Source of the DNA: Halobacterium sp. R2-5
Lineage (GTDB): Archaea > Halobacteriota > Halobacteria > Halobacteriales > Halobacteriaceae
DNA length: 64,000 nt
Reading direction: 5' to 3'
Assembly (NCBI RefSeq): GCF_011734195.1
Contig: NZ_JAANTH010000003.1
Coordinates: 186,001-250,000 of the forward strand
Below, one piece after another: positions 1-64,000 of this stretch. A model generated the notes under the pieces. It had not been told where the DNA came from. It searched no databases and saw only the letters and a program-made list of their open reading frames with translations. The position numbers and the translations under genes were made by a program. How positions within the stretch are numbered: position 1 is the first letter of the stretch; each line of letters starts with the position of its first letter.

Positions 1-221
1 AACGAGCGGTCGCGGATGAGACCGTCTTGTTCGTCGAATTCCAACAGCATATCTTCGATTGATTGGGATGGCGTCCCGCTATCCTCGCCAGAAGCTGCGC
101 TGGGAGCGTGTTGAGACTCGGAAGATTCCGTGGAAGAGTTCCGCTGGGTGGCGTCAGTCTCTAATGACTCCGGATCGGGAGGGGTGTCCTCGGAGTCGTC
201 AGCGTCCATGTTGAAGCCCAT
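1..221 (-). CDS. orc1: Orc1/Cdc6 origin-binding AAA+ ATPase, N-terminal part (cut by window edge)
   Basis: Only the first 73 or so residues lie in the window; the rest runs off the left edge. After an acidic, Ser/Thr-rich leader the protein reads MLLEFDEQDGLIRDRS, which matches the segment just before the ATPase domain of haloarchaeal Orc1/Cdc6 initiators (usually followed by LLDP and GRDEQ motifs). The AAA+ domain itself is not visible. Starts are possible at 221 or 209. The gene points away from the box-rich DNA at 240-905, the usual orc1-origin arrangement in haloarchaea, which supports the call. The product should bind those boxes and load the replicative helicase. Confidence 0.72.
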   Translation of the reverse strand, partial: MGFNMDADDSEDTPPDPESLETDATQRNSSTESSESQHAPSAASGEDSGTPSQSIEDMLLEFDEQDGLIRDRS

Positions 222-384
222 ACAAGGCAGAAGTAAAAATGTTCCCCACCCCTATCGAAGTGTAAATCATGTAGTGAGGCGCGCATTCACCTCGATAGTG
301 CCAATACAGTTCGTTTCTCTGCTAGTTTCCTGATGCGCCTAACGAAGTGTTCAGAACGATTCTTGACGAAACGACTGGAGACAC

Positions 385-407
385 ACACCCCTCTATCGAT
401 GTGTTCG
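385..407 (-). repeat. Origin recognition box 1a
   Basis: Reads ACCCCTCTATCGATGTGTTC on the plus strand, so the G-run lies on the minus strand. It is the same sequence as the boxes at 588, 787 and 881. Confidence 0.75.
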
Positions 408-587
408 ACGAATCTGCTGTGAGGGTGAATCTGAACCTAGCATCGAGGATCCAGCCACTATCAAGACAGCGTGTACAGCCTAGTTTCACGGAATACAGCA
501 TGGAATACTGCTATTCAACGTGTTTCTGTCATCGCAAGAAGACTGTCTATTCTCTTCTTCTCTTCTAGCTTTCTAGAACAAACACAC

Positions 588-610
588 ACACACCTCTATC
601 GATGTGTTCG
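588..610 (-). repeat. Origin recognition box 1b
   Basis: Reads ACCTCTATCGATGTGTTCG, in the same orientation as the box at 385, with one C fewer in the C-run. A short CA-dinucleotide run precedes it. Confidence 0.72.
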
Positions 611-786
611 AAGTGTTCAGGTGGCGTCAATATCTGTTCCCTCTCCTCGAACACAATCTCGTACGGTCTCGTATCCGCTGACTCGTCACGAACGGCTCCA
701 TGTCCCAGATGACGTCCTCCAAATCATCTGTTTCTCCGTCTGTTCTCCCTTCTCGTGCGTTCTTCTCCTCAGCCCTTCCTTGGATT

Positions 787-808
787 GAACACATCGATAG
801 AGGGGTGT
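787..808 (+). repeat. Origin recognition box 1c
   Basis: Reads GAACACATCGATAGAGGGGT and is inverted relative to the boxes at 385 and 588. Confidence 0.75.
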
Positions 809-880
809 CTGTCTATACTCCCTCCTACGCATCGAGTCTCGTCACTCGCGACATTCTCTGCTGACTTGGACCGCTCTCCC

Positions 881-900
881 GAACACATCGATAGAGGGGT
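881..900 (+). repeat. Origin recognition box 1d
   Basis: Same 20 bases as box 1c and same orientation, 94 bp further on. Confidence 0.75.
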
Positions 901-949
901 CTCTCCTACTCACTCTCTACTCCAGTGGGGGTAGCAGACTCTGCAAACC

Positions 950-990
950 TTAACCAACAAATCTTGCAATGTCGTCGGCTTGTTGGTTAA
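950..990. promoter_or_regulatory. TTAACCAACAA inverted repeat, copy 1
   Basis: Perfect 11-bp arms TTAACCAACAA (950-960) and TTGTTGGTTAA (980-990) with a 19-base spacer, so the arm centres lie about three helical turns apart. Three further full copies occur at 2170, 11306 and 37729. It looks like a binding site for a dimeric or tetrameric regulator. No clear gene starts directly after this copy. A degenerate version may lie at 1259-1299. Confidence 0.55.
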
Positions 991-1114
991 CACTCCACTC
1001 TGACAGCGTGTTGTCCGATCTACCCACAGGTTCCGTCTATCGAGGCTTCTTGCGTCTTCTTGGTCCTAATCCCAGGAGATCACTCCGATCCGCTCCGTTA
1101 CAACCCTCAGCTAA

Positions 1115-1255
1115 ATGACGGGACGAACACGGTGGATTCTACAGCTTGTCGAGAGACCGTTTGCTCATCTCAAGTCGCGACTAAACTACGGGCTACGTGC
1201 CAGAACGACCAAACCGGGAATTTCGAGGAGTTCGATCAGTCTTAGACACAGAGCA
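1115..1255 (+). pseudogene. Possible transposase C-terminal remnant
   Basis: One frame gives VERPFAHLKSRLNYGLRAR and, one frameshift later, REFRGVRSVL. The order VER-x-F-x-x-LKS, then RAR, then REFR resembles the C-terminal end of haloarchaeal DDE transposases, where the Glu of VER is catalytic. No N-terminal part, no second catalytic Asp and no terminal repeats are visible, so at most this is a decayed fragment. Low certainty. Confidence 0.28.
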
Positions 1256-1295
1256 GCTGCAACCAGTTCCTCCTCAGACCTGTCCTCTCTGTTGG

Positions 1296-1577
1296 TTACT
1301 CTTCAAGGTCGACGTATTGACTCTCCCATTCACGGCGGGCCGAAAGTTCCCGTTTCCCTCGTCGTGTTACTGTGTAGAAGTTTGTTCGCTCGTCGAGTTC
1401 GCCTTTGTCGACGAGGCCTTTGTCGACGAGAGTATCGAGATTCGGATAGAGGCGCCCGTGGTGAATCTCGGATTCGTAGTACTCCTCGAGCTCGTCTTTG
1501 ATTGCGAGACCGTGTGGTTCCTCTAAGCCAGCGACGGCGTAGAGGAGGTCACGCTGGAATCCTGTAAGGTCGTACAT
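1296..1577 (-). CDS. PadR-family winged-helix transcriptional regulator
   Basis: 93 residues, typical of the short haloarchaeal PadR proteins. A helix-rich start leads to the recognition region HGRLYPNLDTLVDKGLV, the most conserved PadR stretch, and then the wing segment FYTVTRRGKREL. PadR proteins usually act as dimeric repressors, often of a neighbouring or their own gene. The start at 1577 lies about 120 bp from the oppositely oriented peptidase relic at 1697, so the two share an intergenic region. The ligand cannot be told from the sequence. Confidence 0.85.
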   Translation of the reverse strand: MYDLTGFQRDLLYAVAGLEEPHGLAIKDELEEYYESEIHHGRLYPNLDTLVDKGLVDKGELDERTNFYTVTRRGKRELSARREWESQYVDLEE

Positions 1578-1696
1578 ATCCCTTATCGCGTCTCTGAATT
1601 GTATAATTGTTATTCTTCCTCGCTATCCGACCTGAGTAATGTACGAATGTCTTTAACCTCGTTTCAAAACGGTGAACGACCGGGGTTTCTATTCTA

Positions 1697-2088
1697 GTGG
1701 TTTTCGTCGCACTCCATGTCGGTCCGGGAGTGCCCCATGACTACCTAGCCCCGCTCGTTCGACACGCCGGCGAGGACTTCACCGTCTACCTCTCCGACCA
1801 GTTCGGCGTCGGCCACTCCGATGAACCAGCACCGTGCGACAACGAGTACATTCTCCTGGACACGGCGCGTCTCCGCGATGGGACGTCCGCGACCAGATTT
1901 GCGATATTGACGCGCCGACACTCGTCCTCTCCACCGAGTACGACGAAATCAAGCCGTCGATTGCACGCGACATCACCGGCCGCATCCCGAACTCGGAGAT
2001 CCACGTTTTCGAGGAGAGCAGCCACATGCCGTTCTGGGAGGAACCCGACGCCAACTGCGAAGTCGTCGAATCCTTCCTCGCAGAATGA
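1697..2088 (+). pseudogene. Alpha/beta-hydrolase (proline iminopeptidase-like), internally deleted
   Basis: The 5' part (from about 1697) reads like the start of proline iminopeptidases: HVGPGVPHDYLAPL, then LSDQFGVGHSDEP, the oxyanion-hole and strand regions. After the N-terminal 55 or so codons the frame breaks. It resumes near 1880 with PTLVLSTEYDEIKPS and SSHMPFWEEPD, the family's C-terminal region with the catalytic His. The middle of the fold, including the nucleophile-elbow Ser and the cap domain, is missing (roughly 130-150 residues by comparison with the usual length). The gene is therefore dead. Confidence 0.75.
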
Positions 2089-2169
2089 CGCAAATGGGGC
2101 TGCTGATTTTCGGAGGCTGACCCGGCAGGTAACGAACTTGATGAGCGGCCGCTCATTAGCTCCAGTGTC

Positions 2170-2210
2170 TAACCAACAACCACGGAGAGGCAGCACAAAT
2201 TTGTTGGTTA
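2170..2210. promoter_or_regulatory. TTAACCAACAA inverted repeat, copy 2
   Basis: Arms TAACCAACAA (2170-2179) and TTGTTGGTTA (2201-2210), spacer 21 bases. It lies 3' of the deleted hydrolase and is not directly before an identifiable start codon. Confidence 0.5.
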
Positions 2211-2279
2211 AGGAAAATCCGAGCTAGATCCCCTGAGCAAGAATGCGAATCGTCCCTCTAAGGGGGCAGGCCAAATGCA

Positions 2280-2299
2280 CGGCGCGCAAACGCGCGCCG
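2280..2299. terminator. GC-rich hairpin
   Basis: An 8-bp perfect stem (CGGCGCGC paired with GCGCGCCG) closed by AAAC. It lies about 130 bp beyond the stop of the decarboxylase operon (minus strand) and 190 bp after the hydrolase relic. It could end or process transcripts; no T-run follows on either strand. The remaining bases of 2211-2427 show nothing else. Confidence 0.3.
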
Positions 2300-2427
2300 C
2301 TTACCGCCACAGCCACCGCTACCGGGAAGGCGAGCTGCTGAAGCCACCAAAGAAGACCAGATAGGAACTCGGCAAAGCAGCTTGTCAGGAGCGTCTACGG
2401 GGTGATGTGAGCTATCACTTTTGCCCG

Positions 2428-2976
2428 CTATTCGGTTAGCGAGTCGCGGACCCGTCGCGGAATCTGTGGGTAGTCGAACGTGGGCCGCGAGTCAGGACCG
2501 GTTGGCTCAACGCTACACTCGATCAAGGAGGGGCCGTCACGTGCGACAGCGTCGTCGTACGCGTCAGCAAATGCCTCGTTCGTCTCGACGCTCGTCGCCG
2601 GCAACCCTTGCGCTTCAGCGGCAGCTGTGAAGTCGATTTCAGGGGTCGGCTGTCCACCGGTGGTCCCGTAGATACCGTTATCGAAGCACACGACAGTGAG
2701 GTTAGGCTGGTCCGCGGTCGCGACGGTCGAGAGCACGCCCAAGGACATCGTCAGCGATCCATCACCGGCGAGTACGGTCACCTGCTCGCTGGTTCCATGC
2801 GCGACGCCGACGCCGGTCGCAGTTGTCGAGCCCATGCTCCCCCAGAGGTAGAAGTTGCGGTCGCGGTCTGCGACACCCGCCAGTACGTAGGAAGCGACGC
2901 CGAGATTCGAGACCACGACCGCGTCGGGTGTTCGCTCCACGACGGTCGCCGTACAGGTGGCTTGGTCAGCAGGCAT
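2428..2976 (-). CDS. comE: Sulfopyruvate/phosphonopyruvate decarboxylase, beta (ThDP-binding) subunit
   Basis: 182 residues, the size of ComE-type beta subunits. It carries the thiamine-diphosphate motif GDGSLTMSLG followed some 30 residues on by an Asn (CFDNGIYG), and LWGSMGSTTATGVG upstream. With the alpha subunit it should decarboxylate a 2-oxo acid bearing a sulfonate or phosphonate group. ComDE makes sulfoacetaldehyde for coenzyme M in methanogens, but haloarchaea are not known to use coenzyme M, so a role in organosulfonate or phosphonate breakdown is more plausible here. Its ATG overlaps the alpha-subunit stop by one base, so the two are translationally coupled. Confidence 0.82.
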   Translation of the reverse strand: MPADQATCTATVVERTPDAVVVSNLGVASYVLAGVADRDRNFYLWGSMGSTTATGVGVAHGTSEQVTVLAGDGSLTMSLGVLSTVATADQPNLTVVCFDNGIYGTTGGQPTPEIDFTAAAEAQGLPATSVETNEAFADAYDDAVARDGPSLIECSVEPTGPDSRPTFDYPQIPRRVRDSLTE

Positions 2977-3485
2977 CAGTTGGCCTCCTGGCCGTAGCCA
3001 GTCACGGTCGCATCGAGAAACACCACGTATGGCGTCCGCGTCGAGAATGCAGTCTCGGCAGCCATCCGGACCGTCTGCTGGAGCGATTGGGCGTCCGAGA
3101 CGACTGTGTTTCGAACGCCCATCTCGTCCATCATCTCGGGGAGTGCGTAGCCTGTCGGTACTTGCGCGATGTTGAATTCGCCGAGGTCGCCTCGACGCGT
3201 GACCAGTGCGAGAAACGGCAACCGAGCGGGTGTCGACAGGGAACCAATCGCGTTAATCGCGTTTGCGAGGCCGCTGGACTGACACATTACGGCGGCCCGT
3301 TCGCCGGTCACCCACGCGCCAGAGGCGGCGGCGATGGCGCTTTCTTCACGTTCGACACGGAGTGTGTCGACGTCCGAGTCTTGGAGTGCGTCCAGGACGG
3401 CGCCCATCGCGCCATCCGGGAGCTGTGTCACGAAATCAATGCCTGCGTCGTGCAGGCCGTCCACAATTGCCGATTCCCAACCCAT
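2976..3485 (-). CDS. comD: Sulfopyruvate/phosphonopyruvate decarboxylase, alpha (PYR-domain) subunit
   Basis: 169 residues. The N-terminal PYR domain of ThDP enzymes is recognisable: FVTQLPDGAMGAVLDAL, then VEREESAIAAASGAW with the glutamate that activates the cofactor, and CQSSGLANAINAIGSL. Length and order match ComD-type alpha subunits. It is first in a two-gene operon with the beta subunit. In many bacteria the two domains are fused as phosphonopyruvate decarboxylase; the split form is archaeal in style. The substrate is not decided by the sequence. Confidence 0.82.
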   Translation of the reverse strand: MGWESAIVDGLHDAGIDFVTQLPDGAMGAVLDALQDSDVDTLRVEREESAIAAASGAWVTGERAAVMCQSSGLANAINAIGSLSTPARLPFLALVTRRGDLGEFNIAQVPTGYALPEMMDEMGVRNTVVSDAQSLQQTVRMAAETAFSTRTPYVVFLDATVTGYGQEAN

Positions 3486-3936
3486 GCTTGCTAATCAAGA
3501 CAGAGGGGCTTCATTATTCGGGGGTCCGAGGCTCGACCGATTATCCACACGAGACCGCGCCCGCTGGCGTGGCTGAGGCCACCAACCCAAACCACTTCCT
3601 ACCCCAGAGTGCAGCCGAAACTCACTCTCGACACACAAGCCCGTCAGTAGCCCCAGTAAAATAGGCGCGAAGTAGGGCTGCGAATTTCCAATGCATACAC
3701 AGCGAGATCCAGGATAGCGATTGTTCTGTCGAACCGACTGATTGTGTTGTAATCCACGAGCGCGAGTCCGGGGGTAGTAACTACAATCGCCACGCCGGCC
3801 ACGAACGCTTGGTAGGATGTTGCTAATGAGAAGTTAGCCTGTGATATCAAACCCTAATTCGACAGATACAAGCTATGAAACGCGTACTGACGATTAGGAC
3901 AAGACATATATTCGTTAGGAGTTGCTTTCTCGAGGG
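3486..3936. other. Intergenic stretch
   Basis: No supported gene. A short minus-strand frame at 3644-3850 has no recognisable features. The bases TGATATCAAACCCTAA near 3841-3856 recur inverted at about 14698-14713. The end of the stretch carries an A/T-rich promoter (ACATATATTC near 3904) for the gene at 3937. Confidence 0.4.
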
Positions 3937-4866
3937 ATGCACGAATTCAGTAGAAGAACAGTGCTGTCCGGGGTTGCTAGTATCGCTCTCGGGACAGGAG
4001 TAGGTGCTGCAAACGGAAAACCCGGTCGTGGACGAGATAAGAACGGCTCAGGTGTACGTATAAAAACCACTGATGATGTCTCAGATATAGAGCGCTGCCG
4101 TCTCCCCCGATCAACAATGGACGCCGTGGGGGTCGAGCCAGGCCATCAAATTAGGCTTGTATACGATGGTGCGTCCGCCGTGTTTACGGCGTCTGTCTCG
4201 GATGACAAGTTCGGCTACGTCAATTCTGGTGGGCGTGACCGTTTAGGAGCGAGTGGCGGTAGTTTCTGTGTTGATACTGACTCGAATGTTGTCAATCCAA
4301 CACTAGATGTGGGGACTGCTGCAGAAGATGGTGGGTTCCTTGAGCGACTGACCGATCCGGGGACAGCGGAACTAGTCGCGCTCGCGCCACATGGGGGGTA
4401 TATTGAGTGGGGGACCGATTCACAGGCAAAACGTATCTCTGAACAACTCGACTCCGTTTCGTGGTACGGTGCAGGATGGTGGCCGGGCGGTGGCGCGTAC
4501 CGTCGATGGCATATCACCTCCACAGATATCCATCCCGCATCGTTCCCGGCACTAGACGAGATATCCAACCGAGGCTTCGAGTACGCAGTGAGCTTTCACG
4601 GCTGGTCGGAATCCCACGTTGGGGTCGGCGGTGCAGCGCCGGCGGAGCTTCGCGAAGCGGTTCGAGACGCTATTGCACCCGTCGTCGATTCGGATGTTCG
4701 ACTCGCTTCTGACGGCGGGCGCGACGGAGACTCACCCGAGAATATCGTAAACTGGATGACGGAGTCCGGGAGTGGTGGCGTACAAATCGAGCAGCCGTGG
4801 TCTGTGAGAGACGAGAAGCATCTAGAAGTTGCTGACGCGGTCGCTGAGGTATTCGATAGTTGGTAA
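3937..4866 (+). CDS. Tat-exported poly-gamma-glutamate hydrolase family protein (copy 1)
   Basis: 309 residues from the ATG at 3937; an in-frame TTG at 3922 is less likely. The leader SRRTVLSGVASIALGTGVG is a twin-arginine signal, so the protein is exported folded. The body carries the family marks of the zinc-dependent poly-gamma-glutamate hydrolases (PF05908): LAPHGGYIEWGTDSQ and later YAVSFHGWSESHVGVGG, where the His and Glu residues are the expected metal ligands and catalytic groups. It lies convergent to a paralogue at 4980 that closes the pgs operon, so it probably trims or recycles the polymer outside the cell. It has its own promoter. Confidence 0.85.
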   Translation: MHEFSRRTVLSGVASIALGTGVGAANGKPGRGRDKNGSGVRIKTTDDVSDIERCRLPRSTMDAVGVEPGHQIRLVYDGASAVFTASVSDDKFGYVNSGGRDRLGASGGSFCVDTDSNVVNPTLDVGTAAEDGGFLERLTDPGTAELVALAPHGGYIEWGTDSQAKRISEQLDSVSWYGAGWWPGGGAYRRWHITSTDIHPASFPALDEISNRGFEYAVSFHGWSESHVGVGGAAPAELREAVRDAIAPVVDSDVRLASDGGRDGDSPENIVNWMTESGSGGVQIEQPWSVRDEKHLEVADAVAEVFDSW

Positions 4867-4979
4867 CAGTCCAAACGGATTGAGCCTCCGTGGCTCGGGT
4901 GGATGCTGACGCATCTCTTCGAGAAAGCACGGACGAATCGAGAAAAGTCGTGTGAGCGGGGCGGCTTATCCGCCCTAGT

Positions 4980-6005
4980 CTATTCGAGTAGTTCTGAGGC
5001 CGTGGCGGTTGCGATGGCGTCCGCGGACTGTTCTCTGATGGGTCTCGATTGACCGATCCAGATGCCAGCACCATCGTCAGCAACCTGGTTCACCAACACG
5101 TTCTCGCCGGCGTTGCGGTATCGGCCGTCGGCGAGTTCTACGCTCTCTGATGGCAGTTCTTCCGCGATCGCATCTCTAACTGCACGCCGGACGCTCTCCG
5201 GGGCTCCGCCACCGATTCGCACGCCGGCTGGACAGTTCCCGTGGAACGAAACAGCCCAAGAGGCATCCGCAGCGAGCGATGGGAGTTCCGCGAACGACTC
5301 CAGGTCGAGTTCCGTACTCGGGACGTGCCAGCGGCGGAACGCGCCACCACCAGGCCGCCAGCCCCGACACCGCCACGTCGCGGGTGTCTCACTGGCCGCG
5401 TCGCGGAACTGCACGACCTGTTCGTCCGTGTGCGGCTCAATCATGCCGCCGTGTGGCGCGAGTACGAGGAGGTCGGTATCCCCGTCGCTCGCCTGTTCGA
5501 TGAGCTCGCCATTCTCTCTGGCTTCCTCCGGCGACTGGTCGACCGTAATCCGTGTCTTGGCCGTCGCCTCGAAGGGCTCCGTCGCGAGATCACAGCTGCT
5601 ACCGTACGTCGGACACTCCGTCTCTTCGTCTTCCCGGTAGCTATCCGCGTCGATTCGACACCGGGCTTGCCCACTCGCGTACAGCGCGTTTTCGCCAGTT
5701 GTCGTCTCTGGACCGAGCGTGTAGAGTGCGTACTCGTCCTGGTATTCCAGTCGGATCTGCTGGCCGCTCGACGCGTCGAGCGAGTCGAGAGTCGAGTCGT
5801 CGGGAATAACGAGTGTTGGTGACGCCACTCCGTCGTCGGCGTCGCCGAACCCGGTAACTTGCACTGTCCGCTCCGATTCGGGGGTTGAATCCCCTCCTTG
5901 CGTTGCCGTCGCGTTGTCGATTGCTTTGATGCCGATCCCGAGCGCTGCTGGGGAAACCATGCCGGCCACCAGTAGTTGTCGTCGTGTGTAGTGTTTGTCA
6001 GTCAT
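4980..6005 (-). CDS. Tat-exported poly-gamma-glutamate hydrolase family protein (copy 2)
   Basis: 341 residues from the ATG at 6005; a TTG at 6014 would overlap the pgsB stop. The leader HYTRRQLLVAGMVSPAAL is a twin-arginine signal. The core shares LVLAPHGGMIEPHTDEQ and WAVSFHGNCPAGVRIGGG with the protein at 3937, including a shared GWRPGGGAFRRWH-type segment, so the two are clear paralogues. It is the last gene of the pgsCB operon, a few bases after pgsB. Co-transcription of synthase and hydrolase implies controlled release or chain-length setting of the polymer, as PgdS/CapD-type enzymes do in Bacillus; that role is inferred. Confidence 0.85.
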   Translation of the reverse strand: MTDKHYTRRQLLVAGMVSPAALGIGIKAIDNATATQGGDSTPESERTVQVTGFGDADDGVASPTLVIPDDSTLDSLDASSGQQIRLEYQDEYALYTLGPETTTGENALYASGQARCRIDADSYREDEETECPTYGSSCDLATEPFEATAKTRITVDQSPEEARENGELIEQASDGDTDLLVLAPHGGMIEPHTDEQVVQFRDAASETPATWRCRGWRPGGGAFRRWHVPSTELDLESFAELPSLAADASWAVSFHGNCPAGVRIGGGAPESVRRAVRDAIAEELPSESVELADGRYRNAGENVLVNQVADDGAGIWIGQSRPIREQSADAIATATASELLE

Positions 6006-6010
6006 TGTTT

Positions 6011-7171
6011 TCAATCATCTGCGGTCGTGAGTTGTCTGTTAGTCTGTCCGACCTCCTCACCGTGAACGTAATTGCTGTGAACGGTGTCCGCACCAACTCT
6101 TCGTGCGGAGATTTCGTCGTCGAGCCCGCGCATGAACTCCGCGACGGTGTTACCCATCAGGAGCACTGGTGGGCCCTCTTCGAGTGTCGCATCTAACACG
6201 TCCTCAGGTGGAGCATCCGTATGGACCGTGACGGGGAACGACGCTTTTCGAGCGAAAAGCGGTGCAGGAGTACCGACCGCGTGGACGGTGTCAACGACAC
6301 CACTGTCGTGTAACTCGTCGAGGTACGTCAGGAACGACGCGGTCCGTGCGCGTCGGTCGTCCCGCAAGTAAATCAGCGGAACGATCGATTCTATTGGCCC
6401 CGTACAGAGGTCTCGGCGAATAATCTCGGTGCTCTCAACGTCGTTAACGTCTGCAGCGTTGAACACTTTCCCAGCGGGAAGTCGTACCCACTCGACGCGC
6501 ATCTCGTCGAGGAAGCGGTGCAGTACACCGTCCGAAACCGGCTCGGAACCGACTGATTGGAGGACCTCATTCAGTCCGAAAATCGATTCCGCGGCTGGCA
6601 CGTCGGCGTACTCCTCGGGGACGGATACGTGTGAGAGCGAGACGTCCCGCCCCCGCAGTTCGACCGCTAATCGCCGCCGTAGCTCCGGTTCCTGTTCGCA
6701 GTTCACCAGGTGGGTTCCGGCGGGAATCGAACGTGCAAACGAGCGGGCGATTTCTCCCCGCGTCCTGCCGAGCGTATCCCGGTGGTCTTGGCGAATATTC
6801 GTCACCATCACCACGTCTGCTCGAGCGAACTGCTGGTTCACGAGCCGCGTAGTGTACTCGCTGATGCCCTGGTTTTCAACGATGAGCACGTCTTCGGGAG
6901 CGTATCTCCGAATCTCGCGTTCGTTCTCGTAGAGAACGACTCGATCACTGCGCTCGATTTTGTTCGTCTCGCCAGCGTACAGGGACTGTGGCTTGTCACC
7001 GGTGACCTTGGCGTACACGTCGGTATTCCGGGCAGCGAAAATCTCGTACAGACGCTCTACCGTCTTCGACTTCCCCCGGGAACCGGAGACGACGATCCGC
7101 GTATCGATGTCGTCCAGCCGTTGCTGATGCGTAATCCCTCGCGTGAGGATGGACGGGAGGCGGTTCATCAT
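6011..7171 (-). CDS. pgsB: Poly-gamma-glutamate synthase ligase subunit PgsB/CapB
   Basis: 386 residues from the ATG at 7171, close to the 393 of Bacillus PgsB. An ATP-binding loop GSRGKSKT lies at residues 30-37, followed by YAKVTGDKP and VMVTNIRQDHRDTLGRT, the Mur-ligase-like signature with the metal-binding DH pair. It is an amide ligase that activates and joins glutamates through gamma-carboxyl groups at the membrane. The start ATG overlaps the pgsC stop (ATGA), with a GGAGGTGA ribosome site inside the end of pgsC. The longer upstream frame has no family similarity and was not used. Confidence 0.93.
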   Translation of the reverse strand: MMNRLPSILTRGITHQQRLDDIDTRIVVSGSRGKSKTVERLYEIFAARNTDVYAKVTGDKPQSLYAGETNKIERSDRVVLYENEREIRRYAPEDVLIVENQGISEYTTRLVNQQFARADVVMVTNIRQDHRDTLGRTRGEIARSFARSIPAGTHLVNCEQEPELRRRLAVELRGRDVSLSHVSVPEEYADVPAAESIFGLNEVLQSVGSEPVSDGVLHRFLDEMRVEWVRLPAGKVFNAADVNDVESTEIIRRDLCTGPIESIVPLIYLRDDRRARTASFLTYLDELHDSGVVDTVHAVGTPAPLFARKASFPVTVHTDAPPEDVLDATLEEGPPVLLMGNTVAEFMRGLDDEISARRVGADTVHSNYVHGEEVGQTNRQLTTADD

Positions 7172-8313
7172 AGTGTGCTCACCTCCTCCGGATGAGACGG
7201 TCGTTCGAGCTGGACGACAGCCAAGATGGCGAGCAACACAGCACCGACCCACACGGCAACGATGCTGAAGTCGGTCCGGCTGATTGCTGCGAGCGAATTC
7301 GGCGTCAGAGCGAGCCACGATACGACAAACAGGCTGGCGAACAGTCCCGACGACAGCTGTATGGCCGTGAGGCGCTCGATCGGCGCGACACGGTGGAGGT
7401 TGTACGCTGCGATTCCGCCGAACATGCCCGTGAAGAGGACGATGAATCCAGGCGTGGACACGATGAAGCCGACCGGAACCGCGAGTACCGTCCCGAGTAG
7501 TACCGCCACCGTCAGTAATACACGACCGTAGAGGAGAGTACTCCAGTTAACCAGGGCGACAGCGCCGAACACCGCTGCGAAGCTCGCCGCGAAGAACAAC
7601 ACCATCATCGGGAAGTCGACGCTGAAAAGAGCCAACAGCGGCAGCGTTACCGTCCCGCTCAGGCGAACGTTCCAGCGGTGATGAACCGCCTCGGCGACGG
7701 TGAACCCGAGCAGGATTACCAACAGCGCCACCCCGCGCGGGAACACTGTGCCTTCGACTGCGTGGAACACGACCGCGTCGCTGATGACAGCGACATCGGA
7801 GACGGGGCTAAACAGGACTGTTGGCGTCAGCTGGCCGAGGGTGGCGGCCGTCGTTGGCGTCACGAGCCCGAAACCTAAGCCCAGCAGCCCCACCAAGGCA
7901 GCGCCGCTGAATGCGATGTCTTCGACGACTTTGGAGCCATCGAGTCGGTGGTAGTTGTACGCCGCGATTCCGGGTAGGATACTACCGACGAAGACCACAC
8001 CGTAGCCGTGTTGGAGCGGATTGTCGAAGAGCGTGAGCACTGATGCGAGACTCACTGATGCGGCCGCGCCGGCGACCATCCCAGTGAGTAGCAGTTTCCG
8101 TCGAAACAGCAGTGTCCGTCTCTTGACGACGCTGATTGCGGCGTAGGCGAGCGCGGTACTTGCGATGAAGAGGGGTAATGTCTCGAAGCTGTACAGCGTG
8201 TACAATGCGACTAGCGGAATGACGAGAACGCCCGAGAGGCGGAGGTCTGCCAGCTGCACCGCAGCGAGGCTCATCGACAGTCCCACTACGACGATGATCG
8301 CCGCGACGATCAT
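7168..8313 (-). CDS. pgsC: Poly-gamma-glutamate synthase membrane subunit PgsC/CapC, tandemly duplicated
   Basis: 381 residues, about two and a half times the usual 150 or so of PgsC. Almost all of it is hydrophobic helices. Two halves repeat the PgsC pattern: the first has RLSGVLVIPLVALYTLYSF and later GIAAYNYHRLDG; the second has RLSGTVTLPLLALF and later GGIAAYNLHRVAP. This is an internal duplication or fusion of two PgsC units. PgsC forms the membrane partner of PgsB. The start at 8313 has GGAGGG shortly upstream. It is translationally coupled to pgsB. Confidence 0.88.
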   Translation of the reverse strand: MIVAAIIVVVGLSMSLAAVQLADLRLSGVLVIPLVALYTLYSFETLPLFIASTALAYAAISVVKRRTLLFRRKLLLTGMVAGAAASVSLASVLTLFDNPLQHGYGVVFVGSILPGIAAYNYHRLDGSKVVEDIAFSGAALVGLLGLGFGLVTPTTAATLGQLTPTVLFSPVSDVAVISDAVVFHAVEGTVFPRGVALLVILLGFTVAEAVHHRWNVRLSGTVTLPLLALFSVDFPMMVLFFAASFAAVFGAVALVNWSTLLYGRVLLTVAVLLGTVLAVPVGFIVSTPGFIVLFTGMFGGIAAYNLHRVAPIERLTAIQLSSGLFASLFVVSWLALTPNSLAAISRTDFSIVAVWVGAVLLAILAVVQLERPSHPEEVSTL

Positions 8314-8839
8314 CGTAACCCTCCCGCTGCCACGCTACACCAGTCTGTTTGGTATCTGCTCACCATACCAAAACTAACATCTACTTGTTGGAATTTTGTT
8401 ATTGAGGGGGTAGCTGAGGTCGGGGGAAAACGACCGCTAAGTAAGCGCCGTGGAAGTCCTATATATTCGAGAACTTGTAACCACAATATAAAATGTGGTT
8501 TTGTTATGTGGAAATACCTACAATTACTGTGGCTTGCACCTCAAACCACCAAGTTCGGCATCTAAGAGGGTTCTATATACCATAGAAATTGAATTATTGT
8601 TTACATTAAGTGCTTCTGGCCAACAATCTAGAGTTTCCCTGCAGGATTCTAGGCTCGGTAATAGCTGGTCCAACCAGCGCTTCTAAAATACCAACATGTA
8701 AACAACACTCACGCCGGTGCCGAAATCGACCTTCCGGGAGTAAAGAATCGCGGGCCGAACCTCAGTTGTGGCAGCCATACCCTCCACGTGTACCTCAAAG
8801 TGGCCACCCGGCAAGCCAAACGCACGCTCATTGCCGTTT
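8314..8839. other. Intergenic region between pgsA and pgsC
   Basis: 526 bp without a supportable gene, clearly more A/T-rich than the flanking genes. It probably holds a separate promoter for pgsC-pgsB-hydrolase, since pgsA lies upstream on the same strand. It contains the inverted repeat at 8479-8500. Confidence 0.5.
8479..8500. promoter_or_regulatory. Inverted repeat around a TATA-like core, upstream of pgsC
   Basis: AACCACA and TGTGGTT flank ATATAAAA. Perfect 7-bp arms surround a TATA-like sequence about 165 bp before the pgsC start. It could be an operator over a promoter or a small hairpin. Confidence 0.4.
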
Positions 8840-11017
8840 TCAGTCTGTTTCTCCCAATCGAACCCAGTTGACGTCCGGGCTGGTTCGACCGGCCACCTGT
8901 GCTAGTTCGGCAGTGGCTGAACCGCTCACCCGGAGGTGGTCGTACTCCCGTCCTTCCCGGGCATCGCTCCATTCTATGAGTCTCAGTTCGTCAAATCGTG
9001 CAGCACTCTCACCCTCTTCCGGTGGGTAGAGCCGGAGATAGAAATCGACGTACTCGGCGCTATCACGACGCTGAAAGTTCTCCCGGAATCTGTTGAGTCT
9101 GGTCCCTGTTCTACCGAGTTCGTACGTCCGCTCTTCGAGCATCTCCCCGCTGGTGGACGAGTACCGTCGCCACAGCACCTCCAACCTCGCGTCCGAATCG
9201 TGTTGATACAACCCCGTCAGCGTGATCGGGCCCTGTACCGGTATACGGTCGAGCGGCGAAAGAATTGCACGCTGGCTGTTGGCTTCGTCCCGAATCAGTC
9301 GAATGCCGCCCGAGTCGTCTCGACCGATCCCTTCACCCATGGCATCATCATGGCGTCCGAAACGCCACAGCGAAGCCTCGAACTCGTCGTCGTCAACGTC
9401 CGGATTTTCGAAACTCCCGGTCGGGAGGCGGTCAGTCCCGAGCTCGACCGACTCGACCCCGTCCACGATTGATCGTACCCAGCCTGATTCGCGGGCGAAT
9501 ACCGTGCCTTCACCCTCAAACTGCTGCTGTTCCGTTCTGAGGTCGCTGCGCGTATCCCGAAGATACTGAACTCTCGATTGATGGAGCGTGAACTGCTCGG
9601 AGGAGAGGCCAGCGGTGCGCCGTGACTGTGACAGCGCCGGCTCCGCAACGATACCCTTGGGAACGTAGCCCTCGAGCAGGAGTGGGTCGAAATACGCCCG
9701 CCGAACACCGTTCTCCGTGGCGTGCACTGTGAGCAGATACGACGGATACGTCTCCCAGAACTCTTGGTCGAAGACGAGATTCCCCAGCGACCACGCAACG
9801 AGTGTTGAACCCCGGAACTCGAGCCCACCGGTCACGTGCGGGTGATGGTTGATTACCAGATCTGCACCTGCGGTACTCGCGGTTTCGGTCAGGCGCTCGA
9901 TTTCTGCTGTCGGTATGCGCTGATACTCCGTCCCGCCGTGAATCTGAACGACCGTGACGTCGGCGTTCTCCGCAGCCTCACTGACGCGTCTCTCCAGTCG
10001 CTCCTCGTTCGCGTCAGCGGCCCCAGCCGTCCCGGAGAAGCGCAACTCCTCGGTCTGCCCGTCTCCATCTGCGTCGCGGGTTACCGGGTACGATTCAGGG
10101 TCTTCGTCCGCCGACCAGTCGATGTCGTACTGGCTACCAGTGATTGTCGTACACGAGATTAGACCGATGGTCAGCCCCTCTCGTTCGAGATACGCTGGTT
10201 CCCACGCCTGTTCGCTGCTCTCTCCGGCCCCGGAGTACGCGATACCAGCCTCGTCGAGCGCTTCCCGTGTCTCCCTGAGTCCGGGCGTAAGTGCGTCGAA
10301 CACGTGGTTGTTCCCGAGAGCCGTGTAGTCCACACCTGCATCGGAGAGCGAAGACGCCGCTACTGGGTGTGAGACGAACAGATACTGTTTTTCGGCGTGT
10401 CGCCAGTCACTCGTCGTTAGCGGCGTTTCGAGATTGACGGAGGTAACGTCTGCTTCCTGTAACAGTGGTCGGATGTAACTCAGGATTTCCCGATGGTCAG
10501 CGCGTCGCTCGCCGGGACGAATCCGGAAGTGCGAACTGAGTGTGTCTTCCTCGCTTTGATAGAATCGGCGTCCGAACATCACGTCGCCGCCGAAGCTCAT
10601 CGAAACAGCCCCCTCTCGCGGCGTCAGTTCAACACGAAGCGGAGTATCTGGTGTGGCAGCGACTGTCCGCCCGATATAGTTGGACGCGCTCACCCGGACC
10701 CATACGGGAGCAGCGGTTGATTCGAGCCTGAACCGGCCGTGTTCGTTCGTGGTGGTTTCAGCTACAGTCCCAACGTTACGAGCGGTCGCGCTCACGCGAG
10801 CCCCAGTAAGTGGTTCGCCAGAGAGACTGAATACTCGACCCTCAATCGGTTCCGAAACTGGCTGTGTTTCAGTGGGCGGTGGCTCCGACTCCGCAGGTGT
10901 TGTAGTCTGCGTCTCAACCGAATCCGAGGATTGTAACGCTCCACAGCCGGCCAAACTTCCTGCTAGCGCGGTGCTCGACAGTCGAACGAACTCCCTCCGA
11001 GGAAATTTCTCAGGCAT
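8840..11017 (-). CDS. pgsA: CapA/PgsA-family poly-gamma-glutamate export protein, Tat lipoprotein
   Basis: 725 residues, about twice the Bacillus PgsA length. RREFVRLSSTALAGSLAGCG is a twin-arginine signal ending in a lipobox, so the protein is anchored outside. Residues about 58-135 form a carboxypeptidase-regulatory-like beta domain (GRVFSLSGEPLTGARVSATA). The CapA metallophosphatase-like domain follows: MSFGGDVMFGRRFY, VNLETPLTT, ALGNNHVFDAL, VVQIHGGTEYQ and INHHPHVTGGLE. The last 250 or so residues match nothing I recognise. PgsA is needed for polymer transport and anchoring. It lies upstream of pgsCB on the same strand but with a 526-bp gap, unlike the tight pgsBCA order of Bacillus. Confidence 0.9.
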   Translation of the reverse strand: MPEKFPRREFVRLSSTALAGSLAGCGALQSSDSVETQTTTPAESEPPPTETQPVSEPIEGRVFSLSGEPLTGARVSATARNVGTVAETTTNEHGRFRLESTAAPVWVRVSASNYIGRTVAATPDTPLRVELTPREGAVSMSFGGDVMFGRRFYQSEEDTLSSHFRIRPGERRADHREILSYIRPLLQEADVTSVNLETPLTTSDWRHAEKQYLFVSHPVAASSLSDAGVDYTALGNNHVFDALTPGLRETREALDEAGIAYSGAGESSEQAWEPAYLEREGLTIGLISCTTITGSQYDIDWSADEDPESYPVTRDADGDGQTEELRFSGTAGAADANEERLERRVSEAAENADVTVVQIHGGTEYQRIPTAEIERLTETASTAGADLVINHHPHVTGGLEFRGSTLVAWSLGNLVFDQEFWETYPSYLLTVHATENGVRRAYFDPLLLEGYVPKGIVAEPALSQSRRTAGLSSEQFTLHQSRVQYLRDTRSDLRTEQQQFEGEGTVFARESGWVRSIVDGVESVELGTDRLPTGSFENPDVDDDEFEASLWRFGRHDDAMGEGIGRDDSGGIRLIRDEANSQRAILSPLDRIPVQGPITLTGLYQHDSDARLEVLWRRYSSTSGEMLEERTYELGRTGTRLNRFRENFQRRDSAEYVDFYLRLYPPEEGESAARFDELRLIEWSDAREGREYDHLRVSGSATAELAQVAGRTSPDVNWVRLGETD

Positions 11018-11495
11018 AGTTGGTCTAATTCTCCACAGCCAAATAGATGTGGTTGAGTTATTATATATTTATTTACACTTATTGTGCTTAACAGTAACTC
11101 TCTACGAGCCCCACCAGGTTCACATCATAGGAGGCTGACTCCGGCATACACACACGAGACTACGATCTCCGTATGAACAAGATATCCCAGAATTCACACG
11201 GAGATGTGCTGCCACCCCGGATTTAGGAATTGAGGTCTGGGGACCTGCTGTTCACACGACAGGCGACCCGCGAGTAATCCAGGGTTGGACACCCGAGAAA
11301 TTGCATTAACCAACACTCTGGGAGAATCTGCACCAGGTTGTTGGTTAATATCATTCGACTATAGTGCTCACGGCCCCGTCCACTGACGAGAGCTGTTCTT
11401 CACCGCCGTTCCCGTCAATCCTCCTTCCGGTCGTTTCTCCAGGAATTGCTAAACTGAGCCAAGCGCTCTCCGTAAGAATCACTCGCTATCGGCGG
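11018..11495. other. Intergenic region upstream of pgsA
   Basis: No gene supported. A run of TATATATTTATTTA at about 11062-11080 is probably the minus-strand promoter of pgsA. The TTAACCAACA element copy 3 lies at 11306-11348. Confidence 0.45.
11306..11348. promoter_or_regulatory. TTAACCAACA inverted repeat, copy 3
   Basis: Perfect 10-bp arms TTAACCAACA (11306-11315) and TGTTGGTTAA (11339-11348), spacer 23 bases. It sits about 290 bp upstream of pgsA and 150 bp beyond the end of the partition operon. Confidence 0.52.
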
Positions 11496-11891
11496 CTACT
11501 CTTCGAAGGTCATCCCGTAGCCCCACTCTTCGAGATGCTCTTCGACCTCGTCGAGATGGTCTAAACCAGCTTTCATCAGAGCTTCCCGAAGGTCGGTAAG
11601 CGAGACATCGTCGTCGAAGCGGTCTTCGAGCTCTCGCTGGGCGTCGCGTTCATTGCTCTTGGTTTCGCTCTGCAGGAACAGCGGAACGCGCTCACGGCCA
11701 TCCTGCACGCCATCTCGCCGGAATTTGTACGGGATCTGCATCGCCCGCTGCTGCCGCGACGACTGCGTTGACTCCGTCTCCGTCGGTTCGGCCTCGGTCG
11801 TGGACCTCTCGGTCGTCGACTCCTCCACGTCTGTACTCTCACTACTCGATGCGAACGGGTCCTCGCCAGCGCCCTCTTTCATGCCCGTCAT
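11496..11891 (-). CDS. ParA-partner small acidic protein (putative plasmid partition)
   Basis: 131 residues. The first 45 or so are Ser/Thr/Glu-rich and probably disordered; then MQIPYKFRRDGVQDGRERVP and a helical C-terminus (LTDLREALMKAGLDHLDEVEEHL). No ParB HTH or CTPase motif is visible. The start overlaps the stop of the ParA gene by four bases. Small unrelated proteins following ParA usually bind the centromere or stimulate the ATPase, so this is called a partner by position only. Confidence 0.6.
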   Translation of the reverse strand: MTGMKEGAGEDPFASSSESTDVEESTTERSTTEAEPTETESTQSSRQQRAMQIPYKFRRDGVQDGRERVPLFLQSETKSNERDAQRELEDRFDDDVSLTDLREALMKAGLDHLDEVEEHLEEWGYGMTFEE

Positions 11892-12787
11892 GCGGATAGC
11901 ACCTCGTGGTCGAGGTCACCGGGCTTCGGCGGGTTCGGCGCTTCAATCCCAACTTCCTGCTCCAGGCGGCGTGCAATCCGGTCGAATTGGGCGAGCGTCT
12001 CGATTTCGTAGTCCCGCCGACGATCCCGGTGTTCCCGGACGTACTCGAACGCTGAGCACTGCTGCATCCAACAGCCCTCCATCAGCGACGCACGCTCGCC
12101 AATGATCTCCGGGATCGGATACTCAATTTCGTCGAGAACCGTCCGCTGGTCCCGCGTATCCTTGAATCCGACCGGCACTGCAGCAAGCACGCCAACCTCG
12201 ACGTCAAGCTGGTCTTCGAGCCCGGCGACGAGCGACTCGAGGCCCTCGACGGCAGCTCGTCCCTTTGCGCTCGGCTCGACAGGGATGACGAGCGAGCGCG
12301 TCGCGTGAATCGCGTTGTAGAGATGTGGCCCCTCGGTCGCCGGTGGGTCACAGATGAGCACGTCGTACTCGTCTGGCACGCCGGCTTCGCGAAGGACGCG
12401 AAGCAGCTGTGCGTGCATCCCGAACGCTTCGCCCATCGCTTCTGCCTGGTCTTTCTCACGCTGGAGGTACTCGGCGAGGTCCGAGAGCATGTTGTGTTCC
12501 GGGATGATGTCGACGCCTTCCACGGTCCGGATGAGGTCGTCGAACTCGCCACTCGGACGGCGAATCATGTGCCGGACGAGATTGTCGACGGATTCAGTAC
12601 GATCTGTGTCGACACCGAAGAGCCGGGAGAGGTCGCCATCTTGGGGGTCGAGTGGTACGACGAGCGGTTTCAAACCAGCTCGTGCGTGCGCGACCGCTAG
12701 GTTCGCGGCTGTCGTCGTCTTGCCGACCCCGCCTGCCTCGCTGTACGTCGAGTACGCTAACATACTCACGCCATGGACACCACCCAT
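11888..12787 (-). CDS. parA: ParA/Soj-family partition ATPase
   Basis: 299 residues; a start at 12763 (MLAYSTYSEAGG) is equally possible. The P-loop reads EAGGVGKTTTAANLA. The lysine that normally opens the deviant Walker A box (KGGVGKT) is Ala here; similar EAGGVGKT forms occur in haloarchaeal plasmid ParA proteins as I recall them. Walker A' is VVPLDPQDGDLSRLF and Walker B is DVLICDPPATEGPHL. The C-terminus is basic and charged, suited to non-specific DNA contact. It forms an operon with the small partner at 11496, and a repeat-rich candidate centromere lies directly upstream. Role: segregation of this replicon. Confidence 0.9.
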   Translation of the reverse strand: MGGVHGVSMLAYSTYSEAGGVGKTTTAANLAVAHARAGLKPLVVPLDPQDGDLSRLFGVDTDRTESVDNLVRHMIRRPSGEFDDLIRTVEGVDIIPEHNMLSDLAEYLQREKDQAEAMGEAFGMHAQLLRVLREAGVPDEYDVLICDPPATEGPHLYNAIHATRSLVIPVEPSAKGRAAVEGLESLVAGLEDQLDVEVGVLAAVPVGFKDTRDQRTVLDEIEYPIPEIIGERASLMEGCWMQQCSAFEYVREHRDRRRDYEIETLAQFDRIARRLEQEVGIEAPNPPKPGDLDHEVLSA

Positions 12788-12804
12788 CTTGAAAGTTCTG
12801 TACG

Positions 12805-12960
12805 TTCATTCATTGATGTAGTTCGCTATGTTCTGTGGGTGATTTAATTAATGAACACAACTAGTGAACACTGACAGTGAACACAACTAATGAATGTGTT
12901 CAATGATTGTATACACTGTTGTAGTACAATGAATGTATTTGGTTAGAGTAACTATAGAAT
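12805..12960. repeat. Candidate partition site / parA operator (direct repeats)
   Basis: A/T-rich DNA directly upstream of parA. TGAACACAACTA occurs at 12852-12863 and again at 12878-12889 (26 bp apart). Related pieces are GTGAACACTGA between them, AATGAATGTGTTC at 12889-12901 (inverted), and ATTCATTGATG at 12810. Repeated motifs next to parA are typical of parS-like centromeres and of ParA autoregulation. Confidence 0.55.
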
Positions 12961-12986
12961 TCGGGGAGGGCGTCGGGTTAGCTGCG

Positions 12987-13416
12987 CTATCGGGCTTCTG
13001 CCTCGGTCACTGGCCCGGCGAACGCGACCGCTTCTGGACGTCCGTGATTTCAACGTCAACCTCGTCGCCGGACTGAGCTCCGGGAACGAAGACGACGAAC
13101 CCTCGCTCGACCTTCGTGACCCCGTCCCCCGGTCTCCCAAGTATCGACCGTCACTGACCGTACCTCTCCCTCCTCTACCGGCGCGGTTTCATACTGGTTC
13201 CGACTCTGGACGCGACCGCCGTTTGGTGCAGATTCAGTGTCGGTGTTCTTCTTGCGCTCTGTTTACTGAGTAGAATCGCGCTACTCAGAAGACACCACCC
13301 CTTGTGGGTGCACTTTCGTCGACGAGTCCCTTTGGGACCGAAACCGTGTACTGGTCACCGCGCTTTTCGAGTGTCGTTTCGTAGAGTAGACGTAGCGAAT
13401 CAGGGATCTCCGTCAT
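12987..13416 (-). pseudogene. TRAM-domain protein, broken
   Basis: Starts like haloarchaeal TRAM proteins: MTEIPDSLRLLYETTLEKRG from the ATG at 13416, continuing to YTVSVPKGLVDE and then a stop. Further on the same strand, in other frames, come APVEEGEVRSVTVD, GDGVTKVERGFVVFVPG, QSGDEVDVEITDVQ and AVAFAGPVTEAEA. That is the TRAM beta-barrel in the right order, but at least two frameshifts and one stop separate the pieces. TRAM proteins bind RNA; this copy should be inactive. Confidence 0.75.
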
Positions 13417-13772
13417 TACCGGCTGTACGGCGGTCTAACTAAAGGAAATTTGGTCGCCCACCGGAGCACCCTCATCTGGAGCACCGGTCCAAGAGTCGAG
13501 ACCAATGCTGTCGATGCATAGCGATTTGGGAGACCTCGCTTATTGGGTCGTTGGTGCTGACTGAGCCAGCTAACACTGAGATACCTCGCAGCAATATCTT
13601 CCGGTATATGTGACGCCTCTTGTTTCTATAAACTCCGTGCGTGGCGCTCACCTATCGAGAGAACAGTGAGGATTGCGGGTTTCGGTCCGTCATACCTGCA
13701 TGAGGATGTTACCGACGGAGATACTGGATTACACGTTCGGCTATTGTGGGTTATCAGCAAACACTCCACAGT
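13417..13772. other. Intergenic stretch
   Basis: 356 bp between the TRAM relic and the permease. I see no gene, repeat or hairpin that I would defend; the promoter of the permease is presumably at its 3' end. Confidence 0.35.
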
Positions 13773-14693
13773 ATGAGTACACGTAACGCCAGAGTCGATC
13801 CTCGCCAGTTCGTTAAGAACCTGCTTCAATTCCGGTATCGAGAAGTAACGATGCTGTTCGCGACGCTCGCGGTTCTTACGTGCTCGATCGTCTTCTTCCC
13901 TGGATGGGATAACGTTTCGAAGGGCGTCCAGTCGAACGTCTCGACCGAATTACTCCTGCTCTTTGCTGTCGTCGCTGTTGTCGCAGGCGTCGTGAAGGGG
14001 ATGATAGGCTTTGGATACGCACTGATTACGACCCCCATCTTTGCCTCTGTTATAGACCCGACAATTGCGGTTGTCGTTCTCGCTATCCCACCCTGGATGA
14101 TCAATATGTTCCAGATCGGGGAGACCAAGACTGGTCTGTCGTTCGTCCGGGAGGAATGGCTTCTCATCCTACTGGCAATCGTTGGGTCAATTACCGGCGT
14201 CTACTTCCTTGCCCAGTACAGCGCCGGACCGATTGTACCGTTTCTCATCGGGGTGATTATCTTCGCGTACGTCGTTTTTCAGGTCGTTCAGAATTTTGTG
14301 ACGATCGAAGAAGCACACCACCCAATCGCACTCAGTACCGCTGGCTTTCTCGAAGGATTCCTGCTCGCAGTATCTAACCTCGGGCCGCTACTCCCGGCGT
14401 ATTTCCATACGTTCGAGCGTGATACCGAGCGCTATATCGGCGGGCTCTCTATGGTTCTCGGAATCATCTTCACAGTCCGCATTCTTCAGATGGCGCTTTT
14501 CACGAATCTCATGACCACGTACCGGCTCTGGCTCGGGTCCATTATTGCGGTTATCACGATTGTGGGGCTTCTCCTCGGAACCTATCTACGCCGACTCGAG
14601 GTCGACGACCAGAAGTTCAACTGGTTCGTTATCACCCTGCTGTTCGTCATCTCGGTCAACATTTTCCGAAACACGGTCCCGAAGCTTTTCTAG
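13773..14693 (+). CDS. TSUP (TauE/SafE) family membrane permease
   Basis: 306 residues from the ATG at 13773; a GTG at 13746 would add nine residues. About eight hydrophobic helices. The first half has the family signature VVKGMIGFGYALITTPIFASV and the second half the related AGFLEGFLLAVSNLGPLLPAY, the internal repeat expected for TSUP carriers. Members export sulfite, sulfoacetate or other small sulfur anions. The sulfopyruvate-decarboxylase-like genes at 2.4-3.5 kb are 10 kb away, so a shared sulfonate pathway is only a possibility. Confidence 0.82.
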   Translation: MSTRNARVDPRQFVKNLLQFRYREVTMLFATLAVLTCSIVFFPGWDNVSKGVQSNVSTELLLLFAVVAVVAGVVKGMIGFGYALITTPIFASVIDPTIAVVVLAIPPWMINMFQIGETKTGLSFVREEWLLILLAIVGSITGVYFLAQYSAGPIVPFLIGVIIFAYVVFQVVQNFVTIEEAHHPIALSTAGFLEGFLLAVSNLGPLLPAYFHTFERDTERYIGGLSMVLGIIFTVRILQMALFTNLMTTYRLWLGSIIAVITIVGLLLGTYLRRLEVDDQKFNWFVITLLFVISVNIFRNTVPKLF

Positions 14694-15050
14694 CGCGTTA
14701 GGGTTTGATATCCGCGTATCCCTGGTTCTGGAGGCGCGTTAACTCCCTGACATCGGACGACACGAAACCGACTCCTTCGACCGGGTCGTCTTCTGAGGCG
14801 TCGGTCCCTTCGGTCGTATTGCTCGACTGTCACGCCACGGCCGAAATCCATGATTTGCTCACACACCTGGGACGTAGCTTTCGAGAGTTCCAGCTCAGCG
14901 CTATTTGTGACGATCCCGACCTTCCGACATTTGATATAGTATCATAGGATTTATTCAGGGTTGTATCTCCCTGATTCGGCTGGTAGGAGCTCTGGAACTC
15001 TGGAAATCGACGAATTCCCTCGATAGGAATACTGGTCGTGATTACCCCAA
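14694..15050. other. Intergenic stretch with unclassified frame
   Basis: An open plus-strand frame (to about 14947) ends in SVVLLDCHATAEIHDLLTHL-like sequence that I cannot assign; it may be the tail of a lost gene. TTAGGGTTTGATATC at 14699-14713 is the inverse of a sequence near 3842. Confidence 0.3.
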
Positions 15051-15145
15051 TAATCATGACCACATTGAAGTACCCCGACGCTGTGGGGTAAGCACGAATG
15101 CTGCAATCGGCTCACGACGACGCTTTCCCCGAAGTAGAGCCACTG
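15051..15145. repeat. 95-bp repeat upstream of recombinase 1 (copy A)
   Basis: Aligns without gaps to 41546-41640, with 80 of 95 bases identical by hand count. It ends 35 bp before the recombinase 1 start. It may be a promoter/leader or part of the recombination site of the module. Confidence 0.7.
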
Positions 15146-15179
15146 AGAACAGGTTCGGAGAACCGTGCGGGTTCGGTCA

Positions 15180-16406
15180 TTGTCTGACCGGACACTCTCG
15201 ACGCCGCTCGACGACAGCTTCGAGCGGTACCTCCAGGACAAGGGGAAAGGCCGCGGTGGCGACGGCGGGAACTATCGACGTAATGCAGCACGCGAACTAA
15301 GGCGGTTCGTGGAGTGGGCTGCCGGCGACCGCGGTGGTGACAGCTGGACTGGGATCGTCCCCGATGACGTTGACCGAGAACCTACCTTCGAGGACCTTGA
15401 CGAACGTGTCTTCCGTGAATACGCGCGCCATCTCGCTGGTGACCGGGGCCTCAAACAGAATACTGTACAAACCTATTATCGCTATATCTCTGCGTGGTGT
15501 GGCTGGTGCGTCAACGAGGGCTACCTCGAGGCGCACTACGCGCAGCGGGCGAGCGCGATGGCGCCGCTGCCTGAAGACGACGGCCGCAAGCCCGGTGACC
15601 AGCAGGCCTGGACGTCCGAACAGCGCCACGCACTCACTCGGTACGTCGACGAGCAGGCCCGTGACACCATCGAGACCTACACGACTCTCCCGGAGGATGT
15701 TCCCCCTCTTGAGCGGCAGCGAGCGCGCTACGTGGCGTTGAAGGCGGCTCGTGACCGCGCTCTCGTGTTTGTCCTTGCGTACACCGCTGTCCGAGTTGGC
15801 GAGGTCCTTCGGGACCCCAACGACCCACGCCGGCGTGGGGTTCGGTGGGAGGAGATCTCGCTTGAGGATGGGAGTATGGATGTCTACCGAAAGAAACAGC
15901 AGTGGGATGCGGCGAGCCTTCCTGATCCGGTAATTTCGCCGCTGCGGAGCTATCGTCAGTTGATGGATCCTCCGTCGGAGCGGTGGCCTGTGTTTCCGAC
16001 GTTCGACCAGCGAACGCTCGCAACCCTCGTCCAAGACGGGCTGGCCGATCGCGGATTTCAACCGGATGCAATCGACGAGCGACGTGCTGCCTACGCTCGT
16101 GACTTCTTACTGGCCCTCGACGAGGATATTCGGCCGTCGTCGATTACGACGGATGGTGCACGATCAATCCTCCAACGGCTCTCCGAAGCCGCTGAAATCG
16201 ACATCGATGACTCCAAACACGATTATCTCGCCCCCCATGGTGGACGACGTGGGATGGGTGAGGTCCTCGTCCGAGCGTTTGGGTACACGGTTGCTGCCCG
16301 ATATCTGGACAACTCCGAAGAAATGGTCCGGGAACACTACTCGCACATCGAGGCTGGCGAACTAGGCGATGTTGCCACAGAAGCGCTTAGTGAGATTGAG
16401 AACTGA
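15180..16406 (+). CDS. Tyrosine recombinase/integrase 1
   Basis: 408 residues from a TTG at 15180, chosen because it aligns with the MSDD start of the paralogue at 42818; a GTG at 15165 also fits. The N-terminal SAM-like core-binding domain (FERYLQDKGKGRGGDG) occupies about residues 10-120. The catalytic domain has AYTAVRVGEVLR with the first Arg, HGGRRGMGEVLVRAFGY with the His-x-x-Arg pair, and REHYSHIEAGE with the nucleophilic Tyr. The set is complete, so it should be active. It and the copy at 42818 are near-identical over most of their length. It carries out site-specific recombination of the replicon. Confidence 0.92.
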   Translation: MSDRTLSTPLDDSFERYLQDKGKGRGGDGGNYRRNAARELRRFVEWAAGDRGGDSWTGIVPDDVDREPTFEDLDERVFREYARHLAGDRGLKQNTVQTYYRYISAWCGWCVNEGYLEAHYAQRASAMAPLPEDDGRKPGDQQAWTSEQRHALTRYVDEQARDTIETYTTLPEDVPPLERQRARYVALKAARDRALVFVLAYTAVRVGEVLRDPNDPRRRGVRWEEISLEDGSMDVYRKKQQWDAASLPDPVISPLRSYRQLMDPPSERWPVFPTFDQRTLATLVQDGLADRGFQPDAIDERRAAYARDFLLALDEDIRPSSITTDGARSILQRLSEAAEIDIDDSKHDYLAPHGGRRGMGEVLVRAFGYTVAARYLDNSEEMVREHYSHIEAGELGDVATEALSEIEN

Positions 16407-16473
16407 GTCTGCTAGTCCTTGTTCGGCCATTGGATGCCGTTCAGTTTTGTACACCACCCCTAAAGACGAAGAA

Positions 16474-17220
16474 TCACCTCTCAAAGGTCACTGTCTCACG
16501 TACTCGGGCGACTGACGTTAGAACAGGGTATGTCCATGGCTGGTCATCGTAGGCATACGCACATAACGAGAGACCCTGAGTGTGGTCAAGGTCGTCTCGT
16601 TCTTGGAGCCGTTCCTGTCGCGCAGCTGCAATTGCGTCAAGTCGCGTTGTGAAGGAATCAGTATACCAGTCCGGAATTACTGTCGTTTGAAGCGGTGAGC
16701 AAATCTCTTCTAGTGAAGTCCATGCGTCTCTTACTGACTTCTCCTCTACGTCAAGCATTCTGAGGACTTCCTCTCGTCTCTTAACCGTCTCTCTTACCTT
16801 CAGCTGGAGTGCGGACTTGTACTGTGGGGTAAAGGCTGCCGACGTTGCATCTTCAAATATGCCAACGTACTTTGGTCCGAATTCATTCTTGAAGTGTTCC
16901 ACAAGTGTCTCATCATATACTCGCTCGTAATGTGGGACGTCCATTACTGTTTGCCGGTACGCATTGCGGAGTTGGGTAACTCTCCCAGCATCCGTACTTT
17001 GACGGCTGAGACCTGCTGCTGGATGTTGGGAATATGTTGACTCTATAGGCAGAATTGATTGCAAACGGGCTTCGAAGGCCTCGAATGCAGACCGTTCGTC
17101 TGCTAACTCTTCCTGCTCTCGGCCAATTAAACGAGTCGCTGTGGAAAGAGGTGCGAAAATGTACTGCTGCTGCGAGGAGATAAAGTACTGAGAGTCTTGA
17201 CTTCGCGTCGCTTCGGACAT
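16474..17220 (-). CDS. DUF7260-like haloarchaeal protein
   Basis: 248 residues from the ATG at 17220 (MSEATRSQDS). It is mostly helical, with two coiled-coil-prone stretches: REQEELADERSAFEAFEARL near the N-terminus and KVRETVKRREEVLRMLDVEE past the middle. The pattern of an early ER-x-AF helix, a central YERVYDETLVEHF segment and a late PLQTTVIPDWYTD segment agrees with the DUF7260 family as I recall it. There is no signal peptide, membrane helix or catalytic motif. It stands alone and its function is unknown. Confidence 0.6.
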   Translation of the reverse strand: MSEATRSQDSQYFISSQQQYIFAPLSTATRLIGREQEELADERSAFEAFEARLQSILPIESTYSQHPAAGLSRQSTDAGRVTQLRNAYRQTVMDVPHYERVYDETLVEHFKNEFGPKYVGIFEDATSAAFTPQYKSALQLKVRETVKRREEVLRMLDVEEKSVRDAWTSLEEICSPLQTTVIPDWYTDSFTTRLDAIAAARQERLQERDDLDHTQGLSLCAYAYDDQPWTYPVLTSVARVRETVTFER

Positions 17221-17443
17221 AATCTGGGGGTACGTTAACAAACAACTAAAGTCTACTGGGGCCCAACGCGACCTAGTCTGATGAAGCGTCTTTCAGAATC
17301 GGATGTTCAGAGGCTGCACGAAATTATTCGAAGTGTGCATGGGTACAGGGGGAACAAGACGTACGTCACCTCTCCTAGTGATCTGAGCTCAGTCCACAGT
17401 ACCCCCGTTGGAAAATCAGATTTATCGAAAGCCAGGTCAATCG

Positions 17444-18790
17444 TTACGCGACGAGGTTTCGGAACTTGTCGAGGTCAACGTTTTCAAACTCCTCGATCGC
17501 ATCGGAGAGAACGTCGACGTCCGTATCATTGAGTCGGGTCTCGGCACACGTCATGAACTTTGAACGGAGCCGCTCTTCGCTAACTGGGTTATTCGGGCTC
17601 CCGGGTGCGTAGCGAATCTCTTCACGATACTTCTCGCCGTCAGTTGTTGTTACGCGAACGATCGCGCCGTACCCGGCGTACTGGTCGCCAAAGAGATTCT
17701 CTTCAAACGCTCGTGACACCTTCTCAATCGCCTCCTTCGTTTCAGGCTGAGCAACGTACTCGTCGGTGAATTCATGAATGCCAGCATCGCCCTCGCGTAG
17801 AATCGCGGCGAGACAGAACTCAATCGAGAACTTCGCCTGGAGCGCGTCCTCCGGTTTGGCGTGGATTAGCATCTCCGAGGCAGCGTCGTCGAGTGTCACA
17901 ACGATTTCCTCAACGGATTCGGGAGTCAGATCATGTTCCGTAACGAGGTCGCGCATACCATCCATTGCTGCGTGCGTGATAACGCCAGATGGGTACGGCT
18001 TGAAGCCAATGTCGAGAACGGCCCACTCCTCGGAGAGCCCCTCAGTAATTTCGTCAGGGTCGTACGCATCGTCAATGGTCATGACCCGATTGTAGCCGAT
18101 GTCACCCTCGAAGATCTCCGGGTCAGCTGTAAACCCATCACGCGCGAGTAGCGCGGCGCGGACGCCCATCTGGGCAGCGTGGCCTGCATGGAGCGGTTTC
18201 GTCATCGAGCCGAAGTTCTTCTTAAGGGACGACGAGGAGGACGCGACAATCCCGAATGCACGAGCGATTGCTTCGGAATCTAAACCGAGAACGTGGGCAG
18301 CGGCTGCTGCGGCACCGAAAGATCCTGCGGTCCCCGTACTGTGCCATCCGTTCTGGTAGTGTTCGGGGTAGGTGCTGTGGCCGACGCGGAATGCAGCTTC
18401 GCAGCCGACGATGTAGCCAGTGAGGACATCCTCACTTGTGGCGTTGACATCATCCGCTGCTGCGAGTGAGGCTGCAAACACCGGTGATGTCGGGTGAATG
18501 ACGATAGTTTCGAACGTGTCATCATAGTCAATTGCGTGACCGAAGGCACCGTTGGCAAGAGCTGCGGATGGCGGGGAACGTGTCCCACGCTGGAAAACGG
18601 TTGCGTCACCGTCACCGCCGTACGCGTCAAGATAGTCGTAGACCTTGTTCCCGACCTCATGGTGGGAGCCAAACAATGCAACTCCCACGTAGTCCCGGAT
18701 TGCGGCCTTTGCGTGACTGGTTGCATCCTCAGGGATGTCGTCGAGTGAGGTTGACGCTACAAACTCTGCGAGCATGGCTGTTTCACCCAT
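17444..18790 (-). CDS. MmgE/PrpD family dehydratase
   Basis: 448 residues from the ATG at 18790 (MGETAMLAEF). Family marks are AIRDYVGVALFGS, the active-site region GAFGHAIDYDDT, YIVGCEAAFRVGH, GSFGAAAAAAHVLGLD and MTKPLHAGHAAQMGV. Relatives include 2-methylcitrate dehydratase, cis-aconitate decarboxylase and 2-methylaconitate isomerase-like enzymes; the exact substrate cannot be chosen from motifs. A palindrome lies on its promoter (18866) and an IclR regulator follows at 19568. It probably belongs to the organic-acid catabolic island with TctCBA and the enolase-superfamily dehydratase. Confidence 0.88.
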   Translation of the reverse strand: MGETAMLAEFVASTSLDDIPEDATSHAKAAIRDYVGVALFGSHHEVGNKVYDYLDAYGGDGDATVFQRGTRSPPSAALANGAFGHAIDYDDTFETIVIHPTSPVFAASLAAADDVNATSEDVLTGYIVGCEAAFRVGHSTYPEHYQNGWHSTGTAGSFGAAAAAAHVLGLDSEAIARAFGIVASSSSSLKKNFGSMTKPLHAGHAAQMGVRAALLARDGFTADPEIFEGDIGYNRVMTIDDAYDPDEITEGLSEEWAVLDIGFKPYPSGVITHAAMDGMRDLVTEHDLTPESVEEIVVTLDDAASEMLIHAKPEDALQAKFSIEFCLAAILREGDAGIHEFTDEYVAQPETKEAIEKVSRAFEENLFGDQYAGYGAIVRVTTTDGEKYREEIRYAPGSPNNPVSEERLRSKFMTCAETRLNDTDVDVLSDAIEEFENVDLDKFRNLVA

Positions 18791-18865
18791 GGGGTAGTGG
18801 TTTCGACATATCACCATTAGTGTTTCGACCTGCAGTCCTGCGATTTGGGGTGCTTGTGACCGAAG

Positions 18866-18886
18866 GTTCGTTCGTGTGTAACGAAC
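18866..18886. promoter_or_regulatory. GTTCGTT palindrome, candidate operator of the MmgE/PrpD gene
   Basis: GTTCGTT (18866-18872) and AACGAAC (18880-18886) with a 7-base spacer. On the minus strand it lies just after a TAAATA box and about 75 bp before the start codon at 18790, a repressor-type position. A weaker form, GTTCG-7-CGAAC, lies near 19102-19118. The IclR protein at 19568 is the nearest candidate binder. Confidence 0.5.
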
Positions 18887-19567
18887 GATATTTAGGCTGA
18901 TGTCGCTATCAGCCGCCCCACTCGTATCAGTAAAAATGGAATTACAATACTACTATTGTAAACTCAGCCAATTGGAAGTTTTTTGGATTCTTCCCCACTT
19001 CCTCATTGATGCGTCAATCTCATTCCACTGAATGTAATGATAGTTTGATTCATTGTGCGAATATTCGTAATAGACTGCGCCAACATCCTGAGAAAGTACT
19101 GTTCGTTGGTGGCGAACGTAGTGCTTCCTTGCCGTCAGAGAGCACTAACCGGCGGCTCCATCAGGACCAGCACTAACTGCGATACACCCCGAATAGCACT
19201 TTCTCGAGTGGCGTTCTCATTCATCCGCCAACGACGAGATAACTAATGTCGACAAATTCGGTGTCGTCGTCGATCGGGTTTGCGAGTCGGGCAAGCAACC
19301 GAGAAGACGAAATCGTCTGCTCCTGTATCACTATCACCCACTCTTTGTCTACCATCTTACGCTCACAAAGCCTCCACTCTGTTCGATCATTTTGCGGTTG
19401 AGAACTCCCGGATGAACTTCACCAATGAATAGTCGCAGGAGCAACCCACCCAATTCGACGATTTGAGTAGCCTCCCTGTCCTTGACCGGAAGTAGGATGA
19501 TTGCTAATCTAATACTCGTCCGACAGCAGTTAGATTAGTGGTATACCGCACAAAATCCCCGGATTAG
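18887..19567. other. Intergenic region between the PrpD-like and IclR genes
   Basis: About 680 bp, relatively A/T-rich. Apart from the weak second palindrome near 19102 I find no defensible gene, hairpin or IS end. Confidence 0.4.
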
Positions 19568-20326
19568 CTACGAATACTCGAGCTTCAACTCAAGTTCGTT
19601 CGCGGTTCCTCGAAGTAGATTGGGCAGTTCCTCCCTGAACCACTCTGTATCCAGTCGGTGGCGCGGACCGGACACGCTGAAGGACCCAACGACTTGCCCA
19701 TTTGCAATAACGGGGACGCCAAGCGACCATAGACCGTCAATCGACTCTTCCTTGTTTGTCGCGTATCCACGCTCGGTTATCCGGTCAAGCTCCGCATATA
19801 ATTCGTCCTCGTCCGTAATCGTGTGCTCGGTCTCAGCCGGAAGCCCCCACCGGTCGATCACCTCCTGAACTCGGTCACGGTCCATGAACGCGAGGATCGC
19901 TTTTCCACCGGCGCTAGAGTGGAGGTACCGAAGCTTGCCAGGGTGGCGATCCGCTTGAACGGCCCGTTCACCCTCGCTGATGTGTAGATAGACACCTTGT
20001 TTGTGTTCCTCGACGAAGAACTGTGCGCGCTCCTCCGTCTCTTTAGCAAGCTGTTCAACCATTGGGCCAGCCTTTTGCGTCACTTCGCGTCTGTTCCGTG
20101 TGTACTCCCCAATAGAGAGAAACCGGAGTCCAGGGTAGTACTTGTCCTCTTCCATGACGGCATATCCGAGCGAACGCAGCGTGGAGAGCTGTTGATGGAC
20201 CGTGCTCTTCGCAAGATTAAGTTCCTGGGAGATCTCTGTTACGCCAGCTCCGTCGCGTTCGACTAGTAACTCTACGATATTGAACATCGTTTCGACCGAT
20301 TGGACCGACCGAGAGAGTTCGTCCAT
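19568..20326 (-). CDS. IclR-family transcriptional regulator
   Basis: 252 residues from the ATG at 20326 (MDELSRSVQSV). The N-terminal winged helix reads VTEISQELNLAKSTVHQQLSTLRSLGYAVM in two joined helices and wing, then the ligand-binding IclR domain with YLHSSAGGKAILAFMDRDRV and SIDGLWSLGVPVIANGQVVG. IclR proteins control aromatic and organic-acid catabolism by binding a pathway intermediate. It lies between the PrpD-like gene and an MFS carrier on the same strand, so it probably governs this island. Confidence 0.92.
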   Translation of the reverse strand: MDELSRSVQSVETMFNIVELLVERDGAGVTEISQELNLAKSTVHQQLSTLRSLGYAVMEEDKYYPGLRFLSIGEYTRNRREVTQKAGPMVEQLAKETEERAQFFVEEHKQGVYLHISEGERAVQADRHPGKLRYLHSSAGGKAILAFMDRDRVQEVIDRWGLPAETEHTITDEDELYAELDRITERGYATNKEESIDGLWSLGVPVIANGQVVGSFSVSGPRHRLDTEWFREELPNLLRGTANELELKLEYS

Positions 20327-20431
20327 GACGAACAACTTGTGTGCATTCCCTTCAATCCTGCGGCGGATTAACGCCACTACGACCCGAAATCAACGCAGGT
20401 CCGATTCAATTTCGCCAATCACGACGCCAAA

Positions 20432-21628
20432 CTACCGCAACAGCACTACGATGAGTCCAGCGACCGCCGATACGCCCGCGATAACCGCGAACGCAGTAAC
20501 GAACCCAACAACATCGGAGATGTACCCAACAAATGCGGGTGCCAAGGCACCGACTCCAGTCATACCAGTCCGGATAACACCGAGCGTGCCACCACCAATG
20601 CTCTCAGGGATAACGTCCATCAGGTAGGAGTCACGGACAGGCCGGAATCCATGGAAGCCGGCTCCGACAACCACCGTCGTGACTACAAGAACGGGAAGAC
20701 TCTCTGCTACGACTAACGTCGTGATGCCAAGGAACATTGCGGCGAACAGCAGGCTGCTAACTCGTAGGCGGCCCATGCGATCGCTGAGATCACCGGTGAC
20801 AGTCTGAGACACACTCGCGGCGAACAAGAGACTATACAGAATCCCAGAGACTTCCCCATCTAGTCCCTTTTCGGTCGCCAAGAATAGTGGAAAGAATGAG
20901 GAGAGTCCGTTCCAAGCAAACGTAAACAACATCGTGACGACCATGAACAGCAACAGACTCCGATTTCTGAACACCGCAAGATAGCTCACGTCCTCCCCAT
21001 CGGCAGCACCCTCGACGGCACCTGCGCTACCGCGTGCCATCAACTCGTCGTCGTTCCGCACGCGGAGCAAAAACAGGAGGATTAGGATGGCAGTGACGGT
21101 AGCCCCGAGAACAAAGACGCCCTGCCAGACAGTGATGGCGAGAATGCCGGCGACTGCAAGCGGGGCGGTCATCCCGCCTAGCTGGCCGATTGTATCCATG
21201 ACTCCGAGCGCCCGACCGGTTCGATCCGGGTACTGACTCGACAACAGTGGAATCGCGACCGCCTTGTGTGGTCCTGTTCCAAGCCCAATCATGATCGCCG
21301 CGATAAGAACGACGGCGAAACTGGGGCTTGCGGCCGCGAGGAGTGCTGCAAACGCGAACACTGTGGCACCGAGGAGGATGACGAACGATCGCCCAATCCG
21401 GTCGCCGAGCATTCCAGCCGGGAACTGAACGGTCGAGTATGCCAGCATCATCGCGGTGAAGAGGATGCCAGTCTGTGTATTCGACACGTTGTAGATCGCC
21501 TGAAACGTCTCGAATAAGGGGGGAAACACGAACCGGAGAAACTGGACCATGAACCACAGTAGCGAGACGAGGACTACAAGATCATACGTGCGGACCGTTG
21601 AGTACAGACTTCTCCAAGAGACGTTCAT
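20432..21628 (-). CDS. Major facilitator superfamily transporter
   Basis: 398 residues with about twelve hydrophobic helices. The loop 2-3 motif reads PAGMLGDRIGRSFV, followed in the second half by the related TGDLSDRMGRLRVSS, the classic MFS internal repeat. A long acidic central loop (GAVEGAADGEDVS) separates the halves. The substrate is unknown; a carboxylate or sugar acid would suit the surrounding genes. It is divergent from the SDR gene at 21709, with about 80 bp between the starts. Confidence 0.88.
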   Translation of the reverse strand: MNVSWRSLYSTVRTYDLVVLVSLLWFMVQFLRFVFPPLFETFQAIYNVSNTQTGILFTAMMLAYSTVQFPAGMLGDRIGRSFVILLGATVFAFAALLAAASPSFAVVLIAAIMIGLGTGPHKAVAIPLLSSQYPDRTGRALGVMDTIGQLGGMTAPLAVAGILAITVWQGVFVLGATVTAILILLFLLRVRNDDELMARGSAGAVEGAADGEDVSYLAVFRNRSLLLFMVVTMLFTFAWNGLSSFFPLFLATEKGLDGEVSGILYSLLFAASVSQTVTGDLSDRMGRLRVSSLLFAAMFLGITTLVVAESLPVLVVTTVVVGAGFHGFRPVRDSYLMDVIPESIGGGTLGVIRTGMTGVGALAPAFVGYISDVVGFVTAFAVIAGVSAVAGLIVVLLR

Positions 21629-21708
21629 AGATTGTGTGGGAGCCGGCGTGCGTGGAAAGCAGTGACTGGCGCAAGGACTTAAGTATACTTACCCAAAGCA
21701 AGAGGACG

Positions 21709-22506
21709 ATGGACTTACGACTTGCCGATCGAACCGCTATCGTCGCGGCTTCAAGCAAAGGGATCGGTTACGCAGTCGCAAAACGCTTCCTCGAGGAGGG
21801 CGCGAATGTGACAATCTGTTCGCGGTCGCAGGAAAGCATCGAAGACGCTGCTACTCAACTGCGGGAAGAAGCTGGCGTCGATGCCAATCGGATTCTTCCT
21901 GTGGAGTGCGATATCACTGAGCGAGATCAGATCGACCAGCTTGTTTCGCGAACGGTCGATACGTTTGGGGGGGTTGACGTGCAAGTGAACAACCACGGCG
22001 GCCCTCCGGCGGTCACATTCGAGGAGGCGACCGAGGAGCAGTGGGCCGACAGCCACGAGTTGGTCATCTCAAGCAATCGGTGGTTGGCGGAGGCGACGCT
22101 ACCCCACCTTGAGGACAGTGATCTTGGGTCGCTAATCACCGTCACGAGCGCCTCGGCCAGAGAACCCCCACTGGGGCATGCGATTTCGAATGTGTACCGG
22201 CTCGGCCTCTACGGGCTCACGAAAACGATCTCTCGGGAGTTTGCACCCGCCGTCCGTGCTAACGCCGTGACTCCTCGCTTCATAATGACGGACCGGATCG
22301 AGTACAAAGTGGAACGGCGGGCAGAACAACGTGACATTTCGTGGGATGAAGCACTCCAGAGCCGCGTCGATGAGGTGTCGATGGATCGACCGGGCAAGCC
22401 GTCCGAGTTTGCCGACGCCGTCGCGTTCTTCGCGTCGCCACGCTCTAGCTACATGACGGGCGAGGTAGTGAGCGTCGACGGTGGTTGGAGTCGCCACGTG
22501 CTGTAA
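21709..22506 (+). CDS. Short-chain dehydrogenase/reductase (SDR)
   Basis: 265 residues from the ATG at 21709. The nucleotide site is AASSKGIGYAVAKRF in place of the usual TGxxxGIG. NNHGG follows the fourth strand, and the active-site region reads TVTSASAREPPLGHAISN then VYRLGLYGLTKTISREF. The Ser-Tyr-Lys triad positions are partly altered compared with standard SDRs; this pattern (RLGLxGLxKT) occurs in a recognised subgroup often annotated as 3-oxoacyl-ACP reductase-like. The end has YMTGEVVSVDGG, the usual C-terminal signature. It is probably an NAD(P)-dependent step on a hydroxy or keto acid. It precedes the enolase-superfamily gene. Confidence 0.87.
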   Translation: MDLRLADRTAIVAASSKGIGYAVAKRFLEEGANVTICSRSQESIEDAATQLREEAGVDANRILPVECDITERDQIDQLVSRTVDTFGGVDVQVNNHGGPPAVTFEEATEEQWADSHELVISSNRWLAEATLPHLEDSDLGSLITVTSASAREPPLGHAISNVYRLGLYGLTKTISREFAPAVRANAVTPRFIMTDRIEYKVERRAEQRDISWDEALQSRVDEVSMDRPGKPSEFADAVAFFASPRSSYMTGEVVSVDGGWSRHVL

Positions 22507-22615
22507 GCCAGCTGGCCATACCAAGCCAACCCACTTGCGGCGGCTCGGGATGAGCCGGTCAATCGCTCTGGCACCCCATTAATTTTTATGAGATGGTGTG
22601 CATGAGCGAACTGCA

Positions 22616-23743
22616 ATGGAAGTAACCGATATCGAAACTGCAGTTCTCGGGAGCGCTGTCGATGCCGCGTCCCTACCGGCGCAGGTTGGCGCCCGAGAAC
22701 TCGACATTAGTTCGGTTGTCGTGAAGGTACATACGGACGAAGGGATCACCGGACTCGGAGAGTCGTTCTACCGCTCCGAGGAGAACAATCGGTTCCTAGC
22801 CCAGTCCATCGAGTCGATCGGCCGCCACGTCATCGGCAAAGATCCACGTGACGTTAAGGACATCTGGCACGAGCTGTACCTCCACGTGAAGCGTGCGGGT
22901 GCATACGGTGCTCTGAGCGCGATCGATGAGGCACTTTGGGACATCGTCGGCAAGAACGCCGGACTACCGGTGTACGAGCTACTCGGCGGTCAGACCGGCA
23001 CCGTTAACGCGTACGCGACGTTCCCGGTCGATAAGGAAGCGGACGAGCTGGTTGAATATGCAAACTGGCTCGACGAAAAGGGCTTCGAGGCGATGAAGGT
23101 AGGTGCCGGCTTTGGCGTCGAGGAAGACCGCCACCGCATCCGGACCATCACCGAAGGCAGTCCGGAGGGCTTTGGGCTGGCCATCGACGCGAACACGTCG
23201 TACGAATACACTGATGCCCGCCGCGTCGCAAAGACGGCCGGTGAGTACGAGGTCGAATGGTTCGAAGAACCTATCGCCCACACGGATATACAGGGGCAGG
23301 CCCAGCTCAACCAAGACGTCGAAGTCCCGATTTCGGGATACCAGACACACACCCCTCATTACCCAGCAAAGAAGCACCTCGAAGCGGGCGCACTCGATAT
23401 TTATCAGCCCTCCGTCGACTACGTCGGCGGCATCACGGGGGCAATGCGCGTCGCCAACCTAGTTGAGACGTACAACAAAGAGCTCGTTCCGCACGCGCTC
23501 GGACCAGCGATTAACTATGCCGCCAGCCTCCACGTGGCGGCGGCGAGCCGCAAGTGCTCGCTCATCGAGTTCGCCGTCCTCGACGACGACATCGACGATC
23601 CCGGCGAGTATATCGCCGGCAAGTACGTCGAAAACCAGGACGCCATCTACGTCCAAGACGGTGGGCGCATCGACCCGCCGTCTGAACCTGGACTCGGTGT
23701 CACCATCGACGACGAGGTCTTCGAGGAGTACCGGATCGACTAA
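22616..23743 (+). CDS. Mandelate racemase/muconate lactonizing enzyme family protein (acid-sugar dehydratase-like)
   Basis: 375 residues from the ATG at 22616. Enolase-superfamily layout: N-terminal capping domain with ITGLGESFYRSEE, then a TIM barrel with AMKVGAGFG (catalytic Lys), GLAIDANTSYEY (metal Asp), EWFEEPIAHTD (metal Glu), and near the end VPHALGPAINYAAS (catalytic His region). The metal site and acid/base residues look intact. Members dehydrate or racemise acid sugars and related hydroxy acids; substrate uncertain. It is downstream of the SDR and upstream of the TctCBA importer. Confidence 0.87.
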   Translation: MEVTDIETAVLGSAVDAASLPAQVGARELDISSVVVKVHTDEGITGLGESFYRSEENNRFLAQSIESIGRHVIGKDPRDVKDIWHELYLHVKRAGAYGALSAIDEALWDIVGKNAGLPVYELLGGQTGTVNAYATFPVDKEADELVEYANWLDEKGFEAMKVGAGFGVEEDRHRIRTITEGSPEGFGLAIDANTSYEYTDARRVAKTAGEYEVEWFEEPIAHTDIQGQAQLNQDVEVPISGYQTHTPHYPAKKHLEAGALDIYQPSVDYVGGITGAMRVANLVETYNKELVPHALGPAINYAASLHVAAASRKCSLIEFAVLDDDIDDPGEYIAGKYVENQDAIYVQDGGRIDPPSEPGLGVTIDDEVFEEYRID

Positions 23744-24048
23744 CACGAGCCTGATAGCGACCCGCAAACTCGGGATCTCAAGCCCGGGCCAATATCTTCA
23801 TGGCGTCAGGCGTATCGGCGACGCATTCAATACCCTCACTGGGATTCGAATCCGTTACCGCCGTTTCTGCGAGCTGTACACGTCCCTGCTGTAGCTCCGA
23901 CATGTGGTTGTTACCCCTCTGTGGGGAGCGAACTCGACTTCTGCCCTATCCCCCACGAAAGTTTTATTAGGTTGTCGTAGAGACATGCCATCACCCCACG
24001 AGGATGCGTGGTGTACGCGCTACGCAATGCTCGTGGAGGAGACCAACT

Positions 24049-25143
24049 ATGAAGGACAAACTACCGACTCGACGGGAGTACCTGCGACTGACTGGCGCTG
24101 CGGGACTTGCTGGTCTCGCCGGATGTGCCGGCGGTGACGGAGGTGGCGACGGAGACGGCTCGGGCGACGGAAACACGGATTCCAACGGAAACACAGATTC
24201 CAACGGAAACACAGATTCCAACGGAGGCGGGGGCGACGACTACCCCTCCCAGCGGATGACGTTCGTCGCGTGGGCCAGCCGCGGTGGCGGCAGCGACACG
24301 ATCGTCCGGCAGGGGTACCTCCGACCGATTCGACAGAATGACTTGCTGCCAGTCGATGCTCGGGCGATTAACCAAACCGGCGGCGGTGGCGAAGCCGGAA
24401 TGCGGTACACGCTTGACCAGGACCCTGACGGCCACACCGTCCTTAACGTGACCACGAACCTGGTCGTGACGCCACTCTCACGCGACATCGGGATCACGTA
24501 CGAGGACTTCACCCCGATTGCCCGGATGGGCGTCGAGCCAATCCTGCTGGTCATTCGCGGTGACGACGACAGGTTCAACAGCATCCAAGAGTTCCGTGAC
24601 TACGCCGCAGAGAACCGTGTGTCCATTGCCTCGTTCGACGTCGGGACACAGGACCACACGGCAGCATTCCTCCTGAGTAGGCGGACGGACATGAACGCAG
24701 AGATTGTCCCCTTCTCGGGTGGCGGCGAGCAGGTTTCGGCGCTGCTGGCGGGCGACGTCGACGCTGCGGTCACCGCGCCAAGCGAGGTTAGTGACCAGCG
24801 TGAATCCGGAGAGGTGCAGTATCTCCTGCACTTCTCGGGACAGGAGCTCGAGCTCTACCCTGACGTCCCATACGTCAACCAAGCGTTCGATACGGAGATT
24901 GTCGTCGAGCAGTTCCGTGGCACTGTCGTTCACGGCGATACGCCGCAATCCCGCGTCGAGTACCTCCGAGACCTGTATGAGGAGATCTACAACACCGATG
25001 AGTTCGAGGAGTACGCCAGCAACAACAACGTGAATCCCGCGTTCCTCCGGGGCGAGGAGTTCTACAACTACGTCGAGGGGGTCAACGAACGGTTCACGGA
25101 GGTCTTCAAAGAGAACAACCTCGGTATCTATTCGGATAACTGA
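24049..25143 (+). CDS. tctC: Tripartite tricarboxylate transporter substrate-binding lipoprotein TctC
   Basis: 364 residues from the ATG at 24049. TRREYLRLTGAAGLAGLAGC is a twin-arginine signal with lipobox. A Gly/Asp/Asn-rich linker with three repeats of DSNGNT follows, then the Bug/TctC receptor fold: MTFVAWASRGGGSDTIVR, the binding-cleft region GGGEAGMRYT, and DVGTQDHTAA. It is the extracellular receptor that delivers a carboxylate to the TctAB membrane complex. Its stop overlaps the tctB start by one base. Confidence 0.92.
   Translation: MKDKLPTRREYLRLTGAAGLAGLAGCAGGDGGGDGDGSGDGNTDSNGNTDSNGNTDSNGGGGDDYPSQRMTFVAWASRGGGSDTIVRQGYLRPIRQNDLLPVDARAINQTGGGGEAGMRYTLDQDPDGHTVLNVTTNLVVTPLSRDIGITYEDFTPIARMGVEPILLVIRGDDDRFNSIQEFRDYAAENRVSIASFDVGTQDHTAAFLLSRRTDMNAEIVPFSGGGEQVSALLAGDVDAAVTAPSEVSDQRESGEVQYLLHFSGQELELYPDVPYVNQAFDTEIVVEQFRGTVVHGDTPQSRVEYLRDLYEEIYNTDEFEEYASNNNVNPAFLRGEEFYNYVEGVNERFTEVFKENNLGIYSDN
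24175..24228 (+). repeat. 18-bp tandem repeat in the tctC linker
   Basis: Three nearly perfect copies of a unit encoding DSNGNT, in the spacer between lipobox and folded domain. The copy number could vary by slippage. Confidence 0.75.
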
Positions 25144-25691
25144 TGGAATTCAAGGCGAACACAGTCCGAGAGCGGCTTGACGAGACAATCCACCTGCGCA
25201 AGAGTACAGGTGAGATTGCAATACTGGTACTGTTGGGAGTGCTCGGAGCGTTCGCTGCCATCTACAGTCAGCTGAACCTGCCACTCGAGAACCCGTTTGG
25301 TGCGGGTGTTGGACCACGACTATTCCCGCAGCTTGCGGGTGTGACGATGGTATTAATGAGCGTGTACCTGTTGTCGATCCGCCTTTGGCGGCGGCGGAGG
25401 AAGGAGCTGGATGACAAGATCGTCGAGATGCAAGTCCGCGATGGACTGCGCGTGCTCACGTTCATCCTGCTTTGCGCAGGATACATGCTCGTGTTCGAAA
25501 ACATCGGTTTCGGAGTGTCAACAACCGCACTGCTGTTCCTGTTGTTTATGACAAACGGGTTTCGGCGATATCTGCTTGCGGCGGTACTCGCCATCGGGTT
25601 CACCGTGGCTATCTACCTCGTGTTCACGACCGGACTCGGGCTCCCGCTCCCATCACCACTGCTGCGTGATCTGATCACAGGGGTGCTATAA
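25143..25691 (+). CDS. tctB: Tripartite tricarboxylate transporter small membrane subunit TctB
   Basis: 182 residues. Four hydrophobic helices, with the TctB landmark FGAGVGPRLFPQLAGVTMVL after the first helix and a basic loop (RLWRRRRKELDDK) before the second pair. It overlaps the tctC stop by one base and lies six bases before tctA, so it is the middle gene of an operon. It is the small integral subunit that pairs with TctA. Confidence 0.88.
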   Translation: MEFKANTVRERLDETIHLRKSTGEIAILVLLGVLGAFAAIYSQLNLPLENPFGAGVGPRLFPQLAGVTMVLMSVYLLSIRLWRRRRKELDDKIVEMQVRDGLRVLTFILLCAGYMLVFENIGFGVSTTALLFLLFMTNGFRRYLLAAVLAIGFTVAIYLVFTTGLGLPLPSPLLRDLITGVL

Positions 25692-25697
25692 ATAGTA

Positions 25698-27209
25698 ATG
25701 ATTGAACAATTTAGCCCGTTACAGGTCGGCGTGATGCTTGAGATATTCACCGATCCCTATCTGATCGGGATAATCATCGCATCCGTTATTATCGGCGTGT
25801 CAGCCGGGATGATCCCTGGACTCAACGCGTCCGTAACGGTTGCGATCCTTCTCCCGGTAGCGTTCGGGATGGATCCAATCCCGGCGATGATCTTCTTCTT
25901 CGGGATCTACTCCGGGGCGCAATACGGTGGATCGGTAGCAGCGATCCTCATCAACACACCCGGGACCACAGCAGCGGCCGCAACGACCTTTGACGGCTAC
26001 CCGATGTCGAAGAAGGGGGAGTCCGGTCGCGCACTGGGAATCGCAGCGCTCGCTTCCGGCCTTGGGGGATTATTCAGCGTCGTCGTACTCATCACCATCG
26101 GGCCGCCGTTCGCTGAGTTCGCGCTCAACTTCGGTCCCGCCGAAATCGCCGCGATTTCGATCTTCGGGTTAAGCCTCGTCTCCGCCGTCTCTGGCGACAG
26201 CCTAGCAAAAGGGCTTGTCGGGACGGCGCTGGGGATCTTCATCGCGACGATCGGTCGGGACCCCGTCTCGGGGTACAGCCGATTCACCCTTGACTCGCTG
26301 CTCCTAACCGACGGGATTAACTTCATCGCAGCGCTCATTGGGCTGTTCGCCGTCTCGGAAGTGCTGCTGAACGTCGAAACGATCCATGACTCAGTCAAAG
26401 GATTTGGCCAGCGGGTCGAATCCACATTCCCGTCGATGGCTGACATCAAGGAGTCCGCTCGCGTCATCGTGAGCGGTATGTTCGTCGGCTCGTTTATCGG
26501 AACGCTTCCCGGGTCCGGGTCCACGCTGGGGTCATTTATTCACTACGGCATCGCTCAGCGGATCGCCCACCGCGGGAAGGAATTCGGTACAGGCGTCATC
26601 GAGGGCGTCGCTGCTTCCGAGTCCGCGAACAACGCTGCGACTGGTGGGGCGATGATCCCGCTTCTCACCCTCGGTATTCCAGGTAGTGGCACCACGGCAG
26701 TCATGCTCGGTGCCCTAAATATCCTGAATATCAGTCCCGGACCACAGCTCTTCACCGAGCAGTCAGAGCTACTCTGGATGTGGTTCGGTGGGTTCATCTT
26801 GGCGAACATCTTCTTCGTCGTGATCGCCTTCATGCTCCTGCCGGTGTTCGTTCGAGTGTTGGAGACACCCCGTGCGATCCTGTTCTCGGTCATCGCGGTG
26901 TTGACCATCGTGGGAACGTTCGCACTCGAGAACACGCTCCGGCAGGCATGGCTGATGTTCGCTATGGGAGTCCTCGGGTACGTCCTGAAGAAGTTCGACT
27001 TCCCAGTTGGTCCAATCGTGCTTGCCATCGTGCTCGCACCGATCATTGAGTTGGGTATTCGCCGGGCCCTCGCCATCAGTGGCGGCGCAGTTGGTCCGGT
27101 GGTCACCAAGCCCATCGTCGCAATCCTACTTGTCCTCTCAGTTGTGACGTTCTTCTCGCCGTACTTCCGGGAGATTTACGACGGCCTCTCCCGGGTCCGC
27201 GCAGGATAA
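25698..27209 (+). CDS. tctA: Tripartite tricarboxylate transporter large membrane subunit TctA
   Basis: 503 residues, usual for TctA. Family motifs are GMIPGLNASVTVAILLPVAFGMDP, whose parts are separated here by short steps, YGGSVAAILINTPGTTAAA, GTLPGSGSTLGSFIHYGIAQR and GVAASESANNAATGGAMIP, followed by many hydrophobic helices. It is the channel-forming subunit of the sodium- or proton-driven importer. It is the last gene of tctCBA; a T-rich stretch near 27230 may end the transcript. Confidence 0.93.
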   Translation: MIEQFSPLQVGVMLEIFTDPYLIGIIIASVIIGVSAGMIPGLNASVTVAILLPVAFGMDPIPAMIFFFGIYSGAQYGGSVAAILINTPGTTAAAATTFDGYPMSKKGESGRALGIAALASGLGGLFSVVVLITIGPPFAEFALNFGPAEIAAISIFGLSLVSAVSGDSLAKGLVGTALGIFIATIGRDPVSGYSRFTLDSLLLTDGINFIAALIGLFAVSEVLLNVETIHDSVKGFGQRVESTFPSMADIKESARVIVSGMFVGSFIGTLPGSGSTLGSFIHYGIAQRIAHRGKEFGTGVIEGVAASESANNAATGGAMIPLLTLGIPGSGTTAVMLGALNILNISPGPQLFTEQSELLWMWFGGFILANIFFVVIAFMLLPVFVRVLETPRAILFSVIAVLTIVGTFALENTLRQAWLMFAMGVLGYVLKKFDFPVGPIVLAIVLAPIIELGIRRALAISGGAVGPVVTKPIVAILLVLSVVTFFSPYFREIYDGLSRVRAG

Positions 27210-27454
27210 ATCTGCTACGGCACTACTATTTTTTGACGAGTCGTCAGCGACACAGGTACTAGGTCAAACCTCCACCAAAGAACGATAACCTTCGTCTTCT
27301 GAATCTCGAAGACAGGTGGGTTGTCCGGAGTGACATCGGGTTTGATTGGCGTGAGGTGTAAACGACACGGCGGAGTTGCGATCGCTTGAAGAGATATAAC
27401 GGTCGTTGTCTGGGCCTGATACGACTCGGAATAGGACGTCAGTGGGAGGGGTTC

Positions 27455-27901
27455 CTAACTGCTGTTTTCGGTGACAACCGTGACCGGCCCATAGAAGTCA
27501 AGGATGAGTTTCTGGGCCTCATCACCAAAAAGCATCTTCCCTGCGGGAGAGCGCTTTTTCCCCGCGATGAAGACGTGGTTGGTGTCCCACTCGTCAGCGA
27601 TTTTGATGACATCTTCGGGGATCGTTCCGATTGCACCGACCGCGGTGAACGAGACGTCATCGCCGAAGAACTTCTCACCAACGGCTTCAGCCTCGGCTTT
27701 TGCCTCTCGCTCGACCTCTTCGATGCTGTCAACACGTTCACTTGATTCAGCCTGTCGACGGACGTCTCCCTCGTACTCGTCGCGGTCGACAATCCGACAG
27801 AGGACAATCTCCAGATCCGTCCCAGTAACATGTCGCTTCGCGGTTTCGAGTAGCTGTTCGTTGGCCTCGGCGCTATCCAGAACTACTGCTATCGTTGCCA
27901 T
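27455..27901 (-). CDS. Universal stress protein (UspA family)
   Basis: 148 residues from the ATG at 27901 (MATIAVVLDS). The C-terminal nucleotide-binding region reads NHVFIAGKKRSPAGKMLFGDEAQ, close to the UspA consensus G-2x-G-9x-G(S/T), then PVTVV. The middle is acidic and helical. It lies convergent to tctA. Single-domain Usp proteins next to secondary carriers often modulate them, as TeaD does for the TeaABC transporter; whether that applies to TctCBA is inference. Confidence 0.85.
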   Translation of the reverse strand: MATIAVVLDSAEANEQLLETAKRHVTGTDLEIVLCRIVDRDEYEGDVRRQAESSERVDSIEEVEREAKAEAEAVGEKFFGDDVSFTAVGAIGTIPEDVIKIADEWDTNHVFIAGKKRSPAGKMLFGDEAQKLILDFYGPVTVVTENSS

Positions 27902-27985
27902 ACACAGGCTGTGTTCGCCTGCCCACATAAGGTTATAGGACGATTGGGAGATCATTTGTCGAGAATGATTGTTTCCCAGAGCTAG

Positions 27986-28114
27986 TCAGTACAGAAGCGG
28001 GATGAGACGCGAGTGTTCCCAAGCGAACGATGAGATAGACTTGTGGGTCGCGTCCGCCAGGTGAGCACCAAGGTACCTACCGACGCCGCCAGCACCGAAG
28101 ATACCGAGTTTCAT
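27986..28114 (-). pseudogene. Ketopantoate reductase (ApbA/PanE-like), N-terminal fragment
   Basis: The frame from the ATG at 28114 starts MKLGIFGAGGVGRYLGAHLA, the NADP-binding GxGxxG fold that opens ApbA/PanE proteins. After some 22 residues similarity ends and a stop follows at residue 43; the enzyme should be about 300 residues. A truncated remnant. Confidence 0.65.
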
Positions 28115-28623
28115 ACTAACCGCACCTATGGACGGTCCGATGAAAGCGATTGGGTTCGCCTGTCGTTCGTGTACTTGCCAAACTAACAGTGTGGCATCGG
28201 AACGCCAGATGTGGAACGTCTCGACAGTGGGTAAGTTGAGAGACATCTCTTCGGTGGCCGCTACACCCGTTCGGCGGTCATTGGCTCTGTTGTTGGTCTC
28301 TTGGGCCTCACGTCCATCGCGTTTCTTCTCGGCCTGCGTGTTGGGCTCTACGAGTTTTCGGGGTGGCTTGTGATTGTGCCTAGGACCGCCGTTGTAGCAG
28401 AAATGGACGGTGCGGGCCTCATGTCGACGGTCGATTCGCTGTGGCTCATCAGCCTCTGGGGTATGTCTTCCCACACTCGTCGGCTATCTTACTGAGGAGT
28501 AGATGAGAGCTGACAGGTACACTTTGCCGAGAATACTGGGTTCACATACGAGTCCGCTCGCGCCAAACTACTCCGAGGAAGGTATAGGGCGTATATCTTG
28601 CAGTCCTCTTTATCTCTCCTCTG
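28115..28623. other. Intergenic stretch with possible membrane-protein remnant
   Basis: A plus-strand frame ending at 28495 gives hydrophobic segments (SAVIGSVVGLLGLTSIAFLL, then EFSGWLVIVP) like one or two helices of an unidentified membrane protein, without a credible start. It is probably debris next to the truncated reductase. Confidence 0.3.
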
Positions 28624-29683
28624 TTAATTGCTTTGTGAACACCATTTAGTAATACGCACACGGAGGTCGTCCGTTACCTGTTCCGTCCCTGAGTCACCAC
28701 CGATATCGGGGGTTCGTGGGGCATCCGTGTCGGCCAATTGTTTCGCTACGGCGGTCCTCAACGTTCGTGCAACCGCCTGTTCATCGAGGTAGTCCCAGAG
28801 AAGTTCCCATGAGAGCACTGCTCCAATCGGATTCGCGATCTCCTTACCCATGATATCGAAGGCACTTCCGTGAACCGGCTCGAACATCGACGGGTATTCT
28901 CCCGTCGGGTTGATGTTCGTCGACGGAGCAAGACCCATGCTTCCGGAGATACCCGCGCCAAGGTCGGTGAGAATGTCGCCAAAGAGGTTCGAGGCGACGA
29001 TAACGTCGAACTCCTCTGGTCGCCTGACGAGGTCCATGCTAGCCGCATCGACGAGCAGACGTTCGACATCGACCTCGGGATAGTCTTGATGGACTTCACT
29101 TACAATATCGTCAGAAGACCATTCCATGGACCTGTGCGTTGGATTTTGTGATACTCGTGAGCTTGTGGTCGCGTTCAGTTGCAGCCTCGAACGCCGCACG
29201 GACGATTGTCTCCGTTCCGTCGCGAGTGTAAAGAGCACTCTGGACAGCGACCTCGTTCTTGTACCCCTGATATTCTCTGCCGCCAATGTCAGCATACTCT
29301 CCCTCCGTGTTCTGTCTATAAACGACAAAGTCGATATCTCCGTTGGCGTAGCCTTGTAGTGGACTGGTAACGCCCTCAAATAGGTAGATGGGTCGTTTAC
29401 AGATCTGCTGGTTGAATCCCTTCGTGATTACCAATCTGAGTCCACGCAGGGTCACGTGGTCGGGGACATCGGGATGCCCGACCGCACCGAGAAAGATGGC
29501 ATCGTAATCACGGAGCTCGTCAAGTCCATTGTTCGGCATCATCGCCCCTTTGTGGAGATATCTCTCGGAACCCCAATCGTACTGGATAGTATCGAACGAT
29601 ACGCCGCACTTGTTGGCTGCCGCCTCAACGACCGGCATTGAGTAATCTACAACTTCGGTTCCGATACCGTCACCCGGTATCAC
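28624..29683 (-). pseudogene. Isocitrate/isopropylmalate-type (tartrate) dehydrogenase, frameshifted
   Basis: The first part (from near 29683) has IPGDGIGTEVVDYSMPVV, GAVGHPDVPDHVTLRGLRL and FVVYRQNTEGEYADIGG; the second (from about 29120) has DVIVASNLFGDILTDLGAGI and FEPVHGSAFDIMGK. Together they make a complete decarboxylating hydroxyacid dehydrogenase of the tartrate/isopropylmalate type. The frame breaks at about 29115-29130, where GMVF should run into WDDIV; two bases appear to be missing. The extreme 5' end also lacks a clear ATG. Either a recent pseudogene or a sequence error. It would fit the catabolism of an imported hydroxy-dicarboxylate. Confidence 0.82.
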
Positions 29684-30232
29684 TGCTATCTTATAAGATA
29701 TTAGTTACCATACTGCAGACTATTACAATTTTTGAATCCGAGGTCTGTGACGTAGTGATGACCGTGTCGAAAACCGTAACCCGTTGAGACATACGAGATC
29801 GGAAGGGAGTAGAAGGATTCGTTCGCCTTCTGCTGGTGCGTGAGCAGGAGTTCGAGAACGAACAGACCATGCTGTTGATCGAACCCCACCGTGGGAACTC
29901 ATCGCCAGCGACGTAGAGTACGCCGCCTAACAGAAAGAGAAACCAAACGTCGCTGAGTTACGTTAGTAGTATAAAGATCGAGAACAGAGTCCTGCGCCAA
30001 TCCAGGAAGCGCTACCAAGAATTCATCAAGAAGACGAAGCTCTGGATCGTCGTTGGGAGGGATGAAGTTCACTCAACTTTCGGCGAAGCTGTATGCCGAA
30101 GCACGTCGTGTTCGCTGAGCCGCTCAGTACCAATCAGTTGACTCCCCTTGGTAACGGGACTTCCCCTGTCCGCGACGACTCGCCGTCATTGCCAGGGAAT
30201 TGAGGTAGTGCGAAAACGATGGAGTAGCCCGC
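29684..30232. other. Intergenic stretch
   Basis: About 550 bp. A minus-strand frame at 29701-29889 (ends YVTDLGFKNC) has no recognised relatives. The remainder shows no hairpin, IS terminus or convincing gene. Confidence 0.35.
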
Positions 30233-30568
30233 TTAATATCCGAGTCTTCCGAGCGCCGTCTCGACGTCGGTAACGCCGTCGATTGTCAATGAGATATTCG
30301 TGGACGTTCCGTCGGTAACCTCTGCGCTTGAGCCGTCCCAGTGAATCCGTGCTTCCTCCTCGAGCCTGTTCTCGCCCAACGAAACGCGTTGTGGCGCGCT
30401 ATCTGGAAGTTGGGAAAGTACCTGGCTGAGTTGCCTGAGCTGTGCGGGTTCGAGGACTACGCTGCTTCTGTCTGGGGTCCGCAGTACGATATCGCCGTCA
30501 GAATAGACGGCCACCTCGATACCAGTCGGGGTGACTTCGTAATGCACGCGTTTGGCTTCGCCACTCAT
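30233..30568 (-). CDS. Hypothetical protein (third gene of a three-gene operon)
   Basis: 111 residues, not recognised. Short alternating strands such as VHYEVTPTGIEVAVYSDGDI and LSLTID-like ends suggest a small beta-rich fold; no signal or membrane segment. The start overlaps the stop of the gene at 30565 by four bases, so it is translated with it. No homologue family comes to mind. Confidence 0.6.
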   Translation of the reverse strand: MSGEAKRVHYEVTPTGIEVAVYSDGDIVLRTPDRSSVVLEPAQLRQLSQVLSQLPDSAPQRVSLGENRLEEEARIHWDGSSAEVTDGTSTNISLTIDGVTDVETALGRLGY

Positions 30569-30843
30569 CCTTCCACCTCATCATGATGGACCGTTTCCCG
30601 ACTCAATTGCTGAGAGAGACTCTCGCTGTGGATACGTTGGGCCAGTTGGCCTGCCCGATCACTGTCCTGCGCAGGACTTGGGGAACCAGTATCGGCGAAT
30701 TGGATGGCGTGGCCGGTCGTTTCGAGGTGGTGACTGTTCGTGTGATACGGTTGTGCAAGCCGCTGACTGTCTGTCTCGACAGGTTTGAGGGAGACCACTG
30801 TCGAAGAGACAGCCTGCAGCCGAGGGATATAGTTGTATTCCAT
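30565..30843 (-). CDS. Hypothetical small protein (second gene of the operon)
   Basis: 92 residues, hydrophilic, rich in Gln, Ser and His (DSDRAGQLAQRIHSESLSQQ). No known domain. It lies 51 bp after the 238-residue gene and overlaps the next gene by four bases. The call rests on operon position and the coupled overlap. Confidence 0.5.
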   Translation of the reverse strand: MEYNYIPRLQAVSSTVVSLKPVETDSQRLAQPYHTNSHHLETTGHAIQFADTGSPSPAQDSDRAGQLAQRIHSESLSQQLSRETVHHDEVEG

Positions 30844-30894
30844 TACAGGTCAGATTTATTGATAGTCATGTTTAACTCTTTGTCAGATCTCAAC

Positions 30895-31611
30895 TCACGT
30901 GGAAACGATCTTCGCCTGGATCGCTTGAGACTCATCTCCGCTCCAGTCATACGAGATTTGCTGCCGCTCCAACATTTCCGCGATAAGATGACCAATATCC
31001 TCGTCCGACATGGTCATCGTATCGAAGGACTCGTACCCGATTGATGGACTATCGGGGTCATTCTGTGCTGAAAAGCTTACAGCTCCGAGAACCTCGGTTC
31101 CCGCATCTTCAAGCTCTTCAACCAAATTCTCGATGGCGGGCCCACCACAGGAATGACAGCCAGATTGCCCAATATTCGTCACAACACTGTGGCCCCTCAA
31201 ATCAGCCATTGCATCCCGGAACGGAAGGGAATAACACCGCAACGGGTTCACTGTCTCAATCTTACATGTGCCTCCATGTACACGAGCGCGTAAATTAAAA
31301 TCTGGATGATAATACCCGGCATAGCCCAGGTCAATATCCAGGAGCTCAAGCGCATCGTCAAGGAACCGATCGACATACGGGTTCGAGATCAGCTTGCGCG
31401 CCGGTGGACCCAACGCGAGCAAGCCGTCCCTGCGCTCTCGAAGCACCTCGGCCAACGTGAGCGGGCCGGTATTCGAACCTACCTGAGCATACTTTGCTTC
31501 CAGCTGCTCGAGTTTCGTCGGGCCGAGACCAACTAGGTCGTCGAGATGGTCGCGAAGCACAATATTCGACGCTGCTACCGCGTTCGTGGAGGGCTTCTGT
31601 AGCATGTCCAA
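30895..31611 (-). CDS. Hypothetical protein with CxxC motif (first gene of the operon)
   Basis: 238 residues. The N-terminal 45 or so contain LDDLVGLGPTKLEQLEAKY, like a helix-hairpin-helix. The C-terminal half has VVTNIGQSGCHSCGGPAIEN with two close cysteines and an ending like SYDWSGDESQAIQAKI. The C-terminal half is loosely reminiscent of DUF6891, but I would not assign it. Cytoplasmic. Head of a minus-strand operon with two small genes. Possible metal or redox site at the Cys pair. Confidence 0.65.
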   Translation of the reverse strand: MDMLQKPSTNAVAASNIVLRDHLDDLVGLGPTKLEQLEAKYAQVGSNTGPLTLAEVLRERRDGLLALGPPARKLISNPYVDRFLDDALELLDIDLGYAGYYHPDFNLRARVHGGTCKIETVNPLRCYSLPFRDAMADLRGHSVVTNIGQSGCHSCGGPAIENLVEELEDAGTEVLGAVSFSAQNDPDSPSIGYESFDTMTMSDEDIGHLIAEMLERQQISYDWSGDESQAIQAKIVST

Positions 31612-31718
31612 CTATATACGCCCACGTGTCACTGATAAGGGTTTGCCAAAGCAAGATCAAAACTCCCTGCGACCCGAACAGGAGTTTTCCCTCGCAAAAA
31701 AGGCGTGCGGCCCGTTTA

Positions 31719-32114
31719 CTAGGACAATTGAGACGATTCGGAGGCGTTATCCGCCGAGAGCAGTTTTGGTGCGGCCTGATGTAGCTCAAGGACCCTATGT
31801 CCACGCGTCGTCAACGAGACCGTCTTCCGCTGCTGATTGTACGCTAAAACACGAACATCAGCCATCATTGGCAGATGTGATTGGAGAATTGACACGTTCG
31901 CAGCGGTCCGATCTTGACCGTGCTCCGTCGAAAGGTGATCAGCGATGTCCCGAACCGGGACCACCTCATCGTCTTCGTCCGCCACGAACTGGAGGATCCA
32001 GCGCCGCCGCTGGTTCCGGAGTACCTCATACGCAATTCCGGGATCGATTTCCGGTTCGGGCTTGGTATCTTGATTCTGGGTGACAGCTTCTCTGAGCGTG
32101 CTGAGTAGGCTCAT
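31719..32114 (-). CDS. DUF7344-type winged-helix protein (copy 1)
   Basis: 131 residues from the ATG at 32114. YEVLRNQRRRWILQFVADED followed by VPVRDIADHLS, then VSILQSHLPMMADVRVLAYN, is the haloarchaeal DUF7344 winged-helix pattern: an NxRRR opening, a helix-turn-helix, then SLxxxHLP and the wing. It is a likely transcription regulator. It is divergent from the family X gene at 32309, with 195 bp between them, and is repeated beside other family X copies. Confidence 0.72.
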   Translation of the reverse strand: MSLLSTLREAVTQNQDTKPEPEIDPGIAYEVLRNQRRRWILQFVADEDDEVVPVRDIADHLSTEHGQDRTAANVSILQSHLPMMADVRVLAYNQQRKTVSLTTRGHRVLELHQAAPKLLSADNASESSQLS

Positions 32115-32308
32115 CACGTTCCTCCTACCGGAGCCTACGCAGCACCACATGCGGGGTCAAGACCACCTCAGTCTCCTGATATCCGCGATCAACCTAGTAT
32201 CGAAGTTGGCACCCCTCCCTCCGACTGGTGTCTGTCGGCAGTGTGCTGTAGGTATATCAACGATTTGGCAACCCCTTAAGAGGCTGTTATGGATATGGAT
32301 GAGTACCG

Positions 32309-32800
32309 ATGGTCCCCACAATCGTAGACCTCGCCCCAGGCGCGCAAATGTACATCGCCTGGATCGATCCAGACGAATCGTCGTGCCAAGTTGACCGGCT
32401 TCGCATCCAAGAGCACTACGAGACCGACAACGGTCGTCATGTCGTGTATGCGTCCAGCTCCGATCACGAAATACACCTCATCGAGTCTGACCACCATCCG
32501 CCTATTGCGGTAAACAAAGCTCCAGATTCACTCGAAGAGCACGTCATCGACGACGACACCGAATATCGGGGCGGCCCTGTCTTTGGTATTGAACGGCGGT
32601 CTCCGCCGCTTGTATTGGACGTCCTGTGCTCCGCTCTCGAATACGGCTGCAGGCCTCTTGACGCCATCAACCTCGTTGCGCTTGGCTTTGAACTCTACTC
32701 CGTAGACGAGTACGTGCTGTGGCGTTCTGCCCCCGAAGAAAGCCTCCATGCTGACCTCGATGAAACGATCTCGCGGATGATTGCCAACGCCAAACCCTAG
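32309..32800 (+). CDS. Uncharacterised protein, family X copy 1
   Basis: 163 residues. Related proteins are encoded at 34894 and 35949. Shared features: N-terminal YIAWIDPDESSCQVDRLRIQ (WID, Cys and Q conserved), a central GGPVFGIERR, and C-terminal LVLDVLCSALEYGC then LVALGFELYSVDEYVLWR and LDETISRMI. A beta-rich N-terminal half with a helical C-terminal half is likely. No signal peptide or membrane helix. Function unknown. It is divergent from a DUF7344 regulator. Confidence 0.68.
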   Translation: MVPTIVDLAPGAQMYIAWIDPDESSCQVDRLRIQEHYETDNGRHVVYASSSDHEIHLIESDHHPPIAVNKAPDSLEEHVIDDDTEYRGGPVFGIERRSPPLVLDVLCSALEYGCRPLDAINLVALGFELYSVDEYVLWRSAPEESLHADLDETISRMIANAKP

Positions 32801-32918
32801 CCGTCCTCGCCTCCTCTTTCACAGACTAGCGTCTGCGAGACACACCAAGAGAACCAGCGGCGTCGAGACGCCGAAACTTCCAAAATGCCGGATTACGGGT
32901 CGGCGGTGGCGCGGTCGG

Positions 32919-33221
32919 TCACATGTCCGAGTCGTTGCGCCTCTCAAATGACGTTAGTGACCGTTGGACTGCAAGGACACTCTGCTCCGTCCTGAGGAAC
33001 CCACCTTGCCAGATCGCATGCGTCACTTCGTTGATTGTGACCTGGGCGAGAAACCCGTACTCATCATAGAGATTTTCGTAGGTGGCGTCATAGCCCAGAT
33101 TGTTGAGGAGGAGGACGTAGTCGTCAATTGGATAAACGTCTCCTTGGAAGATACGTGGCTCGCCGTTGTAGAGACGCCCACGGAACCGTTCGATTAGTTC
33201 CTCGTGAGATGGACGCGTCAT
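32919..33221 (-). CDS. Hypothetical protein
   Basis: 100 residues, unrecognised. Starts MTRPSHEELIERFRGRLYNG and has YPIDDYVLLLNNLGYDATYENLYDEYGF in two adjoining parts; tyrosine-rich and acidic, cytoplasmic. It is transcribed toward the family X gene at 32309, convergent. The consistent acidic composition supports a real gene, but no relative can be named. Confidence 0.5.
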   Translation of the reverse strand: MTRPSHEELIERFRGRLYNGEPRIFQGDVYPIDDYVLLLNNLGYDATYENLYDEYGFLAQVTINEVTHAIWQGGFLRTEQSVLAVQRSLTSFERRNDSDM

Positions 33222-33469
33222 TGGGTGTCACCTGCTGGGCTAACAGTTGGCTGTACTACTGGAGGGCGCTCCGTGGAGGTCTGCTTCACGGTATTTGCTA
33301 CGAATTGTTGATTTCCAATAAGTCTTCGTCGGACATTTCTTCCAGCGGTGATCCACCAATGCTACTGACATCCTATATGCGATAGAGGTTGTTCTTCTGT
33401 TCCCACGTCGCAGACAGCTCCGAGAAACGCCAAAGCGTCTTACCCGACCGACAGCTAAACCCCTTCGTA

Positions 33470-34633
33470 ATGCCCTCCCCCATCTCCGCAGACGACCACG
33501 ACCTCCGCGAAGTCCCTCCAGCAATGCATCACGACGGCGCCGCCCTAGCTGACTTCGACCCGACGCCCAACGAACCCGACCTCGACATCTGGCCGCTCGC
33601 GACCGACAAAGGTGCGAAGACATTCTCCGGTGACCCCGACGACCTCGTCCCGATCTACAACAGCTATCCGGAGCCACACGTCCGCTGGCTCACTCCCAAG
33701 CAGTTCAAATACGAGTTCGGCTACCACTCGAACAACCCCGCCGAAATCGTCGCCGACGACGCCCTTGAGGACATCAACGACCGGCGCCGACTGACACTCT
33801 CGAAGACGCGCATGGAGGCGTTCCGTCGCGTCGCCCAGCTGTGGAACGGCGAGTACGTCGGCCCTCGCGACGTCCACCTCCTCGCCGACAAAGCGCCCTC
33901 CTGGAACGACGTCGTCGGCGACCTCGACCAGCGCCAGCTCGACGCGCTCCGCCCGACGGTGCACCGCCACGACGACGAGCTTGTAAACGCATTCGGCAAA
34001 TTCGGATGGTTCGAGCCCGAGAACACCGTTTCGGGCTGGTTTAAGCCCACGTATATCGCGCGGTCGCGCGCTGACTACGACATTGAGGAGCGAGCGCGCA
34101 CACTCATCAACGGGCGCGACGATCTCCCGAACCTCCGGGGCGACCCCCACGAAGGCTTGACGCACCGCTTCGGCGTCGGTGTCGAGGCTGCCCGCGCCGC
34201 CTTCTGCGAGAACCGCAGCGTCAAGACGTACAAACAGGTCGACGACTACACCGTCGATCTCCTCGAATACGAGGCCACTGGTGATCGCGTCGTTGGCGAG
34301 GTGCTCACCCATCACCACAACAACCGGCTCTACCGGAGCACCTTCCGGAAGCTGGCCGACCTCCAGGCGTCTGCCGTCCTCGTCTTCGACACGCGTTCGA
34401 CCGCTCGCCGCGTCCTGAACCACTGGCACGACAGATGCGGCGACGTCCCCGGCGCGCCCTTCGAGAGCGAACTGAACGTCGACTGGACGCGCTCGAAGTT
34501 CGCGGAGGCCGCCGCCGACCCAGCCCGCGACTGGTCCGTTCAGGAACTACTCACCATCTCCCAGCTCTGGAAGCTCGTCTTTGGCGAGGGACGGGCACCG
34601 CCCGCCCGCAAACTCATGTCCCTAAATTGGTAA
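33470..34633 (+). CDS. Uncharacterised haloarchaeal protein, possible PD-(D/E)xK-like nuclease
   Basis: 387 residues from the ATG at 33470. Strong haloarchaeal codon use and a well-conserved look, but no named family. Near residues 265-330 there is VDLLEYEATGDRVVGEVLTH then STFRKLADLQASAVLVFDTR. A D-x(n)-GEV pattern on two strands followed by a helix with RK and a VLVFD strand resembles the restriction-endonuclease-like core; this is only suggestive. Two conserved-looking W-rich motifs (VRWLTPKQFKYEFGYH, FGWFEPENTVSGWFKPTYI) precede it. It stands alone between family X copies. Confidence 0.6.
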   Translation: MPSPISADDHDLREVPPAMHHDGAALADFDPTPNEPDLDIWPLATDKGAKTFSGDPDDLVPIYNSYPEPHVRWLTPKQFKYEFGYHSNNPAEIVADDALEDINDRRRLTLSKTRMEAFRRVAQLWNGEYVGPRDVHLLADKAPSWNDVVGDLDQRQLDALRPTVHRHDDELVNAFGKFGWFEPENTVSGWFKPTYIARSRADYDIEERARTLINGRDDLPNLRGDPHEGLTHRFGVGVEAARAAFCENRSVKTYKQVDDYTVDLLEYEATGDRVVGEVLTHHHNNRLYRSTFRKLADLQASAVLVFDTRSTARRVLNHWHDRCGDVPGAPFESELNVDWTRSKFAEAAADPARDWSVQELLTISQLWKLVFGEGRAPPARKLMSLNW

Positions 34634-34893
34634 CTCTCCGTTCCGGACTCACCGCTGTTTCTTCCCTAACTCCACTACAGTACACATATTATACTGGATG
34701 CTCGGCGGGTGCCCGCACCTACTCAAATCCGGTGGCTCGGGGCGTTCCGCAGTTGGTTTCGGGTGGGGAAGACGGTGGACGGCGCCGCAACTACTCTTAG
34801 AATCTGATACGTAGCCGAATCTTCTCAGTTGGCGGTGGCTACTGAGAGTCGTCCGACCGGATGTCGACGGAGCCAACTAAGAGTCGCGTGGAA

Positions 34894-35397
34894 TCAGGGT
34901 GCGGCGCTCGCGAGCATCTCGTCGATCGTTTCCTCGACGTTCGCGCGGAGCTCTTCCTCCGGCACCCCACGGCTCAGCGCGTAGTCCACGTCCGCGTAGA
35001 TCTCGAAGCCCAACGCGACCAGATCCATCACCTCGGCTGGGGTGAACCCCGATTCGAGGAGCGAGAGGAGCGTCCGCCAGAGAAGGAGGCCAGAGGTCGG
35101 CATGATGGCGAATACGGGGCGTCCCGGGACGGTATCCTGGCCGCGGATTCTCTGCAATTCACCCGATTCGTCCAACAAATCCATCACAACGCCCTCTCCC
35201 ATCGCGTCCGTGTCGAACGGTTTCTGGACGACCTGGATGCGATGGTCGTCGCCGGCGAGGTCAGCGACGTATACCCCCGGTTCGGCGGTGTAGACGTCCT
35301 GCACGATGAGATTTTCTGCCTGACACGTTTGGTCGGAGTCAATCCAGGAGACGTAAATGGGCTCTCCCGGCGAACACTTGTTTAGTGGAACTGACAT
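34894..35397 (-). CDS. Uncharacterised protein, family X copy 2
   Basis: 167 residues from the ATG at 35397. Same layout as the genes at 32309 and 35949: IYVSWIDSDQTCQAENLIVQ, then GRPVFAIMPTSG, then LSLLESGFTPAEVMDLVALG, FEIYADVDYALSR and NVEETIDEML. The Cys after WID and the DLVALGFE block are kept. Sequence divergence between copies is high, so the duplication is old. It follows a DUF7344 gene at 35477 on the same strand with about 80 bp between, probably one operon. Confidence 0.68.
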   Translation of the reverse strand: MSVPLNKCSPGEPIYVSWIDSDQTCQAENLIVQDVYTAEPGVYVADLAGDDHRIQVVQKPFDTDAMGEGVVMDLLDESGELQRIRGQDTVPGRPVFAIMPTSGLLLWRTLLSLLESGFTPAEVMDLVALGFEIYADVDYALSRGVPEEELRANVEETIDEMLASAAP

Positions 35398-35476
35398 AGG
35401 CGACACTAATTATCCAAGAGAGCTACTTAAGGACTCGCCAAAGGCTGAGGGGAGCGGGCGCGCCACCGTCGTGCGG

Positions 35477-35860
35477 TTACTGTGTCCGCTCGCAGACGTC
35501 GCGAATCACCTCCGCGAGCGCCGACGTCGTCGGGGTCAAGCGGAGGACGCCGTGGTCGCTGTCCCACTCAACGATGTCGTGCTCGTCCAGCACTGGCGCG
35601 TGGGACTGGTGCAGACTGACGTACGCTGCCTTGTAGGCGTCTGACGGGATGTCGAAGGCGGCGGCGCCGGTTTCCTTGGCGGCGACCGCGCGCGCCAGTT
35701 CTTCGAGAGTGACTTTCTCGGCCTCCAGGTTGGCGAGTTGGAGGAGGACGAGCCGCCGGCGGCGAGCGGAAAGGATGCGATATACTTCGTCGGTCTCCAG
35801 GTCGATGCTTGGGCGATCGGAAACGTTGCTGGTGGTCGGGATGAGGCGTCTCAGGTTCAT
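35477..35860 (-). CDS. DUF7344-type winged-helix protein (copy 2)
   Basis: 127 residues from the ATG at 35860. VYRILSARRRRLVLLQLANL, then TLEELARAVAA and YVSLHQSHAPVLDEHDIVEW, matches the winged-helix layout of the copy at 31719 (RRR start, HTH, S-LxxxHxP, wing). It lies upstream of family X copy 2 and about 90 bp beyond the start of copy 3, all on the minus strand. A local regulator of these genes is likely but unproven. Confidence 0.72.
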   Translation of the reverse strand: MNLRRLIPTTSNVSDRPSIDLETDEVYRILSARRRRLVLLQLANLEAEKVTLEELARAVAAKETGAAAFDIPSDAYKAAYVSLHQSHAPVLDEHDIVEWDSDHGVLRLTPTTSALAEVIRDVCERTQ

Positions 35861-35948
35861 CAACGCCTTCTCGACGCGGGCCTGAGACGCTGTTCATCCG
35901 CACCGTGACCATTCTGTGGCGAGTTACTGTAGGATTGCGAGAAGAGGC

Positions 35949-36476
35949 CTACAAGTCCTGGTCGTGGTACTTGTTGGTGTCTTTAATCAGCATTGAGATC
36001 GTCCCATACACGTCGGCGCGGAGGGAGGATTTTGGCTTCCGGCGTATTTCAGTATACTCTTCGGCCGGGTAGAGATCCATCTCCAGCGCAACTATGTCCA
36101 TCCCGTCTTCTGCTGAGAATCCCATCTCAAGCATCCGCACCAGAATCTGCCAGAGAAGCGAGCCAGGAGACCTCGCGATACCGAATACGGGATAGCACGT
36201 GTAGTCGGCGGCGTCGTAGATGCCAATCTGGTCGTTCGGCCTGTCGTGGAGACCAGGGATAGCGACCAGAGAGTACACGTCGTCGACCGGTTTGGCCTGA
36301 ACCAGCTGGAACCAGGTATCGGTGTCGCTGTTGGAAACGGTGACGACGTACGTTCCCCAAGCGGCCTGATAGGAATCCTGCACACGGAGTTGTTCTGCTC
36401 TACAGTACTCGTTCGAATCAATCCAGGCGACCCAGACGTGGTCGCCTGCTTCGAGGTTGGTGATTGTGGGCGGCAT
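35949..36476 (-). CDS. Uncharacterised protein, family X copy 3
   Basis: 175 residues from the ATG at 36476. VWVAWIDSNEYCRAEQLRVQ, CYPVFGIARSPGSLLWQIL, MLEMGFSAEDGMDIVALEMD and LYPAEEYTEIRRKPKSSLRA keep all the marks of the family. The Cys after WID is present. It starts the minus-strand run 36476-34894 (X3, DUF7344, X2). No export signal. Function unknown. Confidence 0.68.
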   Translation of the reverse strand: MPPTITNLEAGDHVWVAWIDSNEYCRAEQLRVQDSYQAAWGTYVVTVSNSDTDTWFQLVQAKPVDDVYSLVAIPGLHDRPNDQIGIYDAADYTCYPVFGIARSPGSLLWQILVRMLEMGFSAEDGMDIVALEMDLYPAEEYTEIRRKPKSSLRADVYGTISMLIKDTNKYHDQDL

Positions 36477-36718
36477 CTGCACATCAGAGTATCCGAGATG
36501 CCCGGAAAAGGACTAGTCAAATCTGTTAAGTGGGTACAGCACGCCGTCGGCAACTACTCGTCGTCCCCAACTATCTTTGGAACAGAATCGGCGAGACGGT
36601 GGATACAGTGCAGCGAGACGAAATCCTACCCGTTCTCTGGTCGGTCATCTGGGAGCCCCCACCAATGATTGACGCGCGAGAGATTCGTTCTCGATGTACT
36701 CGCGGCCGAATGTTGGTC

Positions 36719-37645
36719 TCATTGTGGTAGTGGCACCTCGTAGTCAGCCGCCAGCTCCTGGAATTCGTTCCACTCCGGGAGCCGGTCGTCGTCGACCTCG
36801 CCGTGCGTCTCGAGGTAGCGGAGCAAGGCGTCGATTTCGTCTTCGAGGCCATACTTCGCCGCCTGCTCTCGGAGGTCCGCCTCGTCGACGTCGACGTGGC
36901 TGAGCAGGAGGAGACAGTACGAGCGGTGGCGGCTGCCGTCGTCAATCAGCAGCGTGTGACAGCAGAGCTCCGCCGGCGAGACTGCGTCGAGGTCTTCGGA
37001 GTAGACGTAGTAGCGGTGGCCGGTGAGCAGGAACTGGAGGTCGAAGGCCGCGAATCGAGCGAGGCCGGTTTCGTGGAACCCCTCTGCGTCGATCTCCTTC
37101 TCGGCCTGCGCGAGGAATTCGTCGTAGTCCTCCCAGAGAATCGTCCCCTTCGGGGCGACGGCTTCGAGGCGTTGACGATGCAGATGGTGTGCGAGTTCAC
37201 GGGCGAATTCGTGGAGGCGGTCGAAATCAGCGTTGAACTCGTAGTGGCCGTCGTCCGTCCCGACGAGACCACGGTCACGAAACCGCTTGAGGACGCGGTT
37301 GACCGTGTTGCGGTAGTTGTCGCTCCGGTCGGCGATCTCGGAGACGGTTCGCGGCTGGTCGAGGTAGTACAGCACCTCGAGTGCCTTGCCGGTCAGTAGC
37401 TCGGGGAAGGTGATATGGGAGTGCTGGCGGACAAGATCCTGGTAGCGTTCGACGGCACGAGCATCCGACGGGACGACCCGTTTTCGCCGCCCGTCGCGTT
37501 CCGTGTAGACGAGCCCCTTCTCGACGAGTTCGGCGACAGCACGAGAGAGGTAACTCTCGCTGTGGTTGAGCTTCGTCGCGAGCTCGGAGATCGTGTCGCC
37601 GCGGTCGACCGTGGCGAGGACCTCGAGTTCGATTCGCCGGAGCAC
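36719..37645 (-). CDS. Two-domain winged-helix regulator
   Basis: 308 residues from a GTG at 37645; no in-frame ATG lies nearby. Residues 1-60 form a MarR-like HTH (SELATKLNHSESYLSRAVAE then LVEKGLVYTERDGR). A second HTH at about 95-130 reads TVSEIADRSDNYRNTVNRVL then GLVGTDDGHYEF. The C-terminal 170 residues contain LQFLLTGHRYYVYSEDLDAV and HTLLIDDGSRHRSYCLLLLS, which I do not recognise as a named domain; it could sense a ligand or pair with a toxin as in AbiEi-type antitoxins. The promoter is covered by a 50-bp palindrome, and the TATA box lies only about 25-30 bp before the start, so the mRNA is probably leaderless and self-regulated. Confidence 0.75.
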   Translation of the reverse strand: MLRRIELEVLATVDRGDTISELATKLNHSESYLSRAVAELVEKGLVYTERDGRRKRVVPSDARAVERYQDLVRQHSHITFPELLTGKALEVLYYLDQPRTVSEIADRSDNYRNTVNRVLKRFRDRGLVGTDDGHYEFNADFDRLHEFARELAHHLHRQRLEAVAPKGTILWEDYDEFLAQAEKEIDAEGFHETGLARFAAFDLQFLLTGHRYYVYSEDLDAVSPAELCCHTLLIDDGSRHRSYCLLLLSHVDVDEADLREQAAKYGLEDEIDALLRYLETHGEVDDDRLPEWNEFQELAADYEVPLPQ

Positions 37646-37647
37646 GG

Positions 37648-37697
37648 TGTAACATAGTACGAAACTTGTATATAAATAAGTTTCGAGTAGTGTTACA
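37648..37697. promoter_or_regulatory. 50-bp two-tier palindrome over the regulator promoter
   Basis: Outer arms TGTAACA and TGTTACA; inner arms CGAAACTT and AAGTTTCG; spacers of five bases between inner and outer arms on each side; centre GTATATAAAT containing the TATA box. The symmetry is exact in both tiers. The start codon of the regulator follows two bases after the palindrome on the minus strand. This is a strong candidate for an autorepressor site. Confidence 0.7.
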
Positions 37698-37728
37698 GCC
37701 AGCGGTCGCGAGAACTGCCTCCATCGTC

Positions 37729-37769
37729 TTAACCAACAAAACTATGAATTCGTGGGTTGTGTTGGTTAA
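37729..37769. promoter_or_regulatory. TTAACCAACA inverted repeat, copy 4
   Basis: Arms TTAACCAACA(A) at 37729-37739 and TGTTGGTTAA at 37760-37769, spacer 20 bases. It ends 14 bp before the ATG of the gene at 37784, the only copy directly before a recognisable start codon, so it probably controls that gene. Confidence 0.6.
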
Positions 37770-37783
37770 CACGAGAGTAGCCG

Positions 37784-38107
37784 ATGTCCTACGAACCCCC
37801 GACCCCACCGGCGAACCTTCCGACGGAGATCGTCACCACGCTCAACGAGTCGGACCCGGAGCAGCTCCGAGACGTTGCAACGTACGCTGAGGCACTCGCC
37901 GAGCACAAGGAACGAGAGGCCCGTCTCGAAGAGTCGGCAGATCAAGAAGAGGTCGAAGAGCGACCAGACGATCTCCCGGACGACGTCCCTGCCAAAGCGA
38001 CGATCACGATCAAGGAGATCAACGACAACCGCTACTACTACTGGCAGTGGCGAGAAGGAGAGAAGATACGCTCTCAGTACAAGGGCCCGGTCAACCCCGA
38101 CGAGTAA
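37784..38107 (+). CDS. Small conserved haloarchaeal protein with DUF6788-like ending
   Basis: 107 residues. A charged helical N-terminal region (ATYAEALAEHKEREARLEES) leads to NRYYYWQWREGEKIRSQYKG, which resembles the YWYLYWREGGRxKSKY core of DUF6788 proteins. No signal peptide. It sits between two palindromic operators and the second origin. Small proteins of this type are common on haloarchaeal plasmids; role unknown. Confidence 0.65.
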   Translation: MSYEPPTPPANLPTEIVTTLNESDPEQLRDVATYAEALAEHKEREARLEESADQEEVEERPDDLPDDVPAKATITIKEINDNRYYYWQWREGEKIRSQYKGPVNPDE

Positions 38108-38128
38108 AACTCGATGAGGGAGGACACC

Positions 38129-38737
38129 CACCCCACGTTTCCGTCGTAACTGGGTGTAAGTGGAGGTGGTGACGCTGATTCGGAAGGGACCACCCCCCGC
38201 ATTTCCGTCGTTTCTCCACGACGGCGTAGGGAGAGGCTACGATAGTGCTATGCAGCTACTAATTCTGTTGACCTAGAACCAATCTAGACATGAACTAACT
38301 TCTCGGACACATAGATTAAAGTAGTATGGCTGAGAAATGCTTATTAAGTGTACTTCGACCAGCGAGGGGGCGAAGTACTTCGCCCCCTCAGATGAAACGA
38401 TCCTTTCCAGCTGCTTCTGTAGACGGCCAGTATTGGATGGATAAGCCGCTTTCGTCTTTGGTAACTCGTCGTGGATGTCTTCTTCGAGTCCCCTCCCCAC
38501 CTGTTCGGTGATTACGACGGAAACGTGGGGTGTGTGGGTTTGGGATTCGACATCGAGACGACGCTTCCGTCTACGGGTTTCCTATCTCACGTCGGAAACG
38601 CGGCTATATTGTAAGCAATCCAATTCCGCCGAATTACGGCATTTTCCGGCTGATATCGGACAAGGAACGTCGGAAACGTGGGGTGGCGTTCTCCACTAGA
38701 TTTATACTCCCCCCCCGCTCACACCGTGTGATATTCA
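38129..38737. other. Replication origin 2, left arm (boxes and A/T-rich unwinding region)
   Basis: Boxes with core CGGAAACGTGGGG. Two lie in reverse orientation (38129-38147, 38190-38211); then an A/T-rich stretch (about 38245-38350); then forward boxes at 38514-38532 and 38667-38686, plus a weak one at 38588-38603 lacking the G-run. Inverted boxes flanking an A/T-rich segment beside orc1 is the standard haloarchaeal origin. A 26-bp perfect palindrome lies inside (38364-38389). The TATA box of orc1 (TTTATA) is at about 38700. Confidence 0.85.
38364..38389. repeat. Perfect 26-bp palindrome inside origin 2
   Basis: GAGGGGGCGAAGT followed directly by ACTTCGCCCCCTC, with no spacer. It lies next to the A/T-rich part of the origin and could form a cruciform or bind a dimer. 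Confidence 0.75.
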
Positions 38738-39970
38738 ATGACGCCCGACTCTTCACCCAGTTCTGTCGACGATCCACTCTTTGAATCCGGGCATCGCATC
38801 TTCGCGAACAAGGATCTCCTGAAAATCGGCCACGTGCCGGAGGCTGACCGGATCGTCGGTCGCGACGAGGAAATCTCAAAGCTCGCGAAACGTCTCAACG
38901 GTGCTGTCCACGGGTACTCCCCGGAAAACGTGATGATCTACGGGAAAACTGGGACCGGCAAATCTCTCGTTTCAAAACACGTCTGTCAACGAGCTCAAAA
39001 TGCCGCTCAGGATGGCGTCGAGATTGGAACAGCATATATCGACTGTGCTGAAGACAATACCGAGACCCAAGCAATCTCCTCACTTGCCGCGAAGCTGAAC
39101 GATGAATCTTCGACTGGAATCTCCGTCCCTCATACCGGCCTCAGTACGTCGAAATACTACAAACTCCTCTGGAAGACGCTCGACGCTCAATTCGATTCTG
39201 TGATCATCATCCTCGACGAGATCGATCTGATGAACGACGACAGCGTGCTGATGAAGCTCTCGCGCGCTGAGGAGGCGGGGAAAATCGACTGTAACGTCGG
39301 CGTCATCGCGATCAGCAACAAGATCCAGTACGTCGACAACGTGAACGAGCGCGTGAAAAGCAGCTTCCAGCACAAGGAGCTGTTCTTCAAGCCATACGAC
39401 GCCAACCAGCTCCGGGAGATCATGTTCAACCGTGAGGACGCCTTCCAGGACGGCGTCCTTTCCGAGGACGTGATTCCGCTCTCGGCGGCCTTCGCCGCGC
39501 AAGAACACGGCGATGCTCGGAAGGCGATCGACATTCTTCGCCACGCCGGCGAGGTCGCCTACGAGGCCGAGGCAGAGCAGGTGACGGAGGAACACGTCCG
39601 CCAGGCACAGCAGCACGCCGAAAAGGACCGGTTCAGAGAACTCGTGAACGGCGCACCCACGCAGGCGAAGGCGGCGTTGCTGGCGCTCACGGATCTGAGT
39701 GTCAACAGCAATGACGATGCGTTCCTCACGAGTCAGGTGTACGACCAGTACGAACGCATCTGCAACCATCTCGATATGGATATCCTCTCCGTCCGTCGAT
39801 TCCGCGACATCCTGAAAGAGCAAGCCTTCCTCGGGGTTGTCGAAATCGAGAAGATCAACAAGGGGAGTGCGGGCGGCATCCACCTCCAGAACCGACTCAT
39901 CGAAGATCCCCAGGTCGTCCGCGAAACGATCCTCGAGGACAGCCGGATGCAGGACTGGACTCGCGAGTAG
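38738..39970 (+). CDS. orc1: Orc1/Cdc6 replication initiator
   Basis: 410 residues. IFANKDLLKIGHVPEADRIV then GRDEEISKL opens the conserved domain; Walker A is GKTGTGKS, Walker B is VIIILDEIDLM, sensor 1 is VIAISNK and sensor 2 is GDARKAIDIL. The C-terminal winged helix spans about residues 310-410 (DILSVRRFRDILKEQAFLGV). The protein is complete and should bind the flanking boxes and load MCM helicase. It is transcribed from within the origin, with boxes on both sides, so it probably regulates itself. It belongs to a different subgroup from the partial gene at 1-221, judged by the different leader and different box cores. Confidence 0.95.
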   Translation: MTPDSSPSSVDDPLFESGHRIFANKDLLKIGHVPEADRIVGRDEEISKLAKRLNGAVHGYSPENVMIYGKTGTGKSLVSKHVCQRAQNAAQDGVEIGTAYIDCAEDNTETQAISSLAAKLNDESSTGISVPHTGLSTSKYYKLLWKTLDAQFDSVIIILDEIDLMNDDSVLMKLSRAEEAGKIDCNVGVIAISNKIQYVDNVNERVKSSFQHKELFFKPYDANQLREIMFNREDAFQDGVLSEDVIPLSAAFAAQEHGDARKAIDILRHAGEVAYEAEAEQVTEEHVRQAQQHAEKDRFRELVNGAPTQAKAALLALTDLSVNSNDDAFLTSQVYDQYERICNHLDMDILSVRRFRDILKEQAFLGVVEIEKINKGSAGGIHLQNRLIEDPQVVRETILEDSRMQDWTRE

Positions 39971-39996
39971 TGACCTCCTACTACTGAGTGGGTGCG

Positions 39997-40102
39997 GACG
40001 ACGGAAATCCGGGGTGGGGCGTGAGGAAACGACGGAAACGAGGGGGCCGAAAATTACGTCGGAAACGTGGGGTTGGATCGAAACGACGGAAACCAGGGGT
40101 GG
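39997..40102 (+). repeat. Replication origin 2, right-hand box cluster
   Basis: Four forward boxes 3' of orc1: 39997-40017, 40028-40046, 40056-40076 and 40082-40102. Each holds CGGAAA followed by a G-run, e.g. ACGTCGGAAACGTGGGGTTG. Spacing is close to 27 bp. They match the boxes upstream of the gene, so the gene is embedded in its own origin. Confidence 0.82.
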
Positions 40103-40108
40103 GGTCCA

Positions 40109-41150
40109 CTACGACAGTTCGTTGGTAGCCCCGTACGAGCTCAAAACGGCGTCCCTCTCACCGAAGAGCTCTCGGCGAATGTTGGACTGGTCCCACCCGA
40201 GCGGTGAAAGCACGCTCTCGACCGCTCTAACCAGCTGCGTCTCGTAGTACGAGGCGTCGTAGGTTCGATCCCCTCGTGGGCGAGGGCGACCCGGTCTCGC
40301 GAGGATTTCTCATCGTCGACGACCACGTACTCGATATCCTGACCCGGATGGACTGCCAGTTCCTGCTCGCGGGCTCGCTTCAAGGCGGCCACGTTCTGGG
40401 TATTCTGTGAGTAGCCTTCCAGCGGCTTGGAGACACGGTTCCGCTCGACGAGCCGCTCTACTGCTATGTTGCCCGCCTACAGTTCGTCGATTGCTCGTTC
40501 GAGACGCCCGAGCACCGCGTCCGGTGACCGCGTGGGATCGAGCCGGTCGAGACAGTCCCGCTGGACGTCCTCGATGAACGGCGGGGTCGAGCGCTGCCGG
40601 GCTTCGATGCCTCTGATCTTGAAGTCGTCGTCGCCGGCGACCTTCCCGAAGTACTTCGTCAGCGCGCCGGCGTCGCTCTCGCGCTGCGGGACGAACGCCA
40701 CCCAGTCGTAGTGGGCCCCGTGTTCAAGCCGAATCTCGACGCAGTCGGTGATCTCCGTCGTGAGCGTCTCGAGATCCTCGCGGATCTCGTCGTCGACGTC
40801 GGGGTCCGGGGTCACCCAGATAGAGTCAACGATGCCGTGGACGACCCGCCAGCCGCCGGCTTCCAGCCGCTGTTTCACCGTCAACAGAATCTCGCGAACG
40901 AACGCGTTAATCGCCTCGTGGCACTCGATGCGGCCGAACTTCGCGTTGCTGAACCCCTGATACCCGAAGCAGGTGACGAGAATCCACTTCAGCGCTCCCG
41001 ACCGCCCCTCGAGTTCAGCCAGGCGGTCCTCGTCGGGGTCGTCCCGTTCCTTCTCGCGACGGATGGCCGCCTTGATCTCGTCGCGAGCGTCGATAATCGG
41101 CTGTAGCACGTCGACGAGGTAGCCCCGGTCGTCGCAGATCGAGTACCCGA
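40109..41150 (-). pseudogene. Family B DNA polymerase, C-terminal remnant
   Basis: From about 41150 the minus strand encodes IPGLGYSICDDRGYLVDVLQ, then LVTCFGYQGFSNAKFGRIEC (the motif B/YG region), HGIVDSIWVTPDPD (motif C) and AGALTKYFGK. This is the palm-thumb half of a haloarchaeal plasmid-type PolB. A TAG stops the frame at 40477. Similarity resumes with VSKPLEGYSQNTQNVAALKR and AVHPGQDIEYVVVDD, then a frameshift near 40265 before YDASYYETQLVRAVESVLSP. The N-terminal exonuclease half is absent. Clearly inactive. Confidence 0.82.
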
Positions 41151-41500
41151 GGCCGGGGATCTGACCGGGATCAGTATCGGGACCGCAAAACTCCTGCAAC
41201 AGTTTTCCACCAAGGACGTCTCCGCCGTTCGCCACGGCCTCGTCTCGGTGTCGACCCTCATCCAGTATCTCGACCCGGATACGGTGTTCAAGTTCCTCCA
41301 CATCTACACCGCGCGTATTGCTGACACCGGTGGGATCGGTATCTTCACTGTCGACAATGCGGCGCACGACCCGCAGACGCTCAGCACCATCACGAGCGAG
41401 TTCGAGGGGGGTAATCGAACTCCGCGAAACTGACGACGGCGAACGGCAACTCCGCGTCAAAGGGTTCCCCGCTGCATCCCGTACGTGGCATCCGTTCTGA
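41150..41500 (+). pseudogene. RAD55/RecA-like haloarchaeal protein, C-terminal remnant
   Basis: The plus strand reads DLTGISIGTAKLLQQFS, VRHGLVSVSTLIQYLDPDTV, FKFLHIYTARIADTGGIGIF and, after a +1/-2 slip near 41412, VIELRETDDGERQLRVKGFP, ending at 41500. This matches the C-terminal third of haloarchaeal RecA-superfamily (DUF7504/RAD55-like) proteins. The P-loop half is missing, replaced at the same point by the truncated polymerase on the other strand. Confidence 0.65.
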
Positions 41501-41545
41501 CCAGCCGCCAAACGCCTGATACAAACGTCAGTGACTGCCGGATAG

Positions 41546-41640
41546 TAATCACGACCAGATTGAAGTACCCCGCCGCCGTCGGTGAAGCACAAATGCTGCA
41601 ATCGGCTCAGAAAGACGCTTCCCCCAGGGTAGAGCCACTG
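41546..41640. repeat. 95-bp repeat upstream of the recombinase 2 module (copy B)
   Basis: Counterpart of 15051-15145, ungapped, 80 of 95 identical. Here the toxin-antitoxin pair lies between the repeat and the recombinase, whereas copy A is directly before its recombinase. Confidence 0.7.
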
Positions 41641-41707
41641 CGAGCGGCTGATCCACCGCGAGTGTCGGGTCGGTTGCGAGTTCCGCTCTGTCGCCGGAAG
41701 CCTTATC

Positions 41708-41727
41708 ACGAATTATCGATAATTCGT
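41708..41727. promoter_or_regulatory. 20-bp perfect palindrome before the toxin-antitoxin operon
   Basis: ACGAATTATC followed by GATAATTCGT, ending seven bases before the ATG at 41735. It covers the expected promoter and start-site region, so it is a likely operator for the antitoxin's winged helix. Confidence 0.7.
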
Positions 41728-41734
41728 AATCGAG

Positions 41735-42271
41735 ATGGCGCAATCACCTCCCCGGTCAGGCCGACCACCAATTCAGCAGCTCCAGACGGTGGCCGACCTT
41801 CTCGACACGCCGGCACTCGCTCGGCTATACGCCCATATCTTACAACACGGTCCGGTCACCGTGTCCGAACTTGTCGACGAGCTCGACATCCCCCAGGGGA
41901 CCGCCTACGACTATGTGCAGAACCTCGAAACGGCTGGCTTAGTGGGGAAGACCCGTGATCAACGCCCGTACAAATACGACGCCGAGTCGATTGCACTCAC
42001 CCTCTCGACGGACGGCGAAACCCAAACGATCACGCCAGCACTCATCGCTGCCGTTGCCCGCCGCGACGAGGACGAGGACATCGACATCTACATCGAGCGT
42101 CACGGTCTTGACGGCCTCGCCGTCGCGCTTGAGTACGCCTACGAGTACGTCGATGGCACGGTCAACCATCGGATTGCGGCCCGGGAACTCGACCTCTCAC
42201 CGCTTGAAGCCGAGATCATTCTCCAGGCACTGGAACCGGTTGCCACCGAGTACGCCGACGCGGTTGCATGA
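41735..42271 (+). CDS. Winged-helix antitoxin-like regulator
   Basis: 178 residues. The HTH region reads ILQHGPVTVSELVDELDIPQ then GTAYDYVQNLETAGLVGKTR, a MarR/ArsR-like winged helix. The C-terminal half (ERHGLDGLAVALEYAYEYVD, AARELDLSPLEAEIILQALE) is helical and could grip the partner. The stop overlaps the start of the PIN gene by four bases, and a perfect palindrome covers the promoter. This is the layout of a type II toxin-antitoxin operon with the antitoxin first. Confidence 0.78.
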   Translation: MAQSPPRSGRPPIQQLQTVADLLDTPALARLYAHILQHGPVTVSELVDELDIPQGTAYDYVQNLETAGLVGKTRDQRPYKYDAESIALTLSTDGETQTITPALIAAVARRDEDEDIDIYIERHGLDGLAVALEYAYEYVDGTVNHRIAARELDLSPLEAEIILQALEPVATEYADAVA

Positions 42272-42795
42272 CGACGGTCTATATCGCCGATACCGGCGTC
42301 TTCGTCCGGTGTGGTGGCCCGGACAAGGACAAATTTCAACGGCTCCGTCGGGCACTCCGACAGGCAGGTGTCTCGTTGTATGTCCCCCAGCGCGTCTACG
42401 AAGAGCTCGGGGGCGATCCGGCAGCGGAAGAGTATCCCTCCGGGAACATTCCCTATCCAGATGGCTTCGAGGAGGGGTGGATCATCGTCGCCGACGACCT
42501 CGACTACGCCAATCCGCTCGTCTCGACGGTGATGGACGAAGCACGAAGGTTCATCGCCAACGAGACCGACCGCGACGAAGATATCACCGAGAAAGCGGAC
42601 ACGGCACTCGTGGGGCTTGCTGCTCAGGTACTCGATACTGGAGAGGTAGACCACGTTGTTCTCCTCACGACCGACAAACCGGCGGGACGGGCGGCCGAGA
42701 CGCTCCTGCCGCAACACGGCTTCAGCGACCGGATCGAATTCCGGTACGTCAGTGTCGAGTATCTCGAGACGATCACAGCCGACAAATTTCGATAA
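42268..42795 (+). CDS. PIN-domain protein (putative toxin RNase)
   Basis: 175 residues. PIN acidic residues are visible: YIADTGVFVRCGG (first Asp), QRVYEELGG (Glu), EKADTALVGLAAQV (Asp) and VLLTTDKPAGRAAE (last Asp). The fold and order match PIN ribonucleases; length is slightly above VapC. It is coupled to the winged-helix gene, so it is probably the toxin of the pair, cutting RNA when unbound. It ends 22 bp before recombinase 2. Confidence 0.82.
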   Translation: MTTVYIADTGVFVRCGGPDKDKFQRLRRALRQAGVSLYVPQRVYEELGGDPAAEEYPSGNIPYPDGFEEGWIIVADDLDYANPLVSTVMDEARRFIANETDRDEDITEKADTALVGLAAQVLDTGEVDHVVLLTTDKPAGRAAETLLPQHGFSDRIEFRYVSVEYLETITADKFR

Positions 42796-42817
42796 CGCAG
42801 CGCCGAGGTGAGGCCCG

Positions 42818-44062
42818 ATGAGCGACGATCGGTCTTCTTCCCGTTCCAAAAGCTCTCTCAACGACAGCTTCGAGCGCTACCTCCAAGACAAGGGGAAAGG
42901 CCGTGGGGGCGATGGGGGGAACTACCGACGTAACGCTGCACGCGAGCTCGAGCGGTTCGCCGAGTGGGCCGCGGGCGACCGCGGCGACGATGACTGGACC
43001 GGGATCGTCCCCGACGACGTCGACCGGAAACCGACCTTCGACGATCTCGACGAACGCGTCTTCCGGGAGTACGCTCGGCATCTCGGTGGAGATCGGGGAC
43101 TCAAGCAGAACACGGTACAAACCTATTATCGCTATATCTCTGCGTGGTGTGGCTGGTGTGTCAACGAGGGCTATCTCGACGCGCATTATGCGCAGCGGGC
43201 GAGTGCGATGGCGCCGTTGCCGGAGGACGACGGCCGAAAGCCCGGTGACCAGCAGGCCTGGACGTCCGAACAGCGCCACGCTCTCACCCGCTACGTCGAC
43301 GAACGGGCCCGCGACGCCGTCGAAGCGTACACGACACTCCCGGAGGATACCAAGCCCCTCGACAAGCAGCGAGCACGCTACGCGGCGCTGAAGGCGGCTC
43401 GTGACCGGGCGCTGGTGTTCATTCTCGCGTACACCGCTGTCCGCGTCGGGGAACTTCTCCGGGATCCGAACGATCCGCGTCGACGTGGCGTCCGCTGGGA
43501 GGACCTCTCGCTCGACGAGGGGAGTATGGACGTCTACCGGAAGAAACAGCAGTGGGATGCCGCGAGTCTCCCTGACCCGGTGATCTCGCCGCTACGGAGC
43601 TACCGCCAGTTGATGGACCCACCGACGGAGCGCTGGCCGGTGTTTCCCACGTTCGACCAGCGGACGCTCGCAGGGCTCGTCCAGGATGGGCTCGCCGACC
43701 GAGGGGAACATACGGAGGCAATCGCCGAACGCCGTGAGGAGTACGCTCGCGACCTCCTCCTGGCGCTCGATGAGGATATTCGGCCGCCCTCGATTACGAC
43801 GGACGGCGCACGCTCGATTCTCCAGCGACTCTCAGAGGCCGCAGAGATAGACATCGACCATCCGAAACACGATTACCTTGCTCCACACGGCGGCCGGCGT
43901 GGAATGGGTGAAGTTCTCGTTCGAGCATTCGGATACACGGTTGCCGCCCGGTATCTCGACAATTCAGAGGAGATGGTGAGAGAGCGGTATTCACATATCG
44001 AGGCCGGAGAACTCGGTGATGTCGCTACTGAGGCGCTCGAGGAGATCGATAGTATACCGTAG
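42818..44062 (+). CDS. Tyrosine recombinase/integrase 2
   Basis: 414 residues from the ATG at 42818. It is a close paralogue of the protein at 15180; differences cluster in the first 20 residues, around residues 170-190, and around 285-300. Catalytic residues are intact: AYTAVRVGELLR, HGGRRGMGEVLVRAFGY and VRERYSHIEAGE. Two recombinases this similar on one molecule could act on each other's sites and drive inversion or deletion of the 27 kb between them. It lies directly behind the PIN toxin gene. Confidence 0.92.
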   Translation: MSDDRSSSRSKSSLNDSFERYLQDKGKGRGGDGGNYRRNAARELERFAEWAAGDRGDDDWTGIVPDDVDRKPTFDDLDERVFREYARHLGGDRGLKQNTVQTYYRYISAWCGWCVNEGYLDAHYAQRASAMAPLPEDDGRKPGDQQAWTSEQRHALTRYVDERARDAVEAYTTLPEDTKPLDKQRARYAALKAARDRALVFILAYTAVRVGELLRDPNDPRRRGVRWEDLSLDEGSMDVYRKKQQWDAASLPDPVISPLRSYRQLMDPPTERWPVFPTFDQRTLAGLVQDGLADRGEHTEAIAERREEYARDLLLALDEDIRPPSITTDGARSILQRLSEAAEIDIDHPKHDYLAPHGGRRGMGEVLVRAFGYTVAARYLDNSEEMVRERYSHIEAGELGDVATEALEEIDSIP

Positions 44063-44098
44063 TAACATATTTCGAGTGTGAGGGGTAGACCGTCGCGT

Positions 44099-44752
44099 TC
44101 ACACCGCGTCGACGGTGAACAGCGAGTCGTCGCTGAGGACGACCTGTACCCGGCGGTGCCAGGCGTCAGCAAAGGCCTCCCGTTGCTGGTCGCTTGCCGA
44201 TCCGTTGAGAATCCCCTGGAGGTTCCCGATCGCGGGTCCACCGCCAGGAACGTCGCTGACGTGGTAGGCTACTTCGACGGTCTCGTCCGTGTCGGTTCGC
44301 CGGAACCGGAACGTCGGGTCCGCCGTGTCCGGGTCGAACGCGTCGAAGTGCAGGAGGTCGCGGCGGCCGCCATAGCCGCCGGCGAGCCCGCTGAATCCGT
44401 CATCGCCGGTCGCGCCAGTCACGTACGAGATGATACGGCTCATCACGCCGTACGCAGCATCGTCCCGCGGGCCGGCCGCCTGGACCTCGATATCGCTCCG
44501 GACTGGATAGTCGTCGGGATACAGGGCGTCGAGTCCGAACTGGACGATCCGGTAGGCGCCCGAGGCAGTCGGACAGGAGTGTCCCGCCTCTTTCACCGCG
44601 TCTCTATAGGTGATGACGAACGGCTCGCCCGGTTCGAGGACACCGAGGGCCTCCGCGACGGGGTCGCGGATCTCGATCGGATCGACGTCGTAGTCGACCT
44701 GCCAGTTGGTTCTCGTCTGGGTCGCGTCAGCCGTAGTGGAATTCGATGTCAT
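44099..44752 (-). CDS. FmdE-like domain protein (metal-associated)
   Basis: 217 residues. EPGEPFVITYRDAVKEAGHS then CPTASGAYRIVQFGLDALYP resembles the FmdE-type start (GHSCP motif with closely spaced His and Cys), a metal-binding element. The C-terminal half (FRFRRTDTDETVEVAYHVSD) is beta-rich. No signal peptide. It follows the P1B ATPase at 44790 by 37 bp on the same strand, so it is probably co-transcribed and linked to metal handling. Confidence 0.6.
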   Translation of the reverse strand: MTSNSTTADATQTRTNWQVDYDVDPIEIRDPVAEALGVLEPGEPFVITYRDAVKEAGHSCPTASGAYRIVQFGLDALYPDDYPVRSDIEVQAAGPRDDAAYGVMSRIISYVTGATGDDGFSGLAGGYGGRRDLLHFDAFDPDTADPTFRFRRTDTDETVEVAYHVSDVPGGGPAIGNLQGILNGSASDQQREAFADAWHRRVQVVLSDDSLFTVDAV

Positions 44753-44789
44753 GAGTAGTGTTGGTGGTGGTTGTATTCGTGTCTCGTGG

Positions 44790-46709
44790 TCAGTAGCGGA
44801 GCAGTCGCATCCCGTTGAGGATGACGAGGAGGACGCTGGCCTCGTGAACGAGCATCCCGGCGGCGAGCGTGACGTAGCTGGTGAGCACGCCCGCGAGGAG
44901 GACGGTCACGGTCAGCACCGCGAGCCCGACGTTCTCGAGGACGTTCCAGCGCGTCGCCTTGCTGAGTTTGACCGCGTACGGGATCCGTTCGAGGTCGTCG
45001 GCCATCAACGCCATATCTGCCGTCTCGATGGCGGTGTCCGTTCCCGCAGCACCCATCGCGATGCCGACGTCGGCAGTGGCCAGCGACGGCGCGTCGTTGA
45101 TGCCGTCGCCGACCATCGCGACGACGTGGCCGTCGGCCTGGTAGCCCTCGATGACGGACTGCTTGTCCTCGGGGAGGAGTTCGGCACGGTACTCGTCGAT
45201 ACCGACCTCCTCGGCAACGGCAGCGGCCGTCCGCTCGTTGTCGCCGGTGAGCATCACCGTCTCGATGCCAGCGTCTTGGAGCGCCGCGACGACCCCAGGA
45301 GCGGCCTCCCGGAGCTCGTCCCGCATCGCAATCGCGCCGATGATGTCCCCGTCCCGAACGACGTGGACGACTGTCTCGCCGCACCCCTCACGCTCGCGGA
45401 CGTAGTCGGCGACCCGGCTGGGGACGTCAATGTCGCGGTCGGCCAGCAGTGCGCGGTTGCCGACAACAACTTCCTGGCCATCGGCGTGGGCGATGACGCC
45501 CTTGCCAGCGACTACGTCGAAGTCATCCGGATCGGGGACCGACTGGCGCCCCGCGTCCGTATCGTCCGCCTGGGCGACCGTCGTTCCGCCGTCCGTCGCG
45601 GCGGTCGGGCCCTCGCGGGCCGCGTCGACGATGGCGTCAGCGAGGTGGTGTTCGCTCTTCTTCTCGGCGGTCGCCGCGAGTGAGAGGACCTCCTCATCAG
45701 CAACGCCGAACCCCTCGACGTCGGCGACGGTGGTCTCGCCCTTCGTGAGCGTTCCCGTCTTGTCGAAGGCGACAAGGTCGATCTTGCCGGCGCGTTCGAG
45801 GTGTTCACCGCCCTTCATCAGCACGCCAGACCGAGCGGCGTTGCCAATGGCCGAGACGATGCTGACCGGCGGCCCGATGACGAGCGCCCCGGGACAGCCG
45901 ATGACCAACAGGGTCAGCGACAGGATCGCGTTCTGCGTGACGGCGTACGCACCGATAGCGAGCACGATGACGGCCGGCGTGTAGTACTTCGCGAACCGGT
46001 CGATGAGACTCTCCGTGGGCGACTGAGCCTCCTGGGCCTCCTCGACGCGACGGATGATCCGTTCGAGCGTCGTATCCGAGCCCGCACCTGTCGTCCGGAT
46101 CTCCAGTGCCCCTTCTTGATTGACCGTCCCGGCGTAAACCTCGTCGCCGTCGGCCTTGTGGACGGGCGCGCTCTCGCCGGTGACTGGTGCTTGGTTGACG
46201 GCGCTCTCGCCGTCGACGACGGTACCGTCGACTGGAATCTTCCCGCCCGGCTTTACGACGACGGCTTCGCCTTCTTCGACCTCGCGGGCGGGGACCTCCT
46301 GGAGTTCCCCGTCGCGACGGACGGTCGCCGTGTCGGGCGTCATCTCCAGCAGCTCCTGGAGGGCTGTCCGGGTCTTCCGCATCGTCCGTCCCTCGAGGTA
46401 ACTGCCGAGGCTGAACAGGAAGACGACGGCCGCGGCCTCCCAGTACTCGCCGATGACGATGGCACCGATAGCGGCCAGCGTCACCAGCGTCTTGATGCCG
46501 AGCGTCCGGTTAGTAACCTCGTGGTAGGCGGTCTTGGCGATGTCGTAGCCACCCACGATCGTCGCGAGGACGAGGATGGCGGCGCTTGCCATATCGAAAC
46601 TCGTGACGTAGCCCAGACTCCAGCCACCGCCATAGAGGAGTCCGCTCGTCGCCGTGACGATGGCTTTCCGGTGTTTCCGGTAGTACTGCGTGATCGACTG
46701 TTTGTTCAT
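44790..46709 (-). CDS. Heavy-metal P1B-type ATPase with CPG motif
   Basis: 639 residues from the ATG at 46709; it has no N-terminal metal domain of its own. The transmembrane metal site is VIGCPGALVIGPPVS near residue 272, i.e. CPG instead of the common CPC. The phosphorylation site [10 protein letters not shown] is near residue 315, TGDNERT follows and GDGINDAPSLA is the hinge. HHL in EKKSEHHLADAI corresponds to the HP-like nucleotide-site motif. It should export a heavy metal; the CPG form makes the ion uncertain. The HMA protein at 46714 ends five bases before its start. Confidence 0.9.
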   Translation of the reverse strand: MNKQSITQYYRKHRKAIVTATSGLLYGGGWSLGYVTSFDMASAAILVLATIVGGYDIAKTAYHEVTNRTLGIKTLVTLAAIGAIVIGEYWEAAAVVFLFSLGSYLEGRTMRKTRTALQELLEMTPDTATVRRDGELQEVPAREVEEGEAVVVKPGGKIPVDGTVVDGESAVNQAPVTGESAPVHKADGDEVYAGTVNQEGALEIRTTGAGSDTTLERIIRRVEEAQEAQSPTESLIDRFAKYYTPAVIVLAIGAYAVTQNAILSLTLLVIGCPGALVIGPPVSIVSAIGNAARSGVLMKGGEHLERAGKIDLVAFDKTGTLTKGETTVADVEGFGVADEEVLSLAATAEKKSEHHLADAIVDAAREGPTAATDGGTTVAQADDTDAGRQSVPDPDDFDVVAGKGVIAHADGQEVVVGNRALLADRDIDVPSRVADYVREREGCGETVVHVVRDGDIIGAIAMRDELREAAPGVVAALQDAGIETVMLTGDNERTAAAVAEEVGIDEYRAELLPEDKQSVIEGYQADGHVVAMVGDGINDAPSLATADVGIAMGAAGTDTAIETADMALMADDLERIPYAVKLSKATRWNVLENVGLAVLTVTVLLAGVLTSYVTLAAGMLVHEASVLLVILNGMRLLRY

Positions 46710-46713
46710 GGTG

Positions 46714-46929
46714 CTAGGCGGGCTGGGGCGTGTACCCCTGGTTTTCGATGGTCTCTGCGAAGCCGTCGGGGTCAGCGACGCTGTCGTCGTACTCGATCTC
46801 GACGCGACCGGTCGCGTAGTGGACTTCGACGTGCTGGACGCCGTCGACGTTCGAGAGGGCACGCTCGACGGTGCTCGCACAGGTCGGGCAGTCGAAGTCG
46901 AGGACGCGGAACTGGGTTGTGTCGCTCAT
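46714..46929 (-). CDS. Heavy-metal-associated (HMA/CopZ-like) chaperone
   Basis: 71 residues from the ATG at 46929. FRVLDFDCPTCASTVERALS carries the CxxC metal site in an HMA ferredoxin-like fold, with VEIEYDDSVADPDGFAETIE behind. It lies five bases before the P1B ATPase, which lacks its own HMA domain, so it probably serves as its detached metal chaperone. Confidence 0.9.
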   Translation of the reverse strand: MSDTTQFRVLDFDCPTCASTVERALSNVDGVQHVEVHYATGRVEIEYDDSVADPDGFAETIENQGYTPQPA

Positions 46930-47128
46930 TACAGCTTGAGGTAGTGCCCGCACCCCAATAAGTATTTTTTAGATGATATGTTTGGATACTGGGGCGGGTC
47001 ATTGGAACAGTCAAACGGGTCGTCTAGGGCTTTCGCCCTCGTGGTTCCGTCCGAGACTCGTTCTTCGGTGGACGCCTCTTCGCCCGCATCCCGCTACCTT
47101 TTCCCTCCTGCTTACTCTCAGTTCCTGT

Positions 47129-47659
47129 ATGAGTAGTTTCGGTACCGACCACCGTCTCGACGACATCGCGGTTCGTGATACCCGGATTTCGGACGCCATT
47201 GATGAACCGATGCGGGCGATGATCCTCGACATTCTGTCCGAGGAGGCCCTGACTGCGACCGAGGTCCACGAACGCCTCGAAAATCGCGGCGTCGACCGGA
47301 CGGAGAACACGGTCCGCCACCACATCAACGAGCTCCGAGACGCGGACCTCGTCGACGTCGTCCGCTTCGAGGAGGGACGCGGTGGGACCACGAAGTACTA
47401 TCACGCGAACACGATCGTCCTCTCGTACTCCTTGCCGGACTCGACCGACGCCGCCGTCGAAGAGATGATCGACGCCGTCCAGCCCCAGATAACGGACGCG
47501 CTCGCCACGCTCACCGACGAGTACGACGACACGATCGAGGAGATCGTCGCGGACATGCAACCCTGCGAGCACTGTCGGACACAAAAATATGAGACGTACG
47601 TGCTTTTGACTATCCTGCGACGGGCGTTCGTTCGTGCTCACCGAGATGAAACTCAATAA
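47129..47659 (+). CDS. ArsR-type winged-helix metalloregulator
   Basis: 176 residues from the ATG at 47129. The HTH reads ALTATEVHERLENRGVDRTE then NTVRHHINELRDADLVDVVR. The C-terminal segment MQPCEHCRTQKYETYV has a CxxC that could sense metal. It is divergent from the HMA-ATPase operon, with 199 bp between starts, so it probably controls that operon. Confidence 0.85.
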   Translation: MSSFGTDHRLDDIAVRDTRISDAIDEPMRAMILDILSEEALTATEVHERLENRGVDRTENTVRHHINELRDADLVDVVRFEEGRGGTTKYYHANTIVLSYSLPDSTDAAVEEMIDAVQPQITDALATLTDEYDDTIEEIVADMQPCEHCRTQKYETYVLLTILRRAFVRAHRDETQ

Positions 47660-47824
47660 CTATCCACAGCCACCGCGGTATTACTATTCAGAATCGTAAG
47701 CTGAGAGAGCCCACATCTATTCGATTCGAAGGCACGCTCACACAGTGGTGATTGGGAATAGCCTGACGAACGAAATCGAGTACACAGGCTTGGAGTATCC
47801 GCATCGTGGTGAATACTCGTTGGC

Positions 47825-48178
47825 TCACTCCGACCGTTCGAGTCGCTCGCGGCGGGATTCGAACTCTTCGTCAGTGAGGTCGCCGCGAGCGTACGCCGTG
47901 CGGAGTTCCTCCATCGCGGGGTCTTGAGATGTCTGGCTTTCGTTCGCGCGTCGGAAGACGAGGTAGCCACCGCCGAGGAGGATGAGGAGGAAGATGAGCG
48001 GGACGAGCATCCCGACGAGCGGCCACCACCCACCAGTACCGCCATACTGCCCCATCATCCCGCCATAACCCATCATCCCGCCGAATCCCATCCCCATCGT
48101 GAGCAACGGGAGCAAGATGATCGCTCCGAGTACCAGGAGAACGATGGTCGTGGTGTCGAGCTGGTTCGACGAAGCCAT
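47825..48178 (-). CDS. SHOCT-domain membrane protein (copy 1)
   Basis: 117 residues. One N-terminal helix (IVLLVLGAIILLPLLTMGMG), a Gly/Met-rich loop (FGGMMGYGGMMGQYGG), a second helix (LVGMLVPLIFLLILLGGGYL), then the SHOCT motif LRTAYARGDLTDEEFESRRE. The Met/Gly-rich loop recalls copper-handling proteins. It lies six bases after the DUF302 gene, same strand. Confidence 0.85.
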   Translation of the reverse strand: MASSNQLDTTTIVLLVLGAIILLPLLTMGMGFGGMMGYGGMMGQYGGTGGWWPLVGMLVPLIFLLILLGGGYLVFRRANESQTSQDPAMEELRTAYARGDLTDEEFESRRERLERSE

Positions 48179-48184
48179 CGAAGA

Positions 48185-48601
48185 TCAGGCCTCCGACGCG
48201 GACTTTTGTTCGTCGGTAACGGCCGAGAGAACACGCTCGAAACGCTCGTCGACCTCGTTCGCGATCGAGTCGAGCGCATCGTTGTCCGCGATACCGACCA
48301 ATTGCTTCGGGTCGACGGCACTCACGACGATCTCGCCGTCGTCGGTTTCGTAGACGATGACGTTACACGGGAGGAGTGCGCCGAGTTCGATTTCTTCGGT
48401 CAGCCCCTCGTACGCCAGCGGGGGATTGCATGCACCGAGAATGCGATACTGGCGGAATTCTTCGCCGAGTTTCTCCTCGAGCGTCGCCTGGATGTCGATG
48501 TCACAGAGGACGCCGAATCCTTCGTCTTCGAGCGCCGCGATTGTCGCGTCGACGACGTCGTCGAACTCACCGGTGACTGAAGTCTGTATTGTGTATTCCA
48601 T
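48185..48601 (-). CDS. DUF302 family protein
   Basis: 138 residues. AALEDEGFGVLCDIDIQATL and YRILGACNPPLAYEGL are the classic DUF302 signatures (with the conserved GACNPP), then ALLPCNVIVYETDDG. The fold resembles TATA-binding-like sandwiches; function unknown, often found beside copper and redox genes, as here. First of a pair with the SHOCT protein at 47825. Confidence 0.92.
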   Translation of the reverse strand: MEYTIQTSVTGEFDDVVDATIAALEDEGFGVLCDIDIQATLEEKLGEEFRQYRILGACNPPLAYEGLTEEIELGALLPCNVIVYETDDGEIVVSAVDPKQLVGIADNDALDSIANEVDERFERVLSAVTDEQKSASEA

Positions 48602-48696
48602 GGAATATCATACCCCGTCCACGGGGTTAACTGTTGGGTGCCGCAACGGCGGGCGTTGGGGGTGTGGTGCACCGGTTAGAACAGCAGCTGTTCCGG

Positions 48697-49053
48697 TCAT
48701 CTGGTGCGTTCGAGCTGTTTTCGCCGTCGATCAAATTCATCGTCCGAGAGCTCCCCGCGGGCGTAGCGCTCGCGGAGAACCGACAGCGACTGCTCATCGT
48801 TCTCACCGGATTCTCGGTTGAGGAGCGCGTAGACGAGATAGGTCGGAACGGCGATGAGGAGCCCCATCCAGAGGAGTCCCCAGAGCCCCATCGCTCCGCC
48901 GAAGAGGCCCCAGCCGCCCCCCATCATGCCGCCGTCGTAGCTCCCGCTCCCGTGGGCAGCAGCCGTTCCAGTCGCCGCGACCAGTAGCGGGACGGCGAGG
49001 ATCGCGAGTCGCCGAGCAGTGCGTCCGATGTGAGTGGTGAGTTCCGTCATCAT
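48697..49053 (-). CDS. SHOCT-domain membrane protein (copy 2)
   Basis: 118 residues. A signal-like N-terminus (LAILAVPLLVAATGTAAAHG), a Gly/Met stretch (GGMMGGGWGLFGGAMGLWG), one helix, then LRERYARGELSDDEFDRRRK, the SHOCT motif. It is a paralogue of the protein at 47825, with which it shares overall layout. It is the second gene after the small secreted protein at 49110. Confidence 0.83.
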   Translation of the reverse strand: MMTELTTHIGRTARRLAILAVPLLVAATGTAAAHGSGSYDGGMMGGGWGLFGGAMGLWGLLWMGLLIAVPTYLVYALLNRESGENDEQSLSVLRERYARGELSDDEFDRRRKQLERTR

Positions 49054-49109
49054 CTTGCGTTGGTGAGGTGTGGTGTTCGATTGGACCGATCGAAACGGGC
49101 GCGGGGCCG

Positions 49110-49430
49110 TCAGCAGTGGCCCTGCCCGTTCGTCCCACCGGGGTGTTCGTCGTTAGCCCCGTCGTGGTATTCCTCGTCAGCCATGTCCTGGGCCATCTCG
49201 TCGACGGTCACACCCATGTGCGACTCCATCCACTCGACAGCACCTGGACCCATGTGTTCGGTCATCTGTGCCTCCATCCACGTGGCCCAGTCATCTGCGG
49301 TGGCATTGTCCGTGGGCGCGTCGTCAGCGGTCGTGTCGTTGCCGTGGGCGCTGACCACGGGCGCGGCGAACGCGAGTCCGACGATCGCGAGGGCCACGAG
49401 CAGCCAGCGGCCGAGTGTGACGTTGGTCAT
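49110..49430 (-). CDS. Small secreted protein, His/Met/Asp-rich
   Basis: 106 residues. A signal peptide (LLVALAIVGLAFAAPVVSAH) is followed by an acidic domain rich in Met, Glu, Asp and His, ending EYHDGANDEHPGGTNGQGHC. The Met and His spacing (MEAQMTEHMGPGAVEWMESH) suggests metal binding outside the cell. No named domain. It is surrounded by SHOCT and copper genes. Confidence 0.68.
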   Translation of the reverse strand: MTNVTLGRWLLVALAIVGLAFAAPVVSAHGNDTTADDAPTDNATADDWATWMEAQMTEHMGPGAVEWMESHMGVTVDEMAQDMADEEYHDGANDEHPGGTNGQGHC

Positions 49431-49752
49431 TGTTTTTCCCCTCGGTTATTCGTAGGACTGCTCGGGAGTTATCGATGTGGGTGTGAACCCACGCAGGAGA
49501 ACGTTCGAGAACATGTATAGGACGTTCTAACCGTTTTTCAGAGATAGGACCGTTCGTCCGGGCCGAATTCGCCGGATTGGCACGCAATCCTCCCCCGGGA
49601 CAAAACCACGACCACACGAACGGCAGCGTGACCGACCCGAAACCAGGTCATTCGACGTATTCTACGACAAGCGCTATCCCCGTATCGAGATTGTGCAGAT
49701 TGTGATAGTGGAACAACGGTTTGGACGGGGCTGGACTCGTGGGAGCGGTCCG
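49431..49752. other. Intergenic stretch
   Basis: 322 bp between the secreted-protein gene and the regulator. Apart from the small oxidase tail described at 49648, I see no gene or repeat. Confidence 0.4.
49648..49735 (-). pseudogene. Possible multicopper oxidase C-terminal tail
   Basis: The frame opens right after the stop of the gene at 49753 and ends LFHYHNLHNLDTGIALVVEY. The HxHxxHxxxxGI-type pattern recalls the C-terminal type-1 copper signature HCHxxxHxxxGM of multicopper oxidases, with Tyr in place of Cys. Only about 27 codons remain. Confidence 0.4.
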
Positions 49753-50346
49753 CTAGTTCGCCTGTTCTCGTTGTAGGTCGTCGCTCGGATAGATGCGATA
49801 CGTCCGCCCTTGGCGCTCCCGGTACAGCAGGCCACGCTTCTCGAGAGCGCTCACCGTCTGACTGACCTTGCTCTTCGAGAAGTCCGAGCGGTCCCTGAGT
49901 TCGATCTGTGTGACGCCGGGCGAGGAGAGAACTGGTTCGAGGATACGGCGTTCATCCTCCGGCAAGAGGTCTAATACGCGAGCCTGTGGCTGAGCCTCTG
50001 GATTGATATCCCCCGCTAGTTGGGTGTCCCCATCCGGTGATTCGGCACTCTCAGAATCGGTCGGATTCGCCATCTCCATCTGTGAGCGATCGGGTACGTC
50101 TGTGCTACTGAGTTCGTCCCGCACCACGAGATACCCCCCACCGATGACGGCCGAGACGAGGAGGGTGCCGAGGACATACCAGAGCGGATTCGTTCCATGA
50201 ACCGTTCCCATCGACGTGCCCATCATCGATCCCATCTGGTTGAAGGCCTGCTGTTGCTGGTACGCTTGCCAGCTGAGCACCCCGCCGACGATGAGGACGG
50301 CAGCGACCAAGCCACCGACTACTGTATCGGCTTGCCGTCGATTCAT
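49753..50346 (-). CDS. Membrane-anchored winged-helix regulator
   Basis: 197 residues. Two N-terminal helices (VVGGLVAAVLIVGGVLSW; NPLWYVLGTLLVSAVIGGGY) flank a Met-rich outer loop (MGSMMGTSMGTVHG). An acidic linker follows, then a cytoplasmic winged helix: SPGVTQIELRDRSDFSKSKV, then LEKRGLLYRERQGRTYRIYP. It could sense an outside signal, possibly copper through the Met loop, and regulate transcription from the membrane. Its ATG follows directly after the stop of the frameshifted gene upstream. Confidence 0.8.
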   Translation of the reverse strand: MNRRQADTVVGGLVAAVLIVGGVLSWQAYQQQQAFNQMGSMMGTSMGTVHGTNPLWYVLGTLLVSAVIGGGYLVVRDELSSTDVPDRSQMEMANPTDSESAESPDGDTQLAGDINPEAQPQARVLDLLPEDERRILEPVLSSPGVTQIELRDRSDFSKSKVSQTVSALEKRGLLYRERQGRTYRIYPSDDLQREQAN

Positions 50347-50640
50347 CTATCCCACCTGGATTCGCCGAGGTACTTGCTCATGCATGAGCGTTTGTGAGAC
50401 ATCACTGTACCGGTTGTGGTTGACAAACGCAATATCCGGTGCTGTCTGGCCGCGGTACTGGCTGGGGGAGCCGAGGCCACGGCGATACACGTAGAGGAGG
50501 AAGCCAGAGAGGGCGAACGCGATGATGTTGCGGTAGAAGTGTAGTTGGGTGCCCCGGCGATGGGGATGACGAGCCCCGTGCTGATCGCCAACGCGGCGGC
50601 TACCCTGGCGTAACCACCTACGCCACTGGTCTTTGTCGAG
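50347..50640 (-). pseudogene. Membrane protein with frameshift
   Basis: One frame gives GYARVAAALAISTGLVIPIA then GAPNY. After a one-base slip near 50535 another gives FYRNIIAFALSGFLLYVYRR then SPSQYRGQTAPDIAFVNHNR, ending at 50347. The two halves make a plausible two-helix protein with no named family. It sits between the membrane gene at 50647 and the regulator at 49753 in one minus-strand operon. A sequencing slip cannot be excluded. Confidence 0.5.
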
Positions 50641-50646
50641 TCAGCG

Positions 50647-51333
50647 TTACAGCAGCGAACCGATGATCACGAAGAGGTAGTAGACCCCGACGTAGCTGGC
50701 GTTGATCGTACAGCCGATGCCGATGCCGCCGACGAGCGCGTTCTTCCGTACCCAGTAATAACTCGAGGCGAACATAACCGCCTCTGCGACGACGATGAAC
50801 AGGGGTGCGTGCCCGATCCAGCCCAGTGGGGCTGTCAGATACGTCCAACCACCGCCCTGGCTTGCGAGTGACTCGTAGCCACTCTCCGCGACGAACGCGA
50901 ATATCGCCGGTCCGAGATACGCCGCCGACGTTCCATACTCGTCGGATAAGCGCAGCCCTACGTATCCCATGAACGCGATGAGGATCGCCCACGCGAATGG
51001 CATGTACGCTGGGGAGCGAAGCAGGAACGGGTACCCCGAAGGGTAGACGAGCGTCCCGGCGACAGCAACAAGAAAGTAGTCTCCGAGCAACTCGAGGAAC
51101 CCACCTATCGTTCCGATAGCGAGGAGATGCTTCACCGTCGTGTCATAGCGAGCGTAGACGGCGCCGATTCCGTAGGAAGCGAACGCGTACACGTACGAGA
51201 GGGCTGTCGACTGGACAAAGAGGAAGTTGTGGTAGTAGGCGACGATGGTGACGAGCATCCAACCACCGACGAAGATATCGCGGGACGTGAGTCGAGCATA
51301 GAGACCGTCTGCGCGTGTCGTATTGCGCGACAT
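50647..51333 (-). CDS. Multi-pass membrane protein of unknown function
   Basis: 228 residues with about six or seven hydrophobic helices, e.g. FVGGWMLVTIVAYYHNFLFV, LLAIGTIGGFLELLGDYFLV and GWIGHAPLFIVVAEAVMFAS. Charged residues (GGFLELLGDYF, VAESGYES) fall inside helices, so a transport or sensing role is possible. No family I can name with confidence, though DUF6989 is a candidate. First gene of a minus-strand operon leading to the membrane regulator at 49753. Confidence 0.72.
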   Translation of the reverse strand: MSRNTTRADGLYARLTSRDIFVGGWMLVTIVAYYHNFLFVQSTALSYVYAFASYGIGAVYARYDTTVKHLLAIGTIGGFLELLGDYFLVAVAGTLVYPSGYPFLLRSPAYMPFAWAILIAFMGYVGLRLSDEYGTSAAYLGPAIFAFVAESGYESLASQGGGWTYLTAPLGWIGHAPLFIVVAEAVMFASSYYWVRKNALVGGIGIGCTINASYVGVYYLFVIIGSLL

Positions 51334-51462
51334 CTCAATCCCTGGGGGTCTGCTGTGGTCTGTTGCCGCTGCGTTTTAGTCTCGGTATCGGTGACGTGGC
51401 GCCTTCTCTTCTACCAGTTCGTGGAAATACCCTTTAGGATTATAGTATCGATGTGGCGTGGA

Positions 51463-54093
51463 TTATCGGAGCCTCCCGAGTAGTTTGTAGTCGTGATCGG
51501 GGGTGTACCGGCGGAACAGAAGGCTGTTCGACAGCACTGACACCGACGAGAACGCCATCGCCCCGGCAGCCAGCACGGGCTGGAGGAGGCCCAACGAGGC
51601 CAGCGGGATCATCGCCGTGTTGTAACCGAGCGCCCACACGAGGTTCTGTTTGATCTTCTGGAGTGTCGCGTCCGAGATGCGGATGGCCTTCACCACGTCG
51701 AGCGGGTCGTCGCGCATTAGCGTCACGTCCGCCGCTTCGATGGCGACGTCCGTCCCGCTCCCGATGGCGGTCCCAACGTGGGCGACCGCGAGCGCGGGCG
51801 CGTCGTTGACGCCGTCGCCCACCATCATCGCCTTGCGACCTTCGTCCTGGATGGCCTCGACGGCATTGGATTTGTCCTCGGGGAGCACCTCCGCGTGGAC
51901 GTTCTCGGGGTCGATGCCGACCTGCTCGGCGACGGCACGAGCAGTCCGCTCGTTGTCGCCGGTGATCATCATCACGTCGACGCCGCGCTCTTGCAGTTGG
52001 TTCACGGCCTCCGTCGCACTTTCTTTGATCGTGTCGGCGTCAGCGACCACACCGACGAGTTCGCCCTCGTCCGTGCCAGCGGGCACGCGGGCGACGAGCA
52101 TCGCCGTCTTCCCCTCGTTCTCGAGGCGCTCCATTGTCTCCTGAGCGGGCGAGGGGTCGATTCCGTTGTCACGGAGGAGCTTTCGGTTTCCGACCAGCAC
52201 CTCGCTGTCGTCAACAGTTGCGCGGATACCGTGGCCGGGGACGTTCTCGAAGTCGTCGGGGTCGCTCACGTCGATGCCGCGCTCTCTAGCTCCGTCGACG
52301 ATGGCACGGGCGAGCGGGTGCTCGCTTCCACTTTCGGCCGTGGCAGCGAGCCGCAACACGTCGTCCTCGCTGAGACGATCGCGTGCAGTTAGCGCTCCGC
52401 CGTCGGCTGTCGGTTCTCCACCGTCTGCGGCGGGTCGGCCGTCACCGTCGAAGACGACGACGTCAGTCAGCTCCATTTCACCTTTGGTGAGCGTCCCGGT
52501 CTTGTCGAAGACGACCGTGTCGACGTCTTTTGCGCGTTCGAGGATGTCACCGCCCTTGAACAGGACGCCGTTCTGGGCACCGATCGTCGTCCCGACCATC
52601 GTTGCAGCAGGCGTCGCTAACCCAAGCGCACAGGGACAGGCAATCAACACGGACGACGCGAAGACGACGAGCGCGAACTCGAAGACTGAGACGGTGCCAC
52701 CAGCCACGGCTGGTCCGCCAGCGACCGCTCCCCAGAGCGGGAGCCACTCGACGAATCCGGCGAGTGCTTGGGGGAAGAGGAACCACACGGTGCCCCACAG
52801 TAACGCGTTCGCGATGACCGCCGGGACGAAGTATGCCGAGATGCGGTCGGCGAGGTTCTGGATGTCTGGCTGGCGGGACTGGGCTTCCTTGACCGTCTGA
52901 ACGATCTGCTGGAGCGCCGTGTCTGCACCGACCTTCGTCGCCTCGACGACGAGGACGCCGTTCTCGTTGATCGTCGAGCCGACGACTTCGTCGCCCTCGC
53001 CTTTCTCGACGGGGACCGACTCGCCGGTGACCATCGACTCGTCGACAGCACTCTGTCCGTCGACGACGACGCCGTCGGTCGGGATCTGTTCACCAGGCCG
53101 GACCTTCATGCGGTCGCCGACGGTGACATCTTCGAGTGGCACTTCCTCTTCGGAACCGTCCTCGTCGACGAGGGTGGCCGTCTCGGCCTCCATTTCGAGG
53201 AGCTTCCGGAGGGCGTCGCCCGCCTGCCCTTTCGAGCGGGCTTCGAGGTAGTTGCCAAGCGTGATGAACACGAGGATCAACGCGGCAGTGTCGAAGTACA
53301 AGCTCCCCGCGATCAGTCCGGCAAGTACCGCGACTGAGTAGAAATACGCAGTGGACGAACCCAATGCGATGAGCACGTCCATGTTGGCGCGCCTGTTGTT
53401 GACCAGCGCGTTGTAGGAGTTCTTGTAGAACGGCCAGCCGAGCACGGCCTGAACGGGTGTCGCCAGCAGGAACTCGACCCACCCGAATTCGACGCCGAAG
53501 ACCGTCTCCGGGAGAATTCCTCCGCCGAGCAGAAACTTCTCTGCGAGGAAAAACAGCATCGGGGCTGAGAGTGCGGCTCCGAACAGTGTCAGACGGAGCT
53601 GTTTTCGAATCTCACCCTGTCGTGCAGCGTCCCGAGCGTCTTCGCCCGATTCACCGCTGTCGCTGTCTTCACGGACCGGTGAGTACCCAGCGTCCTCGAT
53701 AGCGTCGTAGAGCGCGTCGAGGGACGTGTCCGCGGGGTTGTACCTGACCTGCGCTTCGTCGGTGGCGAAGTTCGCCTCGGCCGCGATGACACCCGGCGTG
53801 TTCTCGAGTGCGGTCTCGTTCGTCTGCACACAGTTGGCACAGGTCATATCGGAGATGCCGATGGTCACCGTGTCAGACACCGCACCGTACCCGGCCTCCT
53901 CGATCGCTTCGTAGATTTCTGCAAGCGATACCTCGTCAGGGTCGTACTCGACGGAGCCCTCGTCTGTGGCGAAATTGGCGTTCGCCTCGACGACGCCGTC
54001 GAGTGACTCCAGGGCGTCGCCAACTGTCCCCGAGCAGTTGGCACATGTCATCCCTGTGATGTCGAGATGTGCGGTGCGTGTCTTCATCGTCAT
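51463..54093 (-). CDS. copA: Copper-exporting P1B-type ATPase CopA with two HMA domains
   Basis: 876 residues. Two N-terminal metal domains have GMTCANCSG (Cys17 and Cys20) and DMTCANCVQ (near residue 90). The membrane copper site is [13 protein letters not shown] near residue 486; the phosphorylation site [10 protein letters not shown] is near 529, the nucleotide-site HP is in [11 protein letters not shown], and the hinge is [11 protein letters not shown]. All P1B-1 features are intact. It exports Cu(I). It stands alone on the minus strand, with its promoter in the A/T-rich gap after 54094. Confidence 0.96.
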
Positions 54094-54997
54094 ACTATAG
54101 GGGCTACTCCGTTAGGTGAGTTTCTACTTAGATATTGGGGGTAATCAACGGCGTTTACTTTCGATTCTAAACTGTCGTCAGCGCTATACGCCCTCGTTGA
54201 GACGCTGGTGTCGATCTCCGAAACAGGATTCGTCGCAGCAGTTGTTACGGCAGCTGGGGTGCTGTCTGTCCTCTACGCCCTGTATGCCCCGACTCCCTGA
54301 GTATTCGGGACGCCCAGTCGAAAAGCGGCCTCTACGCGCCTGCCCGCTTCGACGCCATACTGTTCGGACTGACCTCGTTTTCGATAGTGTAGATTCGTAG
54401 TGGGTATTATTTGCGAAAATCACACTGAGTGTATGAACCGTGGAGTCGGCCATAGTCGTGCTACGGCCCCACGACCTTTAGTCCAGTTCCAGAATCCCGA
54501 GATTGCCGGTCACTTCCCCTTTGGAATGTCAGATAGAGATCTATAATACAGTATTAATAGGCAGACCGGATATGTAGCGTCCGTTCCTCTCTATATCGCT
54601 GTCCACAGGGTGGGGGAAACCCGATGTTACTCTCCGTCTCACTTACTGTGGAAATCCGGGTTACACAGCCCGTGCTCCTCTCACTAGTCCTAGTCAGGGC
54701 TTGGGTGTTGATAACAAAGTGTGGTCGCGTTAGATGGGTAGTGTAATGGCTCTGACCCAGCTCGACCACGTAGGCGAGAACCAACAAATGGCCGAATGTC
54801 TATAACTGTCTCGCAGCGGCCCGAGCATGCGAGTGGTGCACTGATGAGTGTCTCGGTGACGAAGACGTGGAAGAGTGTGCCCGTCTCTGTCGAGATGGCA
54901 CCGATCTCAGGCGCTCCACGACTGTGTGGAGACCTACTGAGAGACGGCTTCGTAAACGCAGAGTTCCGTAACTTCACTTTTTGCTAGACCAGTTCCC
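54094..54997. other. Intergenic region with decayed pieces
   Basis: 904 bp, A/T-rich in parts. A plus-strand frame ending near 54300 encodes ETGFVAAVVTAAGVLSVLYA but lacks a start, so it is a membrane-helix fragment. A 37-codon frame at 54433-54546 has no features. AACCAACAA at 54779 matches one arm of the recurrent palindrome but has no partner. The promoter of copA must lie near 54100. Confidence 0.4.
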
Positions 54998-55462
54998 ATG
55001 GATACGCCAACGAAATCGATTACCGTCCTCACGGGGACCCTGGGAGTCTGGCTCACGACGTTCCCGTTCATAGTGAAACCACCATCCCTTGACACGTGGA
55101 ACGACGTCGTCGTCGGTGGAACTATCGCTACCTTAGCGGGGTATAACTACTCCCGTGAGCGAATACAGGGTGGACCCGGCAAGGGCATCTCTGGAATACT
55201 TGTGCTGTTCGGCGGGTGGCTTCTGCTTGCTCCGTTTATCACCGGAGTGGCTGGAGGCCTTCTTTGGAATGACGTGGTCGTCGGCGTGTTTGTGACAGCG
55301 TTTGCAGGATACAACGTGTACGTAGCTCCGTCTGGAGAACAGACGGTTACTCATGTGCCAACCAATGATACTGAATCCCTAGCCACGACTGACAGTCAAG
55401 ACACCATTCAGACACTATTCGCCCACACTGACGGTGTTCGAAAACAGCGCGGGGTGAGCTAG
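54998..55462 (+). CDS. SPW-repeat membrane protein
   Basis: 154 residues. Two SPW-type repeats: WLTTFPFIVKPPSLDTWNDV then VVGGTIATLAGYN, and WLLLAPFITGVAGGLLWNDV then VVGVFVTAFAGYN. The second lies about 70 residues after the first, giving four helices. A hydrophilic tail of about 45 residues follows. SPW proteins are small membrane proteins of unknown role. It is first of a four-gene operon, four bases before the gene at 55467. Confidence 0.88.
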   Translation: MDTPTKSITVLTGTLGVWLTTFPFIVKPPSLDTWNDVVVGGTIATLAGYNYSRERIQGGPGKGISGILVLFGGWLLLAPFITGVAGGLLWNDVVVGVFVTAFAGYNVYVAPSGEQTVTHVPTNDTESLATTDSQDTIQTLFAHTDGVRKQRGVS

Positions 55463-55466
55463 TACA

Positions 55467-57254
55467 ATGGATAGCTGGAAATCAGTAGCGGTTGTGGTCG
55501 CTGCCATCGTCGCGATTCTCGTGGCTACACAACCGGTCTTCGTCGCCGGGCTGACATTGTTCGACTACGGGGAGACGCCGAGCGAATCGTACACCACAAT
55601 GCAGACCAAAGACGTGAGCAGATTTCCGGTTGATGACCCACAGCGTCAGAGTGAACTCACTGCTCGGGCCGCGGCGCCACCTAACTCTGGGCTCGACTAC
55701 TCAACCGTGGTTCGCGTTCCCGAGAACGACTGGCAGGCAGCTATGGCGGCATCTCGCCTACGGGCAAGCGAAGATGCTCTGCTCTTCTATGGCGACGCCA
55801 CGCCGCCCGATAGCGCCAATGGAACCGACACGTCCAACGTCTCTACCGTAAACATCGCTGGTGGGAATCCTGCCGAGGCAGCCGCTTCTATCGCCACTCG
55901 TGGGAACGGACCTGACGACATCAGTCCGAACAACGTCATCATTGTGAACTCTGACGAGCCCCAGTGGGCACTGCCCGCTGTCGCCTGGAGCGCCTACTCT
56001 GGTGACCCGATTCTGTACGCGAACGAAGATGGAGTCCCGGACGCCACGCTAGAGGCAATTGCGGAACTGAACGCCTCACACGCCTATGTCCTCGCACCGG
56101 GCGGCCTCGTGAGTGGCGAAGCGCTCTCTGACCTCGACGTCGAGTGGACACGGGTCGCAGGAGACACCCCACAGGACCACGCCATCGAGGTGGCAGAGTT
56201 CCGTGACGAGTCGCGGGACTTCGGCTGGGGAATTCATGAACGCGATAAAGTCGGTTACTACAACTTCATGCTCGTCAACCCCAGTGAGCCCGAACACGCG
56301 GTCTCATCGGCGAATCTACAGCGGGGGAAAGCCGGTCCGATCCTACTCGTCAACGATGACGGGAGCCTACCAGCTGTGACCGAAAACTACGCGTGGCAGT
56401 CTCAACCGGCCTGGTTCTCGACCCCCGCAGAAGGGCCGTTTAACCACCTCTTCGCAATGGGGTCGACGGACCAGGTCTCCTGGGTTTCCCAGGGCCGCCT
56501 CGACTACGCAGTTGAGATCACCCAGTACCGCCATCAGGGTGCTGGCCTCAGCCCGCTGGAATCGCTCGCTGCGGTCTGGGCCGGGTTCAGCATCCTCGGA
56601 GCGTCGTTCGTGTTCGCCCATGCACGTCACCGACTACCTGAGATGAACGACTGGACGACGATGGTCTGGCCACTACTCACCCTTGTTCTGGGCCCATTCG
56701 GGCTGGCCCTCTACTGGCTTTCCTACAGGGGAAGACAGATCGTTACAACTGACCAGGGACCACGCGTCCTTCGTCCGTATTGGCTTCGAGCAGCCACAGC
56801 GACTGCGATGGGTGTTGGATTCGCAGGAAGCACGATGATCGCGACGGGATTCCTCCTCAACTACCTGGGCATTCCGATGATCGTCTTCGACGGGCCACTG
56901 TTCTGGCTCGGGAATGCGATGACGGTTCTCATCGTGCTCGTGTACGTCATCGCGTTCCTCGTGTCGTGGCTCGTCTTCCACATTCCAATGTTGAAAGACT
57001 CACAAGGCCTTGACACCGGACCGGCGGCGAAGAAAGGTGCGAAGATCGTCGCCGTGAGCATGACGAGCGTTTCTGTCGGGATGATGGGTGGAATGTGGGT
57101 GATCATGATGCTCAAGCTACCGATGATGCCAGGAGACGACAACATCCTCTGGTTTGGCGTGATGGTGTTCGCGACGCTGATCGGGTTCCTCATCGCCTGG
57201 CCAGTGAATGGACTGCTCGTTCGGAAAAACCTCAAACCGGGTGGTGCGCTATGA
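55467..57254 (+). CDS. Cell-wall-binding-repeat-2-like ectodomain fused to DUF4396 membrane domain
   Basis: 595 residues. An N-terminal helix (AVVVAAIVAILVATQPVFVA) is followed by an outside region to about residue 355 with CWB2-like units: NNVIIVNSDEPQWALPAVAW, HAYVLAPGGLVSGEALSDLD, and the third unit with FNHLFAMGSTDQVS. From about residue 362 come six helices ending MGGMWVIMMLKLPMMPGDDN and FGVMVFATLIGFLIAWPVNG, like DUF4396. Asp and His residues in the helices could bind metal. The stop overlaps the next start (ATGA). Confidence 0.75.
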   Translation: MDSWKSVAVVVAAIVAILVATQPVFVAGLTLFDYGETPSESYTTMQTKDVSRFPVDDPQRQSELTARAAAPPNSGLDYSTVVRVPENDWQAAMAASRLRASEDALLFYGDATPPDSANGTDTSNVSTVNIAGGNPAEAAASIATRGNGPDDISPNNVIIVNSDEPQWALPAVAWSAYSGDPILYANEDGVPDATLEAIAELNASHAYVLAPGGLVSGEALSDLDVEWTRVAGDTPQDHAIEVAEFRDESRDFGWGIHERDKVGYYNFMLVNPSEPEHAVSSANLQRGKAGPILLVNDDGSLPAVTENYAWQSQPAWFSTPAEGPFNHLFAMGSTDQVSWVSQGRLDYAVEITQYRHQGAGLSPLESLAAVWAGFSILGASFVFAHARHRLPEMNDWTTMVWPLLTLVLGPFGLALYWLSYRGRQIVTTDQGPRVLRPYWLRAATATAMGVGFAGSTMIATGFLLNYLGIPMIVFDGPLFWLGNAMTVLIVLVYVIAFLVSWLVFHIPMLKDSQGLDTGPAAKKGAKIVAVSMTSVSVGMMGGMWVIMMLKLPMMPGDDNILWFGVMVFATLIGFLIAWPVNGLLVRKNLKPGGAL

Positions 57255-58486
57255 GTGACCGCAGTCGACGGACGTTCCTGCGTGATCTCGCTGCGCTACC
57301 AGTGGGAGCGACCCTCGGGGGCGCCGCACTCACGTATCGAGAAGTCCGGTCATCCAGTCAGCAAACCCAGGGCGGGCCCTCGTCGGCTGACTTCGACGAG
57401 GGGACCGTCACGAGCATGACAACCCGTCTCGCCGGGAGTAACGACTACGAGACGGCGGCGGCGTTCACGCAGAACGTCTATACCGCCATTAACGATCACA
57501 CTCGGCCGGGTGCAGCGATTCTCATCAACGACAGCGATCTCGCTGCAGCACTCCCCGGCGTGGCTTTTATCCATCACCCAATCGACGGCGCGGTTCTCCT
57601 GACCGAACAGGGTTCCTTGCCCGCGGTGACGCGTGAGGAGATCGAGCGCCTCCATCCGGAAGGTGTTCACGTCGACGGAGACATGCAGGTGTACATTATC
57701 GGTGGTGAGCGATACATCAGCAATGATGTTCAGCAGACTGTCGAAGCGATGGGGCTGAAGACCAGACGTATCGCGGGAGAGACCCCGATTGAAGTCGCGG
57801 CTAACGCCGATCAGTACCTCAGTACGATTCACGCAAATCACCGGGACACCACATTCATCGCCGACCTTGACGACCTTCAGACTGCCATCCCGGCGCAGTC
57901 CTGGAATGCTCACGGTGGCGATGGCTTCCTCTACATTGATGGTGACCGCATCCCAGAGGCGACCCAGCAACAACTCGAAGCTCGCTTCAACGAGGCGTAC
58001 ATGTATCTCCTCGGCGACGAAAGCAAGATTAGCGAACAGGCAGCCCGTAATCTCGCACGGTTCGGCCACGTACAGCGGATACCGAGAGGATCTGACCCAT
58101 ACGAACTAAGCGTCGGGTTCGCTGGGTACAAGGATATCGGCCGGAATCAAGGGTGGATCTTCGGCGAGTGGCCCCGTAACATCGGTTGGGGCATCGCTGA
58201 AAGCGGTCACAACTTCATCTTCGCGAACCCGGACAACTGGCAGACGGCGCTTCCGGCGTCTGTCGAAAGTCATCGCGGGAAACACGGTCCGATGCTCCAC
58301 GTCGAGCAGGATACAGTTCCGGACGCCGTCAAGAACTATCTCACGAATCTCACCCGGCCACACGACTCTGCACCCTACGACCGGAAGTACAACCATGGCT
58401 GGATCGTCGGCGATACGGACCAGATTAGTCAGCGAGTCCAAGCCCAGCTCCACGCAATGCTCCAGGAACCAAAGGGTGACCAATGA
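57251..58486 (+). CDS. Tat-exported CWB2-like repeat protein
   Basis: 411 residues from the ATG at 57251. SRRTFLRDLAALPVGATLGG is a twin-arginine signal without a lipobox Cys. The mature part has alternating strand-helix units of the CWB2 type: GAAILINDSDLAAALPGVAF, VYIIGGERYISNDVQQTVEA, MYLLGDESKISEQAARNLAR and GWIVGDTDQISQRVQAQLHA. Units match the ectodomain of the neighbouring gene, in particular (F)GWGI and QTALPASV-like stretches. It is probably a soluble or surface-held partner of the 595-residue protein. Confidence 0.78.
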   Translation: MSDRSRRTFLRDLAALPVGATLGGAALTYREVRSSSQQTQGGPSSADFDEGTVTSMTTRLAGSNDYETAAAFTQNVYTAINDHTRPGAAILINDSDLAAALPGVAFIHHPIDGAVLLTEQGSLPAVTREEIERLHPEGVHVDGDMQVYIIGGERYISNDVQQTVEAMGLKTRRIAGETPIEVAANADQYLSTIHANHRDTTFIADLDDLQTAIPAQSWNAHGGDGFLYIDGDRIPEATQQQLEARFNEAYMYLLGDESKISEQAARNLARFGHVQRIPRGSDPYELSVGFAGYKDIGRNQGWIFGEWPRNIGWGIAESGHNFIFANPDNWQTALPASVESHRGKHGPMLHVEQDTVPDAVKNYLTNLTRPHDSAPYDRKYNHGWIVGDTDQISQRVQAQLHAMLQEPKGDQ

Positions 58487-58992
58487 GGCGAATCGTCGCC
58501 ACATTCGACGACGCTGAAGAAACAACAGCGGCCAAGCAAGCGCTTCGTGATGCGGGCTTAGAACCCGACGAACCGGAGATCGACAATCCGTTCTTCGACC
58601 CAGCGACAACGATGCCAGAACGGCGGGGACTCCTCTGGGGTGGACTGCTCGGCGGCATAATCGGCGCTGCACTGCTATTCATGATGGACCAGAACATATT
58701 CTGGATTCCTCGTGTCAGTCCAATTATGACCGCTGGCCAGTACATGCTTGTGTTCCTTGGGTTCGGGCTTGGTGCCGTAATCGGTGGATTTCTTGGAGGT
58801 GTGATTGGCACGTCTCGACAGGTTTCTGAACGAGATCAATCCAGAATCGCTGTCATGGTCCCCGATAATCGCGTTGGTGAAGTGGAGGATATCTTCCATG
58901 CACAGGGTGCGACAGCAGTCGACGGTACCGTGACCCACCACGAGCATCCTCACCGAACAGAGGCGACTGAATCTAATACAGCTCGTGAATGA
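58483..58992 (+). CDS. Glycine-zipper membrane protein
   Basis: 169 residues. It starts MRRIVATFDDAEETTAAKQA, an alpha/beta stretch like the N-terminus of general stress protein 17M-type proteins. Two helices with Gly every four residues follow: GLLWGGLLGGIIGAALLF and FLGFGLGAVIGGFLGGVIG. The C-terminal part RIAVMVPDNRVGEVEDIFHA resembles a small repeat of the N-terminal fold. The start overlaps the previous stop by four bases, so it is the last gene of the operon. Confidence 0.72.
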   Translation: MRRIVATFDDAEETTAAKQALRDAGLEPDEPEIDNPFFDPATTMPERRGLLWGGLLGGIIGAALLFMMDQNIFWIPRVSPIMTAGQYMLVFLGFGLGAVIGGFLGGVIGTSRQVSERDQSRIAVMVPDNRVGEVEDIFHAQGATAVDGTVTHHEHPHRTEATESNTARE

Positions 58993-59194
58993 ACTCACCA
59001 TGCAATCAGAACTCCAATATGGCACTTTGTCACGCTCTCGCTGGAGCGGGTCAGCACTATCACGACACCAGTACATCACACTGTGAGATGATGAGTGAAC
59101 TGTCTATCGTCAATGCTATTGGGGTGCTTTCGCTCGAAAGGGCCCAGCGTTCGATGGGGGACCAGAGCTCCTCAAGCGGTAGTCTACTCGTTGA

Positions 59195-60141
59195 ACAACC
59201 CCGAAAGCAAGGGGATTATGCGCCTCGTCGAGGAAGCCCAGCAGAGCAAGTCCCAGACGCAAGTATTAGCCGACCGCGCGGCCGGCTGGCTGTTCTACGT
59301 CGCTCTCGGAGCGGCAGTCCTGACAGCCATCGCGTGGACACTCGCAGTCTCGTTCAACGCGACCGTCATCGAGCGTGTGGTCACGGTGCTCGTCATCGCC
59401 TGCCCGCACGCGCTCGGACTCGCCATCCCCCTCGTGGTCGCAATCAACACGTCGTTGGCGGCTCGGAACGGGATGCTGGTCCGGGACCGTATCGCGATGG
59501 AGGAGGCGCGGAACTTGGACGCCATTATCTTCGACAAGACGGGGACGCTCACTGAAGGCGAACACGGCGTCGTCGACATGGCGACCGTCGACGGCGTCGA
59601 CGAGGACGACGCGCTCGCGCTAGCGGCGGCCGTCGAGAGCGACTCCGAGCACATGATTGCGCGAGCCATCCGCGAGGCCGCCGGAGAGCGCGACCTCTCT
59701 GCGCCTGACGCGACCGGCTTCGAGGCGATCAAGGGCAGGGGCGTCCGAGCGAACGTCGACGGCGACGAGGTGTACGTCGGCGACCCGAATCTACTTACCC
59801 AACTCGATAGGGACGTTCCCGATCATCTCCAGCGCTTCGCAGACGAAGCCGGCCAGAACGCCCAGACCGTGGTGTACCTCGTTCGCGAGGGGGAGTTGAT
59901 TGCCGCGTTCGCGATGGTAGACGTGATCCGCGAGGAGAGCTACCGCGTCGTCGACGCCCTGCACGACCTCGGCGTCGAGGTAGCGATGCTCACCGGGGAC
60001 TCTCAGAACGTCGCTAACGCCGTCGCCGACGAACTGGGTATCGACACCGTGTTCGCGGAGGTCCTCCCCAAAGATAAGGACAAGAAAGTCCAGGAGCCCC
60101 AGGACCAGGGTAAACTCGTGGGAATGGTCGGCGATGGCGTA
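59195..60141 (+). pseudogene. CopB-like P1B ATPase (CPH motif), truncated at both ends
   Basis: Starts abruptly at about 59195 with [20 protein letters not shown]. It continues through [20 protein letters not shown] (CPH, the P1B-3 copper site), [33 protein letters not shown] and [13 protein letters not shown] to [10 protein letters not shown], where the sequence breaks just before the expected NDAP hinge. The N-terminal actuator part and the C-terminal helices are missing. Inactive. Confidence 0.88.
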
Positions 60142-60400
60142 GGACTTCGAGCCCCCGGTAGTACCTGTCCGTCAGCTCTTGGACGCGGTCCTCGATCGGC
60201 GTGGTCACTCCGTACCGCTCCTCGAGTTCGACCAGAGCCTCGTTCGCGAACGTGTCGAACTGATTGTCAACCAAGCGAATAAACCCGAAAACGTGAGGTA
60301 CCTGCCCAACGTTTTCGCTGTAACCGAGAGCAGATAGTGAATGTACGACTTGACGCACTTCGTCGTCTACACCGGGTAGATACCGACATCTAGGAGCGTT
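60142..60400 (-). pseudogene. Unidentified gene fragment at the ATPase break
   Basis: The minus strand encodes VHSLSALGYSENVGQVPHVF, then [20 protein letters not shown] and [20 protein letters not shown], and then stops matching anything at the junction with the ATPase relic. Upstream, KTLLDVGIYP appears one frame off. I do not recognise the family. It is a fragment by its position and frameshift. Confidence 0.45.
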
Positions 60401-60471
60401 TTACAAAGAACCTTAGTCAACCCGTCAGAAGATCGCGAATCTTTTTATCGCTGGTTGACGGATTTGCGTCC

Positions 60472-61488
60472 GTGAATCCTCGGAAAGGCTTTCTTCTCAC
60501 GCTGGTGGCCGTCCTTTTCGCCTTGTCCGGCGTGCTGATCCAGCCGTTTCTCCAATACGTTCTCGGTGCCGTACTTCTCGCTTATCTGCTCTACCCGCTC
60601 CAACTCCGTTTCGAAGAGCACGCATCCTCGATGGTGACGGCGTTCTCTCTCGTCGTACTGGCAGTCGTCGGATTCGTCGCACCGTTGGTCGTCGTCATCG
60701 GTGCGGTCGCCGACAGTGCCGAGCGAACTCTCCGGAAATTCGAGACGAACGGGATACAGCTCGGAGGGATCGAATCCCGAGTCGAGGAACTCACCGGGCA
60801 GGAGATCGATATCCTCGGAGAACTCGTCGGCTCCGGGCGGGAGCTCGGAACGGTCGTGTTCGACATGTCGATCGACGCCTTCGAGACGATCACGTTCCAC
60901 CTCATCGGAGCCGCGCTGGGCCTGTTTCTCCTCTACTACCTTCTCAAAGACGGCGACGACCTGTTGGACTGGATTACCCAGATGGTCCCGCTTCCCGCGG
61001 ACATTCAGCGTGACCTACACTCCGAAATCAACGGCGTGATGTGGGGCGGCCTCTTCGGGCACGTCTTCGTCGCCCTCGTCCAAGGCGTCGTCGCCGGGAT
61101 CGGGTTCGCAGTGGCTGGTGTTCCGAATGCGGTATTTTGGACGGCCGTCATGATTGTCCTCGCTATGGTTCCCCTCGTCGGAACGATTCCGATCTGGGGA
61201 GGAGCGGTTGGCTATCTATATCTCACGGGCAAACCGGCTTTCGCTGTGGGATTGTTCGTTTACAGCGTGATCATCGTTGGGCTTACCGATGACTATCTCC
61301 GTCCGTTCGCTGTCAATAGGTACGCGAAACTCAACCCTGCCGTTATCCTTCTCGGAATCCTCGGCGGGGGGTACGCATTCGGGGTCATGGGACTATTCTT
61401 TGGCCCCGTCGTTCTCGGCGCACTCAAAGCCACTCTCCGTGTTAGTTCGGAGAACTGGTCTCGTCTCGACGAGAACGAAGCCGGTTGA
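60472..61488 (+). CDS. AI-2E family transporter
   Basis: 338 residues from a GTG at 60472. Hydrophobic helices at both ends flank a soluble-looking central segment (about residues 85-140, RKFETNGIQLGGIESRVEEL). Family features are LLYYLLKDGDDLLDWITQMV, GVVAGIGFAVAGVPNAVFWT and LNPAVILLGILGGGYAFGVM then GLFFGPV. Members include YdgG/TqsA and Na+/H+ antiporter-like proteins; the substrate is unknown here. Stands alone. Confidence 0.9.
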   Translation: MNPRKGFLLTLVAVLFALSGVLIQPFLQYVLGAVLLAYLLYPLQLRFEEHASSMVTAFSLVVLAVVGFVAPLVVVIGAVADSAERTLRKFETNGIQLGGIESRVEELTGQEIDILGELVGSGRELGTVVFDMSIDAFETITFHLIGAALGLFLLYYLLKDGDDLLDWITQMVPLPADIQRDLHSEINGVMWGGLFGHVFVALVQGVVAGIGFAVAGVPNAVFWTAVMIVLAMVPLVGTIPIWGGAVGYLYLTGKPAFAVGLFVYSVIIVGLTDDYLRPFAVNRYAKLNPAVILLGILGGGYAFGVMGLFFGPVVLGALKATLRVSSENWSRLDENEAG

Positions 61489-61796
61489 CCATCTTTCCCA
61501 TTCGTCTCCCGCGGGACACGTCTGTCGAGGGACTGAGCATCTGCAAGGGGCGGAAATCACGCTGTTCCGGACGGTACTAGGCTCAGCCGGCTTTTCACTG
61601 CTATTCAAACCGGCCAGCGAGACGTTTTGAAACTGTAGTGAGATACACCGTGCCCACATTGCGACGGGGATCGCGCCGATCACGTTTAAAAACAAGTCGA
61701 CGATCGTGTCGTCGGCCCCATGCTGGGCGGGAACCGGGTCGACATCAAGTAGTAACGCGCTTTAGTCGAGCGGTCTGGGATCTATGGACTGTCGGT
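61489..61796. other. Intergenic stretch with possible membrane-protein tail
   Basis: On the minus strand, around 61640-61755, the sequence DDTIVDLFLNVIGAIPVAMW resembles the C-terminal helix of VanZ/DUF2238-type membrane proteins, but no start or further helices are present. The rest holds nothing I can name. Confidence 0.3.
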
Positions 61797-62162
61797 TCAG
61801 TGCAGCCGCCAGATCAGCGATCGGATCTTGTAACCCAGCGTCCCACTCTGGTAGCCGCGCCAGCCGCTCATGCCACCGGCGAGAGTAGTCGCGTCGTACC
61901 CCTCGTCGGCGAGAATGCGGGTCGCTCGCTTCGCGACAATGCCCATCTTGCAGACGGTCACGATCTCCTGGTCTCTGGGGACTTCGTCGAGACGCTGTCG
62001 GAGCGCGTTCTCGTCGCCAGAACGCAGGTCGTGGTACACCGGGAGGTTGTGACTCCCGTCGATGTGCTGGGCCTGGTAGGCTTCGCGTGGGCGAATATCG
62101 AGGACGAAGGGCTGCTCGCCCTCGGGCTGGATATCCAGGTCACTCGGGCGGATTTTGCTCAT
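61797..62162 (-). CDS. Rhodanese-domain sulfurtransferase
   Basis: 121 residues, a single-domain rhodanese. FVLDIRPREAYQAQHIDGSH opens the fold, the active-site loop is IVTVCKMGIVAKRATRIL with the catalytic Cys, and LAGGMSGWRGYQSG closes it. No signal peptide. The loop CKMGIVA differs from the CRSGxRS loop of classic rhodaneses, so the substrate may not be thiosulfate. Monocistronic. Confidence 0.92.
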   Translation of the reverse strand: MSKIRPSDLDIQPEGEQPFVLDIRPREAYQAQHIDGSHNLPVYHDLRSGDENALRQRLDEVPRDQEIVTVCKMGIVAKRATRILADEGYDATTLAGGMSGWRGYQSGTLGYKIRSLIWRLH

Positions 62163-62855
62163 TACCTCAGCTTGTAGATGGCGTCAGTAAAGCGTGCCGA
62201 CCGTTGGTAACGACAACCTTCGATTCAACCGCGCTCGTACAGCCGTCAGACACAGGACCTCTTAACCAACAATTGAAGAGTACGCACGCCGCAATGCCAA
62301 TAAGGGCAGCCACGATTCTGACCACCCCAAACGGTGAAATCACGAGTTGCTCGGCCAATTCGCAAGCAACTGGTTTCACCTTCGTGGCTTGGCAATTCTC
62401 TGGGATTCCTCACCGGTGAGAACGAACGGCATCGTTTTGGTAGATATCGACAAACGTTACCACATCATATGAAACACGAGGGAGCCCGATCAACCATCGA
62501 GGGGCGAGTGCGTGAAACAGTCGTGGACCGGTCTGATATCCACAACGTCCATCTACTCGTTCACTCCGGAAGCCGGGATATTCACTGGAATGTGGCGTTC
62601 GGTCAGACGGGGGATCACCCTGCGGATCCCGACCAGCCCTATCACGCCGCGAGCGTCGGAAAGACGTCTTCTGTCATACCGGGCGCTGAAAGAGCAACAC
62701 CCGCGATAGGTCCGACTGGTACTTGAGAATAAAGCGCACCAGGCGGGACGGAGATTTTCTCTATTCACCACTCCCCCGTTGTCGTTTGATACGGTTTTCA
62801 ACTCAGCCAGCTAACCGAAGCCATCCTTACCCGAAATCCCTCGCTCATGCTGACA
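62163..62855. other. Intergenic region with a palindrome arm and a truncated gene
   Basis: Holds TTAACCAACA at 62262-62271, one arm of the recurrent element with no matching second arm nearby, and the serine-hydrolase fragment at 62469. Otherwise no gene is supported. Confidence 0.4.
62469..62726 (+). pseudogene. Serine hydrolase (class C beta-lactamase-like), N-terminal fragment
   Basis: From the ATG at 62469: TIEGRVRETVVDRSDIHNVH, LLVHSGSRDIHWNVAFGQTG, then PYHAASVGKTSS. The S-V-G-K is the SxxK nucleophile motif of penicillin-binding-like serine hydrolases. The frame diverges right after and stops at residue 85; the family needs about 350 residues. Confidence 0.65.
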
Positions 62856-63509
62856 TCACCCGACGACCTGTGCTATCGCGACGGCTTCCCGGTAGCATGC
62901 GACTGCCAGCAGCAGGTATCCACCAATCAAAAGTACCCACTCGCGACGCGTCAGCGACCAGTCCTTCGGGGATCGTACCCATTCGAACTCTTCGTTCCAC
63001 CGGGGCCTGGATTTCTGGTGCCAGAGCATCACACCCCGCGTCGCGACCACGATCGCGACGATCGCCGTGATCTCCATCGGGCCGCTCCGTTCGACGAGCA
63101 CTGCCAGCGACGGCGCGATGCGCTCGCTCGTCCCGATAGCGAGCGACCCGGTCCCCCAGACTGCCCCGTAATAGGGCGCCTGGACGACCTCGATGACATA
63201 CCCCATCGGCGTGTTCACCGACCGGAGCGTGTTCGCGGCCACGGCGATCAACGAGATACCGACGTTCCACGCGAACAGCATCAAGAATTCTCGCGGAGTA
63301 CTCCCTGCGTACGTCGTCGGTGCGGCGGGATTTCCGCCCCGCAACAGTCCCTGGGGGAGGAGAAAGTAGCTCAGGATCCACGCGGCCGTGAACACCGTCG
63401 CGACGACGACCCACAGCGAGACGAACCGGACGAGGACGTCGTCGTGGTTGACGTACCGTCCGATTTTCTTCGATATCCGACCGATTGGACCGGTCGCGTT
63501 CGACGCCGC
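62856..63509 (-). CDS. Membrane protein, possibly SpoIIM/DUF95-like
   Basis: 217 residues from the ATG at 63509 (MAASNATGPIG); an upstream in-frame start at 63632 would add a hydrophobic but unrelated-looking stretch. A basic N-terminus and about five helices: VSLWVVVATVFTAAWILSYF, LFAWNVGISLIAVAANTLRS, APYYGAVWGTGSLAIGTSER, then MEITAIVAIVVATRGVMLW and LLIGGYLLLAVACYREAVAI. NxG-rich helices and the order of helices are like SpoIIM/DUF95 proteins, but the match is loose. Confidence 0.55.
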   Translation of the reverse strand, partial: AASNATGPIGRISKKIGRYVNHDDVLVRFVSLWVVVATVFTAAWILSYFLLPQGLLRGGNPAAPTTYAGSTPREFLMLFAWNVGISLIAVAANTLRSVNTPMGYVIEVVQAPYYGAVWGTGSLAIGTSERIAPSLAVLVERSGPMEITAIVAIVVATRGVMLWHQKSRPRWNEEFEWVRSPKDWSLTRREWVLLIGGYLLLAVACYREAVAIAQVVG

Positions 63510-63797
63510 CATACAGGGAGTTGTCGTACGCCCGCCGACAAATACGTTACCGAGCCGAACGGTCGACACCGAGGATGGACCAGCGGCGATGACAAGTGCG
63601 AGGGCGGTGATAGTGAGCGTCGCGACGAGCACTGGTGGCTACCCCGATGCGCCGACGGCGAGTGCCGGTCCTGTGGGGAGACAAACTCCTGTATCGCGTT
63701 CTAATCGGCGGCACGAACCCCCACCTGCACGCAAGTTACACAATGATTCAAGCCCGAAGTAGTTCCGTGACGTGAAATCGGGGGAGCTCACTGAGTA

Positions 63798-64000
63798 ATG
63801 GTACAAGATAGAAGCGGGAGCCAGTCGCCGTGGTCACGGTCGGTGAGCGACGTTCTTGAGCAACGCGGGGTATCCACAGACGAGGGCCTGACAGAACCGG
63901 AAGTCGAGCGCAGACGAGAACGGTTCGGTCCCAACGAGCTGCACGAAGTCGAACAGCGACGTTGGCTAGCGGTTCTGATAAGCCAATTTACGAGTGTCAT
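63798..64000 (+). CDS. Cation-transporting P-type ATPase, N-terminal part (cut by window edge)
   Basis: 67 residues are visible from the ATG at 63798. SVSDVLEQRGVSTDEGLTEP then EVERRRERFGPNELHEVEQR is the Cation_ATPase_N helical domain of P2-type (Ca2+/Na+-like) ATPases, where GL-x-x-xEVxxRRxxFGxN is diagnostic. The first membrane helix begins at WLAVLISQFTSV. The rest is beyond the window. Confidence 0.88.
   Translation, partial: MVQDRSGSQSPWSRSVSDVLEQRGVSTDEGLTEPEVERRRERFGPNELHEVEQRRWLAVLISQFTSV

Follow-up and report, generated by a model that had tools for sequence, protein, structure and literature searches.

A locally duplicated haloarchaeal plasmid protein family related to a common but uncurated helix-turn-helix domain

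What kind of system is encoded where three divergent small-protein genes lie among two DUF7344 winged-helix genes, next to the replication module of a haloarchaeal plasmid? The window, which is the whole stretch of 64,000 nucleotides that was analysed, lies on C3, a contig of 269,981 bases; the haloarchaeal genome to which this contig belongs comprises 2.98 Mb in 5 contigs. In gene order, the locus consists of DUF7344-1 (31719..32150, minus strand), X1 (32309..32800, plus strand, 163 aa), which is arranged divergently from DUF7344-1, a 100-aa ORF (32919..33221, minus strand) without recognised relatives in family libraries, a 387-aa protein starting at 33470 (33470..34633, plus strand; the 33470 protein), X2 (34894..35406, minus strand, 170 aa, GTG start), DUF7344-2 (35477..35863, minus strand), which lies between the genes for X2 and X3 and shares their strand, and X3 (35949..36482, minus strand, 177 aa, starting at GTG 36482 or ATG 36476). 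A first-pass annotation had likened this repeated pairing of a variable small protein with a local regulator to a modular system for sensing, conflict or immunity, of a kind undescribed to its author's knowledge.

The three ORFs were confirmed as true paralogues, with 36–38% identity and 37 invariant columns, and a whole-genome search with X2 retrieved X1 at an E-value of 9e-25 and X3 at 4e-22, far beyond chance. The sequence blocks by which they had been recognised can all be aligned, namely the N-terminal WID-x(4-5)-C motif (WIDPDESSC in X1, with five intervening residues, WIDSDQTC in X2, and WIDSNEYC in X3), the PVF(G/A)I centre (PVFGI in X1 and X3, PVFAI in X2), and the DLVALGFE-like C-terminal block (NLVALGFE, DLVALGFE, and DIVALEMD in X1, X2, and X3, respectively). 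The assignment of X to a single paralogous family, the members of which look regulatory, is supported.

The PVFGI centre and the DLVALGFE block do not represent a novel fold signature; they belong to a diverged helix-turn-helix (HTH) domain with four helices that resembles sigma region 4. The SGFTPAEVMDLVALGFEIYADVDYALSRGVPEEELRANVEETIDEM block resembles a haloarchaeal HTH pattern, SPAEALDYW...EWAxxRGVSQQAVSxNVxxAKxKL. A query based on this pattern matched real plasmid proteins, which were aligned without any X sequence. The consensus of this plasmid and virus HTH family is SPAExLDYW-x10-EWAxxRGxSQQxVSxNVxxAKxKL, and examples are the plasmid proteins WP_204749957, WP_226024040, and WP_227378353 and the PH1 virus protein ORF45 (AGC65570). 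The X-free profile gave matches in 54 of 292 genomes and, in a blind whole-genome scan of these 292 genomes, found X2 at an E-value of 9e-5, a score reached by none of 3000 shuffles. When the X profile was run over 392 genomes, two of the five weak matches (G235:C76 and G088:C1) proved to be strong members of the HTH family in the same frame. Furthermore, hhalign comparison of the X family with 29 HTH domains gave a probability of 96% and a score of 52.9. None of 300 column shuffles scored above 19.5, and the controls were likewise far lower: reversing the alignment gave 11.0, and the scores for the unrelated DUF7344 and 33470 families were 10.7 and 16.0, respectively. Compared singly with the HTH alignment, X2 scored 49.8, X3 32.5 (probability 78%), and X1 18.1. 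X2 is the sole member in which the HTH is recognised from sequence alone; X1 obtains no score against the HTH profile and, because its single-sequence score is so low, is placed in the family solely through its siblings X2 and X3 and its structural model.

X and the HTH family have in common a C-terminal four-helix domain and a variable N-terminal part. The N-terminal parts of the HTH family are very varied and include zinc-ribbon-like, helical, and other forms (in genomes such as L042, L055, L060, and L064). The relatives often carry an (F)PVY/FV strand ahead of the HTH that resembles the PVFGI of X; in several of them, a strand such as PFFYPVYVxKPDWW or PFFFPVFVKYPEGW lies immediately N-terminal of the HTH and may be read, by eye, as the counterpart of the PVFGI centre. 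In contrast, the conserved W residues of the family are missing in X, where the Trp of helix 3, ahead of the recognition helix (EWAxxR), is replaced by Tyr (DEYVLWR in X1, VDYALSR in X2, and EEYTEIR in X3), and the N-terminal beta domain of X was unrecognised in the HTH relatives inspected. The HTH family occurs in uncharacterised haloarchaeal plasmid, viral, and chromosomal proteins and is common on plasmids, and its members that were scanned matched no Pfam model above the cut-off. X itself is unnamed in Pfam, NCBIfam, and PHROGs; its C-terminal half is a known kind of domain, a haloarchaeal mobile-element HTH. The X family is new in name, yet a variant of a known protein kind.

An AF2 model of X1 built on the three sequences (mean pLDDT 64.7) contains an N-terminal set of beta strands and C-terminal helices at residues 100–111, 116–126, 132–139, and 143–160 (pLDDT 73–87). 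In the less confident X2 model, the elements follow one another as in X1, and a Foldseek search with this poor model returned nothing useful. For X1, the Foldseek E-values were non-significant (best 0.36 in the PDB and 0.011 in the viral set), and the better-probability PDB matches were Tudor/chromo-type barrels for one part of the model and region 4 of SigE, AlgU, SigF, and SigH for another. The four-helix HTH topology of the model is similar to that of sigma-70 region 4 (SigE, AlgU, and SigF; Foldseek probability 0.57–0.87) without a sequence match; to our knowledge, archaea are without sigma factors. The barrel part was matched by Tudor/chromo SH3-like domains (Foldseek probability 0.85 for 6hq9), likewise without a sequence match and with a low-depth model. 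With moderate confidence, the N terminus of X is thus modelled from three sequences as a small SH3/Tudor-like barrel. The matches in the viral set included small haloviral proteins, among them a 75-aa protein of the PH1 virus. PH1 has two 75-aa ORFs, one of which is a member of the HTH family at 44 bits and, judged by size and fold, is probably the protein matched.

With slightly better than even confidence, we propose that X1–X3 are plasmid regulators of local genes that are composed of an SH3/Tudor-like domain, the PVFGI strand, and the sigma-region-4-like four-helix HTH. A promoter-like element is shared by two of the three genes, as CCTTAAGAGGCTGTTATGGATA (32274..32295, plus strand), located 14–35 bases upstream of X1, and CCTTAAGTAGCTCTCTTGGATA (35411..35432, minus strand), located 5–26 bases upstream of X2. 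The 22-base pattern of this element, CCTTAAGnnGCTnTnnTGGATA, matches the window twice against 0.02 expected; since the pattern was derived from the X1/X2 pair itself, the pairwise test is the relevant one, and in this test none of 60 shuffles equalled the best match found over 24 bases between the upstream regions of X1 and X2 (18/24). With up to three mismatches, no additional match was found in the window. Exact copies in the genome are confined to the X1 and X2 sites, and no other close match was found there: two places have three mismatches, a smaller number than in the reversed control. The element is plausibly a promoter because it contains a TATA-like TTAAG, and it may also serve as an operator.

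The recurrence of an X neighbourhood in other genomes was not borne out as far as searched, an outcome that the first-pass annotation had itself named as refuting its reading, and X occurs at this locus only. Profile and protein searches of genomes, of which the profile searches should still detect homologues at the distance that separates X1 from X2, found no X in 391 genomes of the class or 392 genomes of the order (two heavily overlapping draws), and no other member in 26 genomes of the same family or in 170 and 125 genomes of two other families. None was found when viral contigs were scanned three times with X queries and GTDB contigs twice, using short peptide patterns that could miss relatives diverged as X1 is from X2, nor in the plasmids or phages searched; some collections may lack entries for this genome or very close ones. 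Weak BLAST matches of X2 were also obtained within the same family, and those inspected looked like coincidental similarity to unrelated genes or frames.

The right boundary of the locus is formed by a haloarchaeal plasmid replication module (36684..41160) that comprises an HVO_2833-type regulator, a 107-aa protein, orc4, and a truncated polB. Identity of approximately 94% to many haloarchaeal plasmids begins at 36684 and runs rightwards, and the stretch 30000–36683 is found only in this plasmid. The HVO_2833-type regulator at the left edge of the module is followed in other plasmids by a DUF6036 nucleotidyltransferase, and in another plasmid the site beside the module is occupied by Piwi/MBL/AAA genes. 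The X locus stands in this variable position, where other plasmids hold other cargo, and is therefore best interpreted as cargo, specific to the lineage, at a variable site that adjoins the conserved replication module. At 36684–36719, the DUF6036 gene is missing and the unique region starts directly after the regulator gene, and the type B DNA polymerase, which comes after orc4 in other plasmids, is present as its C-terminal part only (40477–41709, minus strand). Two similar integrase genes (15165–16406 and 42818–44062, approximately 27.6 kb apart) and the 84–85% repeats close to them (15051–15148 and 41546–41643) flank a segment containing the X locus and the replication module. Also within the window, an isocitrate/isopropylmalate dehydrogenase-type gene (28624–29683, minus strand) extends across two overlapping frames with PF00180 in both, which looks like a frameshift or a sequencing error, and an ORF at 30895–31611 (minus strand) matches DUF6891 barely above the cut-off, with a helix-hairpin-helix-like stretch, noted by eye, preceding the match.

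A family known from a single locus in a region unique to one plasmid, with relatives that are common on plasmids and present in viruses, could also consist of rapidly evolving remnants, duplicated yet without a present role, of a virus or plasmid that had integrated. This explanation is rather unlikely, however, in view of the three intact frames with coding-like GC content by codon position (GC1/GC2/GC3 approximately 0.6/0.4/0.7), the motifs that are still conserved despite deep divergence, and the promoter element retained at X1 and X2.

X1 and X2 differ further from the HTH family by an unusual, acidic recognition helix. The net charge of this helix is −4 in X1, −6 in X2, and +1 in X3, compared with −2 to +5 in 29 HTH relatives; the helices of X1 and X2 are thus more negative than that of any relative, which argues against plain DNA binding, and ordinary DNA contact may have been lost in these two proteins. 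In a more far-reaching reading, which we consider distinctly unlikely, the acidic recognition helix would mark an HTH turned into a protein-binding module that, combined with the Tudor-like barrel, diversified copies, and a shared private promoter element, would constitute an adaptor system of this plasmid lineage working with DUF7344.

Both DUF7344 genes are well above the Pfam cut-off (52.6 bits for DUF7344-1 and 76.4 bits for DUF7344-2, against 27.8), as had been annotated. Like X, DUF7344 (PF24035) is a small haloarchaeal HTH-type protein, and its genes adjoin those of X, but the two show no similarity to each other (hhalign probability 0.1%). DUF7344 is unmentioned in the literature searched. 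The genome contains 23 copies, eight of them on C3, where DUF7344 genes are also clustered at 165.6 and 166.4 kb; two copies in 4.8 kb exceed the plasmid average. A recent duplication of a combined DUF7344 and X unit was considered and rejected, because the two DUF7344 proteins share only 23% identity, have closer relatives among the other copies, and do not group together in a tree. The pairing of X with DUF7344 is repeated only inside this one locus.

The ORF of the 33470 protein is real and belongs to a scattered haloarchaeal family, with homologues at 35–51% identity in six of 115 other genomes and three weaker matches. Its description as possibly nuclease-like comes down to the conserved E/D/E residues: the family conserves GDxxEGLxHR, a D, and E-[VI]-[LM]-T-x-H. 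Set against the catalytic D...ExK of PD-(D/E)XK nucleases, the E, the D, and E-[VI]-[LM]-T are conserved, but the Lys is absent from its usual place. No Pfam, PADLOC, or PDB match was found for the protein, and both X and the HTH family are absent from the neighbourhoods of its homologues. The closest homologue (51%) is encoded in an island that also carries HNH and DNA-methylase genes, as named from their sequences.

Read as a modular system for sensing, conflict, or immunity, the locus would pair each X with a DUF7344 regulator and use the 33470 protein as its effector nuclease. The alternation of X and DUF7344 genes, their local density, the DUF7344 gene adjoining that closest homologue in its island, and the Piwi/MBL/AAA genes beside the module of another plasmid are consistent with such a system. 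However, X recurs nowhere searched, the two DUF7344 genes are not sisters, a clear DUF7344 gene is found in only one of the six homologue neighbourhoods, in a genome with 51 copies, and PADLOC is blank for X, DUF7344, and the 33470 protein, returning only generic HTH matches of a neighbouring regulator. The immunity reading is unsupported by these results, and we regard it as highly improbable.

The chances are slighter still that each X protein senses redox state or metals as a one-component system through the cysteine of WID-x(4-5)-C, which is the only cysteine invariant across X1–X3. A precedent is a thiol-based, single-domain haloarchaeal regulator of the TrmB family (PMC9426492); in X, however, the cysteine lies between two modelled strands, and no ligand residues were identified. 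Least probable of all is an interpretation of X and its adjacent DUF7344 genes as toxin-antitoxin-like addiction pairs that stabilise the plasmid, since, although the genes are small, adjacent, and paired, and a DUF6036 nucleotidyltransferase follows the same regulator in other plasmids at the present position of X, X has an HTH instead of an enzyme domain and no recognised toxin fold, and the layout, with one DUF7344 gene divergent from an X gene and the other between two X genes, is not that of a toxin-antitoxin operon.

Under the proposal that X1–X3 are regulators of local plasmid genes, the three genes would have arisen by duplication and then diverged in place on the plasmid. Their products most likely adjust how local plasmid genes, the X genes among them, are transcribed, and autoregulation could proceed through the element common to the X1 and X2 promoters. 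A division of labour among the three may be envisaged, in which X3, having kept a near-neutral recognition helix, may still bind DNA, and X1 and X2, with their acidic helices, more likely act by contacting other proteins, for instance as subunits with a partner or antagonist role.

The X proteins themselves represent a narrow case of cargo divergence next to a plasmid replication module. On the other hand, they illustrate that a seemingly unnamed, locally duplicated family can be linked to an HTH domain that is common in haloarchaea yet uncurated, and a curated model for this domain would aid the annotation of many plasmid, virus, and chromosomal proteins.
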